DNA from: an uncultured Lachnospiraceae bacterium
Lineage (GTDB): Bacteria > Bacillota > Clostridia > Lachnospirales > Lachnospiraceae
DNA length: 64,000 nucleotides
Assembly: GCA_944383545.1 (NCBI GenBank)
Contig: CALWPY010000004.1
Coordinates: forward strand, 62,001 to 126,000
Direction of reading: 5' to 3'
Both the position numbers and the translations under genes were made by a program. Below, in pieces: positions 1 to 64,000 of this stretch (position 1 is the first letter of the stretch; every line of letters starts with the position of its first letter). The notes below the pieces were generated by a model. It ran no database searches and was not told the origin of the DNA. It was given only the letters and a program-made list of their open reading frames with translations.

Positions 1-1459
1 AAAGTGCCTGAAATACCTTTGCCGCTTCATTTCCAATTCTTTCATCAGCCGTCATTATGGAAAGGTCCGTATATAATCTCGAGGTTTTTTCATTATAGTT
101 TCCGGTACCTATCTGAGTCACATATTTTATTTCATCTCCCTTTTTAAGGGTTATAAGACACAGCTTTGAATGTACCTTAAGCCCGTCAAGTCCATAGATT
201 ACATGGCAGCCTGCCTGTTCCAGAGTTCTTGACCATTCAATGTTATTTTCCTCATCGAATCTCGCTTTAAGCTCAACTAATACATCTACCTGCTTTCCGT
301 TTTCAGCCGCCTCAACAAGCGCCTCAATTACCTTGCTGTGCTTTGCCAGTCTGTAAAGAGTCATCTTTATGGATACTACATCCGGGTCATTTGCGGCTTC
401 ACGAAGCATATTTAAAAACGGTCTTATACTCTCATACGGATAAGAAAGAAGCTTATCTTTTTCCATAATCTGAGGAATTAAAGGTTTTGATTCATCAAAC
501 CCGGGTGACTTCTGAGGCACTCTCCTGTCATAAAAGAGCTCTGTCTTATGTCTTAATATATCCTGAATATCAGATACAAACGAAAGGTCAAGCGGTGAGC
601 CTATTTTAAATCTCTTATCTTTATCGATACTTATGTATGCCCCCAGTTTGTCAAGCACCTTTGTATCCAGTTCCCTGCTGTATTCCATTCTTACAGGACA
701 AAGCTTACGTCTCAGCTTTATCACCTCGGCCATATGGTCCCTGTAGTTAAGTTCCTCATCATATACCTTATCGGCATCAATATCCGCATTTCTTGTAACT
801 CTTATAAGAGACTTGCTTGTGACTTCAAATCCTCTGAACACATCGGGAATAAAATGAAGAATAAGTTCCTCTGCCAGCATATAATATCCATCAGTACCCG
901 GAATCTCTATAAGTCTTTTGAACATTCCGCTGTTGCATGGAATTATACCCAGTCTCTCCTTGTCACTCTTTGTTTTAAGTACTGCAACCGCATATATTTC
1001 CTTGTTTTTAATGAACGGGAATGGCTGTTTCTTGCTTACCATTATAGGTGATAAAAGCGGGAGAATTTCCTGTTCAAAATATTTTTTAAGATATTCTGCA
1101 TGATTTTCATTTAATCTTGCAAAATTGATAAGCTTTATTCCATGCTTTTCAATCTCGGCCATAAGATTCACATATGCATTATCTTTCCTGGCTCCCAACT
1201 CCTTAACCCTTTTTACTACTGCGTTAATCTGTTCCTCCGCAGTCATATTTGTTTTATTTTCCTTTGGATTGTCCTGAAGCAGCATCTGGTCCGTAAGCGA
1301 GCCGACTCTTACCATAAAAAACTCATCCAGATTGCTCTGATAAATGGAAAGAAAGCTCAGCCTTTCGCAAAGAGGCACAGCCTCATCTTCAGCTTCTTCC
1401 AGAACTCTTTCATTAAATTTCAGCCATGACAGCTCTCTGTTTACAAATAATTCTGACAT
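1..1459 (-). CDS. ppk1: Polyphosphate kinase (PPK1), C-terminus beyond the window
   Basis: Reversible transfer of the ATP gamma-phosphate to inorganic polyphosphate. About 486 residues are visible, starting MSELFVNRELSWLKFN, a typical PPK1 N-terminus. The segment KVHSKLCLI places a histidine at about residue 430, where PPK1 enzymes carry the autophosphorylated catalytic histidine, followed by an IGTGNYNEKTSRLYTDL segment typical of the phospholipase D-like catalytic domain. The C-terminal domain lies outside the window, so the gene is cut by the edge and not broken. The ATG at 1459 follows AAGGATAAGGACT and lies 16 bp after the CorA stop, so the two are probably co-transcribed. Family assignment is secure from motifs. 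Confidence 0.95.
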   Translation of the reverse strand, partial: MSELFVNRELSWLKFNERVLEEAEDEAVPLCERLSFLSIYQSNLDEFFMVRVGSLTDQMLLQDNPKENKTNMTAEEQINAVVKRVKELGARKDNAYVNLMAEIEKHGIKLINFARLNENHAEYLKKYFEQEILPLLSPIMVSKKQPFPFIKNKEIYAVAVLKTKSDKERLGIIPCNSGMFKRLIEIPGTDGYYMLAEELILHFIPDVFRGFEVTSKSLIRVTRNADIDADKVYDEELNYRDHMAEVIKLRRKLCPVRMEYSRELDTKVLDKLGAYISIDKDKRFKIGSPLDLSFVSDIQDILRHKTELFYDRRVPQKSPGFDESKPLIPQIMEKDKLLSYPYESIRPFLNMLREAANDPDVVSIKMTLYRLAKHSKVIEALVEAAENGKQVDVLVELKARFDEENNIEWSRTLEQAGCHVIYGLDGLKVHSKLCLITLKKGDEIKYVTQIGTGNYNEKTSRLYTDLSIMTADERIGNEAAKVFQAL

Positions 1460-1475
1460 AGTCCTTATCCTTTCT

Positions 1476-2387
1476 TTATAATATTTTCTTCTTTTTAAAT
1501 ATAAGTATACATATTATAACCACTAAAACACAAACAACAATAACATACGGATATCCGTTTTCCAGCTCAGGCATATTTTTGAAGTTCATTCCATACCAGC
1601 TTGTTATAAGAGTAAGCGGAAGTATTATTGTTGAAATAACGGTCAAAACCTGCATATTTTTATTCTGGTTTGCATCAACCTGTGCCTGATAGGCATCTCT
1701 TACCTGCAATGCATATTCCAGAAGATATATGGTCTTATCCTTATATCTTTCTGCCCTGTTTGAGACAACTCCGAAATATCTGAGCTGTTTCTTAGCAAAA
1801 AAGTTATTTTCATTATCCTCAAGCTCATTTCCCATATCGGAAAGCTGGTCATAATAGTTTCTGAGTGTAAGGAGTGCTTTTCTCACAGGCATAAGCTTAC
1901 TGTGAAAATCCATGGTCTTTCCGTTTGTAATATCCTCCTCCATCTTCATAAGAGTATTTTCATACTGCTCCAGAAGGATATTATCACGTTTCATGATATA
2001 AAGCATAAAATTATAAATAAACATCGCCATGGAATCTGCCTGATGTATCTTTTCTCTCTGAATCGCCTGCACAATTCTCAGTGAAAAATCCTCATCATCC
2101 GCAATAATCATATTATTTTTATCTATAAAAAACTGGAGTCTGTACCGCTTCCCCAACACATCCAAAAGTTTTGGTGCGGCTATTGTTCCGGTAATATACT
2201 CCTGCTGTGTCTCCACCTTGCAGAATTCAACCTGACGTGCTTCAATTTCTCCCTCATGAACTATTCCCAGTTTGTTTAAAATATCTCTGCACTCATTAAA
2301 TTTTACAACGTAAAGCAGGGGAGACGTGTCATATGTTTCTTCATTCTCCTCTATTGCCTCCAAAGTTTCACCTAATCTGTAAATCAT
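1476..2387 (-). CDS. corA: CorA-family divalent metal (Mg2+/Co2+) transporter
   Basis: A 303-residue protein with a long soluble, helical N-terminal part and two membrane segments near the C-terminus. The CorA signature GMN is at residues 266-268 (SWYGMNF), just after the first membrane helix and followed by the short acidic periplasmic loop MPELENGYPY, as expected of the pentameric CorA channel. The tail ends in KKKK, a usual cytoplasmic basic tail. The start has GAGG seven bases upstream. It probably heads a two-gene unit with ppk1. Metal specificity cannot be read from the sequence. A 275-bp AT-rich spacer separates it from the divergent membrane phosphatase gene. Confidence 0.9.
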   Translation of the reverse strand: MIYRLGETLEAIEENEETYDTSPLLYVVKFNECRDILNKLGIVHEGEIEARQVEFCKVETQQEYITGTIAAPKLLDVLGKRYRLQFFIDKNNMIIADDEDFSLRIVQAIQREKIHQADSMAMFIYNFMLYIMKRDNILLEQYENTLMKMEEDITNGKTMDFHSKLMPVRKALLTLRNYYDQLSDMGNELEDNENNFFAKKQLRYFGVVSNRAERYKDKTIYLLEYALQVRDAYQAQVDANQNKNMQVLTVISTIILPLTLITSWYGMNFKNMPELENGYPYVIVVCVLVVIICILIFKKKKIL

Positions 2388-2589
2388 TTTTAAGCCTCGC
2401 TACTTAACCTGCGCAACATTTTTTTACATTTTAAGACAAATATCGCGTATTATACACAGTTATTAAACATTTTAACATTTATTATAATAAAATTATACCA
2501 CATAAACGTAAAATATATATTAAAAATATGTAAAGTTATGATTTTTTGTTATATGCCGTTATCTTAATTAATATTTAATAATTATTGTT

Positions 2590-2618
2590 TTGACATTGAT
2601 TGATTTTTATTTTATGAT
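2590..2618 (+). promoter_or_regulatory. Sigma-A-type promoter for the PAP2/glycosyltransferase pair
   Basis: TTGACA (2590-2595), a 17-bp spacer and TATGAT (2613-2618), 45 bp before the start codon at 2663. The rest of 2388-2589 is very AT-rich spacer between divergent genes in which I see no further clear element. Confidence 0.6.
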
Positions 2619-2662
2619 GTTGTCATTGAATTATAATATTCCAAAAACAAACGAGGATTTTT

Positions 2663-3304
2663 ATGAAAGAGTTTATTTCAAAAAACAGGCATATTCTTTG
2701 GGTTTTATATGTACCTGTATATTTTATATGTTTTTTCCTTCTGGAGCAGAGAACTGATGTCGATTTTAACATCATACACTGCAGTCTCGATGATAAAATT
2801 CCATTTATAGAATATTTTATTATACCTTATTATTTATGGTTTGCTTATGTGGCAGTAACTGTGGTTTTATTTGCCTTGTTTGATGTGCCAGGTTTTAAAA
2901 AATTAGTGCCTTATCTTGTATTAGGAATGACAATATTTCTCATTGTATCTGCCGTTTATCCAAATATGCTGATGCTTCGTCCTGAAACATTTCCACGGGA
3001 AAACTTCTGTACGGACCTTGTAAGGGCACTTTATAAGACGGACACCTCAACTAATGTCCTTCCAAGCATACACGTTTATAATTCAATATGCGTGTATGTT
3101 GCAATCCACAGATGCAGTTTTGGAAAAAAACACAATCTGCTTAGAATATACTGCTTTATTCTTACCGTACTTATTATTATGTCAACCGTATTTTTAAAGC
3201 AGCATTCGGTGATTGATGTATTAACTGCATTTATTATGGCTATAATTTTATATATTCCTATATATTCCAAAAAATTTGTGAAAAAGAAAAAGGGAGCAGA
3301 GTGA
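2663..3304 (+). CDS. PAP2-superfamily membrane phosphatase-like protein
   Basis: A 213-residue integral membrane protein with about five or six hydrophobic helices. Two pieces of the PAP2 signature are visible: PSIHV (residues about 134-138), resembling the PSxH motif, and KQHSVIDV (about 179-186), resembling the SxxxHxxxD motif that provides the catalytic histidine and aspartate. The family dephosphorylates lipid phosphates such as phosphatidic acid or undecaprenyl pyrophosphate, or transfers headgroups like inositol phosphorylceramide synthases; the substrate here is unknown. The stop codon overlaps the start of the next gene (TGATG), so it is translationally coupled to a glycosyltransferase, which suggests a role in lipid-linked glycan metabolism. 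The start has GAGG six bases upstream. Confidence 0.75.
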   Translation: MKEFISKNRHILWVLYVPVYFICFFLLEQRTDVDFNIIHCSLDDKIPFIEYFIIPYYLWFAYVAVTVVLFALFDVPGFKKLVPYLVLGMTIFLIVSAVYPNMLMLRPETFPRENFCTDLVRALYKTDTSTNVLPSIHVYNSICVYVAIHRCSFGKKHNLLRIYCFILTVLIIMSTVFLKQHSVIDVLTAFIMAIILYIPIYSKKFVKKKKGAE

Positions 3305-4335
3305 TGTCAGAAAAATCAAATACAATTCTAACCATTACAATACCTTGCTACAATTCAGAAGCATATCTTGACCGTGCCGTAAAATCCACTCTTATCGGAC
3401 TTCCTGGAATTGAGGTCATAATCGTAGATGACGGCTCTACAGACGGCACACCAAAAAAAGCTGATGATTATGCTGCAGCGTATCCTGAAATAATAAAAGT
3501 AATCCACAAAGAAAACGGCGGACACGGCGATGCGGTCATGACCGGTTTAAATGCAGCAACAGGAAAATACTTTAAGGTACTTGACAGTGACGACTGGCTC
3601 GGCAGAAAGGCACTTGCCGCAGTCATAAGCTTTCTTACCGCAAATGACGGTGTTCACTCTGATTTTGACATGATAATATCAGACTATGTATATGAAAAAG
3701 TGGGCAAACACAAGAAAAATCGCATAGGTTACAGGAGAGCCATGCCGGTAAGAACTTCATTTTCCTGGGATAATCTGAAGCACTTTAAACCATGGCAGAA
3801 CATCCTCATGCATTCCGTAATATATCGTACAAAGCTTTTAAGGGAAACAGGCCTTACCCTCCCTAAGCATACATTTTATGTGGATAATATTTACGTATAC
3901 CATCCGCTTCCATACATTAAAAAAATGTATTATCTGGACGTGGATTTATACCATTACTATATAGGAAGAGATGACCAGTCAGTAGCAGAAAAAAACATGC
4001 TGAAGCGAATCGACCAACAGCTCCTTGTTACCAGACTTCTTATCGAAGATCATCAGCTTAGAACTATCGAAAACAAAAAACTAAGACGATATATGAGCAA
4101 ATATCTTGCAATAATGATGACTGTCTCGACTGCATTTTTACTTAAAGACGGCTCAAAAGAAGCCATGAAGAAAAGAGACGATTTGTGGCATTTCCTAAAA
4201 AAAGAGCATAAATACCAGTATAAATATGTTCAAAAAATTTTCCTTGGCCGTGCAATGCAGATGAAAAGCGCTCCCGGCAAAGCAATTATTCTTTTAGGTT
4301 ATACCATAGCACAGAAATTATTAGGTTTTAACTAA
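3304..4335 (+). CDS. Family 2 glycosyltransferase
   Basis: A soluble protein of 343 residues with a GT-A fold N-terminus: TIPCYNSEAYLDRAV, the nucleotide-binding DDGSTDGT (about residues 40-47), GGHGDAVMTGL and the metal-binding LDSDDW (about 92-97). The C-terminal third is basic and helical. I start it at the ATG at 3304, which overlaps the upstream TGA and has GGGAG seven bases upstream; a GTG three bases earlier is less well spaced. The donor and acceptor sugars cannot be told from the sequence. The coupled PAP2-like gene points to a cell-surface or lipid glycan. Confidence 0.85.
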   Translation: MSEKSNTILTITIPCYNSEAYLDRAVKSTLIGLPGIEVIIVDDGSTDGTPKKADDYAAAYPEIIKVIHKENGGHGDAVMTGLNAATGKYFKVLDSDDWLGRKALAAVISFLTANDGVHSDFDMIISDYVYEKVGKHKKNRIGYRRAMPVRTSFSWDNLKHFKPWQNILMHSVIYRTKLLRETGLTLPKHTFYVDNIYVYHPLPYIKKMYYLDVDLYHYYIGRDDQSVAEKNMLKRIDQQLLVTRLLIEDHQLRTIENKKLRRYMSKYLAIMMTVSTAFLLKDGSKEAMKKRDDLWHFLKKEHKYQYKYVQKIFLGRAMQMKSAPGKAIILLGYTIAQKLLGFN

Positions 4336-4340
4336 ATTTA

Positions 4341-4375
4341 AAAATCCCCGGTTACTACTCCCGAGGATTTTTTTT
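4341..4375 (+). terminator. Rho-independent terminator after the glycosyltransferase
   Basis: Stem AAAATCC-C-CGG paired with CCG-A-GGATTTT (one mismatch), loop of nine bases, then a run of T. It overlaps the 3' end of the convergent DUF2304 gene. Confidence 0.75.
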
Positions 4376-4717
4376 AGTCTCATTATTTTTATCAGAGGAA
4401 AGGATCGCAATCTTTTGAACAAGCTCCTTAAGTTTATATTCAAGCTGGGAAATCTGCACTGTAAGCTGAAACAGTCTCACAATTAATATAAATATGATTA
4501 TAAGAAATATCATATTAACCGGTGACTGCACACCAATCAGCTCAGCCAATTCAGTTACAATCTGTGGAAATACCGCTATCACAATTATTCCCACCGAAAA
4601 AAGTATCCAAAATATCGAATATTCTATCTGCACCTTGGATGAACGTATTTTTTTTATCATACTTATCATAGTAATGAACGAAAAAAGAATCAGAAGAATT
4701 CTGAGTACTATTGACAT
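4355..4717 (-). CDS. DUF2304-type small membrane protein
   Basis: A 120-residue protein with three hydrophobic helices (about 3-21, 32-51 and 65-88) and a charged C-terminal tail that looks helical (QLEYKLKELVQKI). The arrangement and the I-x-YSIFW segment match DUF2304 proteins, which commonly sit beside dolichol-phosphate-mannose-synthase-like glycosyltransferases, as here: the upstream glycosyltransferase ends 11 bp before this start. AGGAGG lies eight bases upstream of the ATG. Function unknown; presumably an accessory membrane factor for that glycosyltransferase. Confidence 0.75.
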   Translation of the reverse strand: MSIVLRILLILFSFITMISMIKKIRSSKVQIEYSIFWILFSVGIIVIAVFPQIVTELAELIGVQSPVNMIFLIIIFILIVRLFQLTVQISQLEYKLKELVQKIAILSSDKNNETKKNPRE

Positions 4718-4728
4718 TTAAGGTCCTC

Positions 4729-5415
4729 CTATCTCTTTCTGAAATTATTAATAAGAACAATGGAAATTATCATTCTTACCATATATATCATTGAACGTGA
4801 CAGATTGAGATAGCTTTCTCCCGCTGTTCTCTCATCCATCGTAACCTGTACGCTTTCTACCTTTGCACCCTGCTTAATAAGAAATGATACAGTATCAGGC
4901 TCCGGTCCGTAATTAATATTTGCCGCAAACTCATGTATCATTTTTCTGTTATACATTCTCATACCGGATGTAGGGTCCGTAAGATGCTTTCCTGTTGTAA
5001 GTTTAATTGCACCCGATATAAGCCTGCTTCCAAGCATTCTCATGCTCCACGGCTTCTTTTCTGTTTCAAAACGCGAAGCAATCACAATATCATCATTGTT
5101 TTCCTGTATTTTTTTCAGCATATCGGAAATATATTTAGGATTATGCTGACCATCCGCATCGAGCTGAACAGCATAGTCATACCCGTTTAAATCTGCATAT
5201 TTAAGGCCTGTCTGAAAAGCTCCTGCCAGTCCCAGATTCACAGGCAGGTCCACTATATTATAGCCATGCCCGTGACATATCTCGGAAGTTTTGTCCTTTG
5301 AACCGTCATTTATTATCACATAATCATATTCACTGTAATTAGAAATAAGATTATCTATAACTGCCTCTATGTTTTCTTCTTCATTATAGGCAGGTATTAT
5401 TACAAGTACCTTCAT
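4729..5415 (-). CDS. Family 2 glycosyltransferase, DPM1/polyprenyl-phosphate type
   Basis: A 228-residue GT-A enzyme: VIIPAYNEEENIEAVI, NDGSKDKT (about 36-43), NLGLAGAFQTGL and the DADGQHNP metal-binding motif (about 86-93). It then has a MRMLGSRLISG segment and one hydrophobic stretch near the C-terminus. The length and motifs are those of dolichyl/undecaprenyl-phosphate hexose synthases that load a sugar onto a lipid phosphate. The DUF2304 partner immediately downstream supports this. The actual sugar is unknown. Confidence 0.8.
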   Translation of the reverse strand: MKVLVIIPAYNEEENIEAVIDNLISNYSEYDYVIINDGSKDKTSEICHGHGYNIVDLPVNLGLAGAFQTGLKYADLNGYDYAVQLDADGQHNPKYISDMLKKIQENNDDIVIASRFETEKKPWSMRMLGSRLISGAIKLTTGKHLTDPTSGMRMYNRKMIHEFAANINYGPEPDTVSFLIKQGAKVESVQVTMDERTAGESYLNLSRSMIYMVRMIISIVLINNFRKR

Positions 5416-5482
5416 CAGTAATTACTCCTGTCCGGCAAAAATCCGCCGTTTTATTATTGTGTCAACTGTGAGTTCTGCTTTT

Positions 5483-6295
5483 TTACTTGTCCGTTTTATT
5501 GTATTTCTCGCTTTTTGCATAAATTTTTGTAAGTAATAAAGCTATAGGTCTGCACCAGAATTTTGAAAATAATTCTAAATCTTCGCTCCGTCTTCCGTCA
5601 TCCATTATTATTTCGGAGGTTGTGGAGTCCTCATGGATTCTGTGATGCATAAGCACCTTTGGTATATAAACAAAATCTCCCTTTTCTTTTGAAAGCCTCT
5701 CCCATGCTTCCCAATCCAGATTGCTCAAAAGTCCCACCTTAAATATAGGCTGTTCGAGATTTTCCATGCAGTAGGTAACTGACGGGCAGCAGATTGCATT
5801 ACCAAAGCCTAAAACCCTTCTCCTGACAAATTTTACTGACTGAAATTTCCGTATTCTTAAAGGTCTCAGAAGGTTTCTTTTTACGGCTACAAGACCTTTA
5901 TTTTCAACACAGATTCCATTTCTTATCTCACCGTAATCAGTAAATGCAATAAGAGGTTTTGTGCGATGCCTCACCTCTTTTAATACGCTTTCCAGATAAC
6001 GGCTGTCATATATATCGTCCTGATGAGCAATGGTGACATATTTAGTATCGCATTTTGACACTGCAAAATTCCAGTCCTGGGCAATACCGCCCTCACCCTC
6101 ATTAATATAGAGAGGAAGATTATATTTTTTTGCCATATCCTCTATACTTTCATTGGGTGTTGAAGTTATCATTATTATTTTGCCTGAAATAGTCTGATTT
6201 ATAAGCGATTTTATACAATCCTCAAGATAAGGACTTTCCTTATATGCACATATAGCAAAGGTATGAATTCCCTGTTTTAATTTTTTCTGTTTCAT
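5483..6295 (-). CDS. Family 2 glycosyltransferase
   Basis: A protein of about 270 residues. Motifs are TFAICAYKESPYLEDCI at the N-terminus, a central VTIAHQDDIYD in which QDD takes the place of the usual DxD, and a later DWEAW segment. This looks like rhamnosyl/galactosyl GT2 enzymes of surface polysaccharides. I prefer the ATG at 6295; a GTG at 6328 in the same frame would add 11 residues but falls inside a dispersed hairpin repeat. The spacing to the downstream glycosyltransferase is 67 bp. Acceptor unknown. Confidence 0.8.
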   Translation of the reverse strand: MKQKKLKQGIHTFAICAYKESPYLEDCIKSLINQTISGKIIMITSTPNESIEDMAKKYNLPLYINEGEGGIAQDWNFAVSKCDTKYVTIAHQDDIYDSRYLESVLKEVRHRTKPLIAFTDYGEIRNGICVENKGLVAVKRNLLRPLRIRKFQSVKFVRRRVLGFGNAICCPSVTYCMENLEQPIFKVGLLSNLDWEAWERLSKEKGDFVYIPKVLMHHRIHEDSTTSEIIMDDGRRSEDLELFSKFWCRPIALLLTKIYAKSEKYNKTDK

Positions 6296-6325
6296 AAATA
6301 CACCGTACCATATTTTATACGTTTT

Positions 6326-6390
6326 CACCAGCCCGAAGTGCTGATGGCTTAACCACAGTTATGTCGCAAAGCGATTTTATTTGCGATGTG
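6326..6390. repeat. Dispersed hairpin repeat, copy B
   Basis: Two hairpins side by side. The first (6329-6343) has stem CAGC/GCTG around CCGAAG. The second (6364-6386) has stem TCGCAAA/TTTGCGA around GCGATTTTA. It aligns almost base for base, without gaps, with the copy at 19455-19525: both start CACCA, share CCGAAG, TGATG and GCGATTTT, and differ mainly in stem bases that change on both sides. It lies upstream of the glycosyltransferase gene at 5483-6295 and may sit in its leader. Confidence 0.65.
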
Positions 6391-6428
6391 TCCATTTTAA
6401 CACGAGACATTTTCTATTACAAGTTAAT

Positions 6429-6869
6429 TTAACACTGCTTTTCAATCAGCTTATTTAAGCTTTCTTTTAAAAATTCATATCTCAATCTTTTTTCCTCTTT
6501 AGCAAAATGCACTTCCCTGAACTGCTCGGGATTTTCACTGTAATCCAGTTTTTCATCTCCAAACTGTTCGCTGGTTAAGTCAAATACGCAGTCATTTATA
6601 ACATTATAGCAGTGATAATTTCCTCCGCTGCGTAAAATCCCGTAAACCTTACCGCCAAATATGTCCTGAGCCAGAAATGCCGTGATTGAACATTGTCCCA
6701 GTGTTTTATTATCTTCATTCCACTCATGTCTCATTCTCGGTGCACATGTTTTGGCACACCATATTTCAGAGAGAAGGTCATATAACATTCTTGGATTTTT
6801 TATTGCTTTATACTCTTCGTTTACAGGAGAAACATCTGCCGTCTCCCAACCGTAAAAATTATAATTCAT
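6429..6869 (-). CDS. YunG-like conserved protein
   Basis: A soluble protein of 146 residues. It has a tryptophan-containing LLSEIWCAKTCAPR segment, then LGQCSITAFLAQDIFGG, HCYN and VFDLTSEQF. The pattern W...GQC..TALVVQD.FGG...H.(F/Y)N...DLT..QF is one I associate with the YunG family of uncharacterised proteins; the conserved Cys and His could form a cysteine-peptidase-like or amidase-like site, but that is inference. I start it at the ATG at 6869, which has AGGAG eight bases upstream; longer in-frame starts have no ribosome binding site. Confidence 0.6.
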   Translation of the reverse strand: MNYNFYGWETADVSPVNEEYKAIKNPRMLYDLLSEIWCAKTCAPRMRHEWNEDNKTLGQCSITAFLAQDIFGGKVYGILRSGGNYHCYNVINDCVFDLTSEQFGDEKLDYSENPEQFREVHFAKEEKRLRYEFLKESLNKLIEKQC

Positions 6870-6989
6870 TAATCTGCTCCTTTTAACTATCTCAATATAA
6901 CGGACATATCCATTATCAATTATTATATAATCTGCCTCCAATAATGGCAATTAAAACATTTACCGTAACAAAAAAATTCCCTGAAATGC

Positions 6990-7553
6990 TTAAATAAGCA
7001 TTCCAAGGAATTCCTCATGTATTCTTGTATCGCTTAAGAGCTCCGGGTGAAATGACATAGCGAGCTGATTATTGTACTTTACGGCAACAATATTATCATC
7101 CACCTTAGAGAGAATTTCTACATCTTCCCCGACACTTTCAATATATGGAGCCCGGATAAATTCCATAGGCACGTTTTTAAGTTTACCGAAATCCCCTTCG
7201 GTATAAAAGCTTTCCAACTGTCTGCCATATGCATTTCGCATAACGGTAACGGGAAGTGTTGCAAAATGCTTTCTGGTATCATTTGAAATTTTTTCTGCAA
7301 GCAGGATGAGTCCGGCACAGGTGGCAAGCACCGGTATACCGTCTTCAATCTTTTTCTTTAATATGTCAAACATATCAAGCTCTCTGATAAGTTTTCCCTG
7401 CACCGTGCTTTCCCCGCCGGGAAGAACAAGTCCGTCAAATTCCTGCAATACGTCTTTTTTCTTTCTAAGTTCAATTACCTCTGCCCCAAGGGAGGCGAGC
7501 ATTTTTTCATGCTCGATAAATGCCCCCTGAACGGCAAGCACCGCTATTTTCAT
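6990..7553 (-). CDS. pdxT: Pyridoxal 5'-phosphate synthase glutaminase subunit PdxT
   Basis: A class I glutamine amidotransferase of 187 residues that makes ammonia for PdxS in the DXP-independent PLP pathway. It begins MKIAVLAVQGAF with the AFxEH segment. It has LPGGEST (about 45-51), the nucleophile Cys79 in ATCAGL and FHPEL near residue 170 carrying the catalytic His-Glu pair. The start at 7553 has AAGGAAG upstream; the 13-codon in-frame extension lacks the family sequence. It follows pdxS by about 40 bp on the same transcript. Confidence 0.95.
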   Translation of the reverse strand: MKIAVLAVQGAFIEHEKMLASLGAEVIELRKKKDVLQEFDGLVLPGGESTVQGKLIRELDMFDILKKKIEDGIPVLATCAGLILLAEKISNDTRKHFATLPVTVMRNAYGRQLESFYTEGDFGKLKNVPMEFIRAPYIESVGEDVEILSKVDDNIVAVKYNNQLAMSFHPELLSDTRIHEEFLGMLI

Positions 7554-7595
7554 AAATCTTCCTTTCAAAAATCCACAATCACCGGGGTACATTAT

Positions 7596-8468
7596 TTATT
7601 TTCCACGCTCTTCCATAATAAGCTCTATTTCCTGCTCATTTATTCCTACCATTGCTTCTCCCAAGTCTTCTGAAAGCGAAGCTATAAGCTCTGCATCCTC
7701 AAAGTTTGCCACTGCCTTAACTATTGCCTGAGCTCGCTTAGCAGGATTTCCTGATTTAAATATTCCCGAGCCCACAAATACTCCCTCAGCTCCAAGCTGC
7801 ATCATAAGTGCGGCGTCAGCAGGAGTTGCAACTCCCCCGGCAGCAAAATTCACCACGGGGATTCTCTTATTTTCATGCACATAGCAGACTAAATCATAAG
7901 GCACCTGAAGTTTTTTAGCCTCCTCAAAAAGCTCATCTTCTCTGAGTGAAACTATCTTTGAAATTTCAGAATTCATCTTTCTCATGTGGCGCACTGCCTG
8001 AACAATGTCTCCTGTTCCCGGCTCACCCTTGGTACGAATCATGGAAGCTCCTTCATTAATTCTTCTTAACGCCTCACCTAAATCTCTTGCTCCGCATACA
8101 AAAGGCACATTAAATTTAGTCTTATCTATATGGTATACGTCATCTGCAGGCGAAAGCACTTCACTCTCATCGATATAATCTATTCCTATAGCCTGAAGAA
8201 TCTGGGCCTCCACAAAATGTCCTATACGGCACTTAGCCATAACAGGAATGCTTACGGCTTCCTGAATACCCTTAATCATCTTTGGGTCACTCATTCTTGA
8301 CACACCGCCTGCCGCACGAATGTCAGCAGGAATTCTTTCAAGTGCCATTACCGCACATGCCCCCGCTTCTTCGGCAATTTTTGCCTGCTCAGGTGTGGTG
8401 ACATCCATAATCACACCACCTTTTAACATCTGTGCAAGTTCCTTGTTTAAATCGTATCTCTTACCCAT
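7596..8468 (-). CDS. pdxS: Pyridoxal 5'-phosphate synthase lyase subunit PdxS
   Basis: The synthase subunit, 290 residues, which condenses ribose 5-phosphate, glyceraldehyde 3-phosphate and ammonia into PLP as a dodecamer with PdxT. Highly conserved family segments are present: [24 protein letters not shown], Lys79 in MAKCRIGH (Schiff-base lysine region), TKGEPGTGD (second active-site lysine), [17 protein letters not shown] and [17 protein letters not shown] precedes the ATG. It is first gene of pdxST, divergent from a PdxR-type regulator, with a palindrome in the shared promoter region. Confidence 0.97.
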
Positions 8469-8519
8469 TTCTATCCTCCTAAGTGCTTATCAAATTTCTA
8501 TTGATGAATATCATGTGAT

Positions 8520-8536
8520 AGATTATAATATAATCT
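8520..8536. promoter_or_regulatory. Candidate PdxR operator: perfect palindrome between pdxS and the MocR-type regulator
   Basis: Perfect 17-bp palindrome AGATTATA-A-TATAATCT in the 138-bp divergent intergenic region. It holds TATAAT on both strands, so a protein bound here would cover a -10 box for pdxS and possibly one for the regulator. Further TATAAT boxes on the plus strand lie at 8558-8563 and 8570-8575. The link to PdxR is inferred from position. Confidence 0.45.
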
Positions 8537-8606
8537 GATTATATTGAAATATTCAGTTATAATATTTTTTATAATGCCAGTTTTTAATATAAAAGGAGAA
8601 ATCAGA

Positions 8607-10055
8607 ATGCTTACTTATTCTTTTGAAAATCTTAATGATATGAGTCTTTATGAGTATATATATGAGTGTATAAAAAATGATATATTGTCAGGCGTGCTTA
8701 CTGCGGGGGAGAAACTTCCATCTAAAAGGACTTTTGCAAAAAATCATAACATAAGTGTGATTACTGTGGAGAATGCTTACGGACAGCTTATGGCTGAAGG
8801 ATTTATTTATTCAATGCCAAAAAAGGGATATTTTGTATCTGACATAAAGAGCCTAAATATCGGAAGAATGAGTAAATCTGACCATACTGACCTTATTAAA
8901 TCAGATAATAATTCCTTAAAAAACAATTACGTTACTATCCATGATTTAAGCAGGTCAGACACAATATTCGCGGATTTTGTAAACAACCATACCTCTGTCA
9001 GCAGTTTTCCATTTTCACAATGGGCAAAAATAATGCGGAAAATTTTAACCTATGATAATGAAGAACTCCTTAAAAACCCTCCGCCGGGAGGAGTGTCAGA
9101 GCTTAGAATTGCCATATCCGAGCACTTAAAAGATTTCAGAGGAATAACGGTATCTCCCGAACAGATTATTATCGGTGCGGGTACTGAATATCTCTATGGT
9201 CTGCTCATACAGCTTTTAGGGAGAAAAAAAATATATGCCGTTGAAAATCCGGGCTACAGAAAAATCCAGAAAATATATGAGGCAAATGATGTATGCTGTC
9301 TGAACATTCCTATGGATAAAGACGGAATTATTCTTGAAGCACTAAAAATGAGTGATACTGATGTTTTACAAATTTCTCCGTCCCACCATTTTCCTACCGG
9401 TATAGTTACTCCGATAAGCAGAAGGTACGGTCTTTTAGAATGGGCAAATGAAAAAGAAGGGAGATATATTATAGAAGATGATTATGACAGTGAATTTCGC
9501 CTTCAGGGAAGACCGATTCCTGCCCTTATGTCCATTGACGTGTCGGAAAAGGTCATATATTTTAACACCTTTACAAAAAGTCTGTCTTCTACAATAAGAA
9601 TAAGCTACATGATACTTCCAATGCATCTGCTCAAAAAATTTCATGAAACTTTAAGCTTTTATGCCTGTACTGTATCGAACTTTGAGCAGTACGCGCTTGC
9701 CGCCTTTATAAGCGACGGCTTCTTTGAAAAGCATATTAACCGCATGAGGGGATATTACAGAAACCTCCGTGACACCTTGCTTTCTGAAATAAAATCAAGC
9801 ACTCTTTCAGAATACGTCACAATAAAAGAAGAAGATTCAGGACTCCACTTTCTCATGGAAATACGCACCCTGAAATCTGATAGCGAATTAAAAGAGTGCG
9901 CATTAAAAAACGGTATTAATATTTCTTTTTTGACTGACTATTACAGCGAGCCTGACAATAACGCCATGCACACTGCAATAATTAACTATTCAGGACTTTC
10001 CGAAAATGATATAAAAGAAGCTGTCACAAGACTTGCAAGGGCATTTTCCCAGTGA
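8607..10055 (+). CDS. pdxR: MocR-family regulator (PdxR-like): GntR helix-turn-helix fused to a PLP-binding aminotransferase fold
   Basis: A protein of 483 residues. Residues about 8-75 form a GntR winged helix (GEKLPSKRTFAKNHNISV, then YGQLMAEGFIYSMPKKGYFV). The rest is a type I aminotransferase fold with PPPGGVSELR, IEDDYDSEF (the aspartate that pairs with the pyridine nitrogen) and FTKSLSSTIR, where Lys324 is the likely PLP Schiff-base lysine. MocR proteins next to pdxST act as PLP-sensing PdxR regulators; the divergent placement supports that. The start at 8607 has AAGGAG ten bases upstream; an earlier in-frame ATG at 8544 lies inside the promoter region. Confidence 0.85.
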   Translation: MLTYSFENLNDMSLYEYIYECIKNDILSGVLTAGEKLPSKRTFAKNHNISVITVENAYGQLMAEGFIYSMPKKGYFVSDIKSLNIGRMSKSDHTDLIKSDNNSLKNNYVTIHDLSRSDTIFADFVNNHTSVSSFPFSQWAKIMRKILTYDNEELLKNPPPGGVSELRIAISEHLKDFRGITVSPEQIIIGAGTEYLYGLLIQLLGRKKIYAVENPGYRKIQKIYEANDVCCLNIPMDKDGIILEALKMSDTDVLQISPSHHFPTGIVTPISRRYGLLEWANEKEGRYIIEDDYDSEFRLQGRPIPALMSIDVSEKVIYFNTFTKSLSSTIRISYMILPMHLLKKFHETLSFYACTVSNFEQYALAAFISDGFFEKHINRMRGYYRNLRDTLLSEIKSSTLSEYVTIKEEDSGLHFLMEIRTLKSDSELKECALKNGINISFLTDYYSEPDNNAMHTAIINYSGLSENDIKEAVTRLARAFSQ

Positions 10056-10077
10056 CATTAACTAAAAGTACAGCCAA

Positions 10078-10842
10078 TTACAACAATTCAAGACAAAGCA
10101 AAGGCAAAGTTTCGCAGGTATCTTCACCCAGCGCAGAGTCAATTAATTTAAGCTCTGCGCTGTCATCTTCATCATAAATCACTGTACCCTCAAGTGCCAT
10201 ATCAGAAAAATTAAGTTCATTCATATAATCATACGGAAGATTTGCATTTATTACCTTGTAAGTTTCAAATCCGCCTTTAAGCACTACTTCGTCACCCGTC
10301 TCAAAAGGATGTGGCAGTCGCATATAGAGGTTTATAATCCTGTCCGTATCAGGATTGTTCCACAGACTGTATTCCTTTATGACATCATAAGAAAAATCAA
10401 ATGAAATTATCTCAAATCCAGGGTCAATTTTTATCCTGCCCCTGAATTTACTGCCCCTTATGTCGTACATTTCAATGTAAATATCATCATCTTCATCTAC
10501 ATCATCACAGATATCCTTAAATTCCTCTCCCGCAACATCAAATCGGTTATAAACGCCTGTAAATCTGTCATTTACCGTAAGCACATAAACCTCATTATCA
10601 TGAGTTTCCTGAAGGTAATTTCTAACACTTTCAAATCTTTTTATCATGTCAATGGCACACGGAAACTCATTTAATTCCATGAAAAAAGCCTGTTTCATGG
10701 AAATTACTGAATTGCTGTTCCAGACTATGCAACACATTTCCTCGGCATTAAACTTAAAATTGCCATCCGTTATTTCACGTTTTAAAAAATCACGCATGGT
10801 AGAAGATTCAATAAAATCTATCGTTTCCATTTGTAAGTCCAT
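10078..10842 (-). CDS. Hypothetical acidic protein
   Basis: A soluble, acidic protein of 254 residues that I do not recognise. It has no signal peptide or membrane segment. Notable stretches are a VDEDDD run near residue 138, a mixed beta-rich middle (FRGRIKIDPGFEIISFDF) and a second beta-like stretch, GDEVVLKGG. An SH3- or translation-factor-like beta fold is possible but unsupported. The ATG at 10842 has GGAG eight bases upstream. It is convergent with pdxR and follows the sirtuin gene on the same strand after a hairpin. Confidence 0.6.
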   Translation of the reverse strand: MDLQMETIDFIESSTMRDFLKREITDGNFKFNAEEMCCIVWNSNSVISMKQAFFMELNEFPCAIDMIKRFESVRNYLQETHDNEVYVLTVNDRFTGVYNRFDVAGEEFKDICDDVDEDDDIYIEMYDIRGSKFRGRIKIDPGFEIISFDFSYDVIKEYSLWNNPDTDRIINLYMRLPHPFETGDEVVLKGGFETYKVINANLPYDYMNELNFSDMALEGTVIYDEDDSAELKLIDSALGEDTCETLPLLCLELL

Positions 10843-10900
10843 AATCACATCTCCGTTTCAAACTGCTATTTTATTCCAAACTGCTTCATTCAGTGAAACA

Positions 10901-10923
10901 CCCTGACAAACTTTATGTCAGGG
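10901..10923 (-). terminator. Hairpin downstream of the sirtuin gene, weak terminator
   Basis: Perfect 8-bp stem CCCTGACA/TGTCAGGG with a 7-base loop, 28 bp after the sirtuin stop. The minus-strand downstream sequence TGTTTC has only a poor T-run, so termination may be partial. Confidence 0.45.
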
Positions 10924-10951
10924 CGCTGAATCCATACTTCAAAATATTAAT

Positions 10952-11674
10952 TTAAATACTTATCTGCTTAAACACTTCTCCAATCTTTTCAGAAATAAGT
11001 ATGTCTGCAGAGCTGTCTCTGTTCGTAGGTGCCATATTAATTACGGCAAGAGTTTTTCCATGAAAATAATCTATAAATCCCGCAGCAGGATAAACCACAA
11101 GAGAAGTTCCTCCTATAATAAGCATATCTGCCTTACTTATATGGTTTACTGCCCTGGTTATTGTATCACTGTCTAACCCTTCTTCATAAAGCACGACATC
11201 CGGCTTGACTATGCCTCCACATTCACACCTCGGTATACCTTCCGAATCAGCAATGTAATCCAAATCATAAAACTTATGACATCTCATACAGTAATTTCTG
11301 TGTACGGAGCCATGTAATTCAAGCACTTCCTTACTTCCTGCCGCCTGATGAAGCCCGTCAATATTCTGGGTAATTACTGCCTTTAATTTACCCTTTTCTT
11401 CCATTTCAGCAAGTTTAAGGTGTGCCGCATTGGGCTTTGCATCCCTGAATATCATTTTATCCTTATAAAAACGATAAAATTCTTCAGTATTCCGTGTAAA
11501 AAAACTATGGCTTATTATCGTTTCGGGAGGATATTTATATTTCTGGTTATAGAGGCCGTCCACGCTTCTGAAATCCGGTATACCGCTTTCAGTAGATACT
11601 CCTGCCCCGCCAAAAAATACGATATATTGTGAGTTGTTTATTGCATCATTTAATTTCTTTACCGACTCATTCAT
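10952..11674 (-). CDS. cobB: NAD-dependent protein deacylase (sirtuin, CobB/SrtN type)
   Basis: A sirtuin of 240 residues that removes acyl groups from lysines using NAD+. It shows GGAGVSTESGIPDFRS (about 22-37), TQNIDGLHQAAGS (101-113), catalytic His120 in LELHGSV and a zinc ribbon with Cys128, Cys131, Cys149 and Cys151. It also has GGTSLVVYPA and INMAP for NAD binding. The zinc ribbon uses CxxC...CxC spacing, slightly tighter than the usual second CxxC. Its start overlaps the stop of cdaR, so it is the last cistron of a cdaA-cdaR-sirtuin unit. Confidence 0.95.
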   Translation of the reverse strand: MNESVKKLNDAINNSQYIVFFGGAGVSTESGIPDFRSVDGLYNQKYKYPPETIISHSFFTRNTEEFYRFYKDKMIFRDAKPNAAHLKLAEMEEKGKLKAVITQNIDGLHQAAGSKEVLELHGSVHRNYCMRCHKFYDLDYIADSEGIPRCECGGIVKPDVVLYEEGLDSDTITRAVNHISKADMLIIGGTSLVVYPAAGFIDYFHGKTLAVINMAPTNRDSSADILISEKIGEVFKQISI

Positions 11675-13002
11675 CAGGATTCCCCCTCAGCAGAAACCTC
11701 TTCATCTGAATCAGTGTCCGATTCAGTAGAATTATTTTCAGACGATGTATCTGTTTCATCTTCAGTCTTTTCTGTAACAATTACTTCTATCTGCATATCA
11801 TTAATAATTCTATAAAGCTCCGATTCCGAAACCGAAATCGAGACCATATTACTTCCTGTCTGAAGCTCACTGCAGTCAACAGATAAATTAAGTGATTCTA
11901 TTGTAAGTTCAGAAACATCCCTGTTCAAACCTCTCAGAACTATCTGGTATCCTTCCGGAAATACCAGTTCATAATCATATCTTTCATCTGTATTTAAAAG
12001 AGTAACATCATCTGCCACCGGAACGAAACTTCTATCTTCAAGCTGTTCAATGGTTATACTCACGGTAATCTGCGAAGAAGCGTCTGCAAGATATATATTA
12101 TTAGGAAGATAATCTTCTATATCTACATTTGTCTCAATAGACTCACTGCTTCCTGTAACCCTGATATCATCAATATCTATTGATGATACCCCTCTGAGAA
12201 CGCTTTCCTCACCTGCTATAAGTATATAATCAGGATGATAACTTATGTCCGATATTCCATATCCGTTTGCAACACTGCCCACCGTAGACAGATTTACCGG
12301 AACACTTTTTGTAGGATATATCTTAACATTTACAAGCACTTCAGTACAGTCAAATACAATATCTTTATTTTCAACAACTTCACCATATGCATTGTAACAT
12401 ACAGGCTCGACATAATCTTCAAATTCCTCATACTTATTTGAAGCATCTACCGTTACCCTTATTTCCGTAATTTTATTTATCACGGACTTTGCTCCCTCAA
12501 TGGTAATAAGATTAGGCGTAGCCGAATATTCAGCTACAGCATAACCATCTGCCGTTTCTCCTTCAACTACTACCGTAACAGGAAGCTGTTTTGTAACCTT
12601 TTCTTCAAGGCTTAAAACCATGGTATTATCCACGTATGTTATTGTTATGTCAGAAGCTATTGAACTGTCCTTAGGCTCTACAAATATCTGAACAGTATTA
12701 GTAATGGACATTGTTGACAAGTCTGCCGTTGCATAAAAATCATCTGCAGTCAGACGGTCCACAACGGTCCTTGGTCCTCTTACTATTATATCAACCGTAT
12801 CACCCTTAGTCACATCATAAACCTGGTCCAGTTCATTAAATATATTTCCGTTAAGCTGTTCAACAGGGATATCATCTATCTGTTTTGTAACGGTGTAATC
12901 TTCTACATTCATAACAACAAGCCAGATTACTATAGCTAAAACAACAGCAAACAGCTTAAGAATAAAATTATTTAAAAACTTATCCTTTGCTTTTTCTTTC
13001 AT
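11674..13002 (-). CDS. cdaR: YbbR-domain protein CdaR, partner of the diadenylate cyclase
   Basis: A protein of 442 residues anchored by one N-terminal membrane segment (about 13-30, LKLFAVVLAIVIWLVVMNV) and exposed outside. It is followed by four YbbR beta repeats, of which the segments QIDDIPVEQLN, VTKQLPVTVVVEGE and KSVPVNLSTVG mark repeat starts. The tail is a low-complexity acidic Ser/Thr/Glu stretch. CdaR binds CdaA and modulates c-di-AMP synthesis. Its gene overlaps cdaA by 23 bp, indicating translational coupling. The usual third partner glmM is not next; a sirtuin gene takes that place. Confidence 0.92.
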   Translation of the reverse strand: MKEKAKDKFLNNFILKLFAVVLAIVIWLVVMNVEDYTVTKQIDDIPVEQLNGNIFNELDQVYDVTKGDTVDIIVRGPRTVVDRLTADDFYATADLSTMSITNTVQIFVEPKDSSIASDITITYVDNTMVLSLEEKVTKQLPVTVVVEGETADGYAVAEYSATPNLITIEGAKSVINKITEIRVTVDASNKYEEFEDYVEPVCYNAYGEVVENKDIVFDCTEVLVNVKIYPTKSVPVNLSTVGSVANGYGISDISYHPDYILIAGEESVLRGVSSIDIDDIRVTGSSESIETNVDIEDYLPNNIYLADASSQITVSITIEQLEDRSFVPVADDVTLLNTDERYDYELVFPEGYQIVLRGLNRDVSELTIESLNLSVDCSELQTGSNMVSISVSESELYRIINDMQIEVIVTEKTEDETDTSSENNSTESDTDSDEEVSAEGES

Positions 13003-13864
13003 GCTTCCTGCCTCCTTTCTTAAGCATCTTGAAACGCTTAACGTCCGTATGCTTATTCTGAAGGGATGCCAGATGCTTTCTTAAGCTGTCAGAATCCAAA
13101 TCCCTGTACAGGGCTCCCTTATATGCAACAGAAATTCCGCCCGTTTCCTCAGAAACAATAAGCGTCATACTGTCTGATATCTCGCTTATACCAAGACCTG
13201 CTCTGTGGCGTGTTCCAAGTTCCTTATTTATATCACTTCTCTCAGTGAGAGGAAGATAACAGGTTGCCGCCACTACTCTGTTATTTCTTATAATTACCGC
13301 TCCGTCATGAAGAGGAGTATTTTTCTCAAATATATTTACAAGAAGCTGTTCCGTTACTACAGCATCAATACTTATTCCGGTATTCTCATATTCACCAAGT
13401 GCAGTTTCCTGCTCTATTACAATGAGGGCACCAGTTTTTGCCTTACCAAGCTCAACTGCAGTTCTGACCAGTTCATATATAGTTTTATCACTTACCTTTT
13501 CATTTTGAGAATGCTTCTCTTCAGACACGAATATATTTCTGAATATCTTCTTTCTACCCAGTTCTTCCAGTGCACGCCTGAGTTCCGGCTGGAAAAGAAT
13601 GATAAGCGCAATAATACCCACGTTTACAGTATTTCTTGCTATCCATAATATGGTATTAAACCTGAACAGTGCCGCCAACCCAATAAATATTAACAGTATT
13701 ATAATACCTTTTAAAAGAGTCCACGCCCTGCTTGACTTAAACCATAAAAGTATATGATAAAGAAGATATGAAATTATAATTATTTCAACAACATCTGACC
13801 ATGTTATATTCGGCATATAAAACCAGTCAAAATTTGCCGTTATTGTAGCCCAAATTTTAGCCAA
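12980..13864 (-). CDS. cdaA: Diadenylate cyclase CdaA (c-di-AMP synthase)
   Basis: Condenses two ATP into c-di-AMP, the second messenger for potassium and osmotic balance. The 294-residue protein has three N-terminal membrane helices (about 26-43, 48-66 and 79-92), a short helical linker and a DAC domain. DGA is at 187-189 and RHR at 219-221, the two catalytic signature motifs, both intact. It overlaps cdaR. The Ktr potassium system 7 kb away has an RCK_C domain, the class of domain that c-di-AMP inhibits, so the two loci may be functionally linked. Confidence 0.95.
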   Translation of the reverse strand: MAKIWATITANFDWFYMPNITWSDVVEIIIISYLLYHILLWFKSSRAWTLLKGIIILLIFIGLAALFRFNTILWIARNTVNVGIIALIILFQPELRRALEELGRKKIFRNIFVSEEKHSQNEKVSDKTIYELVRTAVELGKAKTGALIVIEQETALGEYENTGISIDAVVTEQLLVNIFEKNTPLHDGAVIIRNNRVVAATCYLPLTERSDINKELGTRHRAGLGISEISDSMTLIVSEETGGISVAYKGALYRDLDSDSLRKHLASLQNKHTDVKRFKMLKKGGRKHERKSKG

Positions 13865-13890
13865 GTCAGCACCCCATTTTGCTAAAATAT

Positions 13891-14832
13891 TTATTGTTTA
13901 TTGGATTTACCTGTATTAATCTTTTTCACATTCTTATTTGCAGATGATACCTTAAGCTTTGGAACAGCTTTAACATAGTAATAATAATCATCATCCTCAA
14001 ATTGAACAATTTCCTTACGGGAGTAATCTACTATTCCTTTAAAAAACTGTATTATTACGGCGACAATCATACCCAAAATAGTACCGAAAAGTACTGCAAT
14101 TATAGATATATTTACATCAACTGCATATCCTCCGATAAGGAAAACTATTATATTTACCACTCCACCGACAGCAATGGCAATATACCATGAATAATCAAAC
14201 TGCATTCTATAGATGACACAGACAACCAGCATAGCAATAACAAAACACATTATATAAAGAAGCATTGTCTTATCTTTAAACAAATCATCTATAAGATACT
14301 GATATGTAGTAAGATTCTCAATATCGGCAGCGGAATTAAGCATATCTGCTATATCAGATGCGTAGCTTGAAAAATAGTAAAGAACAACTCCAAATGCCAC
14401 CGGTACAATACCCGCATATCCTGCCAGAACAGCAGCTGCAAGCGGAATCACATAAGGTATCTTTAAAAAGCAAAGTACCATGGAAATGAGTATTATATAT
14501 GATGTCCTTGGAAAGAACTTTACATACATACAGTACATCACTATAAAAATGATTACAAAAACCAAACCTACTTCCGTGGAAAGTGCAAATGAATGTACAG
14601 CTATATCCACGCCTGTAATAAAAAGTGTAAATGCTCCTGAAAGCAGGGCACTGAGTACAGACAGAAGAAAAATAACTATCCCTTTACCAAAGAGTTCAGA
14701 ATACCCGAACATTGAGTTTACCGATATAAATAATATAAGAGATGCTATAAATTTAAGAACAGGTATAGCAATTTCATCATATTTTCTCAAAAAATCTCTT
14801 ACTGCATTTTTAAATACTAATAATTCTGCCAT
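13891..14832 (-). CDS. Hypothetical polytopic membrane protein
   Basis: A protein of 313 residues with about eight hydrophobic helices between residues 20 and 265, then a soluble charged tail with an acidic-tyrosine run (FEDDDYYYYVKAV) and a Lys/Asn-rich end. I recognise no enzyme motif. It lies between a second small membrane protein, whose stop abuts this start with no gap, and cdaA 26 bp downstream, so it is probably in the same transcript as the c-di-AMP genes. A cell-envelope role is inference only. Confidence 0.7.
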   Translation of the reverse strand: MAELLVFKNAVRDFLRKYDEIAIPVLKFIASLILFISVNSMFGYSELFGKGIVIFLLSVLSALLSGAFTLFITGVDIAVHSFALSTEVGLVFVIIFIVMYCMYVKFFPRTSYIILISMVLCFLKIPYVIPLAAAVLAGYAGIVPVAFGVVLYYFSSYASDIADMLNSAADIENLTTYQYLIDDLFKDKTMLLYIMCFVIAMLVVCVIYRMQFDYSWYIAIAVGGVVNIIVFLIGGYAVDVNISIIAVLFGTILGMIVAVIIQFFKGIVDYSRKEIVQFEDDDYYYYVKAVPKLKVSSANKNVKKINTGKSNKQ

Positions 14833-15330
14833 TTAATACTTTCCCTTTCCTGTATTATCCGAATCATCAAAATTATCCAAATCACTTATGTCTCCACCGA
14901 TATTTGCACTCACCTTTATTGTTTCCGGTTTGGCACCTGCATCTTCCTCAGTTTCCAACTCAATAAGTTTTTTCAGATTCTTATTATAATTTATAAGTCC
15001 GGGTTTTGCTTTTGTATACCTTATATTATATATGATATAGGCAATTATTGTATATATAAATGCAAATGCCACATATCCTACCATAAGTATATATATAAGC
15101 CTTATGTAGTCCATCTCATTTATCTGATTAAGAATATCCTGAAATTTAAGCATTACAACAGCAATCACTATCACCCAATAGCATATGGTTGAAGTAACTA
15201 CTGTTTTAAGGCAGTTATATCTAACATAATCATTTTTATAGTATTTACTCATAACCAAATCTTTATTTTCCTGATTTTTTTCGTAAACAGCCAGTTTGGT
15301 CATAAGTTTTACCTTTTCTTCATTTATCAC
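14833..15330 (-). CDS. Hypothetical protein with two membrane segments
   Basis: A protein of 165 residues with an N-terminal cytoplasmic part, two hydrophobic helices (about 45-65 and 80-103) and an acidic soluble tail (DISDLDNFDDSDNTGKGKY). I take the GTG at 15330 as start because GGAG lies seven bases upstream; the nearby ATG at 15323 is out of frame. It directly precedes, without a gap, the larger membrane protein. Function unknown. Confidence 0.65.
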   Translation of the reverse strand: MINEEKVKLMTKLAVYEKNQENKDLVMSKYYKNDYVRYNCLKTVVTSTICYWVIVIAVVMLKFQDILNQINEMDYIRLIYILMVGYVAFAFIYTIIAYIIYNIRYTKAKPGLINYNKNLKKLIELETEEDAGAKPETIKVSANIGGDISDLDNFDDSDNTGKGKY

Positions 15331-15404
15331 AGCTGCACTCCTTTTAATGCCAGTTTATCAATTTAAAGATTTTTCAACTAAAATAAAGTTTACTACATTT
15401 CAAT

Positions 15405-16613
15405 TCATTTTACAAGGTCTTTATTAGCTCCGAATCTGTCTGACATTAAATAGTTCCGTATAGATATTGCTACCCTGAGAATAGCTCTGTATTCTTCATA
15501 TTTAAGATTTCTGCATGGTATAAAAGCATCTATAAGTTCAATGTAATCCTCCAACGTAGAGACACACATATATGAGTTTTTTGCAGCTATTTTTTTATTA
15601 TATGAGCTTTTTACAAGTGCCTCCAGAATATCAAGCAGGCTCTTATTTTCTGACAGTTCGCCCAGATATTTTTCTATTACGTCCATAAGGAAATCTTTAT
15701 TTTCGGTTTTGCATAAATTATAGAGTACCATGTCATCATAACTCTGTATATCCAGATTCCGCCCCATACGTTCAGAATAAGATACCACCTCATCAGCCTC
15801 TTCTCTGCTGTCTGCCAAATCATCAACAGTTTCCACACAACTTCCTACTCCCACCAGAAACTTAATTTCCGGAAATAAAAGCCTTGTTCTTTTAAATGCC
15901 CTGACAGTAATTTCCCTTGCATAGGTACTAAGCTCATAGTCTTTTACAGGGCAGAAAAAGAGAAGGTATATACCATCTGTTACATATAATATTTTCTTTT
16001 TTTCTGCCTCAAAAGCTTCTCTTATTATTTCCATAACATTCTCAGTATATTTTGATTTTTCTTCGTCTTTTGTGTCATCTTTAAATATTATCTTTGCACT
16101 TACTGCCTGATATCTGAGTTTTGGAATATAGCCGTAATGAATAAGTTCCTTCTTATCGCCCGGTCTGCAGTCATACGTCAATACATAATCCAACAGGCGG
16201 CTTATTTTTTCTCTCTTCACCTCATTTTTTTCAAGTTTCTTATAAACTTCATTTGCCAACTGCTCCGGTGACGTAGTTCTGCTTACAGATATAAAAGGAA
16301 ATATTCTTTTATTCGCCTCTTCCATTACTGATTGAGGAATTCTTACTGTAAAACGCCCTGCATTAATTACGATACCGGCGGCTTTTTTTTCCGCAGCTTT
16401 CTTTACAAGCTCCAGAAAATCTTCCGTCTTGCCTTTTATGTCCGGAGCATATTTTATAATCAGCAGAACATCTTCTTTAATTGTTCCGTTGAACGGCAGG
16501 CTGTCAACAATTTCACACCTTCTGATAAGATTAAACAGACGTCCTCTTCCTGATATAAGCTTTGCCCCTCTCAATGTCTTCAATTTAAATAACTGTTTAA
16601 ATGTAATATACAT
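15405..16613 (-). CDS. PucR-type transcriptional regulator with a divergent C-terminal helix-turn-helix
   Basis: A protein of 402 residues. The N-terminal domain (1-125, from MYITFKQLFKLKTLRGAKL) matches the PucR sensory domain. A middle GGDEF-like region runs to about 310, and the last 75 residues align with the PucR C-terminal helix-turn-helix (LLDILEALVKSSYNKKIAAK). The HTH consensus is weak: the usual NTLRYRL recognition helix reads STLEDYI, so DNA binding may differ or be lost. The ligand is unknown. GAGGTAGG lies just before the ATG. It is a separate unit from kdpE downstream. Confidence 0.7.
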   Translation of the reverse strand: MYITFKQLFKLKTLRGAKLISGRGRLFNLIRRCEIVDSLPFNGTIKEDVLLIIKYAPDIKGKTEDFLELVKKAAEKKAAGIVINAGRFTVRIPQSVMEEANKRIFPFISVSRTTSPEQLANEVYKKLEKNEVKREKISRLLDYVLTYDCRPGDKKELIHYGYIPKLRYQAVSAKIIFKDDTKDEEKSKYTENVMEIIREAFEAEKKKILYVTDGIYLLFFCPVKDYELSTYAREITVRAFKRTRLLFPEIKFLVGVGSCVETVDDLADSREEADEVVSYSERMGRNLDIQSYDDMVLYNLCKTENKDFLMDVIEKYLGELSENKSLLDILEALVKSSYNKKIAAKNSYMCVSTLEDYIELIDAFIPCRNLKYEEYRAILRVAISIRNYLMSDRFGANKDLVK

Positions 16614-16724
16614 ATCCTACCTCGCAAATTTGATATGTATATTATATAACATTTGAGTATAAATTTCATCAACTATTTTAATAAATTATAGACATTTTTT
16701 AATTTCGACTTAAACAGGTATATA

Positions 16725-17426
16725 TTATTCAACTTTCATCATACGATAACCTACTCCGATATGAGTTTGGATATATTGTGGTGAATCAGGCTCGGATTCA
16801 ATTTTCTTTCTGAGTGTCGTCATAAAAACACGCAGTGATGCAACGTCGTTTTCCCTGCTGCCTCCCCATATCTTCTGGGTTATATAAGTATGGGTAAGTA
16901 CCTTTCCCACATTTTTTGACATAAGACAAAGCAGTCTGTATTCGATTGGTGTAAGATGAAGTTCTCTGTCTCCCAAATAAGCACAGCCTGCGGCAAAATC
17001 CACCTTGAGTCTGCCGTTTACAAAAACAGAATTTGATGTAACAGAGCTCTCCTCCATAAATGCAAGGCGACGCTGAGTTACACGAAGTCTTGCCAAAAGT
17101 TCCTCCACTGAAAACGGTTTCGTAAGATAGTCATCCGCACCTGCGTCCAAAGCCTCTATTTTATCTTTATCTTCGCTTCTTGCACTTATAACAATAACAG
17201 GCATATTAGACCATGACCGAATACACTTAATAACCTCAATACCGTCAATATCCGGCAGTCCTAAATCCAGAAGCACAACATCAGGATTGTGAGAAGAAGC
17301 CTCCATAATTGCGCTTTCTCCGTTAGAAGCTACAAGATATTTATAATCATGGGTTTTTAGTGTGGTTGTAATAAGGTTGCGGACAGAAGCATCATCCTCT
17401 ACCACAAGAATTAAAATCTTATTCAT
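16725..17426 (-). CDS. kdpE: KdpE-type response regulator (OmpR/PhoB family)
   Basis: A protein of 233 residues: receiver domain with the acidic pocket EDD at about 10-12, phosphoacceptor Asp54 (LLDLGLPD) and Lys103 region (DDYLTKPF), then a winged-helix DNA-binding domain with LTPIEYRLL and GVGYRM. It overlaps the sensor gene by 8 bp. The pair resembles KdpDE, but no kdpFABC is within the window; the linked transporter is ktrAB upstream on the same strand. I infer that KdpE acts on the exact direct repeats in the ktrB promoter. Confidence 0.9.
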   Translation of the reverse strand: MNKILILVVEDDASVRNLITTTLKTHDYKYLVASNGESAIMEASSHNPDVVLLDLGLPDIDGIEVIKCIRSWSNMPVIVISARSEDKDKIEALDAGADDYLTKPFSVEELLARLRVTQRRLAFMEESSVTSNSVFVNGRLKVDFAAGCAYLGDRELHLTPIEYRLLCLMSKNVGKVLTHTYITQKIWGGSRENDVASLRVFMTTLRKKIESEPDSPQYIQTHIGVGYRMMKVE

Positions 17427-19425
17427 TTATATTCACCTCGCTTAACGGTAATGAAAAAGTAAATTTGCAGCCATGCGGAATATTATCTGTTAAAGTTATT
17501 TCTCCTCCGTGGCAATTTATGATTGATTTACACAGTGAAAGTCCCAGGCCAAGACTTCTGCGGCTGTCCGCAATCTTATTTTCACCTGTAAAAAACATAT
17601 CAAACACACGCGGCTTAATGTCATCCGAAATACCCGGTCCGTTATCTGAAACACTTACCAAAGCCGCATTTTCTGTTTTTTCCGCTGTAATTATAATAGC
17701 TGAGCCTGCAGGAGTATATTTTACAGCGTTATCAACTAAGTTGATTATAACCTGAACTATCAGCCTTGCATCTATCCGTACCAGCATAAACTCATCTTTA
17801 ATATCCACCGATATATCATGTTCAACACTTTTTCTGTTAATGTGCCTGAGAGCCTCTTCTATCACTTCATCTATAAGTTCGGCGGACATATTAATATTCA
17901 TTTTTCCTTCTTCTATGCGTGTAATTGCAAGCAGGTTTTCCACAAGATTGATAAGCCACATAGAATCATTATAAATATCATTAAATACCTGTATTCTTGT
18001 TTCATTATCCATCTTATCGAAATTGGAAAGTAAATTTCCGGCATTACCTGCTATTGAAGTAAGCGGTGTACGCAAATCGTGGGATATGGAACGAAGCAGG
18101 TTTGCCCGAAGCTGTTCATTCTTTGCAAGCACGGCCGCCATTTCCTTTTCCTTGGCATTACGGCTGTTTTCTATTGCCAATGCACACTCTCCGAGGATGG
18201 AAAGTAATACGGAATTTTCAAAGGAATCAATAGGTCTTCCGTCAATGTGTATACCCACAACGCCGTACACCTTGTTGTTGATATGAATAGGAAGAAATAA
18301 GCATTCAGCATCTCCGAATTTATCGGTGCCGGCACCGGCACGCTTAATATTTCTGAATACCCATTCGGCAATTTTGTTTTCCCCAAACGATGAAAGTTCT
18401 TCGTTATCAGACTGCGGAATAATACTGAACAGATATCCTTTACCCAACTTCCCGCTTACTTCCATGTATACGATAACATCACGGTCAAGCATTTTCATAA
18501 GCTGACTTGCCGTAATATTAATAATATCCTTATCATCCTGTGCTTTTTGCAAAAGCTGGTTTGTATCAAACAATACCTTTGTACGGAATGCCGCCTGAGC
18601 AGATAATTTTGCATGGTCTTTAAGCTTTGCGGCGAGAGTTCCCGTAATAATTGATGCCAGCAGCATAATCACAAAGGTTACCGGATATCCTGAGTCATAT
18701 GCATGGAAGGTCAGCCTTGGCTCTGTAAGTAAAAAATTAAACAGAATCACGCTGAGAACAGAACTTATGACGCTGCATGCATAGCCCTTAGTAAACAAAG
18801 AAATCAACAGAACGCCAAGAATATATATGGTTATAATGTTTGATTCCGTAAAACCCAGTCTGAGAAATGCATAGCCAATTCCGGTGACAGCTGCCATAAC
18901 GGCAGAGATAATAAGAATATCTTTCACTGACGGCAGTATACGGTGTCGCAGAGTTTTCTTCCCTGAACGATATTTTTTTTCAACTAAAGAATCTGGAATT
19001 ATATGAATATCAAGATTTGGGGCAATAGAAATAAGCTTTTCGGTAAGAGTAGGCTTACTCCAGATATGCCTGCGTGTTACATTACTTCGCCCGATAATAA
19101 TTTTAGTCACTGATGATAAACGGGCAAATTCCGCAATCTGATAAGAAACATCATCACCGTAAACCGTGACAATGTTTGCCCCCAGCTGCTCTGCAAGGCG
19201 GATATTATGTTGAAGCCGTATCTTGTCATTTTCTTCCATCTTGTCAGCATCATGTGTCTGTACATATAATGCAGTAAAAGTCCCGCCAAAGGCTTTTGCC
19301 ATTCTTGCGGCAGTGTGTACAATTCTTGAATTTGAAGGGGATGCGGACAGACAGACAAGAATATGTTCGTCATCATATTCATCGACAAACTCCTTATTTT
19401 TTTCTGTGGAATTCATCTGCATCAC
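17419..19425 (-). CDS. kdpD: KdpD-like sensor histidine kinase lacking the N-terminal P-loop domain
   Basis: A protein of 668 residues, against about 890 in E. coli KdpD. It starts directly in the Usp-like domain (HILVCLSASPSNSRIVHTAA, residues about 20-140). The domain that normally precedes it, with the GxAGVGKT Walker A motif, is absent. Four membrane helices (DUF4118, about 165-270), a GAF-like region, His449 in the H-box SISHDLRTPL, the N-box VDNAVKYTP and the DNGPGI and GLGLSLC G-boxes follow. The start is ambiguous among GTG 19425, ATG 19422 and ATG 19416, all after AAGGCGG. No remnant of the missing domain is seen upstream, where hairpin repeats sit. Confidence 0.9.
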   Translation of the reverse strand: MMQMNSTEKNKEFVDEYDDEHILVCLSASPSNSRIVHTAARMAKAFGGTFTALYVQTHDADKMEENDKIRLQHNIRLAEQLGANIVTVYGDDVSYQIAEFARLSSVTKIIIGRSNVTRRHIWSKPTLTEKLISIAPNLDIHIIPDSLVEKKYRSGKKTLRHRILPSVKDILIISAVMAAVTGIGYAFLRLGFTESNIITIYILGVLLISLFTKGYACSVISSVLSVILFNFLLTEPRLTFHAYDSGYPVTFVIMLLASIITGTLAAKLKDHAKLSAQAAFRTKVLFDTNQLLQKAQDDKDIINITASQLMKMLDRDVIVYMEVSGKLGKGYLFSIIPQSDNEELSSFGENKIAEWVFRNIKRAGAGTDKFGDAECLFLPIHINNKVYGVVGIHIDGRPIDSFENSVLLSILGECALAIENSRNAKEKEMAAVLAKNEQLRANLLRSISHDLRTPLTSIAGNAGNLLSNFDKMDNETRIQVFNDIYNDSMWLINLVENLLAITRIEEGKMNINMSAELIDEVIEEALRHINRKSVEHDISVDIKDEFMLVRIDARLIVQVIINLVDNAVKYTPAGSAIIITAEKTENAALVSVSDNGPGISDDIKPRVFDMFFTGENKIADSRRSLGLGLSLCKSIINCHGGEITLTDNIPHGCKFTFSLPLSEVNINE

Positions 19426-19452
19426 CGCCTTACTGATTTTTTATATCATGTT

Positions 19453-19610
19453 ATCACCAATCCGAAGGATTGATGATGCACGCACAGCGCCATCGCGGAG
19501 CGATTTTCATGCGCTGTGCTCATTATATCATGATTTTGCTTCGCTTCATCATGATTCGCGCACACTCGCCAAATGTCTGCTTCGCAGCCGCTTGGCTCCT
19601 TGTGTTCGCG
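19453..19610. repeat. Composite hairpin repeat, copy A (four consecutive hairpins)
   Basis: Fills the 232-bp gap between ktrA and kdpD. Hairpin 1 (19453-19477): ATCA..AATCC/GGATT..TGAT. Hairpin 2 (19482-19519): GCACAGCGC/GCGCTGTGC enclosing ATCGC-GGA-GCGAT. Hairpin 3 (19527-19555): ATCATGAT repeated around GCTTCGCTTC. Hairpin 4 (19557-19610): CGCGCACAC/GTGTTCGCG with inner CCAA/TTGG and CTGC/GCAG. Hairpins 1 and 2 recur at 6326-6390. The hairpin 2 core (GCCATCGCG..GCGATTTTCATGCG) recurs twice inside the GH3 gene at 37231-37368. No terminator-like T-run is visible. Confidence 0.8.
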
Positions 19611-19657
19611 TATATTATACCATCTCATGTTTATCCCCTGCAAATACATCTTATAAA

Positions 19658-20305
19658 TTATATATGGAAACATTTTTGCAGTGCTTTATATTCTCCAAGC
19701 ACCAGCATTGTTTTATCTTCAGTAAGAACAGTGTCGGACGTTATATTCAAATCCATTTTGCCATTCTTTTTAATAGCCATAATGTTGATATTGTATTTTT
19801 TTCGGATATCAATCTGTCCGACACTCATGCCAATCCACGATTTCGGAACAGTTACCTCAAAAATAGCATGATTCTCATCCAGCTCATTATAATCGAGTAT
19901 ATGATCTGCGGTATATCTGATTGCCGCCCATCTTGCCACCTGCTTTTCGGGATATACTACCTCATCAGCTCCATTTCTGAGCAAAAATTTTGCCTGTACA
20001 TCCCTCTCCGCTCTCGATACCACCATTTTTCCTCCAAGTTCCTTTAAAAGCGAGGTGGTTTCAAGAGAACTTTGAAAATCATTTCCAATGGCAACAATAC
20101 AAACATCAAAATTCTTTACTCCCAGAGAAATAAGAAAATCCTCATTTGTACTGTCACCAATCTGTGCATTTGTAACAAACGAAAGAGAATCATTTATTCT
20201 TTCTTCATTGCTGTCCACTGCCATCACCTGATGTCCTAACTGATTCAGTTGTATGGCAATATGTTTGCCGAATCTTCCGAGTCCTATCAGTAAAACAGAT
20301 TTCAT
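19658..20305 (-). CDS. ktrA: Ktr/Trk potassium uptake regulatory subunit KtrA
   Basis: A cytoplasmic gating ring subunit of 215 residues. The N-terminal RCK_N domain has the Rossmann motif GLGRFGKHIA (8-17), AVDSNEE with the acidic residue at the end of the second strand and AIGNDFQSS; it binds ATP/ADP or NAD. RCK_C follows from about 135 (FEVTVPKSWIGMSVGQIDIR), the domain that binds c-di-AMP in related proteins. It lies 12 bp after ktrB and upstream of kdpD-kdpE across the hairpin repeat. Confidence 0.93.
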   Translation of the reverse strand: MKSVLLIGLGRFGKHIAIQLNQLGHQVMAVDSNEERINDSLSFVTNAQIGDSTNEDFLISLGVKNFDVCIVAIGNDFQSSLETTSLLKELGGKMVVSRAERDVQAKFLLRNGADEVVYPEKQVARWAAIRYTADHILDYNELDENHAIFEVTVPKSWIGMSVGQIDIRKKYNINIMAIKKNGKMDLNITSDTVLTEDKTMLVLGEYKALQKCFHI

Positions 20306-20317
20306 TGTAGTTTCTCC

Positions 20318-21655
20318 TTATCCAACCGTAATTTTTTCCTGCGGCAATTTTGAAAGATTTTTATTTGCTCCCGAGAGTGCCGCATAAATAAGCGTAAGTC
20401 CGCCTACTCTGCCCAGGAACATAAGAGATATTAAAATCACCTGTGAAATCACGCCAAGCTCCGGTGTAATTCCAAGTGTAAGTCCGACAGTACCAACTGC
20501 AGAAGCAGTTTCATAAAGGCATGCACCCATTGGCAGACCTTCCACTGTACTTATTATCAAAGCACCTCCAAAAAACAGAATTACATACATCATTACAATG
20601 GTAATGGCATTTTTTATAGCTCCGCACTCAATTCTGCGTCCGAAAAGCTGAGGGTCATTCTTACGTCTGAATACTGCAAAAGCATTTGCAAACAGGACTG
20701 CTATTGTTGTGGTTTTTACACCGCCGGCAGTAGAGCCGGGCGAGCCTCCTATCAGCATGAGAACTATCATAACAGCCTGTGAAGCACTTGACATTGCAGA
20801 CAGATTTGCAGTATTAAAGCCTGCCGTTCTCGGTGTAATCGACTGAAAGAACGAGCATAATATTCTCTTTCCCTCAGACATATCCGTAAATTCACAGAAA
20901 TAAAAATATGCGGCAGGAACAATAATTAATAATGCAGTAGTTATAAGAATAACCTTGCTCTGCATGCGGTAATGCTTAAAATGATGCTTATTTGTACGAA
21001 TATCATCCCATGTAAGAAATCCGATACCTCCAATCACTATTAAAAGCATTATCGTAATATTTACCGTAGGATTATCTATGTAGGAGGTGAGCGACGGATA
21101 GAGTGAATCAGGAGTTCCCATTACATCAAATCCCGCATTACAGAATGCAGATATGGAATGGAACACTGCCATCCATATTCCCTTAGCACCGAAATCCTGA
21201 CAATACACCGGCATCATCACAATCGCTCCGAGCAGTTCAATTATGAAAGTAGTCCTGATAATGAAGCCTGTAAGGCGGACAATTCCGCCGATTCCCGGTG
21301 CGGAGATTGCCTCCTGCATCGTGCTCCTCTGCATAAGTGATATTTTCCTTCCGGAAAGCAAAGCAAAGGATGCCGCTACCGTAACAACTCCTAAACCGCC
21401 TATTTGAATAAGTATTATAATAACTGCCTGGCCAAATGCCGACCAATATGTAGCCGTGTCCTGTACAATAAGTCCGGTTACACAAGCCGCAGAGGTAGAA
21501 GTAAACAATGCCTCATTAAATGGTGTTACCTGACCGTTCCTTGACGAAACAGGCAGCATTAAAATCAATGCTCCGGCAAGTACCAGTGCCGCAAAACCCA
21601 GTATAATGATTTGAAACGAGGTCAAATGTCTCCTCTTATGTAAAAGTTCTGCCAT
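20318..21655 (-). CDS. ktrB: Ktr/Trk potassium channel-like subunit KtrB
   Basis: A membrane protein of 445 residues with the fourfold M1-P-M2 layout of the Ktr/Trk/HKT family. Selectivity-filter segments are visible, including AACVTGLI, ISAFCNAGFDV, GGSPGSTAGG and ASAVGTVGLTLG. The glycine of each filter is present. It works with KtrA as a Na+- or ATP-dependent K+ uptake system. AGGAG lies six bases before the ATG. It is the first gene of ktrB-ktrA-kdpD-kdpE, and its promoter region carries two exact 16-bp direct repeats. Confidence 0.93.
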   Translation of the reverse strand: MAELLHKRRHLTSFQIIILGFAALVLAGALILMLPVSSRNGQVTPFNEALFTSTSAACVTGLIVQDTATYWSAFGQAVIIILIQIGGLGVVTVAASFALLSGRKISLMQRSTMQEAISAPGIGGIVRLTGFIIRTTFIIELLGAIVMMPVYCQDFGAKGIWMAVFHSISAFCNAGFDVMGTPDSLYPSLTSYIDNPTVNITIMLLIVIGGIGFLTWDDIRTNKHHFKHYRMQSKVILITTALLIIVPAAYFYFCEFTDMSEGKRILCSFFQSITPRTAGFNTANLSAMSSASQAVMIVLMLIGGSPGSTAGGVKTTTIAVLFANAFAVFRRKNDPQLFGRRIECGAIKNAITIVMMYVILFFGGALIISTVEGLPMGACLYETASAVGTVGLTLGITPELGVISQVILISLMFLGRVGGLTLIYAALSGANKNLSKLPQEKITVG

Positions 21656-21685
21656 AACATTCTCCTTTTCGTCTCTTTTCTCACC

Positions 21686-21750
21686 ATTATATTATCTTTT
21701 GTTTTAAGATTGTATAAAGCTGTAGGCTTTCGTATTAAGATTGTATAAAG
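21686..21750 (-). promoter_or_regulatory. ktrB promoter with two exact 16-bp direct repeats (candidate KdpE sites)
   Basis: TTAAGATTGTATAAAG occurs exactly at 21704-21719 and 21735-21750, 31 bp apart (three helical turns). On the coding strand it reads CTTTATACAATCTTAA. A TATAAT -10 box is at 21686-21691. The expected -35 position (21709-21714) falls in the first repeat and reads TACAAT, a poor -35, as in activator-dependent OmpR-family promoters. Assignment to KdpE is inference from the regulator genes in the same unit and from the TTTATA core resembling known KdpE sites. Confidence 0.55.
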
Positions 21751-21762
21751 ATTTACTATTGT

Positions 21763-21795
21763 AAAAAAGCCCGGTTTATTTACTAAACCAGGCCT
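21763..21795 (-). terminator. Terminator of the biotin operon
   Basis: On the minus strand: stem CC-T-GGTTTA / TAAACC-G-GG with loop GTAAA, then six T. It overlaps the bioA stop codon. Confidence 0.75.
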
Positions 21796-22975
21796 TCATG
21801 CTGTTAAGTACCTGTACAAGTTCTTCTTCCTTAATGATATATGGTACCATTGCATACATATAATTTAAAAATGGACGGCTGAACACACCTCTCTCTGCGG
21901 CAAACTTCTGATACCCCTTTAAGACTTGGGAATCATAAACTTCTACGCAGACACAGCCTCCCATAATACGGACTTCTTTTATACGTTCATCAGAAAAGCC
22001 TTCCATTTCACGGCGCGTGATTTCCTCAATCTTTTTGATTTTTGACATATAATCTTCTTTTTCAAAAAGCTCTATTGATTTATATGCCACACTGCACGCT
22101 AAAGCATTTCCCATAAATGTAGGTCCATGCATCAGTGCATGGTTTGGGTCATCACTGTAAAAGCCTTCATAAACCTTACGGTTTGCAACCGTTGCGGCAT
22201 GACCTATGTACCCGCCTGTAAGTGCCTTTCCGAGTACTATAATGTCAGGAAGTACAAGGTCTGCCACAAAACGGTTTCCTGTTCTTCCAAGTCCGGTTGC
22301 CACTTCATCAAATATAAGAAGCACACCATATTTATCACAGAGTTCCCTTGCACGCTTTAAAAACGAAACATCATACATACGCATTCCGCCTGCACCCTGC
22401 AAAAGAGGCTCAACTATAAAACAATTTAAGTCCTCATGATATTTTTCAAAAGCTTCCTCCAATGCAGGTATTTCCGTAGGAATATTTATAACATATTTTT
22501 TCTCACCATAGGCCTCCAGAATGAAATGATAGTCCTCGTCATCTCCAACCTCCATCGTTTTAAAGGTATCACCGTGATAGGCATGGGTAAGAGAAAGAAC
22601 TTTAGTACGGTTATACTCACCTTTGTTTACATAATATTGAAGCGCCATCTTTAAGGCGACCTCAACTCCCACACTTCCCGAATCTGAAAAGAAGCAATAA
22701 TCAAGGTCCCCCGGTAAGAACTCTGCCAGCTTATCAGAAAGCCTTTCCACAGGCTCATGTGTAAGACCTCCAAGCATTACATGGGAAAATTTATCCACCT
22801 GTGACTTTACTGCTTCATTTAACACGGGATGCTTATATCCGTGAATCACGCTCCACCATGAAGATACAGAGTCTATCATCTTATTATCTTCGGTATAAAG
22901 ATATACACCCTCTGCATCCACGATTTTAAATGGCGGTTTCATTGTTTTCATCTGCTGATATGGGTACCAAATCAT
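21776..22975 (-). CDS. bioA: Adenosylmethionine-8-amino-7-oxononanoate aminotransferase BioA
   Basis: PLP enzyme of 399 residues that converts KAPA to DAPA with S-adenosylmethionine as amino donor. It has WYPYQQM at the N-terminus, SSWWSVIHGYKHP, FFSDSGSVGVEVALKM, HAYHGDT, VEPLLQGAGGMRMY, IFDEVATGLGRTG and the PLP lysine Lys250 in GKALTGGYIGHAAT. The YHGDT and GPTFMGNALACS segments favour BioA over other class III aminotransferases. GGAGGA precedes the ATG. Last gene of bioW-F-B-D-A. Confidence 0.95.
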   Translation of the reverse strand: MIWYPYQQMKTMKPPFKIVDAEGVYLYTEDNKMIDSVSSWWSVIHGYKHPVLNEAVKSQVDKFSHVMLGGLTHEPVERLSDKLAEFLPGDLDYCFFSDSGSVGVEVALKMALQYYVNKGEYNRTKVLSLTHAYHGDTFKTMEVGDDEDYHFILEAYGEKKYVINIPTEIPALEEAFEKYHEDLNCFIVEPLLQGAGGMRMYDVSFLKRARELCDKYGVLLIFDEVATGLGRTGNRFVADLVLPDIIVLGKALTGGYIGHAATVANRKVYEGFYSDDPNHALMHGPTFMGNALACSVAYKSIELFEKEDYMSKIKKIEEITRREMEGFSDERIKEVRIMGGCVCVEVYDSQVLKGYQKFAAERGVFSRPFLNYMYAMVPYIIKEEELVQVLNSMKAWFSK

Positions 22976-23027
22976 ATTATTCCTCCTGCATTGTATTAAT
23001 CATGTCATGTTGTTTGCACCATACTTC

Positions 23028-23711
23028 TTAGTCATATAAGTCTTGCAGAACTTCAGGTACAATATCAAGCTCCACACTTCCTTTTTCTATACATGCCAGA
23101 ACTTCAAGTCCCGTTTTATGTTCGCACATCTTAATATTATCCTCTTCCATTACATCACCGGGATGAAAGTTATTAAAGAAAATTCCTTTTACAGGAATAT
23201 TTTTTGCGCGCATATACTCTACCGTAAGCACTACATTATTTATAGTTCCGAGACCTGCATCCGCAATTATAAGGCAGGACAGGTCTAATTCTTTTATAAC
23301 GTCTTCGAGCCATATTTCTTCTTCATCAAAGCATATGGGACATAAAATCCCCCCGCTTCCTTCAACAGTTACATAGTCATACTTACTGCATACTTCTTCA
23401 AATCCTTTTTTCACAACATTCATCTGAACAGGGTTTCCTTCAATACGTGAAGCAAGATGCGGTGAAACTGCATTTTCATATACATAAGGGCACATTTCCG
23501 AAAGCGGTTGGGAAATACCAGATACCGTCTTTACATGAAGTGCGTCACCCGCAATAAGTTTTCCTTCAGCATCTCTTTCATTTCCGCTCATTGCAGCCTT
23601 ATAATACCCCGGATTTTTTCCGAGCTCTTTTAATTTCTTTACCATAAGGGCTGTCACATAGGTTTTTCCAATGTCAGTACCCGTTCCCGTAACAAATAAT
23701 TTTTTAGTCAT
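23028..23711 (-). CDS. bioD: Dethiobiotin synthetase BioD
   Basis: ATP-dependent carboxylase of 227 residues that closes the ureido ring of dethiobiotin. The N-terminal P-loop TGTGTDIGKTYV (8-19) and the lysine in YYKAAMSG (37-44) are present, with VEGSGGILCPI for magnesium and carbamate binding. The start overlaps bioB by 8 bp, so the two are translationally coupled. A 52-bp gap separates it from bioA. Confidence 0.95.
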   Translation of the reverse strand: MTKKLFVTGTGTDIGKTYVTALMVKKLKELGKNPGYYKAAMSGNERDAEGKLIAGDALHVKTVSGISQPLSEMCPYVYENAVSPHLASRIEGNPVQMNVVKKGFEEVCSKYDYVTVEGSGGILCPICFDEEEIWLEDVIKELDLSCLIIADAGLGTINNVVLTVEYMRAKNIPVKGIFFNNFHPGDVMEEDNIKMCEHKTGLEVLACIEKGSVELDIVPEVLQDLYD

Positions 23712-24678
23712 TGCAAAGTCTCACCTCATATCCAAGTTTTTTGATTAAGTCCATATCTGTTTCTATGGTAATTCCTGCAGTAGTGAGCATGTCACCTGAA
23801 ATTGCCGCATTGGCACCACTCTTAAAGCAAGCCTCACCCTTATCTCCTACAAGACCTCTTCCTCCTGCAAGACGTATGGATGCATCAGGTATTAAAAAGC
23901 GGAATATGGCAACACAGCGGCATGCCTCATCGTTTGTAAGCGGTGTATTATTTTCATAAGGTGTACCCGGAATAGGATTAAGTAAATTTACCGGAATTGA
24001 CTTTACTCCCAGCTCTCTCGCCGTTAGTACCATGTCGATTCTGTCTTCCATGCTTTCACCAAGACCCAGTATTCCACCCGAGCAGATAGAAAGACCTGCC
24101 CTTTTTGCAGCCTTAAGTGTCTCAATTTTTTCTTCATATGTATGGGTTGTACAAACTGAAGGGAAATAATTTTCCGAAGTTTCCAGATTGCAATGTACCC
24201 TGGAGGCACCTGCCTCTTTTAATTTTTTAAACTGTTCTTCATTTAAAAGCCCGAGAGAAATGCAGACCTGAATGGAGGTTTCTTTTCTTATTGCCCTTAT
24301 ACTCTTACAAAGCCTGTCTATCTCATCATCATTCAGGCGTTTTCCCGAAGTAACAATCGAATACCTTAATACCCCTCTTTCAGCATTATATCTTGCTCCC
24401 TCTAACAATTCTTCCTCATCAAGCAATGGATATGTTTCTTTAAGCTTTGTATGATAATGCGCACTCTGGGCACAGTACTTGCAGTCCTCAGGACATTTTC
24501 CGCATTTGCCGTTAATAATCGTGCAAATATCAAAACCGCTTCCACTGCATTTCTTTCTTATCTCATCTGCCGCCGCAGTAAGCTCACCAAGAGGTGCAGA
24601 AATAAGTTTTACTGCTTCTTCCCTGGTTATCTTTCCACCTGCAAATATCTTTTCCTTCAATTCGTTTACTATACTCAT
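23704..24678 (-). CDS. bioB: Biotin synthase BioB
   Basis: Radical SAM enzyme of 324 residues that inserts sulphur into dethiobiotin. The [4Fe-4S] motif is Cys62-PED-Cys66-KY-Cys69 followed by AQSAHY. Cysteines for the second [2Fe-2S] cluster are plausible (Cys106-region and ICSGGILGLGE) and the arginine in SIRLAGGRG near residue 265 matches the conserved cluster ligand. All key parts appear intact. It sits 42 bp after bioF. Confidence 0.95.
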   Translation of the reverse strand: MSIVNELKEKIFAGGKITREEAVKLISAPLGELTAAADEIRKKCSGSGFDICTIINGKCGKCPEDCKYCAQSAHYHTKLKETYPLLDEEELLEGARYNAERGVLRYSIVTSGKRLNDDEIDRLCKSIRAIRKETSIQVCISLGLLNEEQFKKLKEAGASRVHCNLETSENYFPSVCTTHTYEEKIETLKAAKRAGLSICSGGILGLGESMEDRIDMVLTARELGVKSIPVNLLNPIPGTPYENNTPLTNDEACRCVAIFRFLIPDASIRLAGGRGLVGDKGEACFKSGANAAISGDMLTTAGITIETDMDLIKKLGYEVRLCND

Positions 24679-24720
24679 TATATGTACCTTACCTTTTATG
24701 TCTCATATACAGTCAGATTA

Positions 24721-25890
24721 CTACTCAGACTCTGTTTCATCTATGGATTCTCTTATTGCCCTTGCCGCACCATAAAGCTCCTCTTTTGTGTGAGAAGACA
24801 TAAGTGCCGCACGCAGTATTGCCTGTCCCTTTTTTACGGTCGGATACCTGATTGCCGAAATAAAATATCCCTTTTCCATCATTTTTTGTGATACCTTATA
24901 TGCCTTTTCCTCATCACCTATCCTTATTGGGACTATCGCAGTTTCTGAAGTAAAGTCAAGTCCGTTTTCGGAAAGGCATTTACAAAACCATTTCACATTC
25001 TTCTGAAGCTTTTTCACTCTTTCAGGCTCCTCCATCATAAGACACGCCGCCTTATTTGCCGCCGCCATTGTGGCAGGCGAAAGAGATGTTGAAAAAATAA
25101 AGCTTCTGGTTTTATTTTTCAGATATTCTATTAAAATATGAGAGCCGCAGACAAATCCGCCTTCCGCACCAAATGCCTTGCTCAGTGTTCCCATGCATAT
25201 ATCCACGCTTCCTTCCATATGATAATGCTCTTCCACTCCACGGCCTGTTTCACCTATTACACCTGTGGCATGAGCTTCATCCACCATGGAAAGAAGTCCG
25301 TATTTATCAGCTATTCTTACAAGCTCGGGAAGATTTACAATATCTCCGTCCATGCTGAATACCGCATCACTGACAATAAGTCCTGTACATCCTTTAAATC
25401 CCCGTACTTTTTCCTCTAAATCAGCCATATCATTATGTTTATAAATCACGGTTTTAGCCTTGGACTGACGGCATCCGTCAATTATGCTTGCATGATTCAG
25501 CTCGTCACTGAAAATCACATCACCCTCATGGCATATTGCGGGTATAATTCCTGAATTTGCCGCAAATCCCGTGTTAAATACAATAGCCGCTTCTCTTCCT
25601 TTAAGTCTTGCAAGCGTTTCTTCAAGCTCCATATGAATATTTGTTGTACCTGTTGTAAGTCTTGAGCCGCCGGAGCCTGTTCCGTATTTTTTTAGAACTT
25701 TAATTGTATATTCTTTTACTCTTTCATCATTACAGAAATCCAGATATGCATTTGATGCAAGCATCAGCATGTCCCTTCCCTGATAAATCACATGGGAATT
25801 CTGCGGCCCTTCAATCACCTTCATCGTGCGGTAAAGGTAATTTTTCTTTAAATTGTCTAATTCCTTCTCCATTCTTTCCCATTTGTTCAT
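24721..25890 (-). CDS. bioF: 8-amino-7-oxononanoate synthase BioF
   Basis: PLP enzyme of 389 residues that joins pimeloyl-CoA and L-alanine. The alpha-oxoamine synthase pattern is clear: SNAYLDF, YGTGSGGSRLTTGT, FNTGFAANSGI, DELNHASIIDG, VDEAHATGVIG and the PLP lysine Lys238 in GTLSKAFGAEGG. I use the ATG at 25890, which overlaps the bioW TGA (TGATG) and has GAGG seven bases upstream, instead of the GTG three bases earlier. Confidence 0.93.
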   Translation of the reverse strand: MNKWERMEKELDNLKKNYLYRTMKVIEGPQNSHVIYQGRDMLMLASNAYLDFCNDERVKEYTIKVLKKYGTGSGGSRLTTGTTNIHMELEETLARLKGREAAIVFNTGFAANSGIIPAICHEGDVIFSDELNHASIIDGCRQSKAKTVIYKHNDMADLEEKVRGFKGCTGLIVSDAVFSMDGDIVNLPELVRIADKYGLLSMVDEAHATGVIGETGRGVEEHYHMEGSVDICMGTLSKAFGAEGGFVCGSHILIEYLKNKTRSFIFSTSLSPATMAAANKAACLMMEEPERVKKLQKNVKWFCKCLSENGLDFTSETAIVPIRIGDEEKAYKVSQKMMEKGYFISAIRYPTVKKGQAILRAALMSSHTKEELYGAARAIRESIDETESE

Positions 25891-26636
25891 CACTGTACCT
25901 CATTCATTCTTACAAGTACCTTCTGTTCCTGCAGATATTTAATGCACTCTTCTTTTTCCTTATCATTCCCGCGGAACAAAAATACCCGTCCTCCGTTTGG
26001 GCTTCCAAAGGGCTTTAACTTTGTTATTCTTACATATCCTGTTTCTTTTGAAGCAATGTAGCCTGTCACATAGTCCGGGTCATCTGAAATGCAGAGTTCT
26101 GCAAGAATGTTCGGGTGATTAACAACCTTTGTAGCAAGCACAAGCGCCTCATTGAAGTGATTCTTTTCTTCACAGCTTCTGCTTCTTTGAGCATTACCTG
26201 TGTCCATATCCATGTATGTGGCACGAATACCCCTTTCCTTATCAGGCTCCAGCCTCTCAAGGGTATCTGCGTCAAGTAAAATTGCACCCCTCATGGAATA
26301 GCTCTGCTCCCATATGGAAATTATTTCATCAACTCGGGAAATACCCAGTTTTTCTAAATAGGAAGCCACAACCTGCCTTCCCTCAGCGTCATTTTCAGTT
26401 TCTACTCTGGTTACCTTTAATGCAGGAAGGTATAGCAATTCTTCTTCCTTTATCTCTTCTACCTTTATGTTAATAAAATCCGGTTTTCCCTTGCTATGGT
26501 AAAGAGCCCTCTTCATTAGGCTCGCACAGTATTCCTCAAGCTCATTCTCAGTAACAATTTTTTCCGCTCCCGATATGTGATTTTTAACTCCATCAGTTTC
26601 ATTTGATGCACGCATCTTAATACTGTATCTTTTCAT
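25890..26636 (-). CDS. bioW: 6-carboxyhexanoate-CoA ligase (pimeloyl-CoA synthetase) BioW
   Basis: Activates free pimelate with CoA and ATP, the entry step used by Bacillus-type biotin pathways. The 248-residue protein begins YSIKMRASNE, the usual BioW opening, and carries GAILLDADTLERLEPDKERGIRAT-type sequence, HFNEALVLATKV and the C-terminal GGRVFLF segment typical of the family. Its presence means pimelate is supplied from outside or by another route, without bioC/bioH. First gene of the operon; AAAGGAT lies six bases before the ATG. Confidence 0.92.
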   Translation of the reverse strand: MKRYSIKMRASNETDGVKNHISGAEKIVTENELEEYCASLMKRALYHSKGKPDFINIKVEEIKEEELLYLPALKVTRVETENDAEGRQVVASYLEKLGISRVDEIISIWEQSYSMRGAILLDADTLERLEPDKERGIRATYMDMDTGNAQRSRSCEEKNHFNEALVLATKVVNHPNILAELCISDDPDYVTGYIASKETGYVRITKLKPFGSPNGGRVFLFRGNDKEKEECIKYLQEQKVLVRMNEVQ

Positions 26637-26659
26637 TATATATCCTTTATCTAATATCT

Positions 26660-26700
26660 TTAACCTGTTCTATTATATTGCGTGTAATTAGAAATATCAA
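26660..26700 (-). promoter_or_regulatory. Biotin operon promoter with a possible BirA operator
   Basis: On the minus strand, TTGATA (26695-26700), 17 bp, TATAAT (26672-26677), a near-consensus promoter. A half-symmetric TTAACC-N16-GTGTAA (26660-26687, plus strand) straddles the -10 box. The left arm matches firmicute BirA half-sites, while the right arm matches GGTTAA at only four of six positions, so the operator call is tentative. Confidence 0.5.
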
Positions 26701-26729
26701 TATTTCTTAATATTTTTTATCCTTTTATA

Positions 26730-26767
26730 TTGACCGTACCCTTTTTCTGGAATACAATCATATTGTA
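26730..26767 (+). promoter_or_regulatory. hppA promoter with a palindrome over the -10 box
   Basis: TTGACC (26730-26735), 17 bp, TACAAT (26753-26758). The -10 box forms the left arm of a perfect inverted repeat TACAAT-CAT-ATTGTA (26753-26767), a possible operator or the base of a leader hairpin. Confidence 0.5.
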
Positions 26768-26793
26768 AATTTTTATATGGAGGTATTTTTACT

Positions 26794-28872
26794 ATGGAGC
26801 AGTATCAATCACTGTTTTACGGGCTATCTTTTCTGGTAGCCGCCATTGCGTTTGCCTATGCAGCTTATCTGTATTTCTGGGTAAAACGCCAGCCGATTAC
26901 AAACGGCAAAATTATTGAAGTTGCGGGGCTTATTAAAGAGGGTGCCAAAACTTTTATGCGACGCGAATATAAAATACTCGCAATTTTTGCATCCGTTGTC
27001 GCAGTACTTATCTTATTGTTTTTACCTTCTCCAATATGGAATGGTGACTTTATTGACAACATCTCTATGGCTCTTGCATATATCGCCGGAACCGTTCTTT
27101 CTGCCATCGCAGGAAAAATCGGTATCATGGTAGCAAGCCTTTCCAACGGCCGCTCCGCAGAGGCTGCTCAGAAGGGTATCAAACCTGCATTCTTAATAGG
27201 TTTCCGTGGCGGTGCTGTTATGGGACTTATCGTTGTAGGCTGTTCATTATTCGGTGTTGCTGCAGTTCTCTGGATTGTAGGCGATGCTTCAATTCTTTTA
27301 GGTTTTTCATTCGGCGCAAGCTCACTTGCCCTTTTTGCAAAGGCAGGAGGCGGTATCTTTACAAAGACCGCTGACGTATCTGCAGACCTTACAGGTAAGG
27401 TTGAGCTCGGAATTCCTGAAGATGACCCTCGTAACCCTGCAGTTATCGCAGATAATGTAGGTGATAACGTAGGTGACGTTGCAGGAATGGGCGCTGACTT
27501 ATTCGACTCAAATGTGGCTGCAATGGCTTCTGCAATAGTTATTGCACAGTCACTTTCCGGTACAGGATACAATAATCTTTCAATGGTATTTTGCTATTCA
27601 GTTCTCGGTCTTCTTTCTTCCATTATCGGTATTGCCACTGCACGTATCGGTAAAAACGGCAACCCAACCAGAGCTTTAAATTCTTCTACATATGTAACTA
27701 CGGCTATTTATATGATACTTACTGCTGTTGCTACAGCATTTATTCCGGGATTTTCATGGAGAATCTGGGGAGCTGCTACAGTTGGTCTTTTAGTAGGCGT
27801 TATAATCGGTATCACTACTGACTACTTCACTGATGACTCAAAGCCTATTGTTAAAAAGGTAGCACATGCTTCACAGACCGGTCCTGCATTTACCATTCTT
27901 TCAGGTGTTTCATATGGATTTATTTCAGCTCTTCCTGCTATGGTAGGAATTGCAATTTCAGCTCTTGCAGCTTATAAAATTTGCGAGCCTATGGGCGACG
28001 GATATGCTGTATTCGGCATTTCAATGGCAGCCGTAGGTATGCTTTCAATCGTAGGAATGATAATTTCAAATGACGCTTACGGCCCTATTGTTGATAATGC
28101 ACGTGGACTTGCTGAAATGGGTGACCTCGGTGAAGATACAATCCGTATTGCTGACGAGCTTGACAGTGCAGGTAACACAGTAAAAGCTGTTACCAAGGGA
28201 TTCTCAATCAGTGCTGCCGGACTTACGGTTATTTCACTTTTAGGTGCATTCATGTCTGAGGTAAATACTGCGCTTGCAGAAGCAGGAAAAGAACTTATCA
28301 CGGGATTTGATATAATGGACCCTACCGTATTCTTCGGAGTACTTATTGGTGCAGTTATCCCTGCCGTATTCTCAGCTATGCTTATCCTCGGCGTAGACAA
28401 AAACGCACAGCGTATGGTTGCAGAAATTCACAGACAGTTTAACTCAATCAAGGGCTTACGCGAAGGTACTGCAAAGCCTGAATATGACAAGTGTATCGAT
28501 ATCGCTACAACAGGTGCATTAAGAGAGCTTATTCCTGCAGGTCTTATGACAATTCTTGTTACAATTCTTGTCGGAGTAATCGGCGGTGCCAAAGCTGTAG
28601 GCGGTTTCCTTCTCGGAAACATCGTAAGCGGACTTCTCCTCGCACTCTTTATGTCAAATGCAGGCGGACTCTGGGACAACTCCAAGAAGTACGTTGAAGC
28701 AGGAAACGAAGGCGGCAAGGGAAGCAAAGCTCACAAGGCAGCCGTAATCGGAGACACAGTAGGTGACCCGTTCAAAGATACAGCAGGTCCTTCAATCAAC
28801 ACCCAGATTACGGTAGTTTCACTTGTAGCATCACTTCTTTCAGGTGTGTTTGCAATGATTTCTATATTCTAG
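26794..28872 (+). CDS. hppA: Membrane-bound ion-pumping pyrophosphatase HppA
   Basis: Couples pyrophosphate hydrolysis to outward H+ or Na+ pumping. The 692-residue protein has about 16 membrane helices. The catalytic loop at about 205-240 contains TKTADVSADLTGK, EDDPRNPAVIADNVGD and NVGDVAGMGADLFD. The C-terminal DTVGDPFKDTAGPS loop is also intact. The stretch GNTVKAVTKG (about 461-470) has lysine where K+-dependent enzymes have alanine (A460K), so I infer the K+-independent, H+-pumping type. GGAGG lies upstream of the ATG. Monocistronic, closed by a strong terminator. Confidence 0.97.
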   Translation: MEQYQSLFYGLSFLVAAIAFAYAAYLYFWVKRQPITNGKIIEVAGLIKEGAKTFMRREYKILAIFASVVAVLILLFLPSPIWNGDFIDNISMALAYIAGTVLSAIAGKIGIMVASLSNGRSAEAAQKGIKPAFLIGFRGGAVMGLIVVGCSLFGVAAVLWIVGDASILLGFSFGASSLALFAKAGGGIFTKTADVSADLTGKVELGIPEDDPRNPAVIADNVGDNVGDVAGMGADLFDSNVAAMASAIVIAQSLSGTGYNNLSMVFCYSVLGLLSSIIGIATARIGKNGNPTRALNSSTYVTTAIYMILTAVATAFIPGFSWRIWGAATVGLLVGVIIGITTDYFTDDSKPIVKKVAHASQTGPAFTILSGVSYGFISALPAMVGIAISALAAYKICEPMGDGYAVFGISMAAVGMLSIVGMIISNDAYGPIVDNARGLAEMGDLGEDTIRIADELDSAGNTVKAVTKGFSISAAGLTVISLLGAFMSEVNTALAEAGKELITGFDIMDPTVFFGVLIGAVIPAVFSAMLILGVDKNAQRMVAEIHRQFNSIKGLREGTAKPEYDKCIDIATTGALRELIPAGLMTILVTILVGVIGGAKAVGGFLLGNIVSGLLLALFMSNAGGLWDNSKKYVEAGNEGGKGSKAHKAAVIGDTVGDPFKDTAGPSINTQITVVSLVASLLSGVFAMISIF

Positions 28873-28905
28873 GTTTAAATGAATTTTTAGAAATTACATA
28901 ATATT

Positions 28906-28959
28906 AAAAGGCTCATGCCACATTGTGATAATATCTCACCTATGGCATGAGCCTTTTTT
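28906..28959. terminator. Strong bidirectional terminator after hppA
   Basis: AAAAGGCTCATGCCA pairs with TGGCATGAGCCTTTTTT around a loop of about 22 bases. T-runs on both strands serve hppA and the convergent GNAT gene. Confidence 0.9.
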
Positions 28960-28974
28960 ATATTAATTGTTTGT

Positions 28975-29475
28975 TTACAGTTCGCGGTAATAAGGACATA
29001 TATCCTCATAATGTCCGTCCTTCATGCGGAAACCTTTTGGAATAACACCCAGCTGAACAAATCCCAACTCCTCATACAAATGTCTGGCACGGGTGTTTGA
29101 AGCCACAACAGCGTTAAACTGCAATATGCTAAATCCATGCAGGCGCCCCTGCTCTATGCAGTCCGTAACAAGTTTTTTCCCTATATGAAGACCTCTTACT
29201 TCTGATTTTACCGCATAGCTTGCATTGCAGATATGACCACAGCGGCCGACATTGTTCGGGTGCAGTATATAAAGTCCGTATATTTTACCGTTTTTTTCAT
29301 CTTCTGCCACGGCGGCATAGGTCTGCGAAGCAAAGAATTCCGCTCCGCTTTCAAGACTTAAATACTCCTCCTGTGGAAATGCCACGCCTTCTTCCACTAC
29401 CTCATTCCAAATTTATATCATGCGTGGAAGGTCTGATTTTTTATATTTTCTGATTAGTATGGATTTGTTGTTCAT
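28975..29475 (-). pseudogene. GNAT N-acetyltransferase gene broken by an in-frame TAA at codon 21
   Basis: The natural start is the ATG at 29475 (MNNKSILIRKYKKSDLPRMI), followed by TAA at 29413-29415, then the same frame goes on with IWNEVVEEGVAFPQEEYL through a full acetyltransferase. The usual GNAT text at this point is MIxIWNEVVEEG, so a single base change (for example GAA to TAA) explains the stop. Later motifs are intact: acetyl-CoA binding VRGLHIGKKLV and the ARHLYEELGF helix. Initiation at the GTG at 29397 could give a 140-residue protein lacking the first strand and helix. Substrate unknown. Confidence 0.8.
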
Positions 29476-29535
29476 GTCAATTTACACCTCAGGGCTATCC
29501 TGCCATTTTTTTGATTGTTTTCTCAACAGCAGCAT

Positions 29536-30030
29536 TTAAACTCTTTTAATCCTGTCCGACAGCGTATTCACCATGCAGATAATTGCAGGTATTAACAATA
29601 TTGCAAATATTACTAAATACCCAATAAGCACAGTAACGTATATAGCTGATACAATCATGCATACACATGAAACAACCATAAATATACGGTATGCAAGCAG
29701 ATGCTTATATGGAGGTTTATATATAAGCCGCGCAATTAGTGCCGCAACAAACATAATTACTGTAGAGCCGAACATCATAAATATAATAAAAGCAATGCCA
29801 ATTAAACCAAGACCTGAAATCATAGTCTCTATTATTCCTTCTATAAGCATGCCATATCCTTCAACATCACTTATATCATCATATGATTGATGGGCTTCAA
29901 TTTCTTCTCCGTTTTCATCTATGCTGTCTCCTACGGCAGGCAAAGCAAACATAAATAACCAAACAGCCATGAACGCCAATATTAATGACACAACTGATAC
30001 TATGGCAAAATTTACCTTTACGGCTTTCAT
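29536..30030 (-). CDS. Hypothetical membrane protein with four helices
   Basis: A protein of 164 residues: an N-terminal hydrophobic helix, an acidic extracellular-looking loop (SIDENGEEIEAHQSYDDISD), then three hydrophobic helices. I place the start at the ATG at 30030, which has AGGAG seven bases upstream; an in-frame extension to 30099 runs back over the end of the neighbouring gene. It is 11 bp downstream of another small membrane protein, with which it forms a two-gene unit. Function unknown. Confidence 0.6.
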   Translation of the reverse strand: MKAVKVNFAIVSVVSLILAFMAVWLFMFALPAVGDSIDENGEEIEAHQSYDDISDVEGYGMLIEGIIETMISGLGLIGIAFIIFMMFGSTVIMFVAALIARLIYKPPYKHLLAYRIFMVVSCVCMIVSAIYVTVLIGYLVIFAILLIPAIICMVNTLSDRIKRV

Positions 30031-30041
30031 TATATATCTCC

Positions 30042-30356
30042 TCACATAATACCGAAATGCTGCTTCACTTCTTTGTTTGCAACAAGGAAACAAATGCATA
30101 CTGCATCTACAACTGCCTCAAGCAGATAAATCACCTGAAAATGTGAAATATTATACGGCAGATTTTTAATGACTACGATTGCAAGGAGTACCGCAACCAC
30201 ATAATTTGAATATTTAATTCCCATGTTAAATATGTATATAATCACTACAGCCAGAATAAGACTGATAAGGTTTCCTGCACTGAAACCCAGAATGAGATTT
30301 AAAATACCCTTTATAATCAGCCATACTCCTATACACATTGATATATTTTTTCCCAT
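30042..30356 (-). CDS. Hypothetical small membrane protein
   Basis: A protein of 104 residues with four closely packed hydrophobic segments (about 5-23, 30-43, 50-65 and 75-93) and a short charged tail (NKEVKQHFGIM). AGGAGG precedes the ATG. It starts the pair with the membrane protein downstream. No family recognised. Confidence 0.6.
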   Translation of the reverse strand: MGKNISMCIGVWLIIKGILNLILGFSAGNLISLILAVVIIYIFNMGIKYSNYVVAVLLAIVVIKNLPYNISHFQVIYLLEAVVDAVCICFLVANKEVKQHFGIM

Positions 30357-30442
30357 ATTTCCTCCTCTTTATCATTATAAAAAATTTTCTAATGATATTT
30401 TAGATTACAATATGTATATTTGCAATACTCTGATTTCTATTT

Positions 30443-32752
30443 TCATAAATATGTCTTTTTCTTTTTATAATTAAAATAAGTACAGGTAAATGCCACACAT
30501 GATGTCAAAAAGAGATAAAATCTCACAGACACGCTTCTATCATCACCAGTCCTCGGAGATTCTGTCCCTCCGGATTCAGTTGATGATGTTATGTCACTCG
30601 GCGTGGTTACGTTTTCCGGCTCATTTGGAGTATATTCCGAATCAGACGGCTGTGTCACATCTCCCGCACCAGGAATTTCCACAGGCGATTTGATATATCC
30701 ACACTTACTACAAATGTTATTCTCCCAATCGTGGGCTTCCTCCCCAATAACTACCATGTCGCAACAGTCATATGCCATTTTATGGCTCTTTTCAGTGGTT
30801 ATCCATACTACCTGCCCCGTATGATTATCCTGATTTTTATCCCCATATGTAAATGTTTCTGCTTCGCTTACCTCTCCACATACTTCACATATCATATAAT
30901 ATACAGCCCCAGATTTACAGGTTGCAGCAGATTTTAAATATTTATCATCAATAACCTGCTTTGTAAAATTATGCTCACCTGTTATATTTTGATTTATATT
31001 GCTGTAAACAGTTTCAGGATTTGTATCTCCCGAACACAAGTAACTCATAACCATGAATACTGTCTGACCTGAAAAAACCGGATATCCTTCTCCACAGGTC
31101 TGATAAAAGGCCTGTGTTCCGTCCGTAATGCCGCTATTTAACAGCCACGCAACCTCGCCGGAAGCAAACTGAGCCGCTGTCTTTCCGCCATTTTCTGATT
31201 CAGTATCGGATAGATAATAACAGTTTTCTATCCATTCAGCAGAAGGAGTTTCTAAACCATAATAATGGGCAATGCCGTCAGCATAATTCATATCCGATAC
31301 AATAGTGCCTGTATTATAGCAGTTGGTAATTTGCATTTCCTCCCGGTAGTAACCAACAATTCCTCCCGTATCCCAGTATCCTTTAACATCACCTGTGTTG
31401 TAGCAGTCTGTTACAATAGAATTTAACGCTGCGTATCCACATATTCCACCGATTCCTTCTCCTGCTGCCGAATATACATAACCTGTATTATAGCAATGGC
31501 TTATTTTTCCCTGGTTTTCTCCTGCAATTCCGCCTGCCCGCATTAATTGCACACTTATCTCTCCACCTGAATTGTAACAATTTTCAATCAATCCGTAATT
31601 TGTTCCGCAAATTGCTCCTGCATATCCTGAATTTGGTTTAATGTCAGGATTTATCATACCCAGATTTTTTACAACTCCGTTACTACCTATTGTTTTGAAC
31701 AATCCCGAGCCTGTATAAAGCCCGGAATCGGCATCGCTTAATACATTTAGATTTGAAATAGTTTTATTGTTTCCGTCAAATGTACCCTGATATGCTGAGC
31801 CATAATATCCTGCCGAAATAGGTTTCCAATTCATGTCTTTCGGAATCGTAATGTCATTTTCCAGTCGGGCATTTAAATTTGCGTTTTGTTCATCCGCCGC
31901 CAATAATTCGGCAAACCAATACAAATTACCGGCATTGTTTATTCTATAATAACCATCTACTAATTTGGCCGGCTGATAACTCCTTCCGTCACTCGAAAAA
32001 CCATTTTCATCATATACCGGCTCAACATATGGGATGATTTTTATGTATTTATATAACATCCTCTGATCATCGGCATTATATTCCGTTTCAGGATTACCAT
32101 CAGAATTTATACTTGCTATAATTTCGCAATTTGCATAAGCGCTGAAATCGAGCACTCCTCCTATTGCAATAGCAGTATAACTTCCTTCTCCGACCGTAGT
32201 AACCGAGCCTCCATTTACATACACCGTACCGGAATTGGAATTTGACATAATTCCGTATCCTGTTGTTCCATATCCATAGAATGAATATGTTCCGCTTGTA
32301 ACAGTAACATTATTAATATGCGAATATACTCCATATCCTTCACCACCATAATTATAAACTGTTACCTGAAGTGAGCCAGAGCCGGTAAATTCAATGTCGT
32401 TAAATGCATAGATTCCGGCGGTCAGATTCCCGTAATATCCCAAATAAATAGTATTTTCCCCTTCCACACTAATCTTAAGATGTGAAACTTGTTCATCTGC
32501 ATATATTACTGCCGGCATTGTTCCTGAGGTATAAGTCTGAGTAAGATTTGCTCCGTTCAGTTTCAGTGTATTTGAGCCGGAGTCATAGCTCACTGTAGAA
32601 TCACCAAATACATCTTTTTCATTTTCCGATGTTATCTCTGTTCCATTAACCCACAAACCATAACCATCTTCCGCATAAGACCTTATCGGCATTATCAGGA
32701 CAGCCATACACAGAAAAACCAATATGCCTATAATATAATATCTCTTTTTCAT
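30443..32752 (-). CDS. Secreted, wall-anchored surface protein with GLUG-like repeats
   Basis: A protein of 769 residues. A signal peptide (1-27, ending RSYA) is followed by a beta-helix-like region rich in Gly, Tyr and Asn, then a GLUG-type repeat region (about 330-510) with units such as GLIENCYNSG, GKISHCYNTG and QITNCYNTGTI. Next are cysteine-pair segments (CEVCGEVSE, CSKCGYIKSP), a Pro/Thr-rich stalk and the sorting tail SPRTGDD, hydrophobic helix, KKKK. The tail looks like the (S/N)P(K/R)TG sortase signal common in Lachnospiraceae instead of LPxTG. I use the ATG at 32752, which has GGGGG nine bases upstream. Probably an adhesin or glycan-contact protein. Confidence 0.75.
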   Translation of the reverse strand: MKKRYYIIGILVFLCMAVLIMPIRSYAEDGYGLWVNGTEITSENEKDVFGDSTVSYDSGSNTLKLNGANLTQTYTSGTMPAVIYADEQVSHLKISVEGENTIYLGYYGNLTAGIYAFNDIEFTGSGSLQVTVYNYGGEGYGVYSHINNVTVTSGTYSFYGYGTTGYGIMSNSNSGTVYVNGGSVTTVGEGSYTAIAIGGVLDFSAYANCEIIASINSDGNPETEYNADDQRMLYKYIKIIPYVEPVYDENGFSSDGRSYQPAKLVDGYYRINNAGNLYWFAELLAADEQNANLNARLENDITIPKDMNWKPISAGYYGSAYQGTFDGNNKTISNLNVLSDADSGLYTGSGLFKTIGSNGVVKNLGMINPDIKPNSGYAGAICGTNYGLIENCYNSGGEISVQLMRAGGIAGENQGKISHCYNTGYVYSAAGEGIGGICGYAALNSIVTDCYNTGDVKGYWDTGGIVGYYREEMQITNCYNTGTIVSDMNYADGIAHYYGLETPSAEWIENCYYLSDTESENGGKTAAQFASGEVAWLLNSGITDGTQAFYQTCGEGYPVFSGQTVFMVMSYLCSGDTNPETVYSNINQNITGEHNFTKQVIDDKYLKSAATCKSGAVYYMICEVCGEVSEAETFTYGDKNQDNHTGQVVWITTEKSHKMAYDCCDMVVIGEEAHDWENNICSKCGYIKSPVEIPGAGDVTQPSDSEYTPNEPENVTTPSDITSSTESGGTESPRTGDDRSVSVRFYLFLTSCVAFTCTYFNYKKKKTYL

Positions 32753-32829
32753 AATTTCTTTCCCCCTTTCAAATAGCCTATTAAATATTTTTCCATTACA
32801 CATTCTGTAAATTCCCAAAATCATGATAT

Positions 32830-33588
32830 TTAAAATGAAATCCAGCCACCGTCTACCGGCATAATAATACCGCTTACATATGCTGATTCGTCACTTGCAA
32901 GGAATAATGCTGCCTGAGCAATATCCATTGATTCACCCTGTTCAGGTGCCAGTCCAAGCACTCCTGAAATCTTACCGTAGCCATTCATATTAGGTATACC
33001 CATGACTGTGCCTATCTCCGTTTTAATTCCACCCGGAGCAATTACATTGCAACGGATTTTTTCTTTCATATACATAAATGCGGTATTTTTTGACAGGGCA
33101 TTTAATGCAGCCTTTGACGCTGCATAAACCGGTCCGGCAGCCTGATGCATTGAGCCGATAGAAGAAATATTTATGATGTTACCACCGTTTCCCTGCTCCA
33201 GAAATACCTGACAGGCTTTTCTCATGGAGCACATCGGTCCATATACATTAATCCCCATTACATACTCATATTTTTCATCACTAAACTCTGCCACAGGAGC
33301 CATATCATCCATTACACCGGCATTGTTTACAAGAATATCCAGCTTTCCAAATTCACTGACTGCGAGGTCAATCATTGCTTCATCATCTTCTTTTTTAGAT
33401 ACATCTCCCGCAAATGCAATAACCTTACCCGGCTCATCTTTCAAGCTTTCAACAAGCTCCTGTAATCTTTCTTTTCTTCTTGCAACGGCAATTACATCAG
33501 CTCCCTCTTTTACAAAAAGTTCTACGATTGCTTTACCCATTCCTGATGATGCCCCTGTAACAACAACTGATTTTCCCTCTAGCTTCAT
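32830..33588 (-). CDS. Short-chain dehydrogenase/reductase (SDR)
   Basis: A classical SDR of 252 residues: cofactor motif TGASSGMGKA (11-20), NNAGVMDD, catalytic Ser in NISSIGSMHQ and YAASK (Tyr-x-x-x-Lys, about 153-157), with the C-terminal PVDGGWISF. The residues after the second strand (ARRKERL) suggest NADPH preference. Oxoacyl reductase and sugar or steroid dehydrogenase are all possible; the substrate is not readable. Its own promoter lies upstream. Confidence 0.85.
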   Translation of the reverse strand: MKLEGKSVVVTGASSGMGKAIVELFVKEGADVIAVARRKERLQELVESLKDEPGKVIAFAGDVSKKEDDEAMIDLAVSEFGKLDILVNNAGVMDDMAPVAEFSDEKYEYVMGINVYGPMCSMRKACQVFLEQGNGGNIINISSIGSMHQAAGPVYAASKAALNALSKNTAFMYMKEKIRCNVIAPGGIKTEIGTVMGIPNMNGYGKISGVLGLAPEQGESMDIAQAALFLASDESAYVSGIIMPVDGGWISF

Positions 33589-33630
33589 AATTTTTCCTCC
33601 TCAAATTATCTATAGTTATGACTTTATTCT

Positions 33631-33660
33631 ACTATACCAGAAACCTTATGTATAGTCCAA
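33631..33660 (-). promoter_or_regulatory. Promoter of the SDR gene
   Basis: Minus strand TTGGAC (33655-33660), 18 bp, TATAGT (33631-33636), about 43 bp before the start codon. Confidence 0.5.
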
Positions 33661-33713
33661 AAGATTTCACAAATTACTGTCGGCTTTGAGTCAGCAGATG
33701 AGACAGAAAATCA

Positions 33714-33962
33714 TTATGAATTCTCAACTTCCATAAACCACATATTATTATCCTCATAATAAAGATGACATTTTCTGCCCTCAACTATGCAGGTATATCT
33801 CATACCTGCTCCACCTGCCTTAAGGCTTGCAGCACGTCGTACATCCGTCACCTTCTGTATCTCAAACGTACCTTCTCCTTCCCATGTAAAGCTCTTTGGA
33901 ATAAGCCTTCCGTCCGTAGTAAATTCTGCAATAACATCTATATATACTTTATTTGACGCCAT
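33714..33962 (-). CDS. Small conserved protein downstream of the Y-family polymerase (DUF6504-like)
   Basis: An 82-residue soluble protein, mostly beta: KVYIDVIAEFTTDGRLIPKS, FTWEGEGTFEIQKVTDVR, then MRYTCIVEGRKCHLYYEDNN and W-x-MEVE. The order P-x-x-F-x-W-x-G, I/V-x-x-V, then a basic strand and a final W resembles the small DUF6504 proteins that accompany Y-family or ImuB-like polymerases; that comparison is from memory. It sits 87 bp after dinB on the same strand, with AGGAGAGG upstream of the ATG. It could be a polymerase accessory factor. Confidence 0.55.
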   Translation of the reverse strand: MASNKVYIDVIAEFTTDGRLIPKSFTWEGEGTFEIQKVTDVRRAASLKAGGAGMRYTCIVEGRKCHLYYEDNNMWFMEVENS

Positions 33963-34049
33963 GATTTTCCTCTCCTGTCTTATGTCATAATTTCACAATA
34001 ACAACTGAAGCTGTATTTTGTACTGATAATATATGATTTCATCTTCATA

Positions 34050-35294
34050 CTAAAAATATGCAACCGGATGCACTACATGCTCCTCCTTTGCATTTATTTC
34101 TGAAAGTTCCCTGTCCTTATACATAAGTCCCCGCTGAATGCTGTAAAATCCAAATCTCCTGCGTATATCATCAACCGCCATATCCATTTTTTCCTGTTTT
34201 TCCCTTTTCTCATAACTCTGAAACATGTCAATCTGCTCAAAATACCGGTCCGTTACAAGGTCTGCCCCGCGGACACCGAGACTTCTGATTGGCTTTCCCC
34301 AAATATAATTTTCCTTAAACAGCCTATATGCTTCCTCCGCTATTTCCTCCGTAATATTTGTTGCTGATTCAATCTTTCTCTGCCTTGTAAAAGAATAAAG
34401 CTCATTATCCCTTATGCTTATTTCAACCACTCTGCATTTAAATGCATTTTCCCTGAGCCTTGCAGCAACGCTTTCTGAAAGGGCATAAATCACTATCTTT
34501 ACATCTTCATCAGTCTGAAGGTCTTTTGGAGTGGTCGTGCTGTTTCCGATAGACTTTATCTCTGCGTGCGTATTTTCTTTCCTCACGGGAGAATCGTCAT
34601 ATCCGTTTGCAAATGACCAGAGAATGAGCCCCATTTTACCAAGCCCTGCTTCCAGAAGTTCCGTATCCATGAGGGCAAGCTCACCAATGGTTTTTATACC
34701 CATTTTAGCAAGTTTTCTGTTTGTGCTTTTCCCCACATATAAAAGTTCTGACACTGGAAGCTTCCAGACCTTATCCCTATATTCATCTTTATACATGGTG
34801 GTAATTGCATCCGGCTTTTTATAATCCGAGCCGAGCTTTGCAAAAATCTTGTTATAGGAAACACCTATACTCACGGTAATTCCAAGCTCTGACTTTATGC
34901 GGCTTTTTATTTCTTTTGCAATACGTGCGCCGTCTCCTTTAAGTGTCGCACTGGCTGTCACATCGAGCCAGCTCTCATCACAGCCAAAAGGCTCCCTCAA
35001 GTCAGTATAATCAGCATAAATTTCCTGTGCCATTTTTGAAAATCTTAGGTATAAATCCATCCTTGGAGGAAGAAATGTAATATCCTGACAAAGCTGTCTT
35101 GCCTCCCACAGGGTCATTCCGGTTTTTACTCCATATTTTTTTGCCGTGTAATCTGCCGTAAGGACAATTCCGTGCCTTTTCTCCGGGTCGCCTCCCACGG
35201 CAATAGGCTTTCCCCTTAACTCCGGATGATGCAGAAGCTCCACGCTTGCATAAAAGCAGTTACAGTCGCTGTGAAGTACTGTCCTGTCTCCCAT
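34050..35294 (-). CDS. dinB: Y-family translesion DNA polymerase (Pol IV/DinB-like)
   Basis: A protein of 414 residues. The palm has SDCNCFYASVELL (first acidic metal ligand, residue 9) and FGCDESWLDVT (Asp-Glu pair, about 103-104), where DinB proteins usually read SIDEAY/F. Fingers, thumb (helix-hairpin-helix IKTIGELALM) and little finger (ATNITEEIAEEAYRLF) follow. The C-terminal QIDMF (about 358-362) fits the beta-clamp-binding motif. A LexA box lies just upstream, so it is part of the SOS response. GGGGG lies five bases before the ATG. Confidence 0.93.
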   Translation of the reverse strand: MGDRTVLHSDCNCFYASVELLHHPELRGKPIAVGGDPEKRHGIVLTADYTAKKYGVKTGMTLWEARQLCQDITFLPPRMDLYLRFSKMAQEIYADYTDLREPFGCDESWLDVTASATLKGDGARIAKEIKSRIKSELGITVSIGVSYNKIFAKLGSDYKKPDAITTMYKDEYRDKVWKLPVSELLYVGKSTNRKLAKMGIKTIGELALMDTELLEAGLGKMGLILWSFANGYDDSPVRKENTHAEIKSIGNSTTTPKDLQTDEDVKIVIYALSESVAARLRENAFKCRVVEISIRDNELYSFTRQRKIESATNITEEIAEEAYRLFKENYIWGKPIRSLGVRGADLVTDRYFEQIDMFQSYEKREKQEKMDMAVDDIRRRFGFYSIQRGLMYKDRELSEINAKEEHVVHPVAYF

Positions 35295-35316
35295 CGGCGC
35301 CCCCTCTTTCTTTAAT

Positions 35317-35371
35317 CGAACATTTGTTTCTTTTGTATGGTCAGTATATATTTATTTTTAACAGATTTCAA
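35317..35371 (-). promoter_or_regulatory. dinB promoter with LexA box
   Basis: Minus strand TTGAAA (35366-35371), 17 bp, TATACT (35343-35348). The sequence CGAAC-ATTT-GTTTC (35317-35330) matches the Gram-positive LexA/DinR consensus CGAACN4GTTYG in nine of ten arm positions and lies over the expected transcription start. Confidence 0.75.
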
Positions 35372-35388
35372 TGGTAATTTTATCTAGA

Positions 35389-35449
35389 CAAAAAACAGCC
35401 ACGCAGACCTTTTAGTGAGCGTTTCCCACGAAAAAATCTGCATGGCTGT
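35389..35449 (-). terminator. Terminator after the flavin-oxidase-like gene
   Basis: Minus strand stem ACAGCCATGCAGA / TCTGCGTGGCTGT (one pair weak) around a 29-base loop, then a run of T. It separates this operon from dinB. Confidence 0.75.
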
Positions 35450-35465
35450 AAATTCTTATTTTTTT

Positions 35466-35858
35466 CTAAAACTTAACAACTTCAGGCTCATGCGTAAACG
35501 AATAAAATACCGCTTTAGCATTTTTAAAATAAAACACTTCTGTATTTCCGTCATCTGCAGCATACATTCCCTGCAGAGAAGGATAAGCATCAAGCATGGA
35601 CTGTCTTGCCTCTACTCTGTCATCCTCTACCAGCTCTCCTGATACACGAATCCATTCATCACCGTTAAAGGCGCATATTTCAGCATTAGGATTTGCGTGA
35701 AGCTGTTTTGATACATCCTTTACCTTTCCGGTCTGTATGTAAAGTTTTCCTTCAAAAATATTAATTGTTCCAAAAGGACGGACTCTGGGACAGTTTCCTT
35801 CTACCGTTGCCAGATAATATGTACCTGCATCTTTTAAAAATTTTTCTACTCTTTCCAT
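35466..35858 (-). CDS. Pyridoxamine 5'-phosphate oxidase-like FMN-binding protein
   Basis: A 130-residue split-barrel flavin protein: TYYLATVEGNCPRVRPFGTI (about 13-32), KLYIQTGKVKDVSKQL and NAEICAFNGDEWIRVSGE. This is the general stress or small nitroreductase/PNPOx-like group, not true PdxH (too short and without the C-terminal substrate segment). It begins one base after the GH3 stop, with GGAGG inside the end of that gene, so it is co-transcribed with the glycosidase; the reason for that pairing is not clear. Confidence 0.8.
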   Translation of the reverse strand: MERVEKFLKDAGTYYLATVEGNCPRVRPFGTINIFEGKLYIQTGKVKDVSKQLHANPNAEICAFNGDEWIRVSGELVEDDRVEARQSMLDAYPSLQGMYAADDGNTEVFYFKNAKAVFYSFTHEPEVVKF

Positions 35859-35859
35859 A

Positions 35860-38799
35860 TTAAAAACCTCCTTCGTTATTATCGCTTTCCTCTATGTATT
35901 GGAAGCGGATTTCCTTTAATTTTAATCCGTTTGAAGTAACAAAAAGACGCATAACAGAAAATCGTTTTAACAATTCAAAATCCCTTGTAATCGTCATTTC
36001 TTTGCCACCTGTTCCATGGAAGGTAAATGTTCTGACCGGGTAATTCGTGTAAAAAAGTGTACACGGTATCTGTGCCAGTTCAGAAAGTTCCGAACTTCCT
36101 GTCAGGCTTATCCTGTATTTTCCCGGTTTACTTATATCAAATGGCAAAACATAATTTGTTCCTGCATTTGAAGGCTTATCATCCAGAGTAATCGTGATTT
36201 CTCCATCCAAAGTAATGAACTTAACATCAGACAAATCAATGTCCGTTTCTTCTTCCGGGCGATTTATAACTGTTACCTTTGTCCCAATTCCAAGTAAACG
36301 CTTCATAGCTTCCGTTTTCATAACAAATCTGCAGATGTTTGCAGCATTTCTCTGCAGCTCCGCACGGGATATCCTGCCGGAAGCAAGTGCCTCAAGCGTA
36401 TTGTCACCCCCGGCATTTGTGGAGCCGTCCGGACACACCATATAAATATCGTTTTGTGCCCTTGCCATAGCGGCAAAGTTAATTTTGTCCGGCTCGCCTC
36501 CTCTTTCGTTTATGGATGCCCACCAGTCGGTCATGACAATTCCCTGAAATCCCCACTGATTTCTTAAGATAGTCGTACAGAGGTCATAATTTCCTGCGGT
36601 CCAGACTCCGTTCACCGGTCCGTAAGTTGTCATTATCGCATCTGCAACACCGCTACGTACAATCATCTCAAATCCTTTTAAATAAATTTCCCTAAGCGCA
36701 CGCTCAGAAACAACCGAATCTGCAAAATGACGTTTTTTCTCCTGATTATTTGCACAAAAATGCTTTGCTGCTCCCGTCACGCCGGATGACTGCAAACCTT
36801 TAAGCATAGCCATTGCAAATTGTCCTGTCACATACGGGTCTTCTGAAAAATATTCAAAATTTCTTCCGTTTAACGGATGTCTGTGTATATTCATACCGGG
36901 GCCAAGCAGACATTCCACTTTCTGCACAATCATTTCAAGTCCCGTGCAGGCATAAAGTTCTTCAACAAGCTCCGTGTTAAACGTGCATCCTATCAGTGTG
37001 CCGTTTGGTAAGCTGAATGCCTTAACTCCACAATCTAACCGCATACCTGACGGACCGTCACTACAACATACTGACGGAATCCCGAGCCTGTGAATAAGGG
37101 AATCAGAAACTCCTCCAAATGCGGATGCCGTTCCCGGTGTAACAAGCGAGCTTCCCATTCCTTCTCCTCGAATGATACAGCTTAGGTCGTCATCTGTCAT
37201 CTGGGCGATAAACTGCTCCATTGTTACATATGCCGCCGACCGAAGGGAGGGGGCCATCCGAGACGCCATCGCGATGCGATTTTCATGCGTCTCGTCCTCT
37301 GCCGCCGACCGTAGGGAGGGGGCCATCCGAGACGCCATCGCATTGCGATTTTCTTGCGTCTCGTCCTCTGCCGCCGACTTCCATACGTCTGCAAGCTGAA
37401 ACTCCGTCTCATCCGTCTGTGCAATCGGCTCCGGTAGGAGCTTCCTTCTTTTTTCCTCCGTATCATCTTCCTTTACAGGAACTTCTTCCATTACAATTTT
37501 ATATTCTCCGTCCTGCCCTTTTTCAGGCCTCATGCGCTCAAATGACTCTACCGGAGCAAGTGCTGACGGAAGCTCCTCTAAAACAAGCAGACTATCCTGT
37601 GCAAAGCTTCCGGACAGGTCCGCTTCTCTGACATTTTCACCGACATAAAAACGGTAAGTACCTGCCTCAAGCACCGATGCATGAGAAGCTCCCGACTTTC
37701 CTGTATCATCATATGATGAAAAACTGCTGTATGGAATTTTAAATTCCAGTTCTTCTTCCTCTCCCGGCAAAAGCTTTTTCGTCTTTTGAAATGCCACAAG
37801 AACTCTTTTCGGTTTTCCGAGCATTCCCTGAGGTGCTTCTGCATAAATCTGTACAACTTCTTTTCCTGCAGTATCGCCACTGTTTTTCACGCGTACACAT
37901 ATGGAAATGGTCTGAGCTTCTGCTTCATTATCAAACGAATCCACACTAATCTGAAATGTTGTATAGGAACATCCGTATCCAAACGGATAGCGTACCTTTT
38001 CCTTTGCAAAGGTTTCAAAATACCTATATCCCACATAAATATCTTCACAGTAATAATTTCTTTCTTCGTCTCCAAAATATGCATCGGACGGATAATCGGA
38101 AATATCATATGCAACCGTATCCGTAAGATGTCCTGACGGAGAGACAGCGCCGGTTAAAACATCTGCAACACCAAGACCGCCTACCATACCTCCCTGCCAT
38201 ACATACATTACGGCTTCCGGCGTATAGCGCTCCACAAAGCTCATATCTATAAGTCCGCCTGTGTTTAAAAGCACTATCATTTTCGTAAAATGCTTCCGTA
38301 CAACAGCAAGCATTTCTTCCTCAATATCTGTCAGTCTGTATGAGCCCTTTGTATTGCTTGAGTCCTTGTCTTCTCCTGCCGTTCTTCCGATTATAACAAC
38401 TGCGGCGTCAGAAGACTTTGCGGCTTTCTCTGCAACTGCATCCGAAAGAGGCATTTCTTCCTGGCTCCACGGCTCGTTTCCCCAGCCTTCGCCTTCTACA
38501 AATGGATTTTCCTTATCCCATTCCTTGTAAACCTGTAAAAGTTCTTCATTCAGCCTGACTGCTCCACTCTCCTGCAGTCCGTCCACGATTCCCATTACCT
38601 TTGATGTAATTACCATGCCGCCGGAACCTGTTCCGCTTTTATAATAATGATTCTGAATCCGCCCGAAAACGGAAATACACTCTCCCTTTTTTAATGGCAG
38701 TGCTTTATCCCGATTTTCCAGCAGGACACAGCCTTCCGCTACTGTCTGTCTTGCAAGTTCCAAATATCTGTTCCAGTCTAAAATCACCTGATTTGCCAT
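35860..38799 (-). CDS. Family 3 glycoside hydrolase (beta-glucosidase type), reversed domain order, with a 2 x 23-residue repeat insert
   Basis: A protein of 979 residues whose domains run in the reverse of the common order: the C-terminal alpha/beta domain first (AEGCVLLENRDKALPLKKG, ending YPFGYGCSYTTFQI), then the fibronectin-III-like domain, then the catalytic barrel (from about 545; PSVCCSDGPSGMRL, GPGMNIHRHPLNGRNFEYF, KHFCANNQE). The nucleophile Asp is in VMTDWW. Such swaps are known for Butyrivibrio and Ruminococcus albus beta-glucosidases. Between the FnIII-like and catalytic parts lie two copies of SAAEDETQENRNAMASRMAP-type sequence, encoded by tandem hairpin repeats. No signal peptide. 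Start ATG 38799 has AAGGAG upstream. Confidence 0.88.
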   Translation of the reverse strand: MANQVILDWNRYLELARQTVAEGCVLLENRDKALPLKKGECISVFGRIQNHYYKSGTGSGGMVITSKVMGIVDGLQESGAVRLNEELLQVYKEWDKENPFVEGEGWGNEPWSQEEMPLSDAVAEKAAKSSDAAVVIIGRTAGEDKDSSNTKGSYRLTDIEEEMLAVVRKHFTKMIVLLNTGGLIDMSFVERYTPEAVMYVWQGGMVGGLGVADVLTGAVSPSGHLTDTVAYDISDYPSDAYFGDEERNYYCEDIYVGYRYFETFAKEKVRYPFGYGCSYTTFQISVDSFDNEAEAQTISICVRVKNSGDTAGKEVVQIYAEAPQGMLGKPKRVLVAFQKTKKLLPGEEEELEFKIPYSSFSSYDDTGKSGASHASVLEAGTYRFYVGENVREADLSGSFAQDSLLVLEELPSALAPVESFERMRPEKGQDGEYKIVMEEVPVKEDDTEEKRRKLLPEPIAQTDETEFQLADVWKSAAEDETQENRNAMASRMAPSLRSAAEDETHENRIAMASRMAPSLRSAAYVTMEQFIAQMTDDDLSCIIRGEGMGSSLVTPGTASAFGGVSDSLIHRLGIPSVCCSDGPSGMRLDCGVKAFSLPNGTLIGCTFNTELVEELYACTGLEMIVQKVECLLGPGMNIHRHPLNGRNFEYFSEDPYVTGQFAMAMLKGLQSSGVTGAAKHFCANNQEKKRHFADSVVSERALREIYLKGFEMIVRSGVADAIMTTYGPVNGVWTAGNYDLCTTILRNQWGFQGIVMTDWWASINERGGEPDKINFAAMARAQNDIYMVCPDGSTNAGGDNTLEALASGRISRAELQRNAANICRFVMKTEAMKRLLGIGTKVTVINRPEEETDIDLSDVKFITLDGEITITLDDKPSNAGTNYVLPFDISKPGKYRISLTGSSELSELAQIPCTLFYTNYPVRTFTFHGTGGKEMTITRDFELLKRFSVMRLFVTSNGLKLKEIRFQYIEESDNNEGGF
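37231..37368. repeat. Two tandem in-frame 69-bp copies of the dispersed hairpin repeat inside the GH3 gene (copy C)
   Basis: Units 37231-37299 and 37300-37368 differ at only a few positions; a third copy of the leading TGCCGCCGAC begins at 37369. Each holds the core GCCATCGCG..GCGATTTTC.TGCG seen at 19489-19514, with a private stem GAGACGC/GCGTCTC. Sixty-nine bases is 23 codons, so the reading frame is kept and each copy adds 23 residues. Removing both copies would leave ...VWKSAAYVTMEQF, a plausible ancestral join, because SAA borders each copy. Confidence 0.85.
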
Positions 38800-38839
38800 A
38801 ATAAAAGTCTCCTTTTCAGTAATCAAGATTATTAATTTG

Positions 38840-38868
38840 ATTATATGAAGAGCATGAGGATTATGCAA
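38840..38868 (-). promoter_or_regulatory. Promoter of the GH3 operon
   Basis: Minus strand TTGCAT (38863-38868), 17 bp, TATAAT (38840-38845), 41 bp before the start codon. Confidence 0.55.
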
Positions 38869-38909
38869 GAAATTTCGGACATTTATGCTGTATAAGTGCC
38901 AGAACAAAA

Positions 38910-40127
38910 CTATTTGTAATACTGAATTTCAAATTTCGTATATTTCCCTTTTTCCGATTCTACCCGGACGAAACCGTTATCCTGCTCAATTATTGTTTTT
39001 GCCAGTGCCAGTCCGATACCGACACTTTCAGGATTGGAATTCTCACCTTTATAAAATCTTTCAAATATATGAGGCAAATCATTTGGAGCAATGCCCTCGC
39101 CGTTATCTGTAATTGTAATGGAATTATAGATTTTATTTGAATTAATTTTTATGATAATGCATGAATTTTCACCTGAATGTTCTATGCAGTTTTTTAATAT
39201 GTTTGTAACAGCTTCCACCTGCCAGCTTAAATCGCAAAAAATTCGTATGTTTTCATTATGTTCTTCAATGCTTATGGATACATTTTTCAAATCACTCAGC
39301 GTTGAGACCTTTTGAACAGCCTCTTCTACAATTTGCTTTGCAGGGACATCCTTTCTTATTAATTGAATCGTGTCAGCATCAAATTTTGATAATTTCAAAA
39401 GAGACTGCACAAGAAAATTTACGTTTATAATCTCCCGCCTTATATCCCTTATAAAATCATTTCTGACATCGGCAGGCATTTCATCATCATCGAGTAAGTT
39501 ATCAAGCATAATTAAAATGCTTGTAAGTGGTGTTTTTAACTGGTGTGAAATATCCTCAAGAGAGCGTTTCAGATTAATCTTATCCCTCCTGGAATTCTCT
39601 GCAGCCTCCTTTAGCATTATGGTAGTCTTATAGATTTCAGTTTTAAGAATTGACAGCTCATCTTCCGACATGGAATCAATCTGCAATTCATAATTTTTCT
39701 TATTTATCTCTTCAATATAGTTAGTAATATCTTTAATGTCCCTGTCTTTTCTTCTGTCGTATCTTAAGTAAATCAGGGAAATAAGCACTATGATTACGGC
39801 AAAAAATACCATGTTAAGTATAACAAATTTTAAATGCAATTCGTCATTTCTTAGCAAAATGGATTGCGCTTCTAAATCAATTCCGTATTTTTCAAAAAAT
39901 TCTGTATCGGAAGTACCATCACTGTTTAAGATTTCCATTATCTCATCTTCCGTAAGAAACGGGTATTCCTCGTTTATCGTGTACACAATCTGAGCCAACT
40001 TGTCGTTAAAATTCACCGTATATGTATGATATTCATACATACTTATTAAAAGAAGAATCACCATTGAACAGCCTGCTACTAATAATATCCGCAACAGGCA
40101 TTTTTTTAACTCCACCTTATTTTTCAT
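38910..40127 (-). CDS. Sensor histidine kinase of the ABC-transporter-linked two-component system
   Basis: A protein of 405 residues: membrane helix (11-30), extracytoplasmic sensor of about 70 residues, second helix (about 102-120), HAMP-like linker, then a HisKA domain with His195 in ISHQLKTPLTS. The ATPase domain has NILKNCIEHS, DNGEGI and VGIGLALAK. The SHQLKTP H-box and gene order resemble VncS-type kinases that pair with peptide-exporting or peptide-sensing ABC transporters. It overlaps the regulator gene by 11 bp. The signal is unknown. Confidence 0.88.
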   Translation of the reverse strand: MKNKVELKKCLLRILLVAGCSMVILLLISMYEYHTYTVNFNDKLAQIVYTINEEYPFLTEDEIMEILNSDGTSDTEFFEKYGIDLEAQSILLRNDELHLKFVILNMVFFAVIIVLISLIYLRYDRRKDRDIKDITNYIEEINKKNYELQIDSMSEDELSILKTEIYKTTIMLKEAAENSRRDKINLKRSLEDISHQLKTPLTSILIMLDNLLDDDEMPADVRNDFIRDIRREIINVNFLVQSLLKLSKFDADTIQLIRKDVPAKQIVEEAVQKVSTLSDLKNVSISIEEHNENIRIFCDLSWQVEAVTNILKNCIEHSGENSCIIIKINSNKIYNSITITDNGEGIAPNDLPHIFERFYKGENSNPESVGIGLALAKTIIEQDNGFVRVESEKGKYTKFEIQYYK

Positions 40128-40773
40128 CGATTCTATAACCCATTCCCTTTATAGTTATAATTACATTTTCTCCGATTTTTTCTCTTATACGTTTAAAATA
40201 TACTGTAACCGTATGGTCGTCCACATCATTTCCCGTCCATTCCCAGATTTTATCCAGAATAGTACTCCTGCTTACAACTTTATTGACATTTGTAAACAGC
40301 AGATTAACCAGCTTTAATTCCAAAGCAGTAAGCTCTACTTTTTCACCGTCTCTGCAGAGAACAAGTCTGTCGGTGTCAAAGGTGACATTCCCAACCTTTA
40401 TCAGGTTGTTTTTCTTTGTGCGGGAAAGTATCTTATTAATCCTTGCCATAAGCTCTTTCGTACGAAACGGCTTCGTAACATAGTCTTCAGCCCCGATATC
40501 AAGTCCTCTCACAATGTCATTTTCATCATCATTGGCGGTTAAAAAAATGGTTGGAATTTTTCGTTCTTTAATATGCTGTTCAAATAAGTCAAAACCATTT
40601 CCATCGGGTAATGTAAGGTCAAGAATTACGATATCAATATTTCCCGTCTCCTTTAAATATAAAACGGTGTCCCTTATGTTTGTTTTATACACAAACATAA
40701 AGTTATTTTTTTCAAACAGGTAAGAGAGTCCTTTTACTATGGATAAGTTGTCTTCCACCAGCAGGATATTCAT
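40117..40773 (-). CDS. OmpR-family response regulator
   Basis: A protein of 218 residues: receiver with acidic pocket VEDN (6-9), phosphoacceptor Asp52 in ILDLTLPDGNG and Lys in YVTKPF, then a winged helix (ELTALELKLVNLLF, VYFKRIREKI, GMGYRI). I use the ATG at 40773, which has AGAGGTG seven bases upstream; an earlier ATG at 40800 would overlap the permease gene. It is likely to bind the 11-bp-spaced repeats before the ABC operon. Confidence 0.88.
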   Translation of the reverse strand: MNILLVEDNLSIVKGLSYLFEKNNFMFVYKTNIRDTVLYLKETGNIDIVILDLTLPDGNGFDLFEQHIKERKIPTIFLTANDDENDIVRGLDIGAEDYVTKPFRTKELMARINKILSRTKKNNLIKVGNVTFDTDRLVLCRDGEKVELTALELKLVNLLFTNVNKVVSRSTILDKIWEWTGNDVDDHTVTVYFKRIREKIGENVIITIKGMGYRIDEK

Positions 40774-40786
40774 TATATCACCTCTA

Positions 40787-43459
40787 TCAGATGTTTTCAT
40801 TTCTTATTGTCTCAATTATGTTCTGTCTGTTTATCTTATGAATAGAATACCTCATAATTATCCAGATTAAAATAAAAACTATAATAACAGATATCGTAAT
40901 TGCCATAAGCGGTAATTTATAAGGCAGGCCCATTTCACTTACCAGAAAGTGATATATAACGTATGACAAAAGCACTCCGATTGGAATTCCTATAATCAAA
41001 GATTTTACTCCCATAAACAGGCTCTCCAGACGAATCATCCTGTTAAATTCCCTTCCTGTCATTCCGACAGATTTCAGCATGGCAAATTCCTGCCTTCTTA
41101 ACTGCATATTTGTTGTTATGGTATTAAAAATATTCGTTATTCCAATCAATGAAATTACAATGATAAATCCATATAAGAAGATACCTATAAGCGTATAAAG
41201 ATTATTCATACTTCTGGCCTGTTCGTCATAATTATTTACAGAATAGTCTTCTCCTTCCAACAATTTATCAATCTCGTCCTGCAGTTTATCCGCATCTGTG
41301 GATTTATAGTAAATTTCAAGATATTCACTTGTTGTCATCCGGTCAAATAATTCATCACTTACAACGAGTATCGGCCCGTTGTAGTTTTTCATTGCAAACG
41401 GCCGCTCTTCCGTAACAACACTGATTTCCAAATCATACTCTCTCTCGTTTTCAGTTCCCTTTTCAAATACTCCATGAACTACGTCCCCTGCTTCCAATTC
41501 ATAAATACGCATATATTTATTTTCAAATTCATTCTGTTCTTCATTATATCTGCTTATTACTGAATAGTCGCAAATTATGACTTTGTCTTTTATTTCTTCA
41601 GAATCCAGATTCAGAGATTCAATATATTTTTCATACTGCTCATTACCCAGTGCCATTATAGTAACATAATTATCCATTTCAGAATCCAGCTCGAGTTCCA
41701 GCCAGTCAATATACTCCTGATTATAAATATTTTCTTTTACCGCAAAATCCGCATCCTGTCGTAATATTGTATAATTTTCAACTGTATCAAGATTTGTAGT
41801 TTCAATCAGTTTTTCATATGTTTCATCGTTGTAGTACGATGCAGATAATAAAATATTTGATTCAGATAAATCTATTTCATTTTCCACTACGTCAAATGCC
41901 ATCGTCATAAAGCTTGATAATGCAATAAACACAAATACAGATACAACAATGGATATGACTGTAGTCCGGTACTTTTTCTTATTTCGTTTTAAATTTTTAT
42001 AAGATATCTCTCCGCCCATTCCAAACAGTTTTTTAATTATCTTCGGGGATTTTATTTTCTTCGGATTTATCTTTATATCTGCACTGTTTCTTATGGAATC
42101 TATAGGCGATACTGCGGACGCCCGCCCTGCGCTTCTAAATGCCGAAAAATAAATCGTGACAATCCCTAAAAGCACAGCCAACGCTGCCGCAACATAGGAG
42201 AATGAAAATTCCAGGTCGAAACCGACACCAACCCCTTCCTTCAAATAATAATTGCTGACCATAACCAGAATCCATGAGGCGAGAAATCCAAATATAATTC
42301 CGAGCGGAATTCCAAATGCCCCAAGAATGGACGCTTCATAAAAAACATTTTTCCTTATCTGTCTTTTTGTTGCTCCAACACTTCGCAACATGCCATATTG
42401 TCTGATTTTTTCGGTGATTGAAATATCAAAGCTGTTTTTTATACAGAATACGGATGTAATTACAATAATTCCTACAATAATTCCCGCAACAACACTGAGG
42501 CTTCCAACCGCGCTTATTCCAAGAGGATTCGTTTCTAATCCGACTAAATACTTATTAATATCAAATGTGTACCTTGCCTGTTCAATTTCATACATTACAT
42601 CATCATTTTCAGGACCATAGAAGGAATCTGAATAATATTTTTCTAATGCGGAAGCATCAATTTCCAGGATTCCCGCTGTTACCTTATAGGTATTTTTTAC
42701 ACCTTCCTTTGTATATTTGGCATACAAATCAACTGTACCACTGATATCATCCTCACTAATATAAGTTATAAATGTATATCCAGGTGCAAAATAACCTTCT
42801 ACATTGGCAGCCGGTCGTTCGATTATACCTACTATTTTATACTCTCTTTTTGTGGTGTCTACAATTTTTTCATTTCTTTTTTCTATATAACCGCTGTCTT
42901 CACTCTCTCCTGTCTGCGCATCCTCTCCTTCACTATATGTGACCGGATTATTCTGCGTTAATTCATATCCTTCCCCATCCACTCTTTTTCCGACATCTAA
43001 CGTAATTGTGTCACCTACATTTAACTCCACTCTGCCGTTTGTCTTTAAATGTGTAGGAATCACAATCTCCCCGCTGTTTTCAGGCAGTCGCCCCTCCACA
43101 AGTGAAACGGATAAATTTTCCAGTGCGTTTTTTGTAAAAGCTTTTATATAAGCATAGGGCTTATACTCATTTTGTGAATCAATTTCTGCATATCCGATAT
43201 TTTGTGTTAAATTAATTGTATCTATATTTCTATTATTTTCAAACACAGGTATATCTGTCGCCGGCACATCATAATAGGCAACATGAAAATCACCATCTTC
43301 TTTTATTTCATAATTAATAAGTGACTGCAGGGCACTTGTATACATGGCGGCAACTGCCGTAATTAATGCTACCGATAATATAATTCCGATAATTGTTACA
43401 ACTGTTCTTTTCCTGTTTAATTTTAAATTTTTAATTGTAAGCTTATTAAGTAAATTCAT
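40787..43459 (-). CDS. ABC transporter permease with two FtsX domains
   Basis: A protein of 890 residues. An N-terminal helix (about 20-40) precedes a large extracellular domain (about 50-310), three helices (FtsX domain 1, about 318-450), one helix at about 490-515, a second extracellular domain (about 530-750) and a final three-helix FtsX domain (about 763-885). This is the layout of permeases in antimicrobial-peptide resistance, lipoprotein or peptide export systems. The gene lies two bases after the ATPase gene. Substrate unknown; a linked two-component system suggests a peptide or envelope-stress signal. Confidence 0.85.
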   Translation of the reverse strand: MNLLNKLTIKNLKLNRKRTVVTIIGIILSVALITAVAAMYTSALQSLINYEIKEDGDFHVAYYDVPATDIPVFENNRNIDTINLTQNIGYAEIDSQNEYKPYAYIKAFTKNALENLSVSLVEGRLPENSGEIVIPTHLKTNGRVELNVGDTITLDVGKRVDGEGYELTQNNPVTYSEGEDAQTGESEDSGYIEKRNEKIVDTTKREYKIVGIIERPAANVEGYFAPGYTFITYISEDDISGTVDLYAKYTKEGVKNTYKVTAGILEIDASALEKYYSDSFYGPENDDVMYEIEQARYTFDINKYLVGLETNPLGISAVGSLSVVAGIIVGIIVITSVFCIKNSFDISITEKIRQYGMLRSVGATKRQIRKNVFYEASILGAFGIPLGIIFGFLASWILVMVSNYYLKEGVGVGFDLEFSFSYVAAALAVLLGIVTIYFSAFRSAGRASAVSPIDSIRNSADIKINPKKIKSPKIIKKLFGMGGEISYKNLKRNKKKYRTTVISIVVSVFVFIALSSFMTMAFDVVENEIDLSESNILLSASYYNDETYEKLIETTNLDTVENYTILRQDADFAVKENIYNQEYIDWLELELDSEMDNYVTIMALGNEQYEKYIESLNLDSEEIKDKVIICDYSVISRYNEEQNEFENKYMRIYELEAGDVVHGVFEKGTENEREYDLEISVVTEERPFAMKNYNGPILVVSDELFDRMTTSEYLEIYYKSTDADKLQDEIDKLLEGEDYSVNNYDEQARSMNNLYTLIGIFLYGFIIVISLIGITNIFNTITTNMQLRRQEFAMLKSVGMTGREFNRMIRLESLFMGVKSLIIGIPIGVLLSYVIYHFLVSEMGLPYKLPLMAITISVIIVFILIWIIMRYSIHKINRQNIIETIRNENI

Positions 43460-43461
43460 AA

Positions 43462-44133
43462 CTATACCTCCCGGGTGATTTTTCCGTCTTCAATTGTTAT
43501 AATCCGGTCAGCAATTTTTGCAATTTCCATATTGTGTGTAATCATGATTATTGTCTGCTTTAACTCCTTATTGGATTTTTTCAGCAGAGATACAATCTCA
43601 TCACTTGATTTTGAATCCAGATTTCCGGTTGGCTCATCGGCAAGAACAAGCGTAGGATTTGTAATTAATGCCCTGCCAATACTTGTTCTTTGCTGCTGTC
43701 CGCCTGACAACTCATTAGGAAGATGTTTCCTTCTGTCCTGAAGTCCTAACAGCTTTAACATTTCATCCAGTGTTTCCTTTTTCACTTCACGATTGTCAAG
43801 TGACAACGGAAGTGTAATATTTTCTTCCACATTTAATATTGGAATCAGGTTGTAAAATTGATAGATAAGTCCGACCTGCCTTCTTCTGAAAATTGCAAGC
43901 TTATCATCATTAAATTGGAAAATATCATTTCCATCTATAAAAACCTTGCCTGATGTAGGACGGTCAACTCCTCCTATTAAATGCAGTAAGGTCGATTTTC
44001 CGCTTCCTGATGCTCCTACGATTGCTACAAATTCGCCTTTTTCAACGGAAAAGGATACATTGTCTAGTGCAACTACTTCCGTTGAATCTTTACCATAAAT
44101 CTTTGTTAAATTTTCGACTCTTAAAATTTCCAT
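43462..44133 (-). CDS. ABC transporter ATP-binding protein (MacB/LolD type)
   Basis: A 223-residue ATPase with every motif: Walker A GASGSGKST (about 40-48), Q-loop IYQFYNLIP, signature LSGGQQQR (about 142-149), Walker B LVLADEPTGNLD and the switch histidine in MITHN. Size and sequence are those of MacB/LolD-like ATPases that pair with FtsX permeases, which follows two bases later. It heads the operon ATPase-permease-regulator-kinase. Confidence 0.92.
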   Translation of the reverse strand: MEILRVENLTKIYGKDSTEVVALDNVSFSVEKGEFVAIVGASGSGKSTLLHLIGGVDRPTSGKVFIDGNDIFQFNDDKLAIFRRRQVGLIYQFYNLIPILNVEENITLPLSLDNREVKKETLDEMLKLLGLQDRRKHLPNELSGGQQQRTSIGRALITNPTLVLADEPTGNLDSKSSDEIVSLLKKSNKELKQTIIMITHNMEIAKIADRIITIEDGKITREV

Positions 44134-44160
44134 ATCTGAACTCCTCCTTATGTTGAGGAT

Positions 44161-44195
44161 ATTATATTACATGCAAAGTTACAACTAAGTTACAA
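44161..44195 (-). promoter_or_regulatory. ABC operon promoter with 11-bp-spaced direct repeats
   Basis: TTGTAACTT occurs twice on the minus strand (44187-44195 and 44176-44184), 11 bp apart, upstream of a TATAAT -10 (44161-44166). The expected -35 (44184-44189) reads CTTAGT, which is poor and is bracketed by the repeats. This is the usual arrangement for a phosphorylated OmpR-family activator; the operon's own regulator is the likely ligand. Confidence 0.5.
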
Positions 44196-44200
44196 AATGA

Positions 44201-44242
44201 AAAAAAAGAGGATACTTTCTAAAATCTTTAGAAAATATCCTC
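44201..44242 (-). terminator. Terminator of the toxin cassette
   Basis: Minus strand stem GAGGATA + TTTCTAAA / TTTAGAAA + TATCCTC (one mismatch) with loop of three bases, then eight T. Confidence 0.9.
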
Positions 44243-44287
44243 TAATTTTGATATCTCTCAAACACGCATAAATACTGGGGTTACAAT

Positions 44288-45058
44288 TTATTCTCCTATG
44301 TCCGTTATCTCTGATAATAACCCATCAAAATCTACACCACTATCCTTAGTGCTTCCTGACACTAGAGCTATCGTACCATCTTGAAACTTCACAGACAAAT
44401 ACCAATCACCTGAATTTAGCTCTTCTCTATTTTCATACCAAGTATATACGTCATACTTTTCAAACAATTCCAGAATTTGTTCCTTATGTTCTGGTGTAAG
44501 AGTTGCCACTATGCTATCCTTATGAATAACATTCTCTGTTCCTGTACCGATAATCTTTATTCCCTTCTCGAAATCAAATATCCAAAAGCTCTTTAAATCA
44601 TCTTCAATTTGTGCAAAGAATACTATAGATATAGAGTTTTGATTATCCAAAGTCAGAACTGCATCCTTGTCTGAATTGTACATATACTTGTAGTCATAGA
44701 ATTCAATTTCACCATTGTTCTTTTTATATTCCTGAAGCAAATATGCCACCATCTCATTATGTATGTTCTCATAAGTCAAACCATAATAGTCAACAAAATG
44801 GTCAAAATCAACTCCTTCAAACTCAGATTCAGAAATTCCAAACTCGCTACATACATATTCTTGTGTTAATTCCATATCATTACCTCCTTCATTATTGCTT
44901 TCACTACTCTGCTCTGTTGTCTGCACTTGTACAGTCTGAGATTGTACTACCACCTCTTCGGAAGTTTGATTTTTAGCACTTTTATTACATCCATTAAGTC
45001 CGCCAACACACAACATAACACAAAGCATTGTCAATAAACGAACACTATACCTTCTCAT
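44288..45058 (-). CDS. Lipoprotein next to the toxin gene; candidate immunity protein with an internal start
   Basis: A protein of 256 residues. A lipoprotein signal (MRRYSVRLLTMLCVMLCVGG, lipobox LNGC, Cys24) and a Gln/Thr/Ser-rich linker lead to a soluble domain beginning MELTQEYVCSEFGISESEF. That methionine (codon 62, ATG at 44875) is preceded by a perfect AAGGAGGT seven bases upstream, so a 195-residue cytosolic form may also be made. The domain has no enzyme motif I recognise. It follows the zincin toxin gene by 9 bp and closes the cassette before a strong terminator, the usual place of an immunity gene. Function is inferred from position. Confidence 0.65.
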   Translation of the reverse strand: MRRYSVRLLTMLCVMLCVGGLNGCNKSAKNQTSEEVVVQSQTVQVQTTEQSSESNNEGGNDMELTQEYVCSEFGISESEFEGVDFDHFVDYYGLTYENIHNEMVAYLLQEYKKNNGEIEFYDYKYMYNSDKDAVLTLDNQNSISIVFFAQIEDDLKSFWIFDFEKGIKIIGTGTENVIHKDSIVATLTPEHKEQILELFEKYDVYTWYENREELNSGDWYLSVKFQDGTIALVSGSTKDSGVDFDGLLSEITDIGE

Positions 45059-45067
45059 ACATCCTCC

Positions 45068-46615
45068 TTAAAAACAATCTGCCATATCATTAGCCATCTG
45101 GTAATATCTATCAGTAGTGTCAGGAAAATATTTTTCCATGGCAGACATTGCATCTTCATGCCCTACTATACCAAAACTAAAATAGTGTGCCCACATTTCA
45201 CTTTCCTGTGCTCCTGTATGTTGATTCGGATTTGTCAGGCTATACCAGTAAGTATACTCCGATGTATCTCCATCTCCGTCTTTATCTTTATCATCCTGAC
45301 CCCAGTGTCCTCTATTACCAACTATTATATTATTAGTAACTCCACCATATACATCTGATATTCCAGAATGAGACAATGAATTTGAGGTTGTTCCAGAACT
45401 ATTAATACTGAGATATGTAGAACTTGTCTGGTTAAGTTCTGCTTCCATATTTTTCACTATATTTTTATATACAGTTCTTTCTGTAGCACTTAATCCAGAT
45501 GTATCACCATTGTTTCGAATTGCATTCAATACATTTTGAGTTATCTTATCTTTTTGTTCATCTGTTCCTGTTACATTATCATTACAATAATCACTTATTG
45601 ATGCTTCTAAATAATTATACACATCTCCTGATATAACATCAAAATTAGTTCCATCCATATAGCTATCACAGTAAGCATTCTCGTCAATTGCCAAGTCATC
45701 TATAGCGTGTCCACATTCATGAAAAAAAGTAACGTATGGTCCTTTCAAATCAGTATATAAAGATGTAGAAGGGCAAAGATTAACCGAATGTGGTTTCACA
45801 TTTACATTGGTTGAGCTGCCTCCGGGAGAATAAAAACACCCACTTGATAAAGTAACATCTCCCAATGTATAAGTTCCCAAGGAATTTAAGAACACACTTC
45901 TATAAGGTTCCTCCGATGTGTACACCAGATACATTATATTATAGCAATCAAAACGCTCCAATGGCACATTTCCACTATTGAACAACTCATCAAATTTGTC
46001 TGCTGTTTCTAAATCTAATGTCCTATATAAGTCTACTATCAATTCCTGTCTTAATTTTAGCTCTTCGTTACTTAAAGCTATTACATTTCTTCCTAAATCG
46101 TTTACTTCGCTCTCTATATATGTTTGAATACGTGTAATTTGTTCATCCGTCAGTTTTTCTACTAGTCCTAGCTCATTCATGGTACAGAGCAATTTCATAT
46201 CAACGAACTCAGCATCATGCTCCATTTCCACCAAAGGTCCTATGGAATTTTCCAAACCTACCGTTTTGCCAAATGCAACAATATCAGATAAGTCTTCTAC
46301 GTATTTTACAGTTTTTTTCAGACTTGTCAAAAGTTCAGCAAATTCACCTGTATATGATGTATCAACATCGGCAACAGCTTGAAAAATACCATCTATTTCT
46401 TTCTTTGAAGTATTCTTTGCATCTAAAATTTTTTCATGGTAACTATCCACATCATCAACATAATTATTTATTGATAATGCTCCTACCCAATATGAAATAT
46501 TCAAACCAATATCACTAAAAAAATCGCCAACGCTTTTCCAAAAACCATCACATGCTACAGAATCAATTTGTGAATACAATTCATTCTTAGCACTTTGTGT
46601 AAATTCTCTTATCAT
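45068..46615 (-). CDS. Putative type VII-secreted toxin with a zinc metallopeptidase domain
   Basis: A protein of 515 residues without a signal peptide. The N-terminal helical part (MIREFTQSAKNELYSQID, then a YWVGALSINNYVDDVDSYH segment, to about 210) resembles N-terminal targeting regions of Lachnospiraceae polymorphic toxins. The rest holds HEXXH zincin motif HECGH (299-303) in YVTFFHECGHAIDD, a SGISDVYGGVTNN segment with GHW (about 437-439), and ESEMWAHYFSF, where Glu473 (or 471) is a likely third zinc ligand. This is the order seen in anthrax-lethal-factor-like metallopeptidases. It is flanked by small helical partner genes upstream and a lipoprotein gene downstream. Confidence 0.7.
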   Translation of the reverse strand: MIREFTQSAKNELYSQIDSVACDGFWKSVGDFFSDIGLNISYWVGALSINNYVDDVDSYHEKILDAKNTSKKEIDGIFQAVADVDTSYTGEFAELLTSLKKTVKYVEDLSDIVAFGKTVGLENSIGPLVEMEHDAEFVDMKLLCTMNELGLVEKLTDEQITRIQTYIESEVNDLGRNVIALSNEELKLRQELIVDLYRTLDLETADKFDELFNSGNVPLERFDCYNIMYLVYTSEEPYRSVFLNSLGTYTLGDVTLSSGCFYSPGGSSTNVNVKPHSVNLCPSTSLYTDLKGPYVTFFHECGHAIDDLAIDENAYCDSYMDGTNFDVISGDVYNYLEASISDYCNDNVTGTDEQKDKITQNVLNAIRNNGDTSGLSATERTVYKNIVKNMEAELNQTSSTYLSINSSGTTSNSLSHSGISDVYGGVTNNIIVGNRGHWGQDDKDKDGDGDTSEYTYWYSLTNPNQHTGAQESEMWAHYFSFGIVGHEDAMSAMEKYFPDTTDRYYQMANDMADCF

Positions 46616-46619
46616 TTAA

Positions 46620-46898
46620 TCATCCCTCTACTAAAGAATCTCTCATTTCTCCATCTACCTCATCCAAAGTCTCACCCACTTTAGAAAACATATCCATTGT
46701 GTTCTGTATCAATTCACTCATAGCATTATATAAATTTACATATATCTCTCCCAAACTTTCTAATTCTGCAGCTACTCCACCACAGCTAGAATCTGCCGAA
46801 GGAACTTCACAAGAATATGAAGACCATTCACTTTTTAGATTATCTAACATTTTTGATACATCGAATAATCCTGCGCTACTCACAAAAAACCTATCCAT
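46620..46898 (-). CDS. Small helical protein, WXG100/type VII partner-like
   Basis: A 92-residue protein with two helices around a turn: FDVSKMLDNLKSEWSSYSC before, and LGEIYVNLYNAMSELIQNTM and VGETLDEVDGEM after. The EW at about 24-25 and the length fit the WXG100-like small proteins that pair with toxin N-termini, although the canonical WxG is not intact (reads WSS). It ends 4 bp before the toxin gene and begins 14 bp after the previous small gene. Function is inferred from size and context. Confidence 0.55.
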   Translation of the reverse strand: MDRFFVSSAGLFDVSKMLDNLKSEWSSYSCEVPSADSSCGGVAAELESLGEIYVNLYNAMSELIQNTMDMFSKVGETLDEVDGEMRDSLVEG

Positions 46899-46912
46899 AT
46901 TTTGTCATCCCC

Positions 46913-47194
46913 CTAATATAAATATTTATCAGCTTCATCCACTTCATTTAAATACCCTTCAAGAAGGGCTTTACCTATTTGAGATATTGATTCTAAATCT
47001 CCAGACAATTTTGCAGCCGCGCTAGCAAATTTTGACAAAGCGTCTGCAAATTTTCCTTCATATGCACCATTCATTTGGGCAATCATTAGAATTAAATTGT
47101 ATTTAGAAATACAATCCTCAAACTGTTGCCCTTGAGTGTTCATAAATTGTATCATCTCAGAAATATATTCATCATTCACAATAACATCATTCAT
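46913..47194 (-). CDS. Small helical protein, type VII effector-associated
   Basis: A 93-residue alpha-helical protein. After a short N-terminus it has two helices (YISEMIQFMNTQGQQFEDCI and ALSKFASAAAKLSGDLESIS) around GAYEGKFAD, then a helical tail, YLNEVDEADKYLY. The central Gly-x-Tyr-x-Gly turn is WXG-like. The ATG overlaps by one base the TAA (47194-47196) of the extended coiled-coil frame upstream, so the two genes were once translationally coupled. Confidence 0.55.
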   Translation of the reverse strand: MNDVIVNDEYISEMIQFMNTQGQQFEDCISKYNLILMIAQMNGAYEGKFADALSKFASAAAKLSGDLESISQIGKALLEGYLNEVDEADKYLY

Positions 47195-47346
47195 TATACT
47201 ATACCCCCTCTCTGAGTAATTTTCGCCTCAGACGCTTCCTCTACTTCGATTCTTCGTATTTCTCTTCTACATTCCTCTATCCTGCCATAATATTGATTAT
47301 TTTCTATCTCTAGGTTGCTAATTTTTTCTTTAATAAATCGAATTTC
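47194..47346 (-). pseudogene. In-frame continuation of the coiled-coil gene after a TAG stop
   Basis: Directly after TAG (47347-47349) the same frame runs on for about 50 codons, as EIRFIKEKISNLEIENNQYY and RIEECRREIRRIEVEEASEA, a good coiled coil, and ends with TAA exactly overlapping the next start (TAATG). It has no start codon or ribosome binding site of its own. It looks like the lost C-terminal third of a DUF5082/YwqH-like protein of about 157 residues. Confidence 0.7.
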
Positions 47347-47670
47347 CTATTGAATTCTATCTTCTACATTCGCCAAAGCCGTCATAGAAGCAGTACCAGC
47401 TTCCGACATAACATTACTTATTTTATGTCCAAGTCCATTTAAGATATTATTGCTATATCGTCCACATTCAATCATACCTCTAATGGCATCTACAAATCTT
47501 GTTTTTTGCATTATTTGTTGATTAGAGAACTCTGCTCCATACTCACAAGCAGCATTATAAATTGGATTTAATTCACCTAATTTTTCTTTTAGGTCTCTTA
47601 TTTGTCTGTTATTTGCTTCTATTTCTACATTATATTCACCAATCAATCTATAATAATATTCTTTTCCCAT
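47347..47670 (-). CDS. YwqH/DUF5082-like coiled-coil protein, cut short by TAG
   Basis: A 107-residue protein, as translated, starting MGKEYYYRLIGEYNVEIEAN with an N-terminal coiled coil (NNRQIRDLKEKLGEL) and a second helical part (MIECGRYSNNILNGLGHKIS). YwqH-like small coiled-coil proteins commonly accompany LXG or related type VII toxins; the Bacillus protein is about 140 residues. Here the product ends at TAG (47347-47349) but the frame continues (separate entry), so it probably lost its C-terminus by a point mutation. GGAGGG lies six bases before the ATG. Confidence 0.6.
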   Translation of the reverse strand: MGKEYYYRLIGEYNVEIEANNRQIRDLKEKLGELNPIYNAACEYGAEFSNQQIMQKTRFVDAIRGMIECGRYSNNILNGLGHKISNVMSEAGTASMTALANVEDRIQ

Positions 47671-47740
47671 ATCATTCCCTCCACAACTAATTTAATTCCT
47701 CTCACCCTCTTGTTTCAGAGGTATTTATTATTCTCTCTAA

Positions 47741-47979
47741 CTACACTCCAATCGAGCTGGCAATTTGCTTGTCAACCTCTGCAAAGTTCTGGCAAATTGT
47801 ATTTAACTGAATGTAGAATGAAACTATCAACGAGACTCTAACCGAGCGCTTAACTGCTCTAAGCCTGTATTAAGCTTACCATAAACATCTGAAACGTTGG
47901 TCTCATACTTGTTAATATAAGTAATAATCACATCGTCCTCTGCGCATCCCGGAATCTCACCTACAAAGCTATCTTACAT
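47741..47979 (-). pseudogene. Degraded WXG100-like gene
   Basis: Two coherent pieces in different frames. The first (to about 47829) starts at ATG 47979 followed at once by TAA, and then reads DSFVGEIPGCAEDDVIITYI and NKYETNVSDVYGKLNTGLEQ to a TGA. The second, two frames over, reads TICQNFAEVDKQIASSIGV and ends at TAG (47741-47743), like the C-termini of WXG100-type proteins (N-F-x-E-V-D-x-Q-I-A). A frameshift and a stop have broken a gene that belonged to the cassette. Confidence 0.6.
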
Positions 47980-48036
47980 CCTTCTTTCTATAAATAAACT
48001 ATTTGTACCCCCTATTAACTTTTAGAAATTTTCTTA

Positions 48037-48065
48037 ATTTTCCCATAAGCCGACTATTTTGTCAA
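48037..48065 (-). promoter_or_regulatory. Probable promoter of the toxin cassette
   Basis: Minus strand TTGACA (48060-48065), 17 bp, GAAAAT (48037-48042), about 60 bp before the WXG-like remnant. Between here and the zinc-ribbon remnant (48066-48297) I see only AT-rich sequence without an open frame. Confidence 0.4.
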
Positions 48066-48249
48066 TATATTTACACGAAGTGTTTTGTAATATATGTTTT
48101 AGTTCACTTATAAAAGAATTTACTTAAAGGAGCCTTTATATCCAAGAATCCATATACACCATTATAGATTTTGTATCGTTCTTAACTTATTATCAGCTTA
48201 ATTTTTTGTAATATTTAGTTGAACAGACTATTTACAAATCCATTAAGAA

Positions 48250-48393
48250 TCTTTGCTCGACCATTTGGCAACAAGCTACAATCCACCAAACTATTTTTTA
48301 TCCGTAAGTAATCTTATCTGGAGTAAGCGGCAAATTTCTCTCCGACCATTCCGAAATAAGCTCAGAGTGTACCTCTGATAAAAGATTACTCAT
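48250..48393 (-). pseudogene. Remnant of a zinc-ribbon (DUF4379-like) gene
   Basis: ATG at 48393, with GGAGGAGAGG upstream, opens MSNLLSEVHSELISEWSERN, then LPLTPDKITYG and TAA at 48298-48300. The same frame then reads KIVWWIVACC. Intact relatives, as I recall them, read ...EWSEKNLPLTPDKITYGS..K(L/V)WW..CGHEW, a zinc-ribbon or treble-clef protein. So this is the first part of such a gene after a nonsense mutation and deletions. A 31-residue peptide could still be made. Confidence 0.7.
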
Positions 48394-48466
48394 ATCGAAT
48401 CCTCTCCTCCTATGCGACTAAATTATATACGGGAAGGGAGTTTCTTCGTATTTTGCGTTTTATAAC

Positions 48467-48501
48467 AAAAAAGACCTTGAGAGTGCTATCCTCTCAAGGT
48501 C
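48467..48501 (-). terminator. Terminator of greA-lysS
   Basis: Perfect 11-bp stem GACCTTGAGAG / CTCTCAAGGTC, 7-base loop, then six T on the minus strand. Bases 48502-48635, up to the lysS stop, hold nothing else that I can name. Confidence 0.92.
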
Positions 48502-48635
48502 TGAAAATCAAAATAATTTGTTTTTTACCGCTACAGACTTTCCTGCACCAAATAATGTAAATTTGATGTAAGATATATGCTTTCGGTTTTTAAGGAAGTC
48601 CACAAGCCCGCATAAACACTAAGTTTTTTGCTTCC

Positions 48636-50132
48636 TCATTTGTCTAAGGACTTCATTGTCGGGAACAGCAACACATCCCTTATAGCTTCAGAATCAGTAA
48701 GAAGCATACACATTCTGTCTATTCCAAAGCCTATTCCACCTGTAGGTGGCATACCTATCTCAAGCGCATTAAGGAAATCCTCATCTGTGCGGTTTGCTTC
48801 CTCATCACCCTGCGCAAGAAGCTCCTCCTGAGCCTTGAAACGCTCTCTCTGGTCTATAGGGTCGTTTAACTCGGAATATGCGTTTGCCATTTCCCATCCG
48901 TTCATGAAAAACTCAAATCTTTCAACATATTCAGGGTTGTCCGGTTTCTTCTTTGTAAGAGGAGAAATCTCAACAGGATGGTCCATTACAAACGTAGGCT
49001 GTACCATATGCTCCTCTGCAAACTCTTCAAAGAAGAGATTTAAGATGTCGCCCTTTTTATGTCTTTCTTCATATTCCACTCCCTTCTCCTTAGCAACTGC
49101 TCTTGCTTCTTCAAGGGTGTGAATCTCGTTAAAATCAACTCCTGAATACTTCTTTACGGCGTCAACCATTGTAATTCTCTCAAACGGCTTGCCTAAATCC
49201 ATTTCGATGCCCTTGTAGGTTATCTTTGTAGTTCCAAGCACCTCCTCGGCAACGTGTCTGTAAAGATTTTCCGTAAGGTCCATCATTCCATTGTAATCCG
49301 TATATGCCTGATATAGCTCCATAAGAGTAAATTCAGGGTTATGCCTTGTGTCAAGACCTTCATTTCTGAATACCCTGCCTATCTCATATACTTTTTCAAG
49401 TCCGCCTACGATAAGTCTCTTTAAGTAAAGCTCAAGTGATATTCTAAGTTTAAAGTCTTCATCCAATGCGTTAAAGTGTGTCTCGAAAGGTCTTGCTGAA
49501 GCACCGCCTGCATTTGCGACAAGCATTGGTGTTTCAACCTCCAAAAATCCCTGTGAATCCAGATATCTTCTGATTGAGCTAAGTATCTTTGACCTCTTTA
49601 TAAATGTGTCTTTAACCTCGCTGTTCATAATTAAGTCCACATATCTCTGACGGTATCTCACATCCGTGTCCCTTAAGCCGTGGAACTTCTCAGGAAGTAT
49701 CTGCAGACTCTTGGTAAGTAATGTCAGCTCATGAACATGTACTGATATTTCACCCATCTTTGTAGTAAATACAATACCTTTTATTCCTATAATATCGCCT
49801 ATGTCCATTCTTTTGAATGCCTTATAAGCATCTTCTCCAAGGTCATCCCTTGCCACATAGCACTGAATGTTTCCTGATAAATCCTGAATATTACAGAAGG
49901 AAGCCTTTCCCATTACTCTCTTTGCCATCATACGTCCGGCTAGACTTACTGTCTTTCCTTCATACCTGTCATAATTATCTTTTATATCCATTGCATGCTC
50001 TGTTACATCATATTTTGTTATAAGAAAAGGGTCATTTCCTGACTCCTGCAACTCTGCAAGCTTTTCTCTTCTTACCTTTAAAAGCTGATTTATGTCCTGC
50101 TCAGGCTTATTCTGATTCTTCTGTTCAGCCAT
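48636..50132 (-). CDS. lysS: Lysyl-tRNA synthetase, class II
   Basis: A protein of 498 residues. An OB-fold anticodon-binding domain ([18 protein letters not shown]) precedes the class II catalytic core, with motif 1 around [14 protein letters not shown] (Pro204), motif 2 [21 protein letters not shown] and motif 3 [14 protein letters not shown] near the end. The length is normal. It follows greA after 108 bp that contain a hairpin repeat; greA-lysS order is common in Clostridia. Confidence 0.97.
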
Positions 50133-50170
50133 TATTTACACTCTCTTTCCTATATTATTACATTATGGTG

Positions 50171-50237
50171 CCACCAACCCGTAGGTTTTGGAAACACACG
50201 CATCAAAATCGTATTTCGTGCAATGGCGACGCGTACC
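50171..50237. repeat. Dispersed hairpin repeat, copy D (between greA and lysS)
   Basis: First hairpin CCAACC/GGTTTTGG around CGTA (50172-50191), followed by CGCATCAAAATCGTATTTCG..AATGGCG, which is the family core on the other strand (GCCAT...CGATTTTGATGCG). Unlike copies A and B the core here is inverted relative to the first hairpin. Confidence 0.55.
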
Positions 50238-50240
50238 TTG

Positions 50241-50723
50241 TTACATTGCTCTCTTGATGTCTAATATTTTGCATTCAAATGCTCCGTCAGGCGCTTCTAC
50301 CGTCACCGTCTGTCCCTTTTTTGCACCCATAAGAGCCATTCCTATCGGTGATTCATTGGATATTTTTCCATTCAGTATATCAGCCTCTGTTGAACCTACA
50401 AGTTTGTATACAACTTCTTCATTAAATTTCAGGTCAAAAAGATGTACAGTACATCCAAAATTTACGGTATCGGCATCAAACTCATCTGAATCAATGACTT
50501 CTGCATTCTTAAGTATTTTTTCTATTTCATCAATTCTTGCCTCAATATCACGCTGTTCATCTTTAGCTGCGTCATATTCTGCATTCTCTGATAAGTCTCC
50601 CTGTTCTCTGGCTTCTTTAATTTTCTGCGCTACTTCATTTCTCTTATTTACCTTTAAATCCTGCAGCTCATCCTCTAATTGTTTAAGACCTTCATAGGTC
50701 ATAATGTTCTTCTTTTCAGCCAT
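50241..50723 (-). CDS. greA: Transcription elongation factor GreA
   Basis: A 160-residue RNA-polymerase cleavage factor. The N-terminal coiled coil (YEGLKQLEDELQDLKVNKRN to about 78) carries the acidic tip SENAEYDAAKDEQ with DLSENAEYDAAK, the residues that hold catalytic magnesium. The C-terminal FKBP-like domain has YKLVGSTEADILNGKISNES and SPIGMALMGAKKGQ. I take the ATG at 50723 as start; an in-frame TTG further upstream is unlikely. It has its own promoter. Confidence 0.96.
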   Translation of the reverse strand: MAEKKNIMTYEGLKQLEDELQDLKVNKRNEVAQKIKEAREQGDLSENAEYDAAKDEQRDIEARIDEIEKILKNAEVIDSDEFDADTVNFGCTVHLFDLKFNEEVVYKLVGSTEADILNGKISNESPIGMALMGAKKGQTVTVEAPDGAFECKILDIKRAM

Positions 50724-50784
50724 CTTGAAACGCCCTTCCTTTCTCAATTTTACATTTCATATAATCCAAAGCATAGCTTTATAT

Positions 50785-50813
50785 ATTATATATTAATCAC
50801 CTTTTAAAGTCAA
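50785..50813 (-). promoter_or_regulatory. greA-lysS promoter
   Basis: Minus strand TTGACT (50808-50813), 17 bp, TATAAT (50785-50790), about 62 bp before the greA start. Confidence 0.65.
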
Positions 50814-50893
50814 CGAAAAATACTGTGTGAACGCAAGGCTGCTTCTTACGGCTTCATTTTTCAGAATGTAAAATATTTTTATATAATTACTGA

Positions 50894-51196
50894 TTATTGC
50901 TCCTGCTCAGGCTTCTGTTCAGTCTTTTGTTCCGTCTTCTTTACCTGCTTATAAATCTGATTTATTCCCGTACTGGCAAAACCGCTCATTATTCCTACAC
51001 TGATAGCTGTAATGATATCAGCAGCCGGGAAACCGGGCATAATGTACATTGCCGGTATACCAAGAATTCCGCCGATAACACCCACAATAAACGGAATAAA
51101 CCGGTCAGGCAGCTTCTTCACTGCCTTACAGAGTACCCCTGTTAAATAGCAAATGATTACAATCGGTAACACCGTAGCATAACTGCTTAAATCCAT
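50894..51196 (-). CDS. Orphan phage holin-like protein
   Basis: A 100-residue protein with three hydrophobic segments (about 9-25, 34-54 and 60-79) and the holin-type turn ADIITAISVGIMSGFASTGINQIYKQ. The layout LSSYATVLPIVIICYLTGVL plus DRFIPFIVGVIGGILG matches the Hol44-type phage holin family. A charged tail repeats TEQK/PEQ (KKTEQKTEQKPEQEQ). There are no phage structural, lysin or integrase genes nearby, so it may be a domesticated holin or a remnant. Confidence 0.6.
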   Translation of the reverse strand: MDLSSYATVLPIVIICYLTGVLCKAVKKLPDRFIPFIVGVIGGILGIPAMYIMPGFPAADIITAISVGIMSGFASTGINQIYKQVKKTEQKTEQKPEQEQ

Positions 51197-51328
51197 AGAA
51201 TCACCTTATCCTTTCATATAGTGTTTTAAATATCAATACACCGTACGTGTGTGTATTCTTTATACTATATAATTATGCTTATCAATGTGTTTTTGTAACC
51301 TTTCATATTTTTATAACAGCCAAAAACA

Positions 51329-51373
51329 AAAAACACCTCAAAACCTTAGTTCAAAAAGCTTTGAAGTGTTTTC
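51329..51373 (-). terminator. Terminator of tRNA-Leu
   Basis: Minus strand stem AACACTTCAAA / TTTTGAGGTGTT with imperfect inner pairs, then seven T. It lies 11 bp after the tRNA. Confidence 0.75.
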
Positions 51374-51383
51374 TTTTATTCAG

Positions 51384-51467
51384 TGCAGTTGACGGGACTT
51401 GAACCCGAACCCACTTACGTGGACATGAACCTGAATCATGCGCGTATGCCAATTCCGCCACAACTGC
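51384..51467 (-). tRNA. tRNA-Leu, anticodon CAG
   Basis: Acceptor stem GCAGTTG/CAACTGC with discriminator A at 51384. The long variable arm (CCACGTAAGTGG) marks a class II tRNA. The D-arm has GGCGGAATTGGCA and the T-arm GGGTTCAAGTCCC. The anticodon stem CATGA/TCATG holds the loop TTCAGGT, hence anticodon CAG. The 3' CCA is not encoded. Confidence 0.93.
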
Positions 51468-51482
51468 ATTCAAAACACATGA

Positions 51483-51511
51483 ATCATATCACCAAAAATA
51501 CACTTTGTCAA
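51483..51511 (-). promoter_or_regulatory. tRNA-Leu promoter
   Basis: Minus strand TTGACA (51506-51511), 17 bp, TATGAT (51483-51488), just after the stop of the upstream gene and 16 bp before the tRNA. Confidence 0.75.
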
Positions 51512-51514
51512 TAA

Positions 51515-52660
51515 TTATTCTGCATCCATCAACGTAGCATCCGTATCGGAAGCATCTTCAGGAGTAGCATCCGTAGGAGTAGCATCCACTGCTACTGCAT
51601 TTTCCATAAGGAAATCCATTACCTTTTCTGCCATTGCATAGTAGTAATAATCTTCTTCAGAAAAATATCCTTCAAGGTCTGCAATATCTGTATATCCATA
51701 TGCATCAAGTATTTCCTGCTGCATTGCGCTTACGTCTTCTTCCGTAACCTCCATATTTTCAGCCTTTGCAATGCTTGATATAATCATCTTTTCTTCCATA
51801 TAACTTGTAATGGTTTCTTCTACATATGCCGTAAAATCTTCTTCATTGTCAAAGCCGTATACATAAGTCAGATACATATCCAGGTCAATTTCGTTTGATT
51901 CTGCAGATTCCTGTACCTCAGCAATGGTTTCATCAATAAGCTCAGATATTTCCTGCTCCGGATACTGTGAAATTATGGAAGAATCAATAACTGCAGTAAG
52001 CACCGCACTCTGATTTGCACTTTGGTCGTTTGAAGCATATGCATCCTCCAGATAACCTCTTAAGTATGCTTCATAATCTTCTGTGGTATCATAATCAGTA
52101 TATTCTGCTACCATTTCATCATTATATTCAGGGACCGTTTCTACCATTATTGCATTAATTGTAATATTAAATACTGCATCCTTACCATTAAGTTCTTCAT
52201 TTCCGTAATCATCAGGGAAGGTAACCTCTATATCGAAATTATCTCCTACCTCATGTCCTGCAACCTGTTCCTCGAAATCATCTATATAACCGGCTTCTCC
52301 CAGAGTAATTGTAGTTCCTGCACCATTTGTGGAGCCCCCTTCAAACTCTACGCCGTCTATTGTTCCCACGTAATCAATATTTACCGAATCACCCATCTCA
52401 ACGGTACCCTCGGTAACTTCCTCTGTGGTTGTATAGTTGCTTATGAACTGTTCTACATAATACTGTATTTCTTCATCAGTAACTTCAGTAACCTGAGGAG
52501 TATACTCTACACCCACATAATTTCCGAGTGTCACATACTGGCTGTATCTATCCATCATTTCCTGCGCCGGATTACTGCTGCTACTGCTGTCTCCGCAACC
52601 GCTAAGCATTGATATACACATGGCTCCTGCTAAAACCAGTCCTGCTGTTTTTCGTTTCAT
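51515..52660 (-). CDS. Trigger-factor-like lipoprotein with FKBP-type prolyl isomerase domain (paralogue 2)
   Basis: A lipoprotein of 381 residues: signal with lipobox LSGC (Cys22), an N-terminal segment with TPQVTEVTDEEIQYYVEQFI, then an FKBP/trigger-factor PPIase domain (about 85-172; VNIDYVGTIDGVEFEGGSTN, FDIEVTFPDDYG) and a helical C-terminal arm (about 180-350) like the substrate-holding region of trigger factor. The tail is a low-complexity TDAT/PTDA repeat (about 360-381). It is an extracytoplasmic folding factor by inference. The neighbouring upstream gene is a close paralogue, so a tandem duplication produced the pair. Confidence 0.85.
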   Translation of the reverse strand: MKRKTAGLVLAGAMCISMLSGCGDSSSSSNPAQEMMDRYSQYVTLGNYVGVEYTPQVTEVTDEEIQYYVEQFISNYTTTEEVTEGTVEMGDSVNIDYVGTIDGVEFEGGSTNGAGTTITLGEAGYIDDFEEQVAGHEVGDNFDIEVTFPDDYGNEELNGKDAVFNITINAIMVETVPEYNDEMVAEYTDYDTTEDYEAYLRGYLEDAYASNDQSANQSAVLTAVIDSSIISQYPEQEISELIDETIAEVQESAESNEIDLDMYLTYVYGFDNEEDFTAYVEETITSYMEEKMIISSIAKAENMEVTEEDVSAMQQEILDAYGYTDIADLEGYFSEEDYYYYAMAEKVMDFLMENAVAVDATPTDATPEDASDTDATLMDAE

Positions 52661-52713
52661 ACCCTTATTTCCTTTCTATATATGACAGCCCCTATACTGC
52701 CGCATATGTCCCT

Positions 52714-53856
52714 TTATTCCGAAACTCCCGCATCTGTCGAAGTTGCATCTGTTGATGTTGCAGTCTCTGTCACATTGCCGTCCTCATCAACCGGCACGGC
52801 ATTTTCCATGAGTAAATTAATTACCTTTTCCTCAAGTAACAGATAATAAAAATCATCCTCCGTATAATACTGTTCCAGTTCTGATGTGTCGGTATAGCCA
52901 TATGTCTCAACTATAAGCTGTTTTCTCTCCTCAACCTCCTCAGAAGTTACGTCCAGACCTTCTGCTTCTGCTATGGCACAGACTACCATCACCTGTTCAA
53001 AATAAGTAATTACCGAATCTCTTATATATTCCTTGAAATCCTCCTCTGTCTCAAGGCCATAAAAATATTTGATATAAATATCAACGCTTATGCCGTTTGA
53101 TTCACAGGTTTCCTGTATGGTACCTATAGTTTCATCGATAAGCTCTGTTATCTCACGTTCCGGATAATCTGATATAAATGAATTTTCAACAATCTGGACA
53201 AGCACCATGTTTTCATTGGCGTTCTGGTCCGTAGTGGCGTTTGAATCCTCTAAGTATTCATAAAGATATGCCTCATAAGCCTCTGTCGTATCATACTCTG
53301 TATTTTCTGCCACAAACTCATCAGTATACTCAGGTGTTGTCGTAACCTCCTTTGAGTTAATTGTTACATTAAACACAGCGTCCTGTCCGTTTAATGCTTC
53401 CTCTCCATAGTCGTCAGGAAATGTTACTTCCACGTCAAAGTTATCTCCTATCTCATGGCCTGCAATCTGCTCCTCAAAGTCATCTATATAACCTGCCTCT
53501 CCAAGTGTGATGTCTGTACCCTCGCCATTCGTGGAGCCGCCTTCAAATTCCACTCCGTCTATGGTCCCTACATAATCAATGTTTATGTTGTCGCCCATCT
53601 CAACAGTTCCTTCCGTAACATCCTCATATGTGGTGTAGTTAGCTATAAGCTGCTCAATATAATATTCTATGTCTTCATCAGTTACTTCCGTAACCTGAGG
53701 AGTATATTCCACGCCCTTATATTCTGCAAGCGTTACATATGGACTGTATCTTTCCATCATTTCCTTTGCAGGTGTTTTGTCATCACTGCCACAACCCGCA
53801 AGCGTTGTAATACTAATAGCTCCTGCCAGCGCCAAAGCCGTCAACCTTCGTTTCAT
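52714..53856 (-). CDS. Trigger-factor-like lipoprotein with FKBP-type prolyl isomerase domain (paralogue 1)
   Basis: A 380-residue paralogue of the previous gene, alike through the lipobox (LAGC, Cys22), TPQVTEVTDEDIEYYIEQLI, the PPIase core (NINIDYVGTIDGVEFEGGST) and the helical arm, and diverged in the last 120 residues. Its tail is also TSTDAT-like. The gene starts with AAGGAAGG upstream and ends 53 bp before paralogue 2, with no terminator between, so both are probably on one transcript. Substrate proteins are unknown. Confidence 0.85.
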   Translation of the reverse strand: MKRRLTALALAGAISITTLAGCGSDDKTPAKEMMERYSPYVTLAEYKGVEYTPQVTEVTDEDIEYYIEQLIANYTTYEDVTEGTVEMGDNINIDYVGTIDGVEFEGGSTNGEGTDITLGEAGYIDDFEEQIAGHEIGDNFDVEVTFPDDYGEEALNGQDAVFNVTINSKEVTTTPEYTDEFVAENTEYDTTEAYEAYLYEYLEDSNATTDQNANENMVLVQIVENSFISDYPEREITELIDETIGTIQETCESNGISVDIYIKYFYGLETEEDFKEYIRDSVITYFEQVMVVCAIAEAEGLDVTSEEVEERKQLIVETYGYTDTSELEQYYTEDDFYYLLLEEKVINLLMENAVPVDEDGNVTETATSTDATSTDAGVSE

Positions 53857-54127
53857 TTTTTTATCCTTCCTTATGATAATAAGATTTGTTCATCTTTACA
53901 CTCATTTTACCTTTATACCATATTTCCGCTTAAAAATAAAGTATTTTAGGACAGTTCACATAATTATCATTTTCCGCCGGACGAAGCAAGGGAATGCCCG
54001 CGTTTAGGCATTGTCTGTATATGTCAATTTTTAACATTTATCCGTTTTTTTCTGTAAATATATAGATTTATCCCACTTTTTAAACCAATGCAAAATCGCA
54101 ACATAATGTATGTATTATAAAAACAAA
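53857..54127. other. Intergenic region with a palindromic element, between divergent genes
   Basis: Mostly AT-rich. At 53974-54015 is CCGCCGGACGAAGCAAGG followed by the hairpin AATGCC-CGCGTTTA-GGCATT (53993-54012) enclosed by GAC/GTC. The opening GCCGGACGAAG resembles the start of the GH3 repeat copies (GCCGACCGAAGG), so it may be another degenerate member. I see no gene here. Confidence 0.4.
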
Positions 54128-54180
54128 ACACAATATTTAGTATTTTTAGTGTTTACAAACACAACATGCAATGCTATAAT
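54128..54180 (+). promoter_or_regulatory. nrdDG-dut promoter with tandem NrdR boxes
   Basis: Promoter TTTACA (54152-54157), 17 bp, TGC-TATAAT extended -10 (54175-54180). Box 1 is ACACAATATTTAGTAT (54128-54143), matching the NrdR consensus ACACwATATaTwGTGT at 14 of 16 positions. Box 2, ACACAACATGCAATGC (54159-54174), is weaker but exactly 31 bp from the first, the usual NrdR spacing, and fills the -35/-10 gap. Confidence 0.75.
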
Positions 54181-54244
54181 TAATTCCCGTAGACCATTAA
54201 AATTTATTTTATATTATATAATTATAAAAGGAGAAGGTAAAAAG

Positions 54245-56371
54245 ATGAAGGTAGTGAAAAGGGACGGTCATATAGTAGACTATGACAGAAGCAAAATTAT
54301 TATTGCAATCCAGAAAGCAAACGCAGAGGTGGAGCCTGCAGAAAAGGTTTCCGATGAAAAAATCGAAGAAATAGTTCAGGGCATTGAAGCTAAAAATAAA
54401 AAGAGAATGCTCGTTGAGGATATACAGGATATCATAGAGCAGAAATTAATGGATGACAAGAAATTCATTCTTGCAAAAACTTACATTATATATCGTTATA
54501 CAAGGGAACTCGTCCGTAAGGCAAATACTACCGATGATTCTATATTAAGCCTTATACAGAACAGAAATAAGGATGTAATGGAAGAAAATTCAAACAAGAA
54601 CGCAACCGTTGCATCAACTCAGAGAGACCTTATCGCAGGAGAGGTTTCAAAGGACTTAACCAGAAGAGTTCTTCTTCCTGAGAAGATTTCCAAAGCTCAT
54701 GATGAAGGTATTCTTCATTTCCATGACTCAGATTATTTCTTACAGCCGATATTCAACTGCTGCCTTATAAATATCGGGGACATGCTTGATAACGGCACGG
54801 TTATGAACGGAAAGCTTATTGAAAGTCCAAAGAGCTTTCAGGTTGCATGTACTGTCATGACACAGATTATTTCATCCGTAGCAAGCAGCCAGTACGGCGG
54901 TCAGTCCGTTGATGTGAAGCATCTCGGAAAATACTTGAGAAAGAGCTACAATAAATATAAGAAACAGATAGAGGCTGAATTTAAAGATAAGCTTGACGCC
55001 GATACGATTGAAAAACTCGTTCAGGAAAGACTTCAGGACGAGCTTCGTTCAGGTGTTCAGACCATTCAATATCAGATAAATACCCTCATGACCACAAACG
55101 GCCAGTCTCCTTTCGTCACCTTATTCCTCAATCTGGAAGCAGATGATGAATATATTGAGGAAAATGCCATGATTATCATGGAAATTCTCCGTCAGAGACT
55201 CGAGGGCATCAAAAATGAAAAAGGCGTTTATGTAACACCTGCATTTCCAAAGCTTATATATGTACTGGATGAGCATAACTGCTTAAAGGGCGGAAAATAT
55301 GATTATATTACGGAAATGGCAATAAGATGTTCTGCAAAGCGTATGTATCCTGATTATATCTCAGCAAAGAAAATGAGAGAAAACTATGAAGGAAATGTAT
55401 TCTCATGCATGGGCTGCCGTTCATTCTTATCTCCTTGGAAGGATGAAAACGGCAATTATAAATGGGAAGGCCGTTTTAACCAGGGTGTTGTAAGCCTTAA
55501 CCTTCCTCAGATTGGAATTATAGCAAAGGGTGATGAGGATAAATTCTGGGAGCTTATGGATGAAAGACTTGAGCTCTGCTATGAAGCACTTATGTGCAGA
55601 CATAACGCTCTTATGGGCGTGACATCAGATGTAAGCCCTATCCACTGGCAGTACGGAGCCATTGCAAGACTCGGAAAAGGTGAAAAGATTGACCCACTCC
55701 TTGTCGGCGGATATTCCACTATTTCTCTCGGATATATCGGTCTTTATGAAGTTACAAAACTCATGACCGGCGTAAGCCATACAGACCCTAAGGGACTTGA
55801 ATTTGCACTTAAAGTTATGAACAGAATGCGTGCAGCATGCGACAAGTGGAAGGCAGAAACAGGTATAAGCTTTGCTCTTTACGGAACTCCTGCTGAATCA
55901 CTCTGCTACAGATTTGCAAGAATTGATAAAGAGCGTTTCGGTACAATAAAAGATGTAACAGATAAGGGTTATTATACAAACTCTTACCACGTAGATGTTC
56001 GTGAGGACATAGATGCTTTCAGTAAATTTAAATTTGAAAGCCAGTTCCAGACCATATCCTCCGGAGGCTCTATTTCTTATGTTGAAATACCAAATATGGC
56101 AAATAACCTCGAAGCACTTGCAGAACTCGTAAAATTCATATATGATAATATTCAGTATGCTGAATTTAATACAAAGTCCGATTACTGCCACGTATGCGGC
56201 TACGACGGAGAAATCATAATAAATGATGACAATGAGTGGGAGTGTCCTCAATGCCATAACAAAGACCATGCCAGAATGAACGTAACCAGACGTACATGCG
56301 GATATCTGGGTGAAAACTTCTGGAATGTCGGAAAGACAAAAGAAATAAAGGCACGTGTGCTTCATTTATAA
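54245..56371 (+). CDS. nrdD: Anaerobic ribonucleoside-triphosphate reductase NrdD
   Basis: A 708-residue glycyl-radical enzyme that makes dNTPs without oxygen. The N-terminal ATP-cone (MKVVKRDGHIVDYDRSKI, to about 90) gives allosteric control. The barrel contains the CMGCRSFLSPW segment with active-site cysteines, and GVVSLNLPQI. The C-terminus has a zinc site (CHVCG...CPQC, about 650-675) and the radical glycine Gly686 in RTCGYLG. I start it at the ATG at 54245, preceded by AAGGAG; the longer frame lies in the promoter. It is paired with nrdG. Confidence 0.97.
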   Translation: MKVVKRDGHIVDYDRSKIIIAIQKANAEVEPAEKVSDEKIEEIVQGIEAKNKKRMLVEDIQDIIEQKLMDDKKFILAKTYIIYRYTRELVRKANTTDDSILSLIQNRNKDVMEENSNKNATVASTQRDLIAGEVSKDLTRRVLLPEKISKAHDEGILHFHDSDYFLQPIFNCCLINIGDMLDNGTVMNGKLIESPKSFQVACTVMTQIISSVASSQYGGQSVDVKHLGKYLRKSYNKYKKQIEAEFKDKLDADTIEKLVQERLQDELRSGVQTIQYQINTLMTTNGQSPFVTLFLNLEADDEYIEENAMIIMEILRQRLEGIKNEKGVYVTPAFPKLIYVLDEHNCLKGGKYDYITEMAIRCSAKRMYPDYISAKKMRENYEGNVFSCMGCRSFLSPWKDENGNYKWEGRFNQGVVSLNLPQIGIIAKGDEDKFWELMDERLELCYEALMCRHNALMGVTSDVSPIHWQYGAIARLGKGEKIDPLLVGGYSTISLGYIGLYEVTKLMTGVSHTDPKGLEFALKVMNRMRAACDKWKAETGISFALYGTPAESLCYRFARIDKERFGTIKDVTDKGYYTNSYHVDVREDIDAFSKFKFESQFQTISSGGSISYVEIPNMANNLEALAELVKFIYDNIQYAEFNTKSDYCHVCGYDGEIIINDDNEWECPQCHNKDHARMNVTRRTCGYLGENFWNVGKTKEIKARVLHL

Positions 56372-56404
56372 TTTATGTGACACACGAGAATCGGAGAAAG
56401 TATT

Positions 56405-56938
56405 ATGAATTATTCTACAATCAAATATCATGACGTGGCTAATGGACCGGGGGTCAGGGTTTCCCTCTTTGTTTCAGGCTGCCACCACCATTGTCCGGGT
56501 TGCTTTAACCCTGAGACATGGGACTTTGAAAACGGTGATGTTTTTACCGAAAGTGTCATGGAAAAAATTATAAATGCATTAAAACCTGATTATATTAAAG
56601 GATTATCCCTTCTCGGGGGTGAGCCGCTTGAATATATTAATCAGAGAGGAATTTTACCCCTTGTCAGAAGGGTAAAATTCATGTATCCTGAAAAGGATAT
56701 ATGGTGTTACACCGGATATGATTTTGAAAAAGATATCGTAAACGAAATGTTTACTAAATGGCCGGAAACAAAAGAGTTAGTTTCCATGATTGACGTAATT
56801 GTGGACGGCAAATTTGTCGAGGAACTGAAGGATTTAAAACTTCGCTTCCGAGGTTCATCAAACCAGAGAATTATAGATGTAAAGGAATCCTTGAAGCAAG
56901 GTACTATAATGCCTTGGGAGGATAAAGGAATACACTGA
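56405..56938 (+). CDS. nrdG: Anaerobic ribonucleotide reductase activating protein NrdG
   Basis: A 177-residue radical SAM activase that forms the glycyl radical on NrdD. The cluster motif is Cys26-HHH-Cys30-PG-Cys33 (SGCHHHCPGCFN), with the GGEPL motif (about 72-76) for SAM and a WCYTGY segment. GGAGAAAG lies upstream. Its TGA overlaps the dut start (TGATG), so nrdG and dut are translationally coupled. Confidence 0.96.
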   Translation: MNYSTIKYHDVANGPGVRVSLFVSGCHHHCPGCFNPETWDFENGDVFTESVMEKIINALKPDYIKGLSLLGGEPLEYINQRGILPLVRRVKFMYPEKDIWCYTGYDFEKDIVNEMFTKWPETKELVSMIDVIVDGKFVEELKDLKLRFRGSSNQRIIDVKESLKQGTIMPWEDKGIH

Positions 56939-57387
56939 TGCTTAACACTGCTTTTGTAAATATAAAGAAGTTAAAACCAAATGCCACAATTCCGACGTAT
57001 GGGTCCGAATATGCAGCAGGTGCTGATTTATATGCATGTATTAACAGTACCGTAATAATCGGAAGCGGTGAAACTGTTCTTGTTCCTACAGGACTTGCCA
57101 TGGAACTCCCTACCGGTTATGCAGGTCTCATATATGCAAGAAGCGGACTTGCCTCTAAAAAGGGGCTTGCCCCCGCAAACAAAGTAGGAGTAATAGATTC
57201 GGATTATCGAGGCGAGGTTTTGGTAGCATTGCATAACCATTCCGCAGTACAGGCATCTATAGAGCCGGGCGAACGCATCGCTCAGCTTATAGTTACCCCT
57301 TACATTCAGGCTGTTTTTAATGAACAAGACGAGCTTGACGATACAGACAGGGGAACAGGCGGATTTGGCTCAACAGGCTCACACTGA
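56938..57387 (+). CDS. dut: dUTP pyrophosphatase (dUTPase)
   Basis: A 149-residue trimeric dUTPase that hydrolyses dUTP to dUMP and PPi. Motifs appear in order: AAGADLYA (motif 1, Asp31), ARSGLASKKG (motif 2), GVIDSDYRGE (motif 3, Asp84-region and Tyr), GERIAQLIV (motif 4) and RGTGGFGSTG (motif 5, the arm that closes over the site). All are intact. It is the third gene of an nrdD-nrdG-dut dNTP operon ended by a clear terminator. Confidence 0.96.
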   Translation: MLNTAFVNIKKLKPNATIPTYGSEYAAGADLYACINSTVIIGSGETVLVPTGLAMELPTGYAGLIYARSGLASKKGLAPANKVGVIDSDYRGEVLVALHNHSAVQASIEPGERIAQLIVTPYIQAVFNEQDELDDTDRGTGGFGSTGSH

Positions 57388-57400
57388 CTTTAGATTTTTT

Positions 57401-57430
57401 AAGGGCGTCGATATACCGACGCCCTTTTTG
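57401..57430 (+). terminator. Terminator of nrdD-nrdG-dut
   Basis: Perfect stem GGGCGTCG / CGACGCCC, 6-base loop, A-run before and five T after. Confidence 0.92.
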
Positions 57431-57448
57431 TGATACCAGGGTAACAAA

Positions 57449-57482
57449 GTCATGTTTTCGTGCTTGCACGATAAAACATGAC
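57449..57482. repeat. Long perfect hairpin in the mgtE leader
   Basis: GTCATGTTTT / AAAACATGAC (10 bp) around CGTG-CTTG-CACG-AT, flanked by GGGT and ACCC that can extend the stem. It lacks a T-run and lies 39 bp before the mgtE start. It resembles the dispersed hairpins in build but not clearly in sequence. Confidence 0.55.
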
Positions 57483-57521
57483 CGTCAACCCAACAAATTT
57501 TAAAGATAGGAGGATAAGAAG

Positions 57522-58871
57522 TTGTCAGAAATCATCAAAACAGAAGAAATATCTGAATTATTAAAAAACAGAAAAATTCATCAGCTCCGTGAAATTTTTT
57601 CGGAAATGAACGAGGTAGATATTGCAAGTATATTGGAAGAGCTTCCTGCTGAACAGCTTCCTATTGCCTTTCGTATTCTTCCCAAGGAGATTGCGGCAGA
57701 TGCTTTTTCATACTTTACACCTGAAACACAGGAAGAGCTTATAAAGGCATTTTCCGACCGGGAGCTTGCCTACGTCATAGATAACTTATTCGTGGACGAT
57801 ACGGTAGACATGATTGAGGAAATGCCTGCAAATGTCGTAAAGCGTATCTTAAAGCATACCGACCCTGAAACCAGAAAACAGATAAATGAAATCTTACAAT
57901 ATCCGAAGGACAGTGCCGGAAGCATTATGACCACCGAATATGTGCGTCTTCAGGAGGACCTCACTGTTGAACAGGCTTTTAAACGTATTAAAAGTACAGG
58001 CGTAGAGAAAGAAACCATATATACCTGTTATGTCACAAACAACAAAAAGGAAATTCTCGGAATTGTGACCGTAAAGGACATGCTTTTTGCAAACAGTGAT
58101 GACCTTATCAAGGATATAATGGAAACAAATATAATCTACGTTAATACCTTAGATGACAGAGAAGACGTAGTTCATATACTGGAAAAATATAACTTCATTG
58201 CACTCCCGGTAGTAGACAAGGAATTACGCCTTGTAGGTATCATCACATTTGACGATGCCATGGACGTTATCCGAAACGAAAATACCGAGGACTTAGAAGT
58301 CATGAACGCCATCACACCTACGGATAAGCCATATATGAGAACTACCGTAGTGGAAACTTACAAAAAACGTATACCGTGGCTTCTCATACTCATGATATCT
58401 GCTACATTTACAGGTGCCATTATTTCTCACTACGAGGAAGCTCTCGGTGCATATGTCATACTTACGGCATATATCCCAATGCTTATGGACACCGGTGGAA
58501 ATGCCGGAAGTCAGGCTTCCGTCACCATAGTGCGTGGTATTTCACTGGGAGAAATTGAGTTCAAAAATATATTTAAAATACAGCGTAAGGAATTTATAGT
58601 ATCCATTTTATGCGGTGTTACCCTGGGTCTTGCAAACCTTGCAAAACTTCTCTTCTTCGACAGAGTAGGTATCACCATAGCACTTGTAGTGTGCCTCACT
58701 CTCGTTGCTACAGTTATAGTTGCAAAATTTGTAGGATGTACACTGCCTATTGTGGCAAAGAAGATTGGATTTGACCCTGCCGTAATGGCAAGTCCTTTTA
58801 TAACCACTATAGTGGATGCAATATCACTTTTAATTTACTTCCAGTTTGCATCTCACATACTTCATATATAA
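57522..58871 (+). CDS. mgtE: MgtE magnesium channel/transporter
   Basis: A 449-residue protein: N-terminal superhelical domain (about 15-130; EELPAEQLPIAFRIL), two CBS domains (about 131-255; MTTEYVRLQEDLTVEQAF, FIALPVVDKELRLVGIIT) and five membrane helices from about 285 with the pore motif PMLMDTGGNAGSQASV. The CBS part closes the channel when Mg2+ is high. The start codon is TTG at 57522, with a perfect AGGAGG eight bases upstream; no in-frame ATG near it has a ribosome binding site. It is preceded by a large hairpin. Confidence 0.95.
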   Translation: MSEIIKTEEISELLKNRKIHQLREIFSEMNEVDIASILEELPAEQLPIAFRILPKEIAADAFSYFTPETQEELIKAFSDRELAYVIDNLFVDDTVDMIEEMPANVVKRILKHTDPETRKQINEILQYPKDSAGSIMTTEYVRLQEDLTVEQAFKRIKSTGVEKETIYTCYVTNNKKEILGIVTVKDMLFANSDDLIKDIMETNIIYVNTLDDREDVVHILEKYNFIALPVVDKELRLVGIITFDDAMDVIRNENTEDLEVMNAITPTDKPYMRTTVVETYKKRIPWLLILMISATFTGAIISHYEEALGAYVILTAYIPMLMDTGGNAGSQASVTIVRGISLGEIEFKNIFKIQRKEFIVSILCGVTLGLANLAKLLFFDRVGITIALVVCLTLVATVIVAKFVGCTLPIVAKKIGFDPAVMASPFITTIVDAISLLIYFQFASHILHI

Positions 58872-58890
58872 TATCCACATACTACGCAAT

Positions 58891-58926
58891 AAAAAAGAAT
58901 TCCGTCATAACCGGAATTCTTTTTTA
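58891..58926. terminator. Bidirectional terminator between mgtE and the foldase gene
   Basis: AGAATTCCG / CGGAATTCT with a 7-base loop, flanked by A6 and T6. Confidence 0.9.
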
Positions 58927-58928
58927 TT

Positions 58929-59966
58929 CTAAAATTCTATTCTTTCATACACTTCCTGATTAACTGAATCCGAATATGAAAAATCTTTATCTGCATTTTC
59001 TTTCCACTCATTATAAAGACTGTCAAAGTATTCACTGCAGAGTTCCTTTTCCATTTCCTGTTTCTTACTTGTGGTAGCCGTACTGTCTGTCAATGCCTTT
59101 ATATAAAATATATGGTAGCCGTATTCGGTTTCAGTAACCAGACTGTAAGAGCCGTCTTCGAGGCTGTATATTTCATCACATACCTCCTGTCCATACATAT
59201 CCGCTATTTCTTCCGGACTCAGGGTATAATAAGAAGAATATTTGAGCCCATAATAATCCGAGAGGCTTTCAGGATTATTTTCGTTTTCTGTATTTACAGG
59301 GTCCACAAGTGTACTATATGCCTGAAGTGCCCTTTCATACTGTGCATCCCTTTCCTCTTCTGTAAACTCTATAATATTACCGTTTGCCCCCTCTCTATAG
59401 CACTCAAAACACATATCATAAAACGTAGTCTGTCTTGCCTCTTCAAAAGAAACTTCAATATCAGCTTCTTCAATAATACTGTCATATACCTTTTCAGCTA
59501 TGGCATTTTCAATTAAGACTTCAATCACTACATCTTCTGTTATCTGCATTTCCTCAAGCTGAGCATCTGTAAGCTTATTATAAAAATCTGAAGCTTTTTC
59601 CGTAACCTCGGCCTCTTCAGTTTCGGTAAGCAGTATATCATACTGCGAAGCCTTGGAATACAGCACCTTTACTCTTACTATGCTCTCTATTATATCTTCT
59701 CTTGTGGCTTCCTCCATATTTACTGTTCTTCCGTTGTCCAGCGTAATATCAAGATTCCATACATCATCACCATATCGTCTTTCATAATCTTCTATAACAG
59801 TATTGGCATAAATATATACCTCACCGAGAGTTATTTCTTCATCATTAAATTCAAAGACTACATCTGCCTGTTCTTCCGTAACCTCATTCGTACCGCAGGC
59901 ATTTAAAAATAATGCCGAAAAAAGAACAAGTATTGCAATATAAAATTTATTCTTATGCAGCTTCAT
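58929..59966 (-). CDS. PrsA/SurA-like peptidyl-prolyl isomerase lipoprotein
   Basis: A 345-residue lipoprotein (lipobox LNAC, Cys24). A helical SurA/PrsA N-terminal region (about 35-190) precedes a parvulin-like domain (about 205-300). Only the second half of the rotamase signature is clear: EEIADMYGQEVCDEIYSLED, SYSLVTETEYGYHIFYIK. Catalytic activity is therefore uncertain. It is the third gene of pth-mfd-foldase, 12 bp after mfd. It is a likely extracytoplasmic chaperone for secreted proteins. Confidence 0.8.
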   Translation of the reverse strand: MKLHKNKFYIAILVLFSALFLNACGTNEVTEEQADVVFEFNDEEITLGEVYIYANTVIEDYERRYGDDVWNLDITLDNGRTVNMEEATREDIIESIVRVKVLYSKASQYDILLTETEEAEVTEKASDFYNKLTDAQLEEMQITEDVVIEVLIENAIAEKVYDSIIEEADIEVSFEEARQTTFYDMCFECYREGANGNIIEFTEEERDAQYERALQAYSTLVDPVNTENENNPESLSDYYGLKYSSYYTLSPEEIADMYGQEVCDEIYSLEDGSYSLVTETEYGYHIFYIKALTDSTATTSKKQEMEKELCSEYFDSLYNEWKENADKDFSYSDSVNQEVYERIEF

Positions 59967-59978
59967 AATCTTTTCCTC

Positions 59979-62900
59979 TTATCTTTCTATCAGTGTGTCA
60001 ATATCTGCAATTACCGACTTAATTCCGTCTATCATCTCCTCCTGAATAAGTTTGGAGGTCTTAACGGCAAAACCGGACTGTTTTTCATTGACAAGACGCA
60101 TTCTGCCCTTATATCTTCTGATAAATTTGTTTATTAAATCTACTTTTATCTTTGCCGAAGGATTCATCAGGTAATATACCTCACCATCCTTATATTTAAT
60201 ATCTTCAATATATGATTTATGGGCAAGTGTTTTTATATAAGAAACCTCAAGAAGCCTGTTGAACACCTTAGGAGGCTCTCCAAACCTGTCTTTTGCTTCC
60301 TCATACACAGCATCCAAATCTTCCCTGTCTTCCAGTCTGGATATTCGTTTATAAAGCTCAAGCTTAAGGAACTCATTTTTAACATAATCATCAGGAATAT
60401 ATGCATCCACAGGTATATCAACCGAGGTATCAAATTCTTCCTCCTGCTCTAAGCCTGACTGACGCTTAATGGCGTCTCCCAGCATCTTACAGTACAAATC
60501 ATAACCTACGGCCTCCATATGGCCTGACTGGTCAGCACCCAGCAGATTTCCGGCTCCGCGGATTTCAAGGTCCTTCATGGATATTTTATATCCTGAGCCC
60601 AAATCTGTAAACTCCCTTATTGCCTGAAGCCTCTTCTGAGCCACTTCTTTTATCATCTTATCTCGCCTGTACATAAGAAAAGCGTAGGCAGTCCTGCTTG
60701 AACGTCCCACTCTGCCCCTAAGCTGATAGAGCTGTGAAAGTCCGAAATTTTCCGCGTCATGAATTATAATGGTGTTTACATTCGGAATATCAAGTCCTGT
60801 TTCTATTATTGTTGTGGAAACCAGAACATCAATTTCCTTATTTATAAATTCATGCATAATCTGCTCCAGCTCCCGTTCCTTCATTTTCCCATGTGCAAAA
60901 GCCACACGGGCATCAGGCAGCATGGCCTGAAGCTCCATTGTTATATTTTCTATATTATTTACTCTGTTATATACATAGTATACCTGTCCGTTTCTGGTAA
61001 GCTCCCTGTTTACGGCCTCCTTTACAAATTCCCTGTCATACTCCATTACATAGGTCTGGATTGCCCTTCTGTCAACGGGTGCCTCCTCTAAAAGACTTAT
61101 ATCTCTCAGACCTATCAGACTCATATGAAGTGTCCTTGGAATAGGCGTAGCAGTTAGTGTAAGTACATCTACATTATTTTTCATCTGCTTTATCTTTTCC
61201 TTATGTCTTACGCCAAAACGCTGTTCCTCATCAATTATCAGAAGTCCCAGATTTTTATATTCAACATCTTTTGAAAGCAGTCTGTGAGTGCCTATAATTA
61301 TATCCACTGTTCCGTTTTTTAGTCCTGCTATTGCTTCCTTCTGCTCTTTTGCAGTACAGAATCTGGAAAGCATTTTTATGTTGACCGGATATTTTTTCAT
61401 TCTTTCCGTAAAGGTTTCATAATGCTGTTGGGCAAGTATTGTAGTAGGCACAAGATATGCAACCTGCTTATCTGACTGTACAGCCTTAAATGCCGCCCTT
61501 ATGGCTATTTCGGTCTTTCCGAATCCCACGTCACCGCATATAAGGCGCTCCATGATTTTGTCACTTTCCATGTCAGCCTTGGTCTCTTCTATGGCTTTCA
61601 TCTGGTCAGGAGTTTCCTCATAAGGAAACATTTCCTCAAACTCCTTCTGCCACTCGGTATCCGGAGGATATTTAAAGCCTTTCACGCTCTGTCTTGCTGC
61701 ATAAAGGTTAATAAGTTCCTTTGCAAGGTCATCCACATGACTTCTTACTTTAGCCCTTACCTTTTCCCACTCTGTTCCGCCAAGCTTGTTTAACTTAGGC
61801 TTTTTAGCTTCTTTTCCTGCATATTTTCCAATCTTATCAAGCTGCTCTACCGGTATAAAAAGCTTTCCGCCGTCTCCATACTCAATATTAATATAATCTT
61901 TAAGCCTGCCGTCAGTTTCAACTTTTTCTATACCCTTATATATACCTATGCCATGCCTTTCATGCACAACATAATCTCCTACGGTTATTTCATTCAGACC
62001 GTTTATCTTATCTCCCGAATATTTCGGAAGGCTTTTTTTCTTTTTATTTTTCTTATCCTTAAAGATATCACTTTCACTTATTACCGTAAGTGCGGATTCC
62101 TTTATTTCAAAGCCTTCGGTAATATTTCCGACAGTTACCATTATCTCTTTTGGCAGAAGCTTCCTTTTCTTATCCTGAGAAAAGAATGCAGGTATGTCAT
62201 TCTGACTCAGATTGGAAGCTATTCTTCTCGCCCTAGTCTGTGAAGGGGAAATAATGACTATCCTGTAATCTTTTTTTCTCCATTTCTCCAAATCGCTCAT
62301 GAGATTATCAAAACTGTTATCATATGTGATTAAGCTTCTTGATTCAAAATGGATAACTTCTTTTTCATTAAATACTTTTCTGTTGGAATAGAGCCCTGAA
62401 GCAAGTAGTGTTTTTCTTGAAGCGAGCTTTGCAATAATAAATTTATCATCATACAGTACATCTGCCTGACCGGGAAGTATATAGCCTCCTGTAAGTCTGC
62501 TTTCCATTGACATGGAAAACTCCTGCGCATATACTCTTGCCCTTTCTGCGACACGGTCCTGTTCATCTATAAATATAAAGGCATCATCTTTAAAATAATC
62601 CAGAAATGAAACTGTTTCATCATAAAAATACCCTACCAGACTGTCAATTCCGGCAGCAGAGTCAAATTCCCGAAGTTCTTCTTTTATTGATTCCACATTT
62701 TTGTTAAGCCTTGCATACTGCTCTGTTTTAAATTCCTTTTTAAATTTTTCGGCTGTTTTCTTATGTTCTGCTTCAATCTTTTTTAATCCCGCTAAAAGTC
62801 TCTTATCTGTTAGTGTAAATTCACTGGCAGGATATATTGAAAATCCCTCAAGATTTTCAATAGAACGCTGGCTTTCCGCATCAAAGCTTCTTATAGAATC

Positions 62901-63494
62901 AATCTCATCTCCCCAAAGCTCAATACGATATGGGCACTCCTCCGTAAGGGGGTATATATCAATTATTCCTCCTCTTACGCAGAACTGCCCTGCTTCTTCT
63001 ACCATCGGTACATTATCATAACCAAATGTACTTAATTTTTTCTTTAAAGCGGAAACATCTATTGTATTTCCTTTTTTTATTTCGATAACATCGCCCATTA
63101 TATCAGAAAGGGCGGGGATTTTATCCATCAGTCCGTCTATTGTTGTTATTACTACAGTTTCTTTTTCTTCATAAATTCTTTTAAATATTTCAAGTCTTTT
63201 TCTGACCGTAGCGTTCCCATGTACGTCAGCATAGTAAAACAATGCATCTTTTGCCGGATACAGATATACATTTTTATTATAAAATCTGTATTCTTCATAC
63301 AATTTCTCGGCCCGGCTCTCATCATAAGTGACAATAAGTAAGAATTTATTATCACTCCGTATAGCTTCTGCAAGAGGCATCATAACATTTTTATCTATGC
63401 CCCACATATAAGCAGGAAGCCTGCCGGAATCCATTGCTTCACGTAATCTGGCAAATCCCGGATTATCAATAATTGCTGAAATTATCGCTTCCAT
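59979..63494 (-). CDS. mfd: Transcription-repair coupling factor Mfd
   Basis: A 1171-residue SF2 translocase that removes stalled RNA polymerase and recruits UvrA. UvrB-like N-terminal domains ([27 protein letters not shown]) are followed by the RNA polymerase interaction domain ([20 protein letters not shown], about 500-520) and the RecG-like motor with Walker [10 protein letters not shown] (about 650), DEEQRFGV (about 753), [11 protein letters not shown] and QLRGRVGR. The C-terminal TRCF domain ends the protein. Complete. It lies 28 bp after pth. Confidence 0.97.
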
Positions 63495-63522
63495 TTTTAC
63501 CTCAAATTATTAACTTAAATAA

Positions 63523-64000
63523 CTAATTTCCATTAAATTTATTCATTGCTGCATCTGCTCCCTCGGCAATAATTACCGATACCGCACTGCATGCCTTTTT
63601 TGCGCCCTCTCTTATAAGCGGCTGCTCTTCTTTTCCGAATCTTCCTAAGACATAATCCGCCAGGTCCATTTCAGGCGGCTTATGTCCTATACCTACTCTT
63701 ATTCTGTCAAATTCCTGTGTACCCAGATGTGAGATAATGCTTTTAATTCCGTTATGGCCTCCAGCACTTCCCTTTTTTCTTATGCGTAGACGTCCCACAT
63801 CCAAATCAATATCATCATAAATTACTATTATGTCACTGTTATCACACTTATAGTAATCTACGAGTTCCCTCACGCTTTCACCGCTCAGATTCATATAGGT
63901 CTGAGGCATTGCAAGGAGCACCTTTTCTCCTTCTATAATTCCCTTACCTATAAGAGCCTTATGCTTTTTTGTATCAACTTTTATATTATACGTATCAGAA
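63523..64000 (-). CDS. pth: Peptidyl-tRNA hydrolase, N-terminus beyond the window
   Basis: About 158 C-terminal residues of the roughly 190-residue enzyme that recycles peptidyl-tRNA. The frame is open to the window edge (reads SDTYNIKVDTKKHKALIGKG, then GEKVLLAMPQTYMNLSGESV). Later are VIYDDIDLDVGRLRIRKKGS (with the conserved Asp) and GSAGGHNGIKSII, RIRVGIGHKP. The N-terminal catalytic histidine lies outside the window. First visible gene of pth-mfd-foldase. Confidence 0.95.
   Translation of the reverse strand, partial: SDTYNIKVDTKKHKALIGKGIIEGEKVLLAMPQTYMNLSGESVRELVDYYKCDNSDIIVIYDDIDLDVGRLRIRKKGSAGGHNGIKSIISHLGTQEFDRIRVGIGHKPPEMDLADYVLGRFGKEEQPLIREGAKKACSAVSVIIAEGADAAMNKFNGN

Follow-up and report, generated by a model that had tools for sequence, protein, structure and literature searches.

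It is very probable that 46 residues that separate the Fn3-like part of a GH3 enzyme from its catalytic part represent two copies of a dispersed, non-autonomous 69-nt repeat with two hairpins, that one copy entered the linker of the enzyme and doubled in place, and that this unit is related to the Rfam family GA-cis. The gene is located in the analysed window (the whole stretch of DNA, 64,000 nt in length). According to the proposed mechanism, the repeat dispersed through the host genome, and one copy would have entered the GH3 linker and then doubled there, probably through slippage or through direct-repeat recombination. A stop-poor unit with a length that is usually a multiple of three would leave the insert open and translated as a flexible stretch, and related insertions would have arisen in PheT, a YfhO/GtrA membrane protein and a glutathionylspermidine-synthetase-like (GSP-like) protein. 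We infer both the translation of the insert and the order of these events.

The GH3 gene and its double insert

The repeat units were scored with R1, a covariance model built from 16 units; both GH3 copies belong to the alignment of this model, and their E-values should be read accordingly. The features of the gene are as follows.

35860..38907, minus strand, GH3 beta-glucosidase-type gene (ORF and Pfam; 1015 aa counted from the first TTG)
37231..37299, minus strand, repeat unit, copy 2 in coding order (peptide EDETHENRIAMASRMAPSLRSAA; R1 match with E=1.7e-15)
37300..37368, minus strand, repeat unit, copy 1 in coding order (peptide EDETQENRNAMASRMAPSLRSAA; R1 match with E=2.4e-14)
37369..37377, minus strand, 9-nt remnant TCGGCGGCA (coding strand), identical to the 3' end of the unit and preceding copy 1 in coding order

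The Pfam domains of this ORF are GH3_C, Fn3-like and GH3_N, in that order, and the insert lies ahead of GH3_N. The copies are arranged head-to-tail, are 69 nt each and are read in frame on the minus strand, in agreement with the first-pass annotation, which had described two 69-bp tandem copies adding 2 x 23 residues at the boundary of the FnIII-like and catalytic parts. They are 94% identical, and since they differ at 4/69 positions an assembly artefact is unlikely. The remnant TCGGCGGCA ahead of the first copy suggests that an additional copy may once have stood there.

An alignment of orthologous proteins, proposed in the same annotation as a check, was performed with the best 80 of 591 candidates found by a search of genome contigs (identity 48-63%), and the 46 residues are present in none of these 80. 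Eight of them have short unrelated residues at the insert site, and the alignment contains 48 gap columns (~144 nt) in which the linker is uncertain. The family name Lachnospiraceae is suggested by the titles of the GH3 relatives, among which Treponema and Ruminococcus occur too, and by an S10-Clostridia leader. An AlphaFold model based on a 40-sequence alignment has a mean pLDDT of 83.6, and its longest stretch with pLDDT <50, residues 482-521, falls within the insert (residues 478-523), where low-confidence helices are drawn. The best solved match of the model is 5k6m, a rumen GH3 beta-glucosidase (TM 0.97 by target length, 56% identity).

Hairpin structure of the repeat unit

The first-pass annotation had named one hairpin, which is present as hairpin 1, and its account was incomplete in that each unit also carries a second hairpin. 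In the copy at 37231-37299 these are located as follows.

37259..37294, strand not assigned, hairpin 1 (outer stem CGAGACGC/GCGTCTCG, inner stem ATCGC/GCGAT, T-rich bulge)
37232..37254, strand not assigned (the copy itself is on the minus strand), hairpin 2 (imperfect GCC.CC..CC..GG..GG.GGC)

In a covariation test of the two-hairpin structure, 93.7% of cells pair and 10 pairs have changed on both sides; the score was reached by 0/500 shuffles and slid controls scored far lower, controls that flatter the result, since the copies are related and the structure was taken from their consensus. By one covariation measure, the number of further pair types, the units do not differ from shuffled ones (12 vs 12.1, with 356/500 as high). 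Four single units have unremarkable folding energies (z from -1.25 to 0.64), so that it is the covariation that carries the structural case. The two GH3 insert peptides differ at two residues, and we therefore take it that constraint would have acted on the DNA element more than on the encoded peptide.

Dispersal through the host genome

A BLAST search of the host genome with the 138-nt GH3 query gave 39 places at E<=10, and R1 gave 74 matches at the same threshold. At E<1e-5 there are 26 R1 matches at 20 loci, 16 of the 26 being the units that built the model. The whole-genome search envisaged in the first-pass annotation thus found the unit dispersed both inside and outside genes. At six of the 20 loci the unit lies in frame within an ORF, namely GH3, PheT, YfhO/GtrA, the GSP-synthetase-like protein, an ORF of 309 aa on C20 and one of 330 aa on C11; relatives show empty sites for the first four, and the insertions in C20 and C11:22689 are putative. 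By our own reading of positions, three other loci are at ORF 3' ends, one is in a decayed gene and about ten are intergenic. Mechanically called ORFs, 120 aa or longer, take up 88% of the window; compared with that share, genes appear to hold too few copies of the repeat, which would follow if insertion into a gene usually did harm. One unit, at L175:4199-4268, is not in frame; it sits in a gene region that had already decayed, upstream of an ORF encoding a CdiA_C domain.

R1 has no match at E<=0.001 in 194 genomes of relatives and in 396 other genomes of the family (the sets overlap), in scans with stricter filters that scored up to 26 and up to 12 candidates per genome, respectively, and that weak matches may escape. 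No match was found in viral contigs with two exact patterns, or by blastn in phage and plasmid records. From the dispersal of the repeat and its absence in relatives we infer that it is mobile. The compared genomes are relatives outside the host genus, and exact junctions and copy-number variation are beyond their reach.

As to the mobilising agent, Y1_Tnp (PF01797), the domain of RAYT-type transposases, has no match at E<=1e-5 in the host genome, while 5/14 control genomes match; on this result a RAYT/Y1 transposase was rejected as mobiliser. In a target-site test of 15 of the 20 loci, five mosaic or diverged ones being left out, the mean shared word was 3.73 compared with 3.71 in permutations (506/1000 as high), although very short duplications could escape this test. 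The lack of a Y1 match and of a visible target-site duplication, together with the mosaic structure of A/B/C elements, would suit copies spreading without transposition, through ectopic gene conversion or through recombination at short homologies of the hairpins. However, the proteins of relatives have no insert-like sequence at the empty sites, and the first entry would need another route; we consider this explanation unlikely, though the most serious of the competing ones.

Relationship to GA-cis

The closest relative found, judged by sequence, is the Rfam family GA-cis (RF02987), classified by Rfam as type Gene; sRNA. GA-cis has been proposed as a candidate cis-regulatory RNA. The full-length RF02987 model aligns to 37253-37333 of the plus strand, spanning the junction of the GH3 copies, with 28.0 bits; the best score of host units in the genome (G000) is 29.9 bits, and the Rfam gathering cut-off is 34.7 bits. 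Two conserved hairpins, the second of the form TGCCGCCGA..GGGGGC, are recovered by this alignment of the whole model, which bridges the two copies. In both GH3 copies, hairpin 2 (37232-37254 with the preceding T in the copy at 37231) is identical at 24/24 positions to GA-cis copies in G457 and G242, which belong to two other genera. Five other hairpin-2 words of the host agree with GA-cis at 20-23 positions, compared with 15-17 for a reversed control.

The host unit resembles GA-cis in having both hairpins, in its dispersal and in being tandem in places. It differs in the order of hairpins on the same strand, which is H1-H2 in GA-cis and H2-H1 in host single copies, and in its length of 69 nt, compared with mostly 82-90 nt in GA-cis, whose ends it lacks. 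As hairpin 2 is identical, the order is different and the score is below the cut-off, the host unit is best described as a permuted, shortened relative of GA-cis that is no member by the Rfam threshold.

At E<=0.01 GA-cis was found in 33/397 genomes of the family (host included), of which 28 pass the cut-off, and in 0/14 control genomes. It occurs in 29 other genera of the sample, almost always in non-coding positions, and its copy counts are at least those obtained, up to 10 candidates per genome having been scored. The sequences analysed, 114 of the 134 matches listed outside the host genome, form 104 loci, seven of them tandem. Inspection of 100 regions (L286-L385) revealed dispersed elements that often stand just before ORF starts and have AGGAGG-like tracts at both ends; such a tract begins most GA-cis elements. 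In the 102 loci with enough flanking sequence, an ORF start follows within 60 nt in 70, at 10-22 nt in 50 of them, and a purine-rich tract is present in the 3' flank in 71, all three being raw counts, uncorrected for background. The longest word common to both ends of a locus averages 6.39 nt, compared with 5.39 nt when ends are swapped (0/500 as high). These shared words would fit insertion into a Shine-Dalgarno tract with duplication, and tandem remnants could contribute to them. Contrary to such targeting, 32/102 loci have no ORF start within 60 nt downstream. Several GA-cis copies of G106 and G216 have longer flanks in common, and are therefore probably parts of larger repeats.

The spacer between rplW and rplB in the S10 operon contains GA-cis in G076 (L290), and the element is absent there in its congener G473 (L390) and in ten other genomes, 11 of 15 spacers being readable by pattern. 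The G076 spacer is ~122 nt longer than that of G473, the element itself accounting for 87 nt, and this copy does not adjoin a Shine-Dalgarno tract. Nine genes downstream of GA-cis, picked by eye from 38, are unrelated (GroEL, L2, CysS, RRF, DnaX-type, ABC, ROK, GH43 and a response regulator). It seems probable that GA-cis, a dispersed element, is mobile.

An alternative is that the repeat acts in mRNA, as a functional RNA or a regulatory element, and that its presence in ORFs was selected for that function. The name of GA-cis and its Rfam type hint at this, the compensatory changes keep the stems, and the 50/102 loci at 10-22 nt before an ORF start would, as a raw count, be in line with it. 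On the other hand, the nine downstream genes, chosen by eye as they were, are unrelated, in-ORF copies in the host genome occur in both orientations, and tandem arrays, absence from the congener at rplB and locus-specific direct repeats are better suited to a mobile element, which makes the regulatory explanation improbable.

Among the 114 matches, five are inside ORFs of at least 200 aa, and one of these was kept. This copy, in G350, which represents another genus, is in frame within a MATE-type ORF (L345:1379-2548); in the alignment of its product with BH2163, the query jumps from 137 to 165 where the solved chain goes from 219 to 223. The other four were dropped by eye, having unlikely frames or, in one case, being a match below the cut-off within an ABC-type ORF. 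The MATE case indicates that in-frame entry is not unique to the host genome, although it is seemingly more frequent there: six of 20 loci (two of them putative) for the host unit, compared with one convincing case in 104 loci for GA-cis, for which a longer ORF was required. A tentative extension, to which we give slightly less than even weight, is that GA-cis is a double-hairpin mobile DNA element which preferentially inserts at Shine-Dalgarno tracts and leaves the tract duplicated on either side, and that a shortened, permuted, stop-poor derivative in one lineage writes linker peptides, including one in an essential tRNA synthetase.

Insertions in other proteins

PheT of the host contains 25 extra residues (75 nt) at MYG|xGDFF that are absent in 29/29 aligned relatives, taken from the 59 other genomes in which pheT was matched. 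Since PheT is essential to bacteria, this insertion is very likely tolerated. In the YfhO/GtrA membrane protein, 37 residues (69+42 nt) are absent in G002, whose matching segments abut across query residues 357 and 394; further split matches, at 27-43% identity, are interrupted near the same point. The GSP-like protein has 46 residues (2x69 nt) that are absent in G033, with segments abutting across 223 and 269; the break is less exact in G051, and these two are the only ones of 60 other genomes that have the gene. No homologue of the C20 protein occurs in 60 relatives, its only matches being other repeat copies in the host, and its insertion is therefore putative.

The inserts of GH3, YfhO and the GSP-like protein use the same reading frame, PheT and the C11 ORF use another, and C20 is read from the opposite strand. 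In 20 full-length units, 86/120 frames are open compared with 62.1 in shuffles; with few stops in most frames and a length that is usually a multiple of three, an insertion in a gene can stay open. An alternative reading is that the insert never reaches the protein, being excised from the RNA or bypassed by the ribosome. Byp elements are mobile double hairpins of yeast mitochondria, and a GC-rich double hairpin in conserved genes, the essential pheT among them, brings such systems to mind. However, the three insertions measured exactly (75, 111 and 138 nt in PheT, YfhO/GtrA and the GSP-like protein) are multiples of three and free of stops in frame, neither of which skipping would need, and the sole out-of-frame copy in a gene sits in a decayed one; excision or bypass is highly improbable.

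Doubling in place

In a comparison of doublets that excluded the one on C20 and the partial copy in YfhO, mates were nearest neighbours in 5/5 cases. This pattern favours doubling in place over entry of a ready-made dimer, and a change of copy number in place is also suggested by the 9-nt remnant in GH3 and the 69+42 nt in YfhO. Doubling thus probably happened after insertion, as far as can be judged from the sequences. An ordinary tandem duplication of a native linker within GH3, with no dispersed element involved, would agree with the copies being tandem and nearest to each other, and short linkers often duplicate, but it is scarcely credible given that not even a single copy occurs in the 80 aligned orthologues and that the unit recurs at other loci, inside and outside genes.

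Comparison with known repeats

Palindromes inserted in frame have been described in Rickettsia, Wolbachia, enterobacteria and other groups (PMC2229807, PMC3733652, PMC2759123). Rickettsia RPEs, Wolbachia palindromes, Opitutus terrae REPs, ERIC/RU and Correia elements resemble the host unit: they are small palindromes dispersed over intergenic sites and over in-frame sites within unrelated proteins. A likeness to RPEs would predict that proteins unrelated to each other carry in-frame insertions whose sites are empty in relatives, and this is observed: the host repeat is an intergenic palindrome that also occurs in frame in ORFs and is absent from the orthologues of GH3, PheT, YfhO/GtrA and the GSP-like protein. 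By this analogy the repeat would work like Rickettsia RPEs, as a functional class set by the mode of insertion and not as a sequence family. The suggestion of the first-pass annotation, that a mobile or recombining palindrome is tolerated as a linker peptide in the manner of RPEs, is accordingly supported, mobility being deduced and doubling having probably followed insertion. Differences are the length of 69 nt (105-146 nt for RPEs, PMC2229807), the two unlike hairpins, the tandem doubling in place and the kinship with GA-cis.

REP/BIME and REPIN elements are likewise short dispersed hairpins occurring as singles and doublets, and intragenic REP inserts are dimers or grouped repeats in more than half of cases (PMC3733652). 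The host genome differs from those with RAYT-moved REPs and REPINs in having no Y1 transposase match, and no invariant GTAG or CGTC tag was seen by eye at one end in the 16-copy alignment. Terminal inverted repeats, characteristic of MITEs, were not seen by eye, the ends TTGGAC and GGCGGMA not being complementary, nor was the MITE target-site duplication detected at the 15/20 loci analysed.

Among the openly accessible literature, no title was found describing such elements in Lachnospiraceae. For GA-cis the only relevant mention found is one table row in the Rfam 15 paper (PMC11701678). Protein-coding palindromes clearly exemplify the gain of protein sequence from small repeats, and in the reports cited above they are known mainly from Rickettsia, Wolbachia and other Gram-negatives. 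A family in a probable Lachnospiraceae lineage, with an almost always non-coding relative, would make the steps comparable, from intergenic element through few stops and in-frame entry to doubling. If, as is also suggested, GA-cis, now catalogued as an RNA family, is dispersed mobile DNA, its copies would have to be annotated differently.

Cousin elements in the host genome

The window contains one related element outside the GH3 gene.

19454..19523, minus strand, intergenic cousin element of type C (R1 match C4:81454-81523, E=1.1e-4)

This element has the hairpin-1 core in common with the GH3 units and another second hairpin, TCATCAATCC..GGATTGGTGA. The core pattern with up to three mismatches has three matches in the window, the two GH3 copies and 19489-19513, compared with 0.00 expected from 100 shuffles, which bears out the earlier claim of a core shared with the hairpin at 19482-19519. 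The outer stem is unlike that of this hairpin, as had been stated, and the second hairpin of its element type makes it a cousin and not the source of the GH3 copies, consistent with the view that these are no simple paste of it. Type C occurs at 13 further places in G000; its copies are nearly identical, and thus perhaps younger. By eye, type-A units appear to harbour an element of a third type, B, either inside hairpin 2 or in the hairpin-1 loop, which would suggest a preference for hairpins as targets. Both sides of the nesting are visible in G000 at C16:1830-1981 and C5:20785-21017, and one side at C16:1772, C12:2208, C1:27408 and C1:62047.
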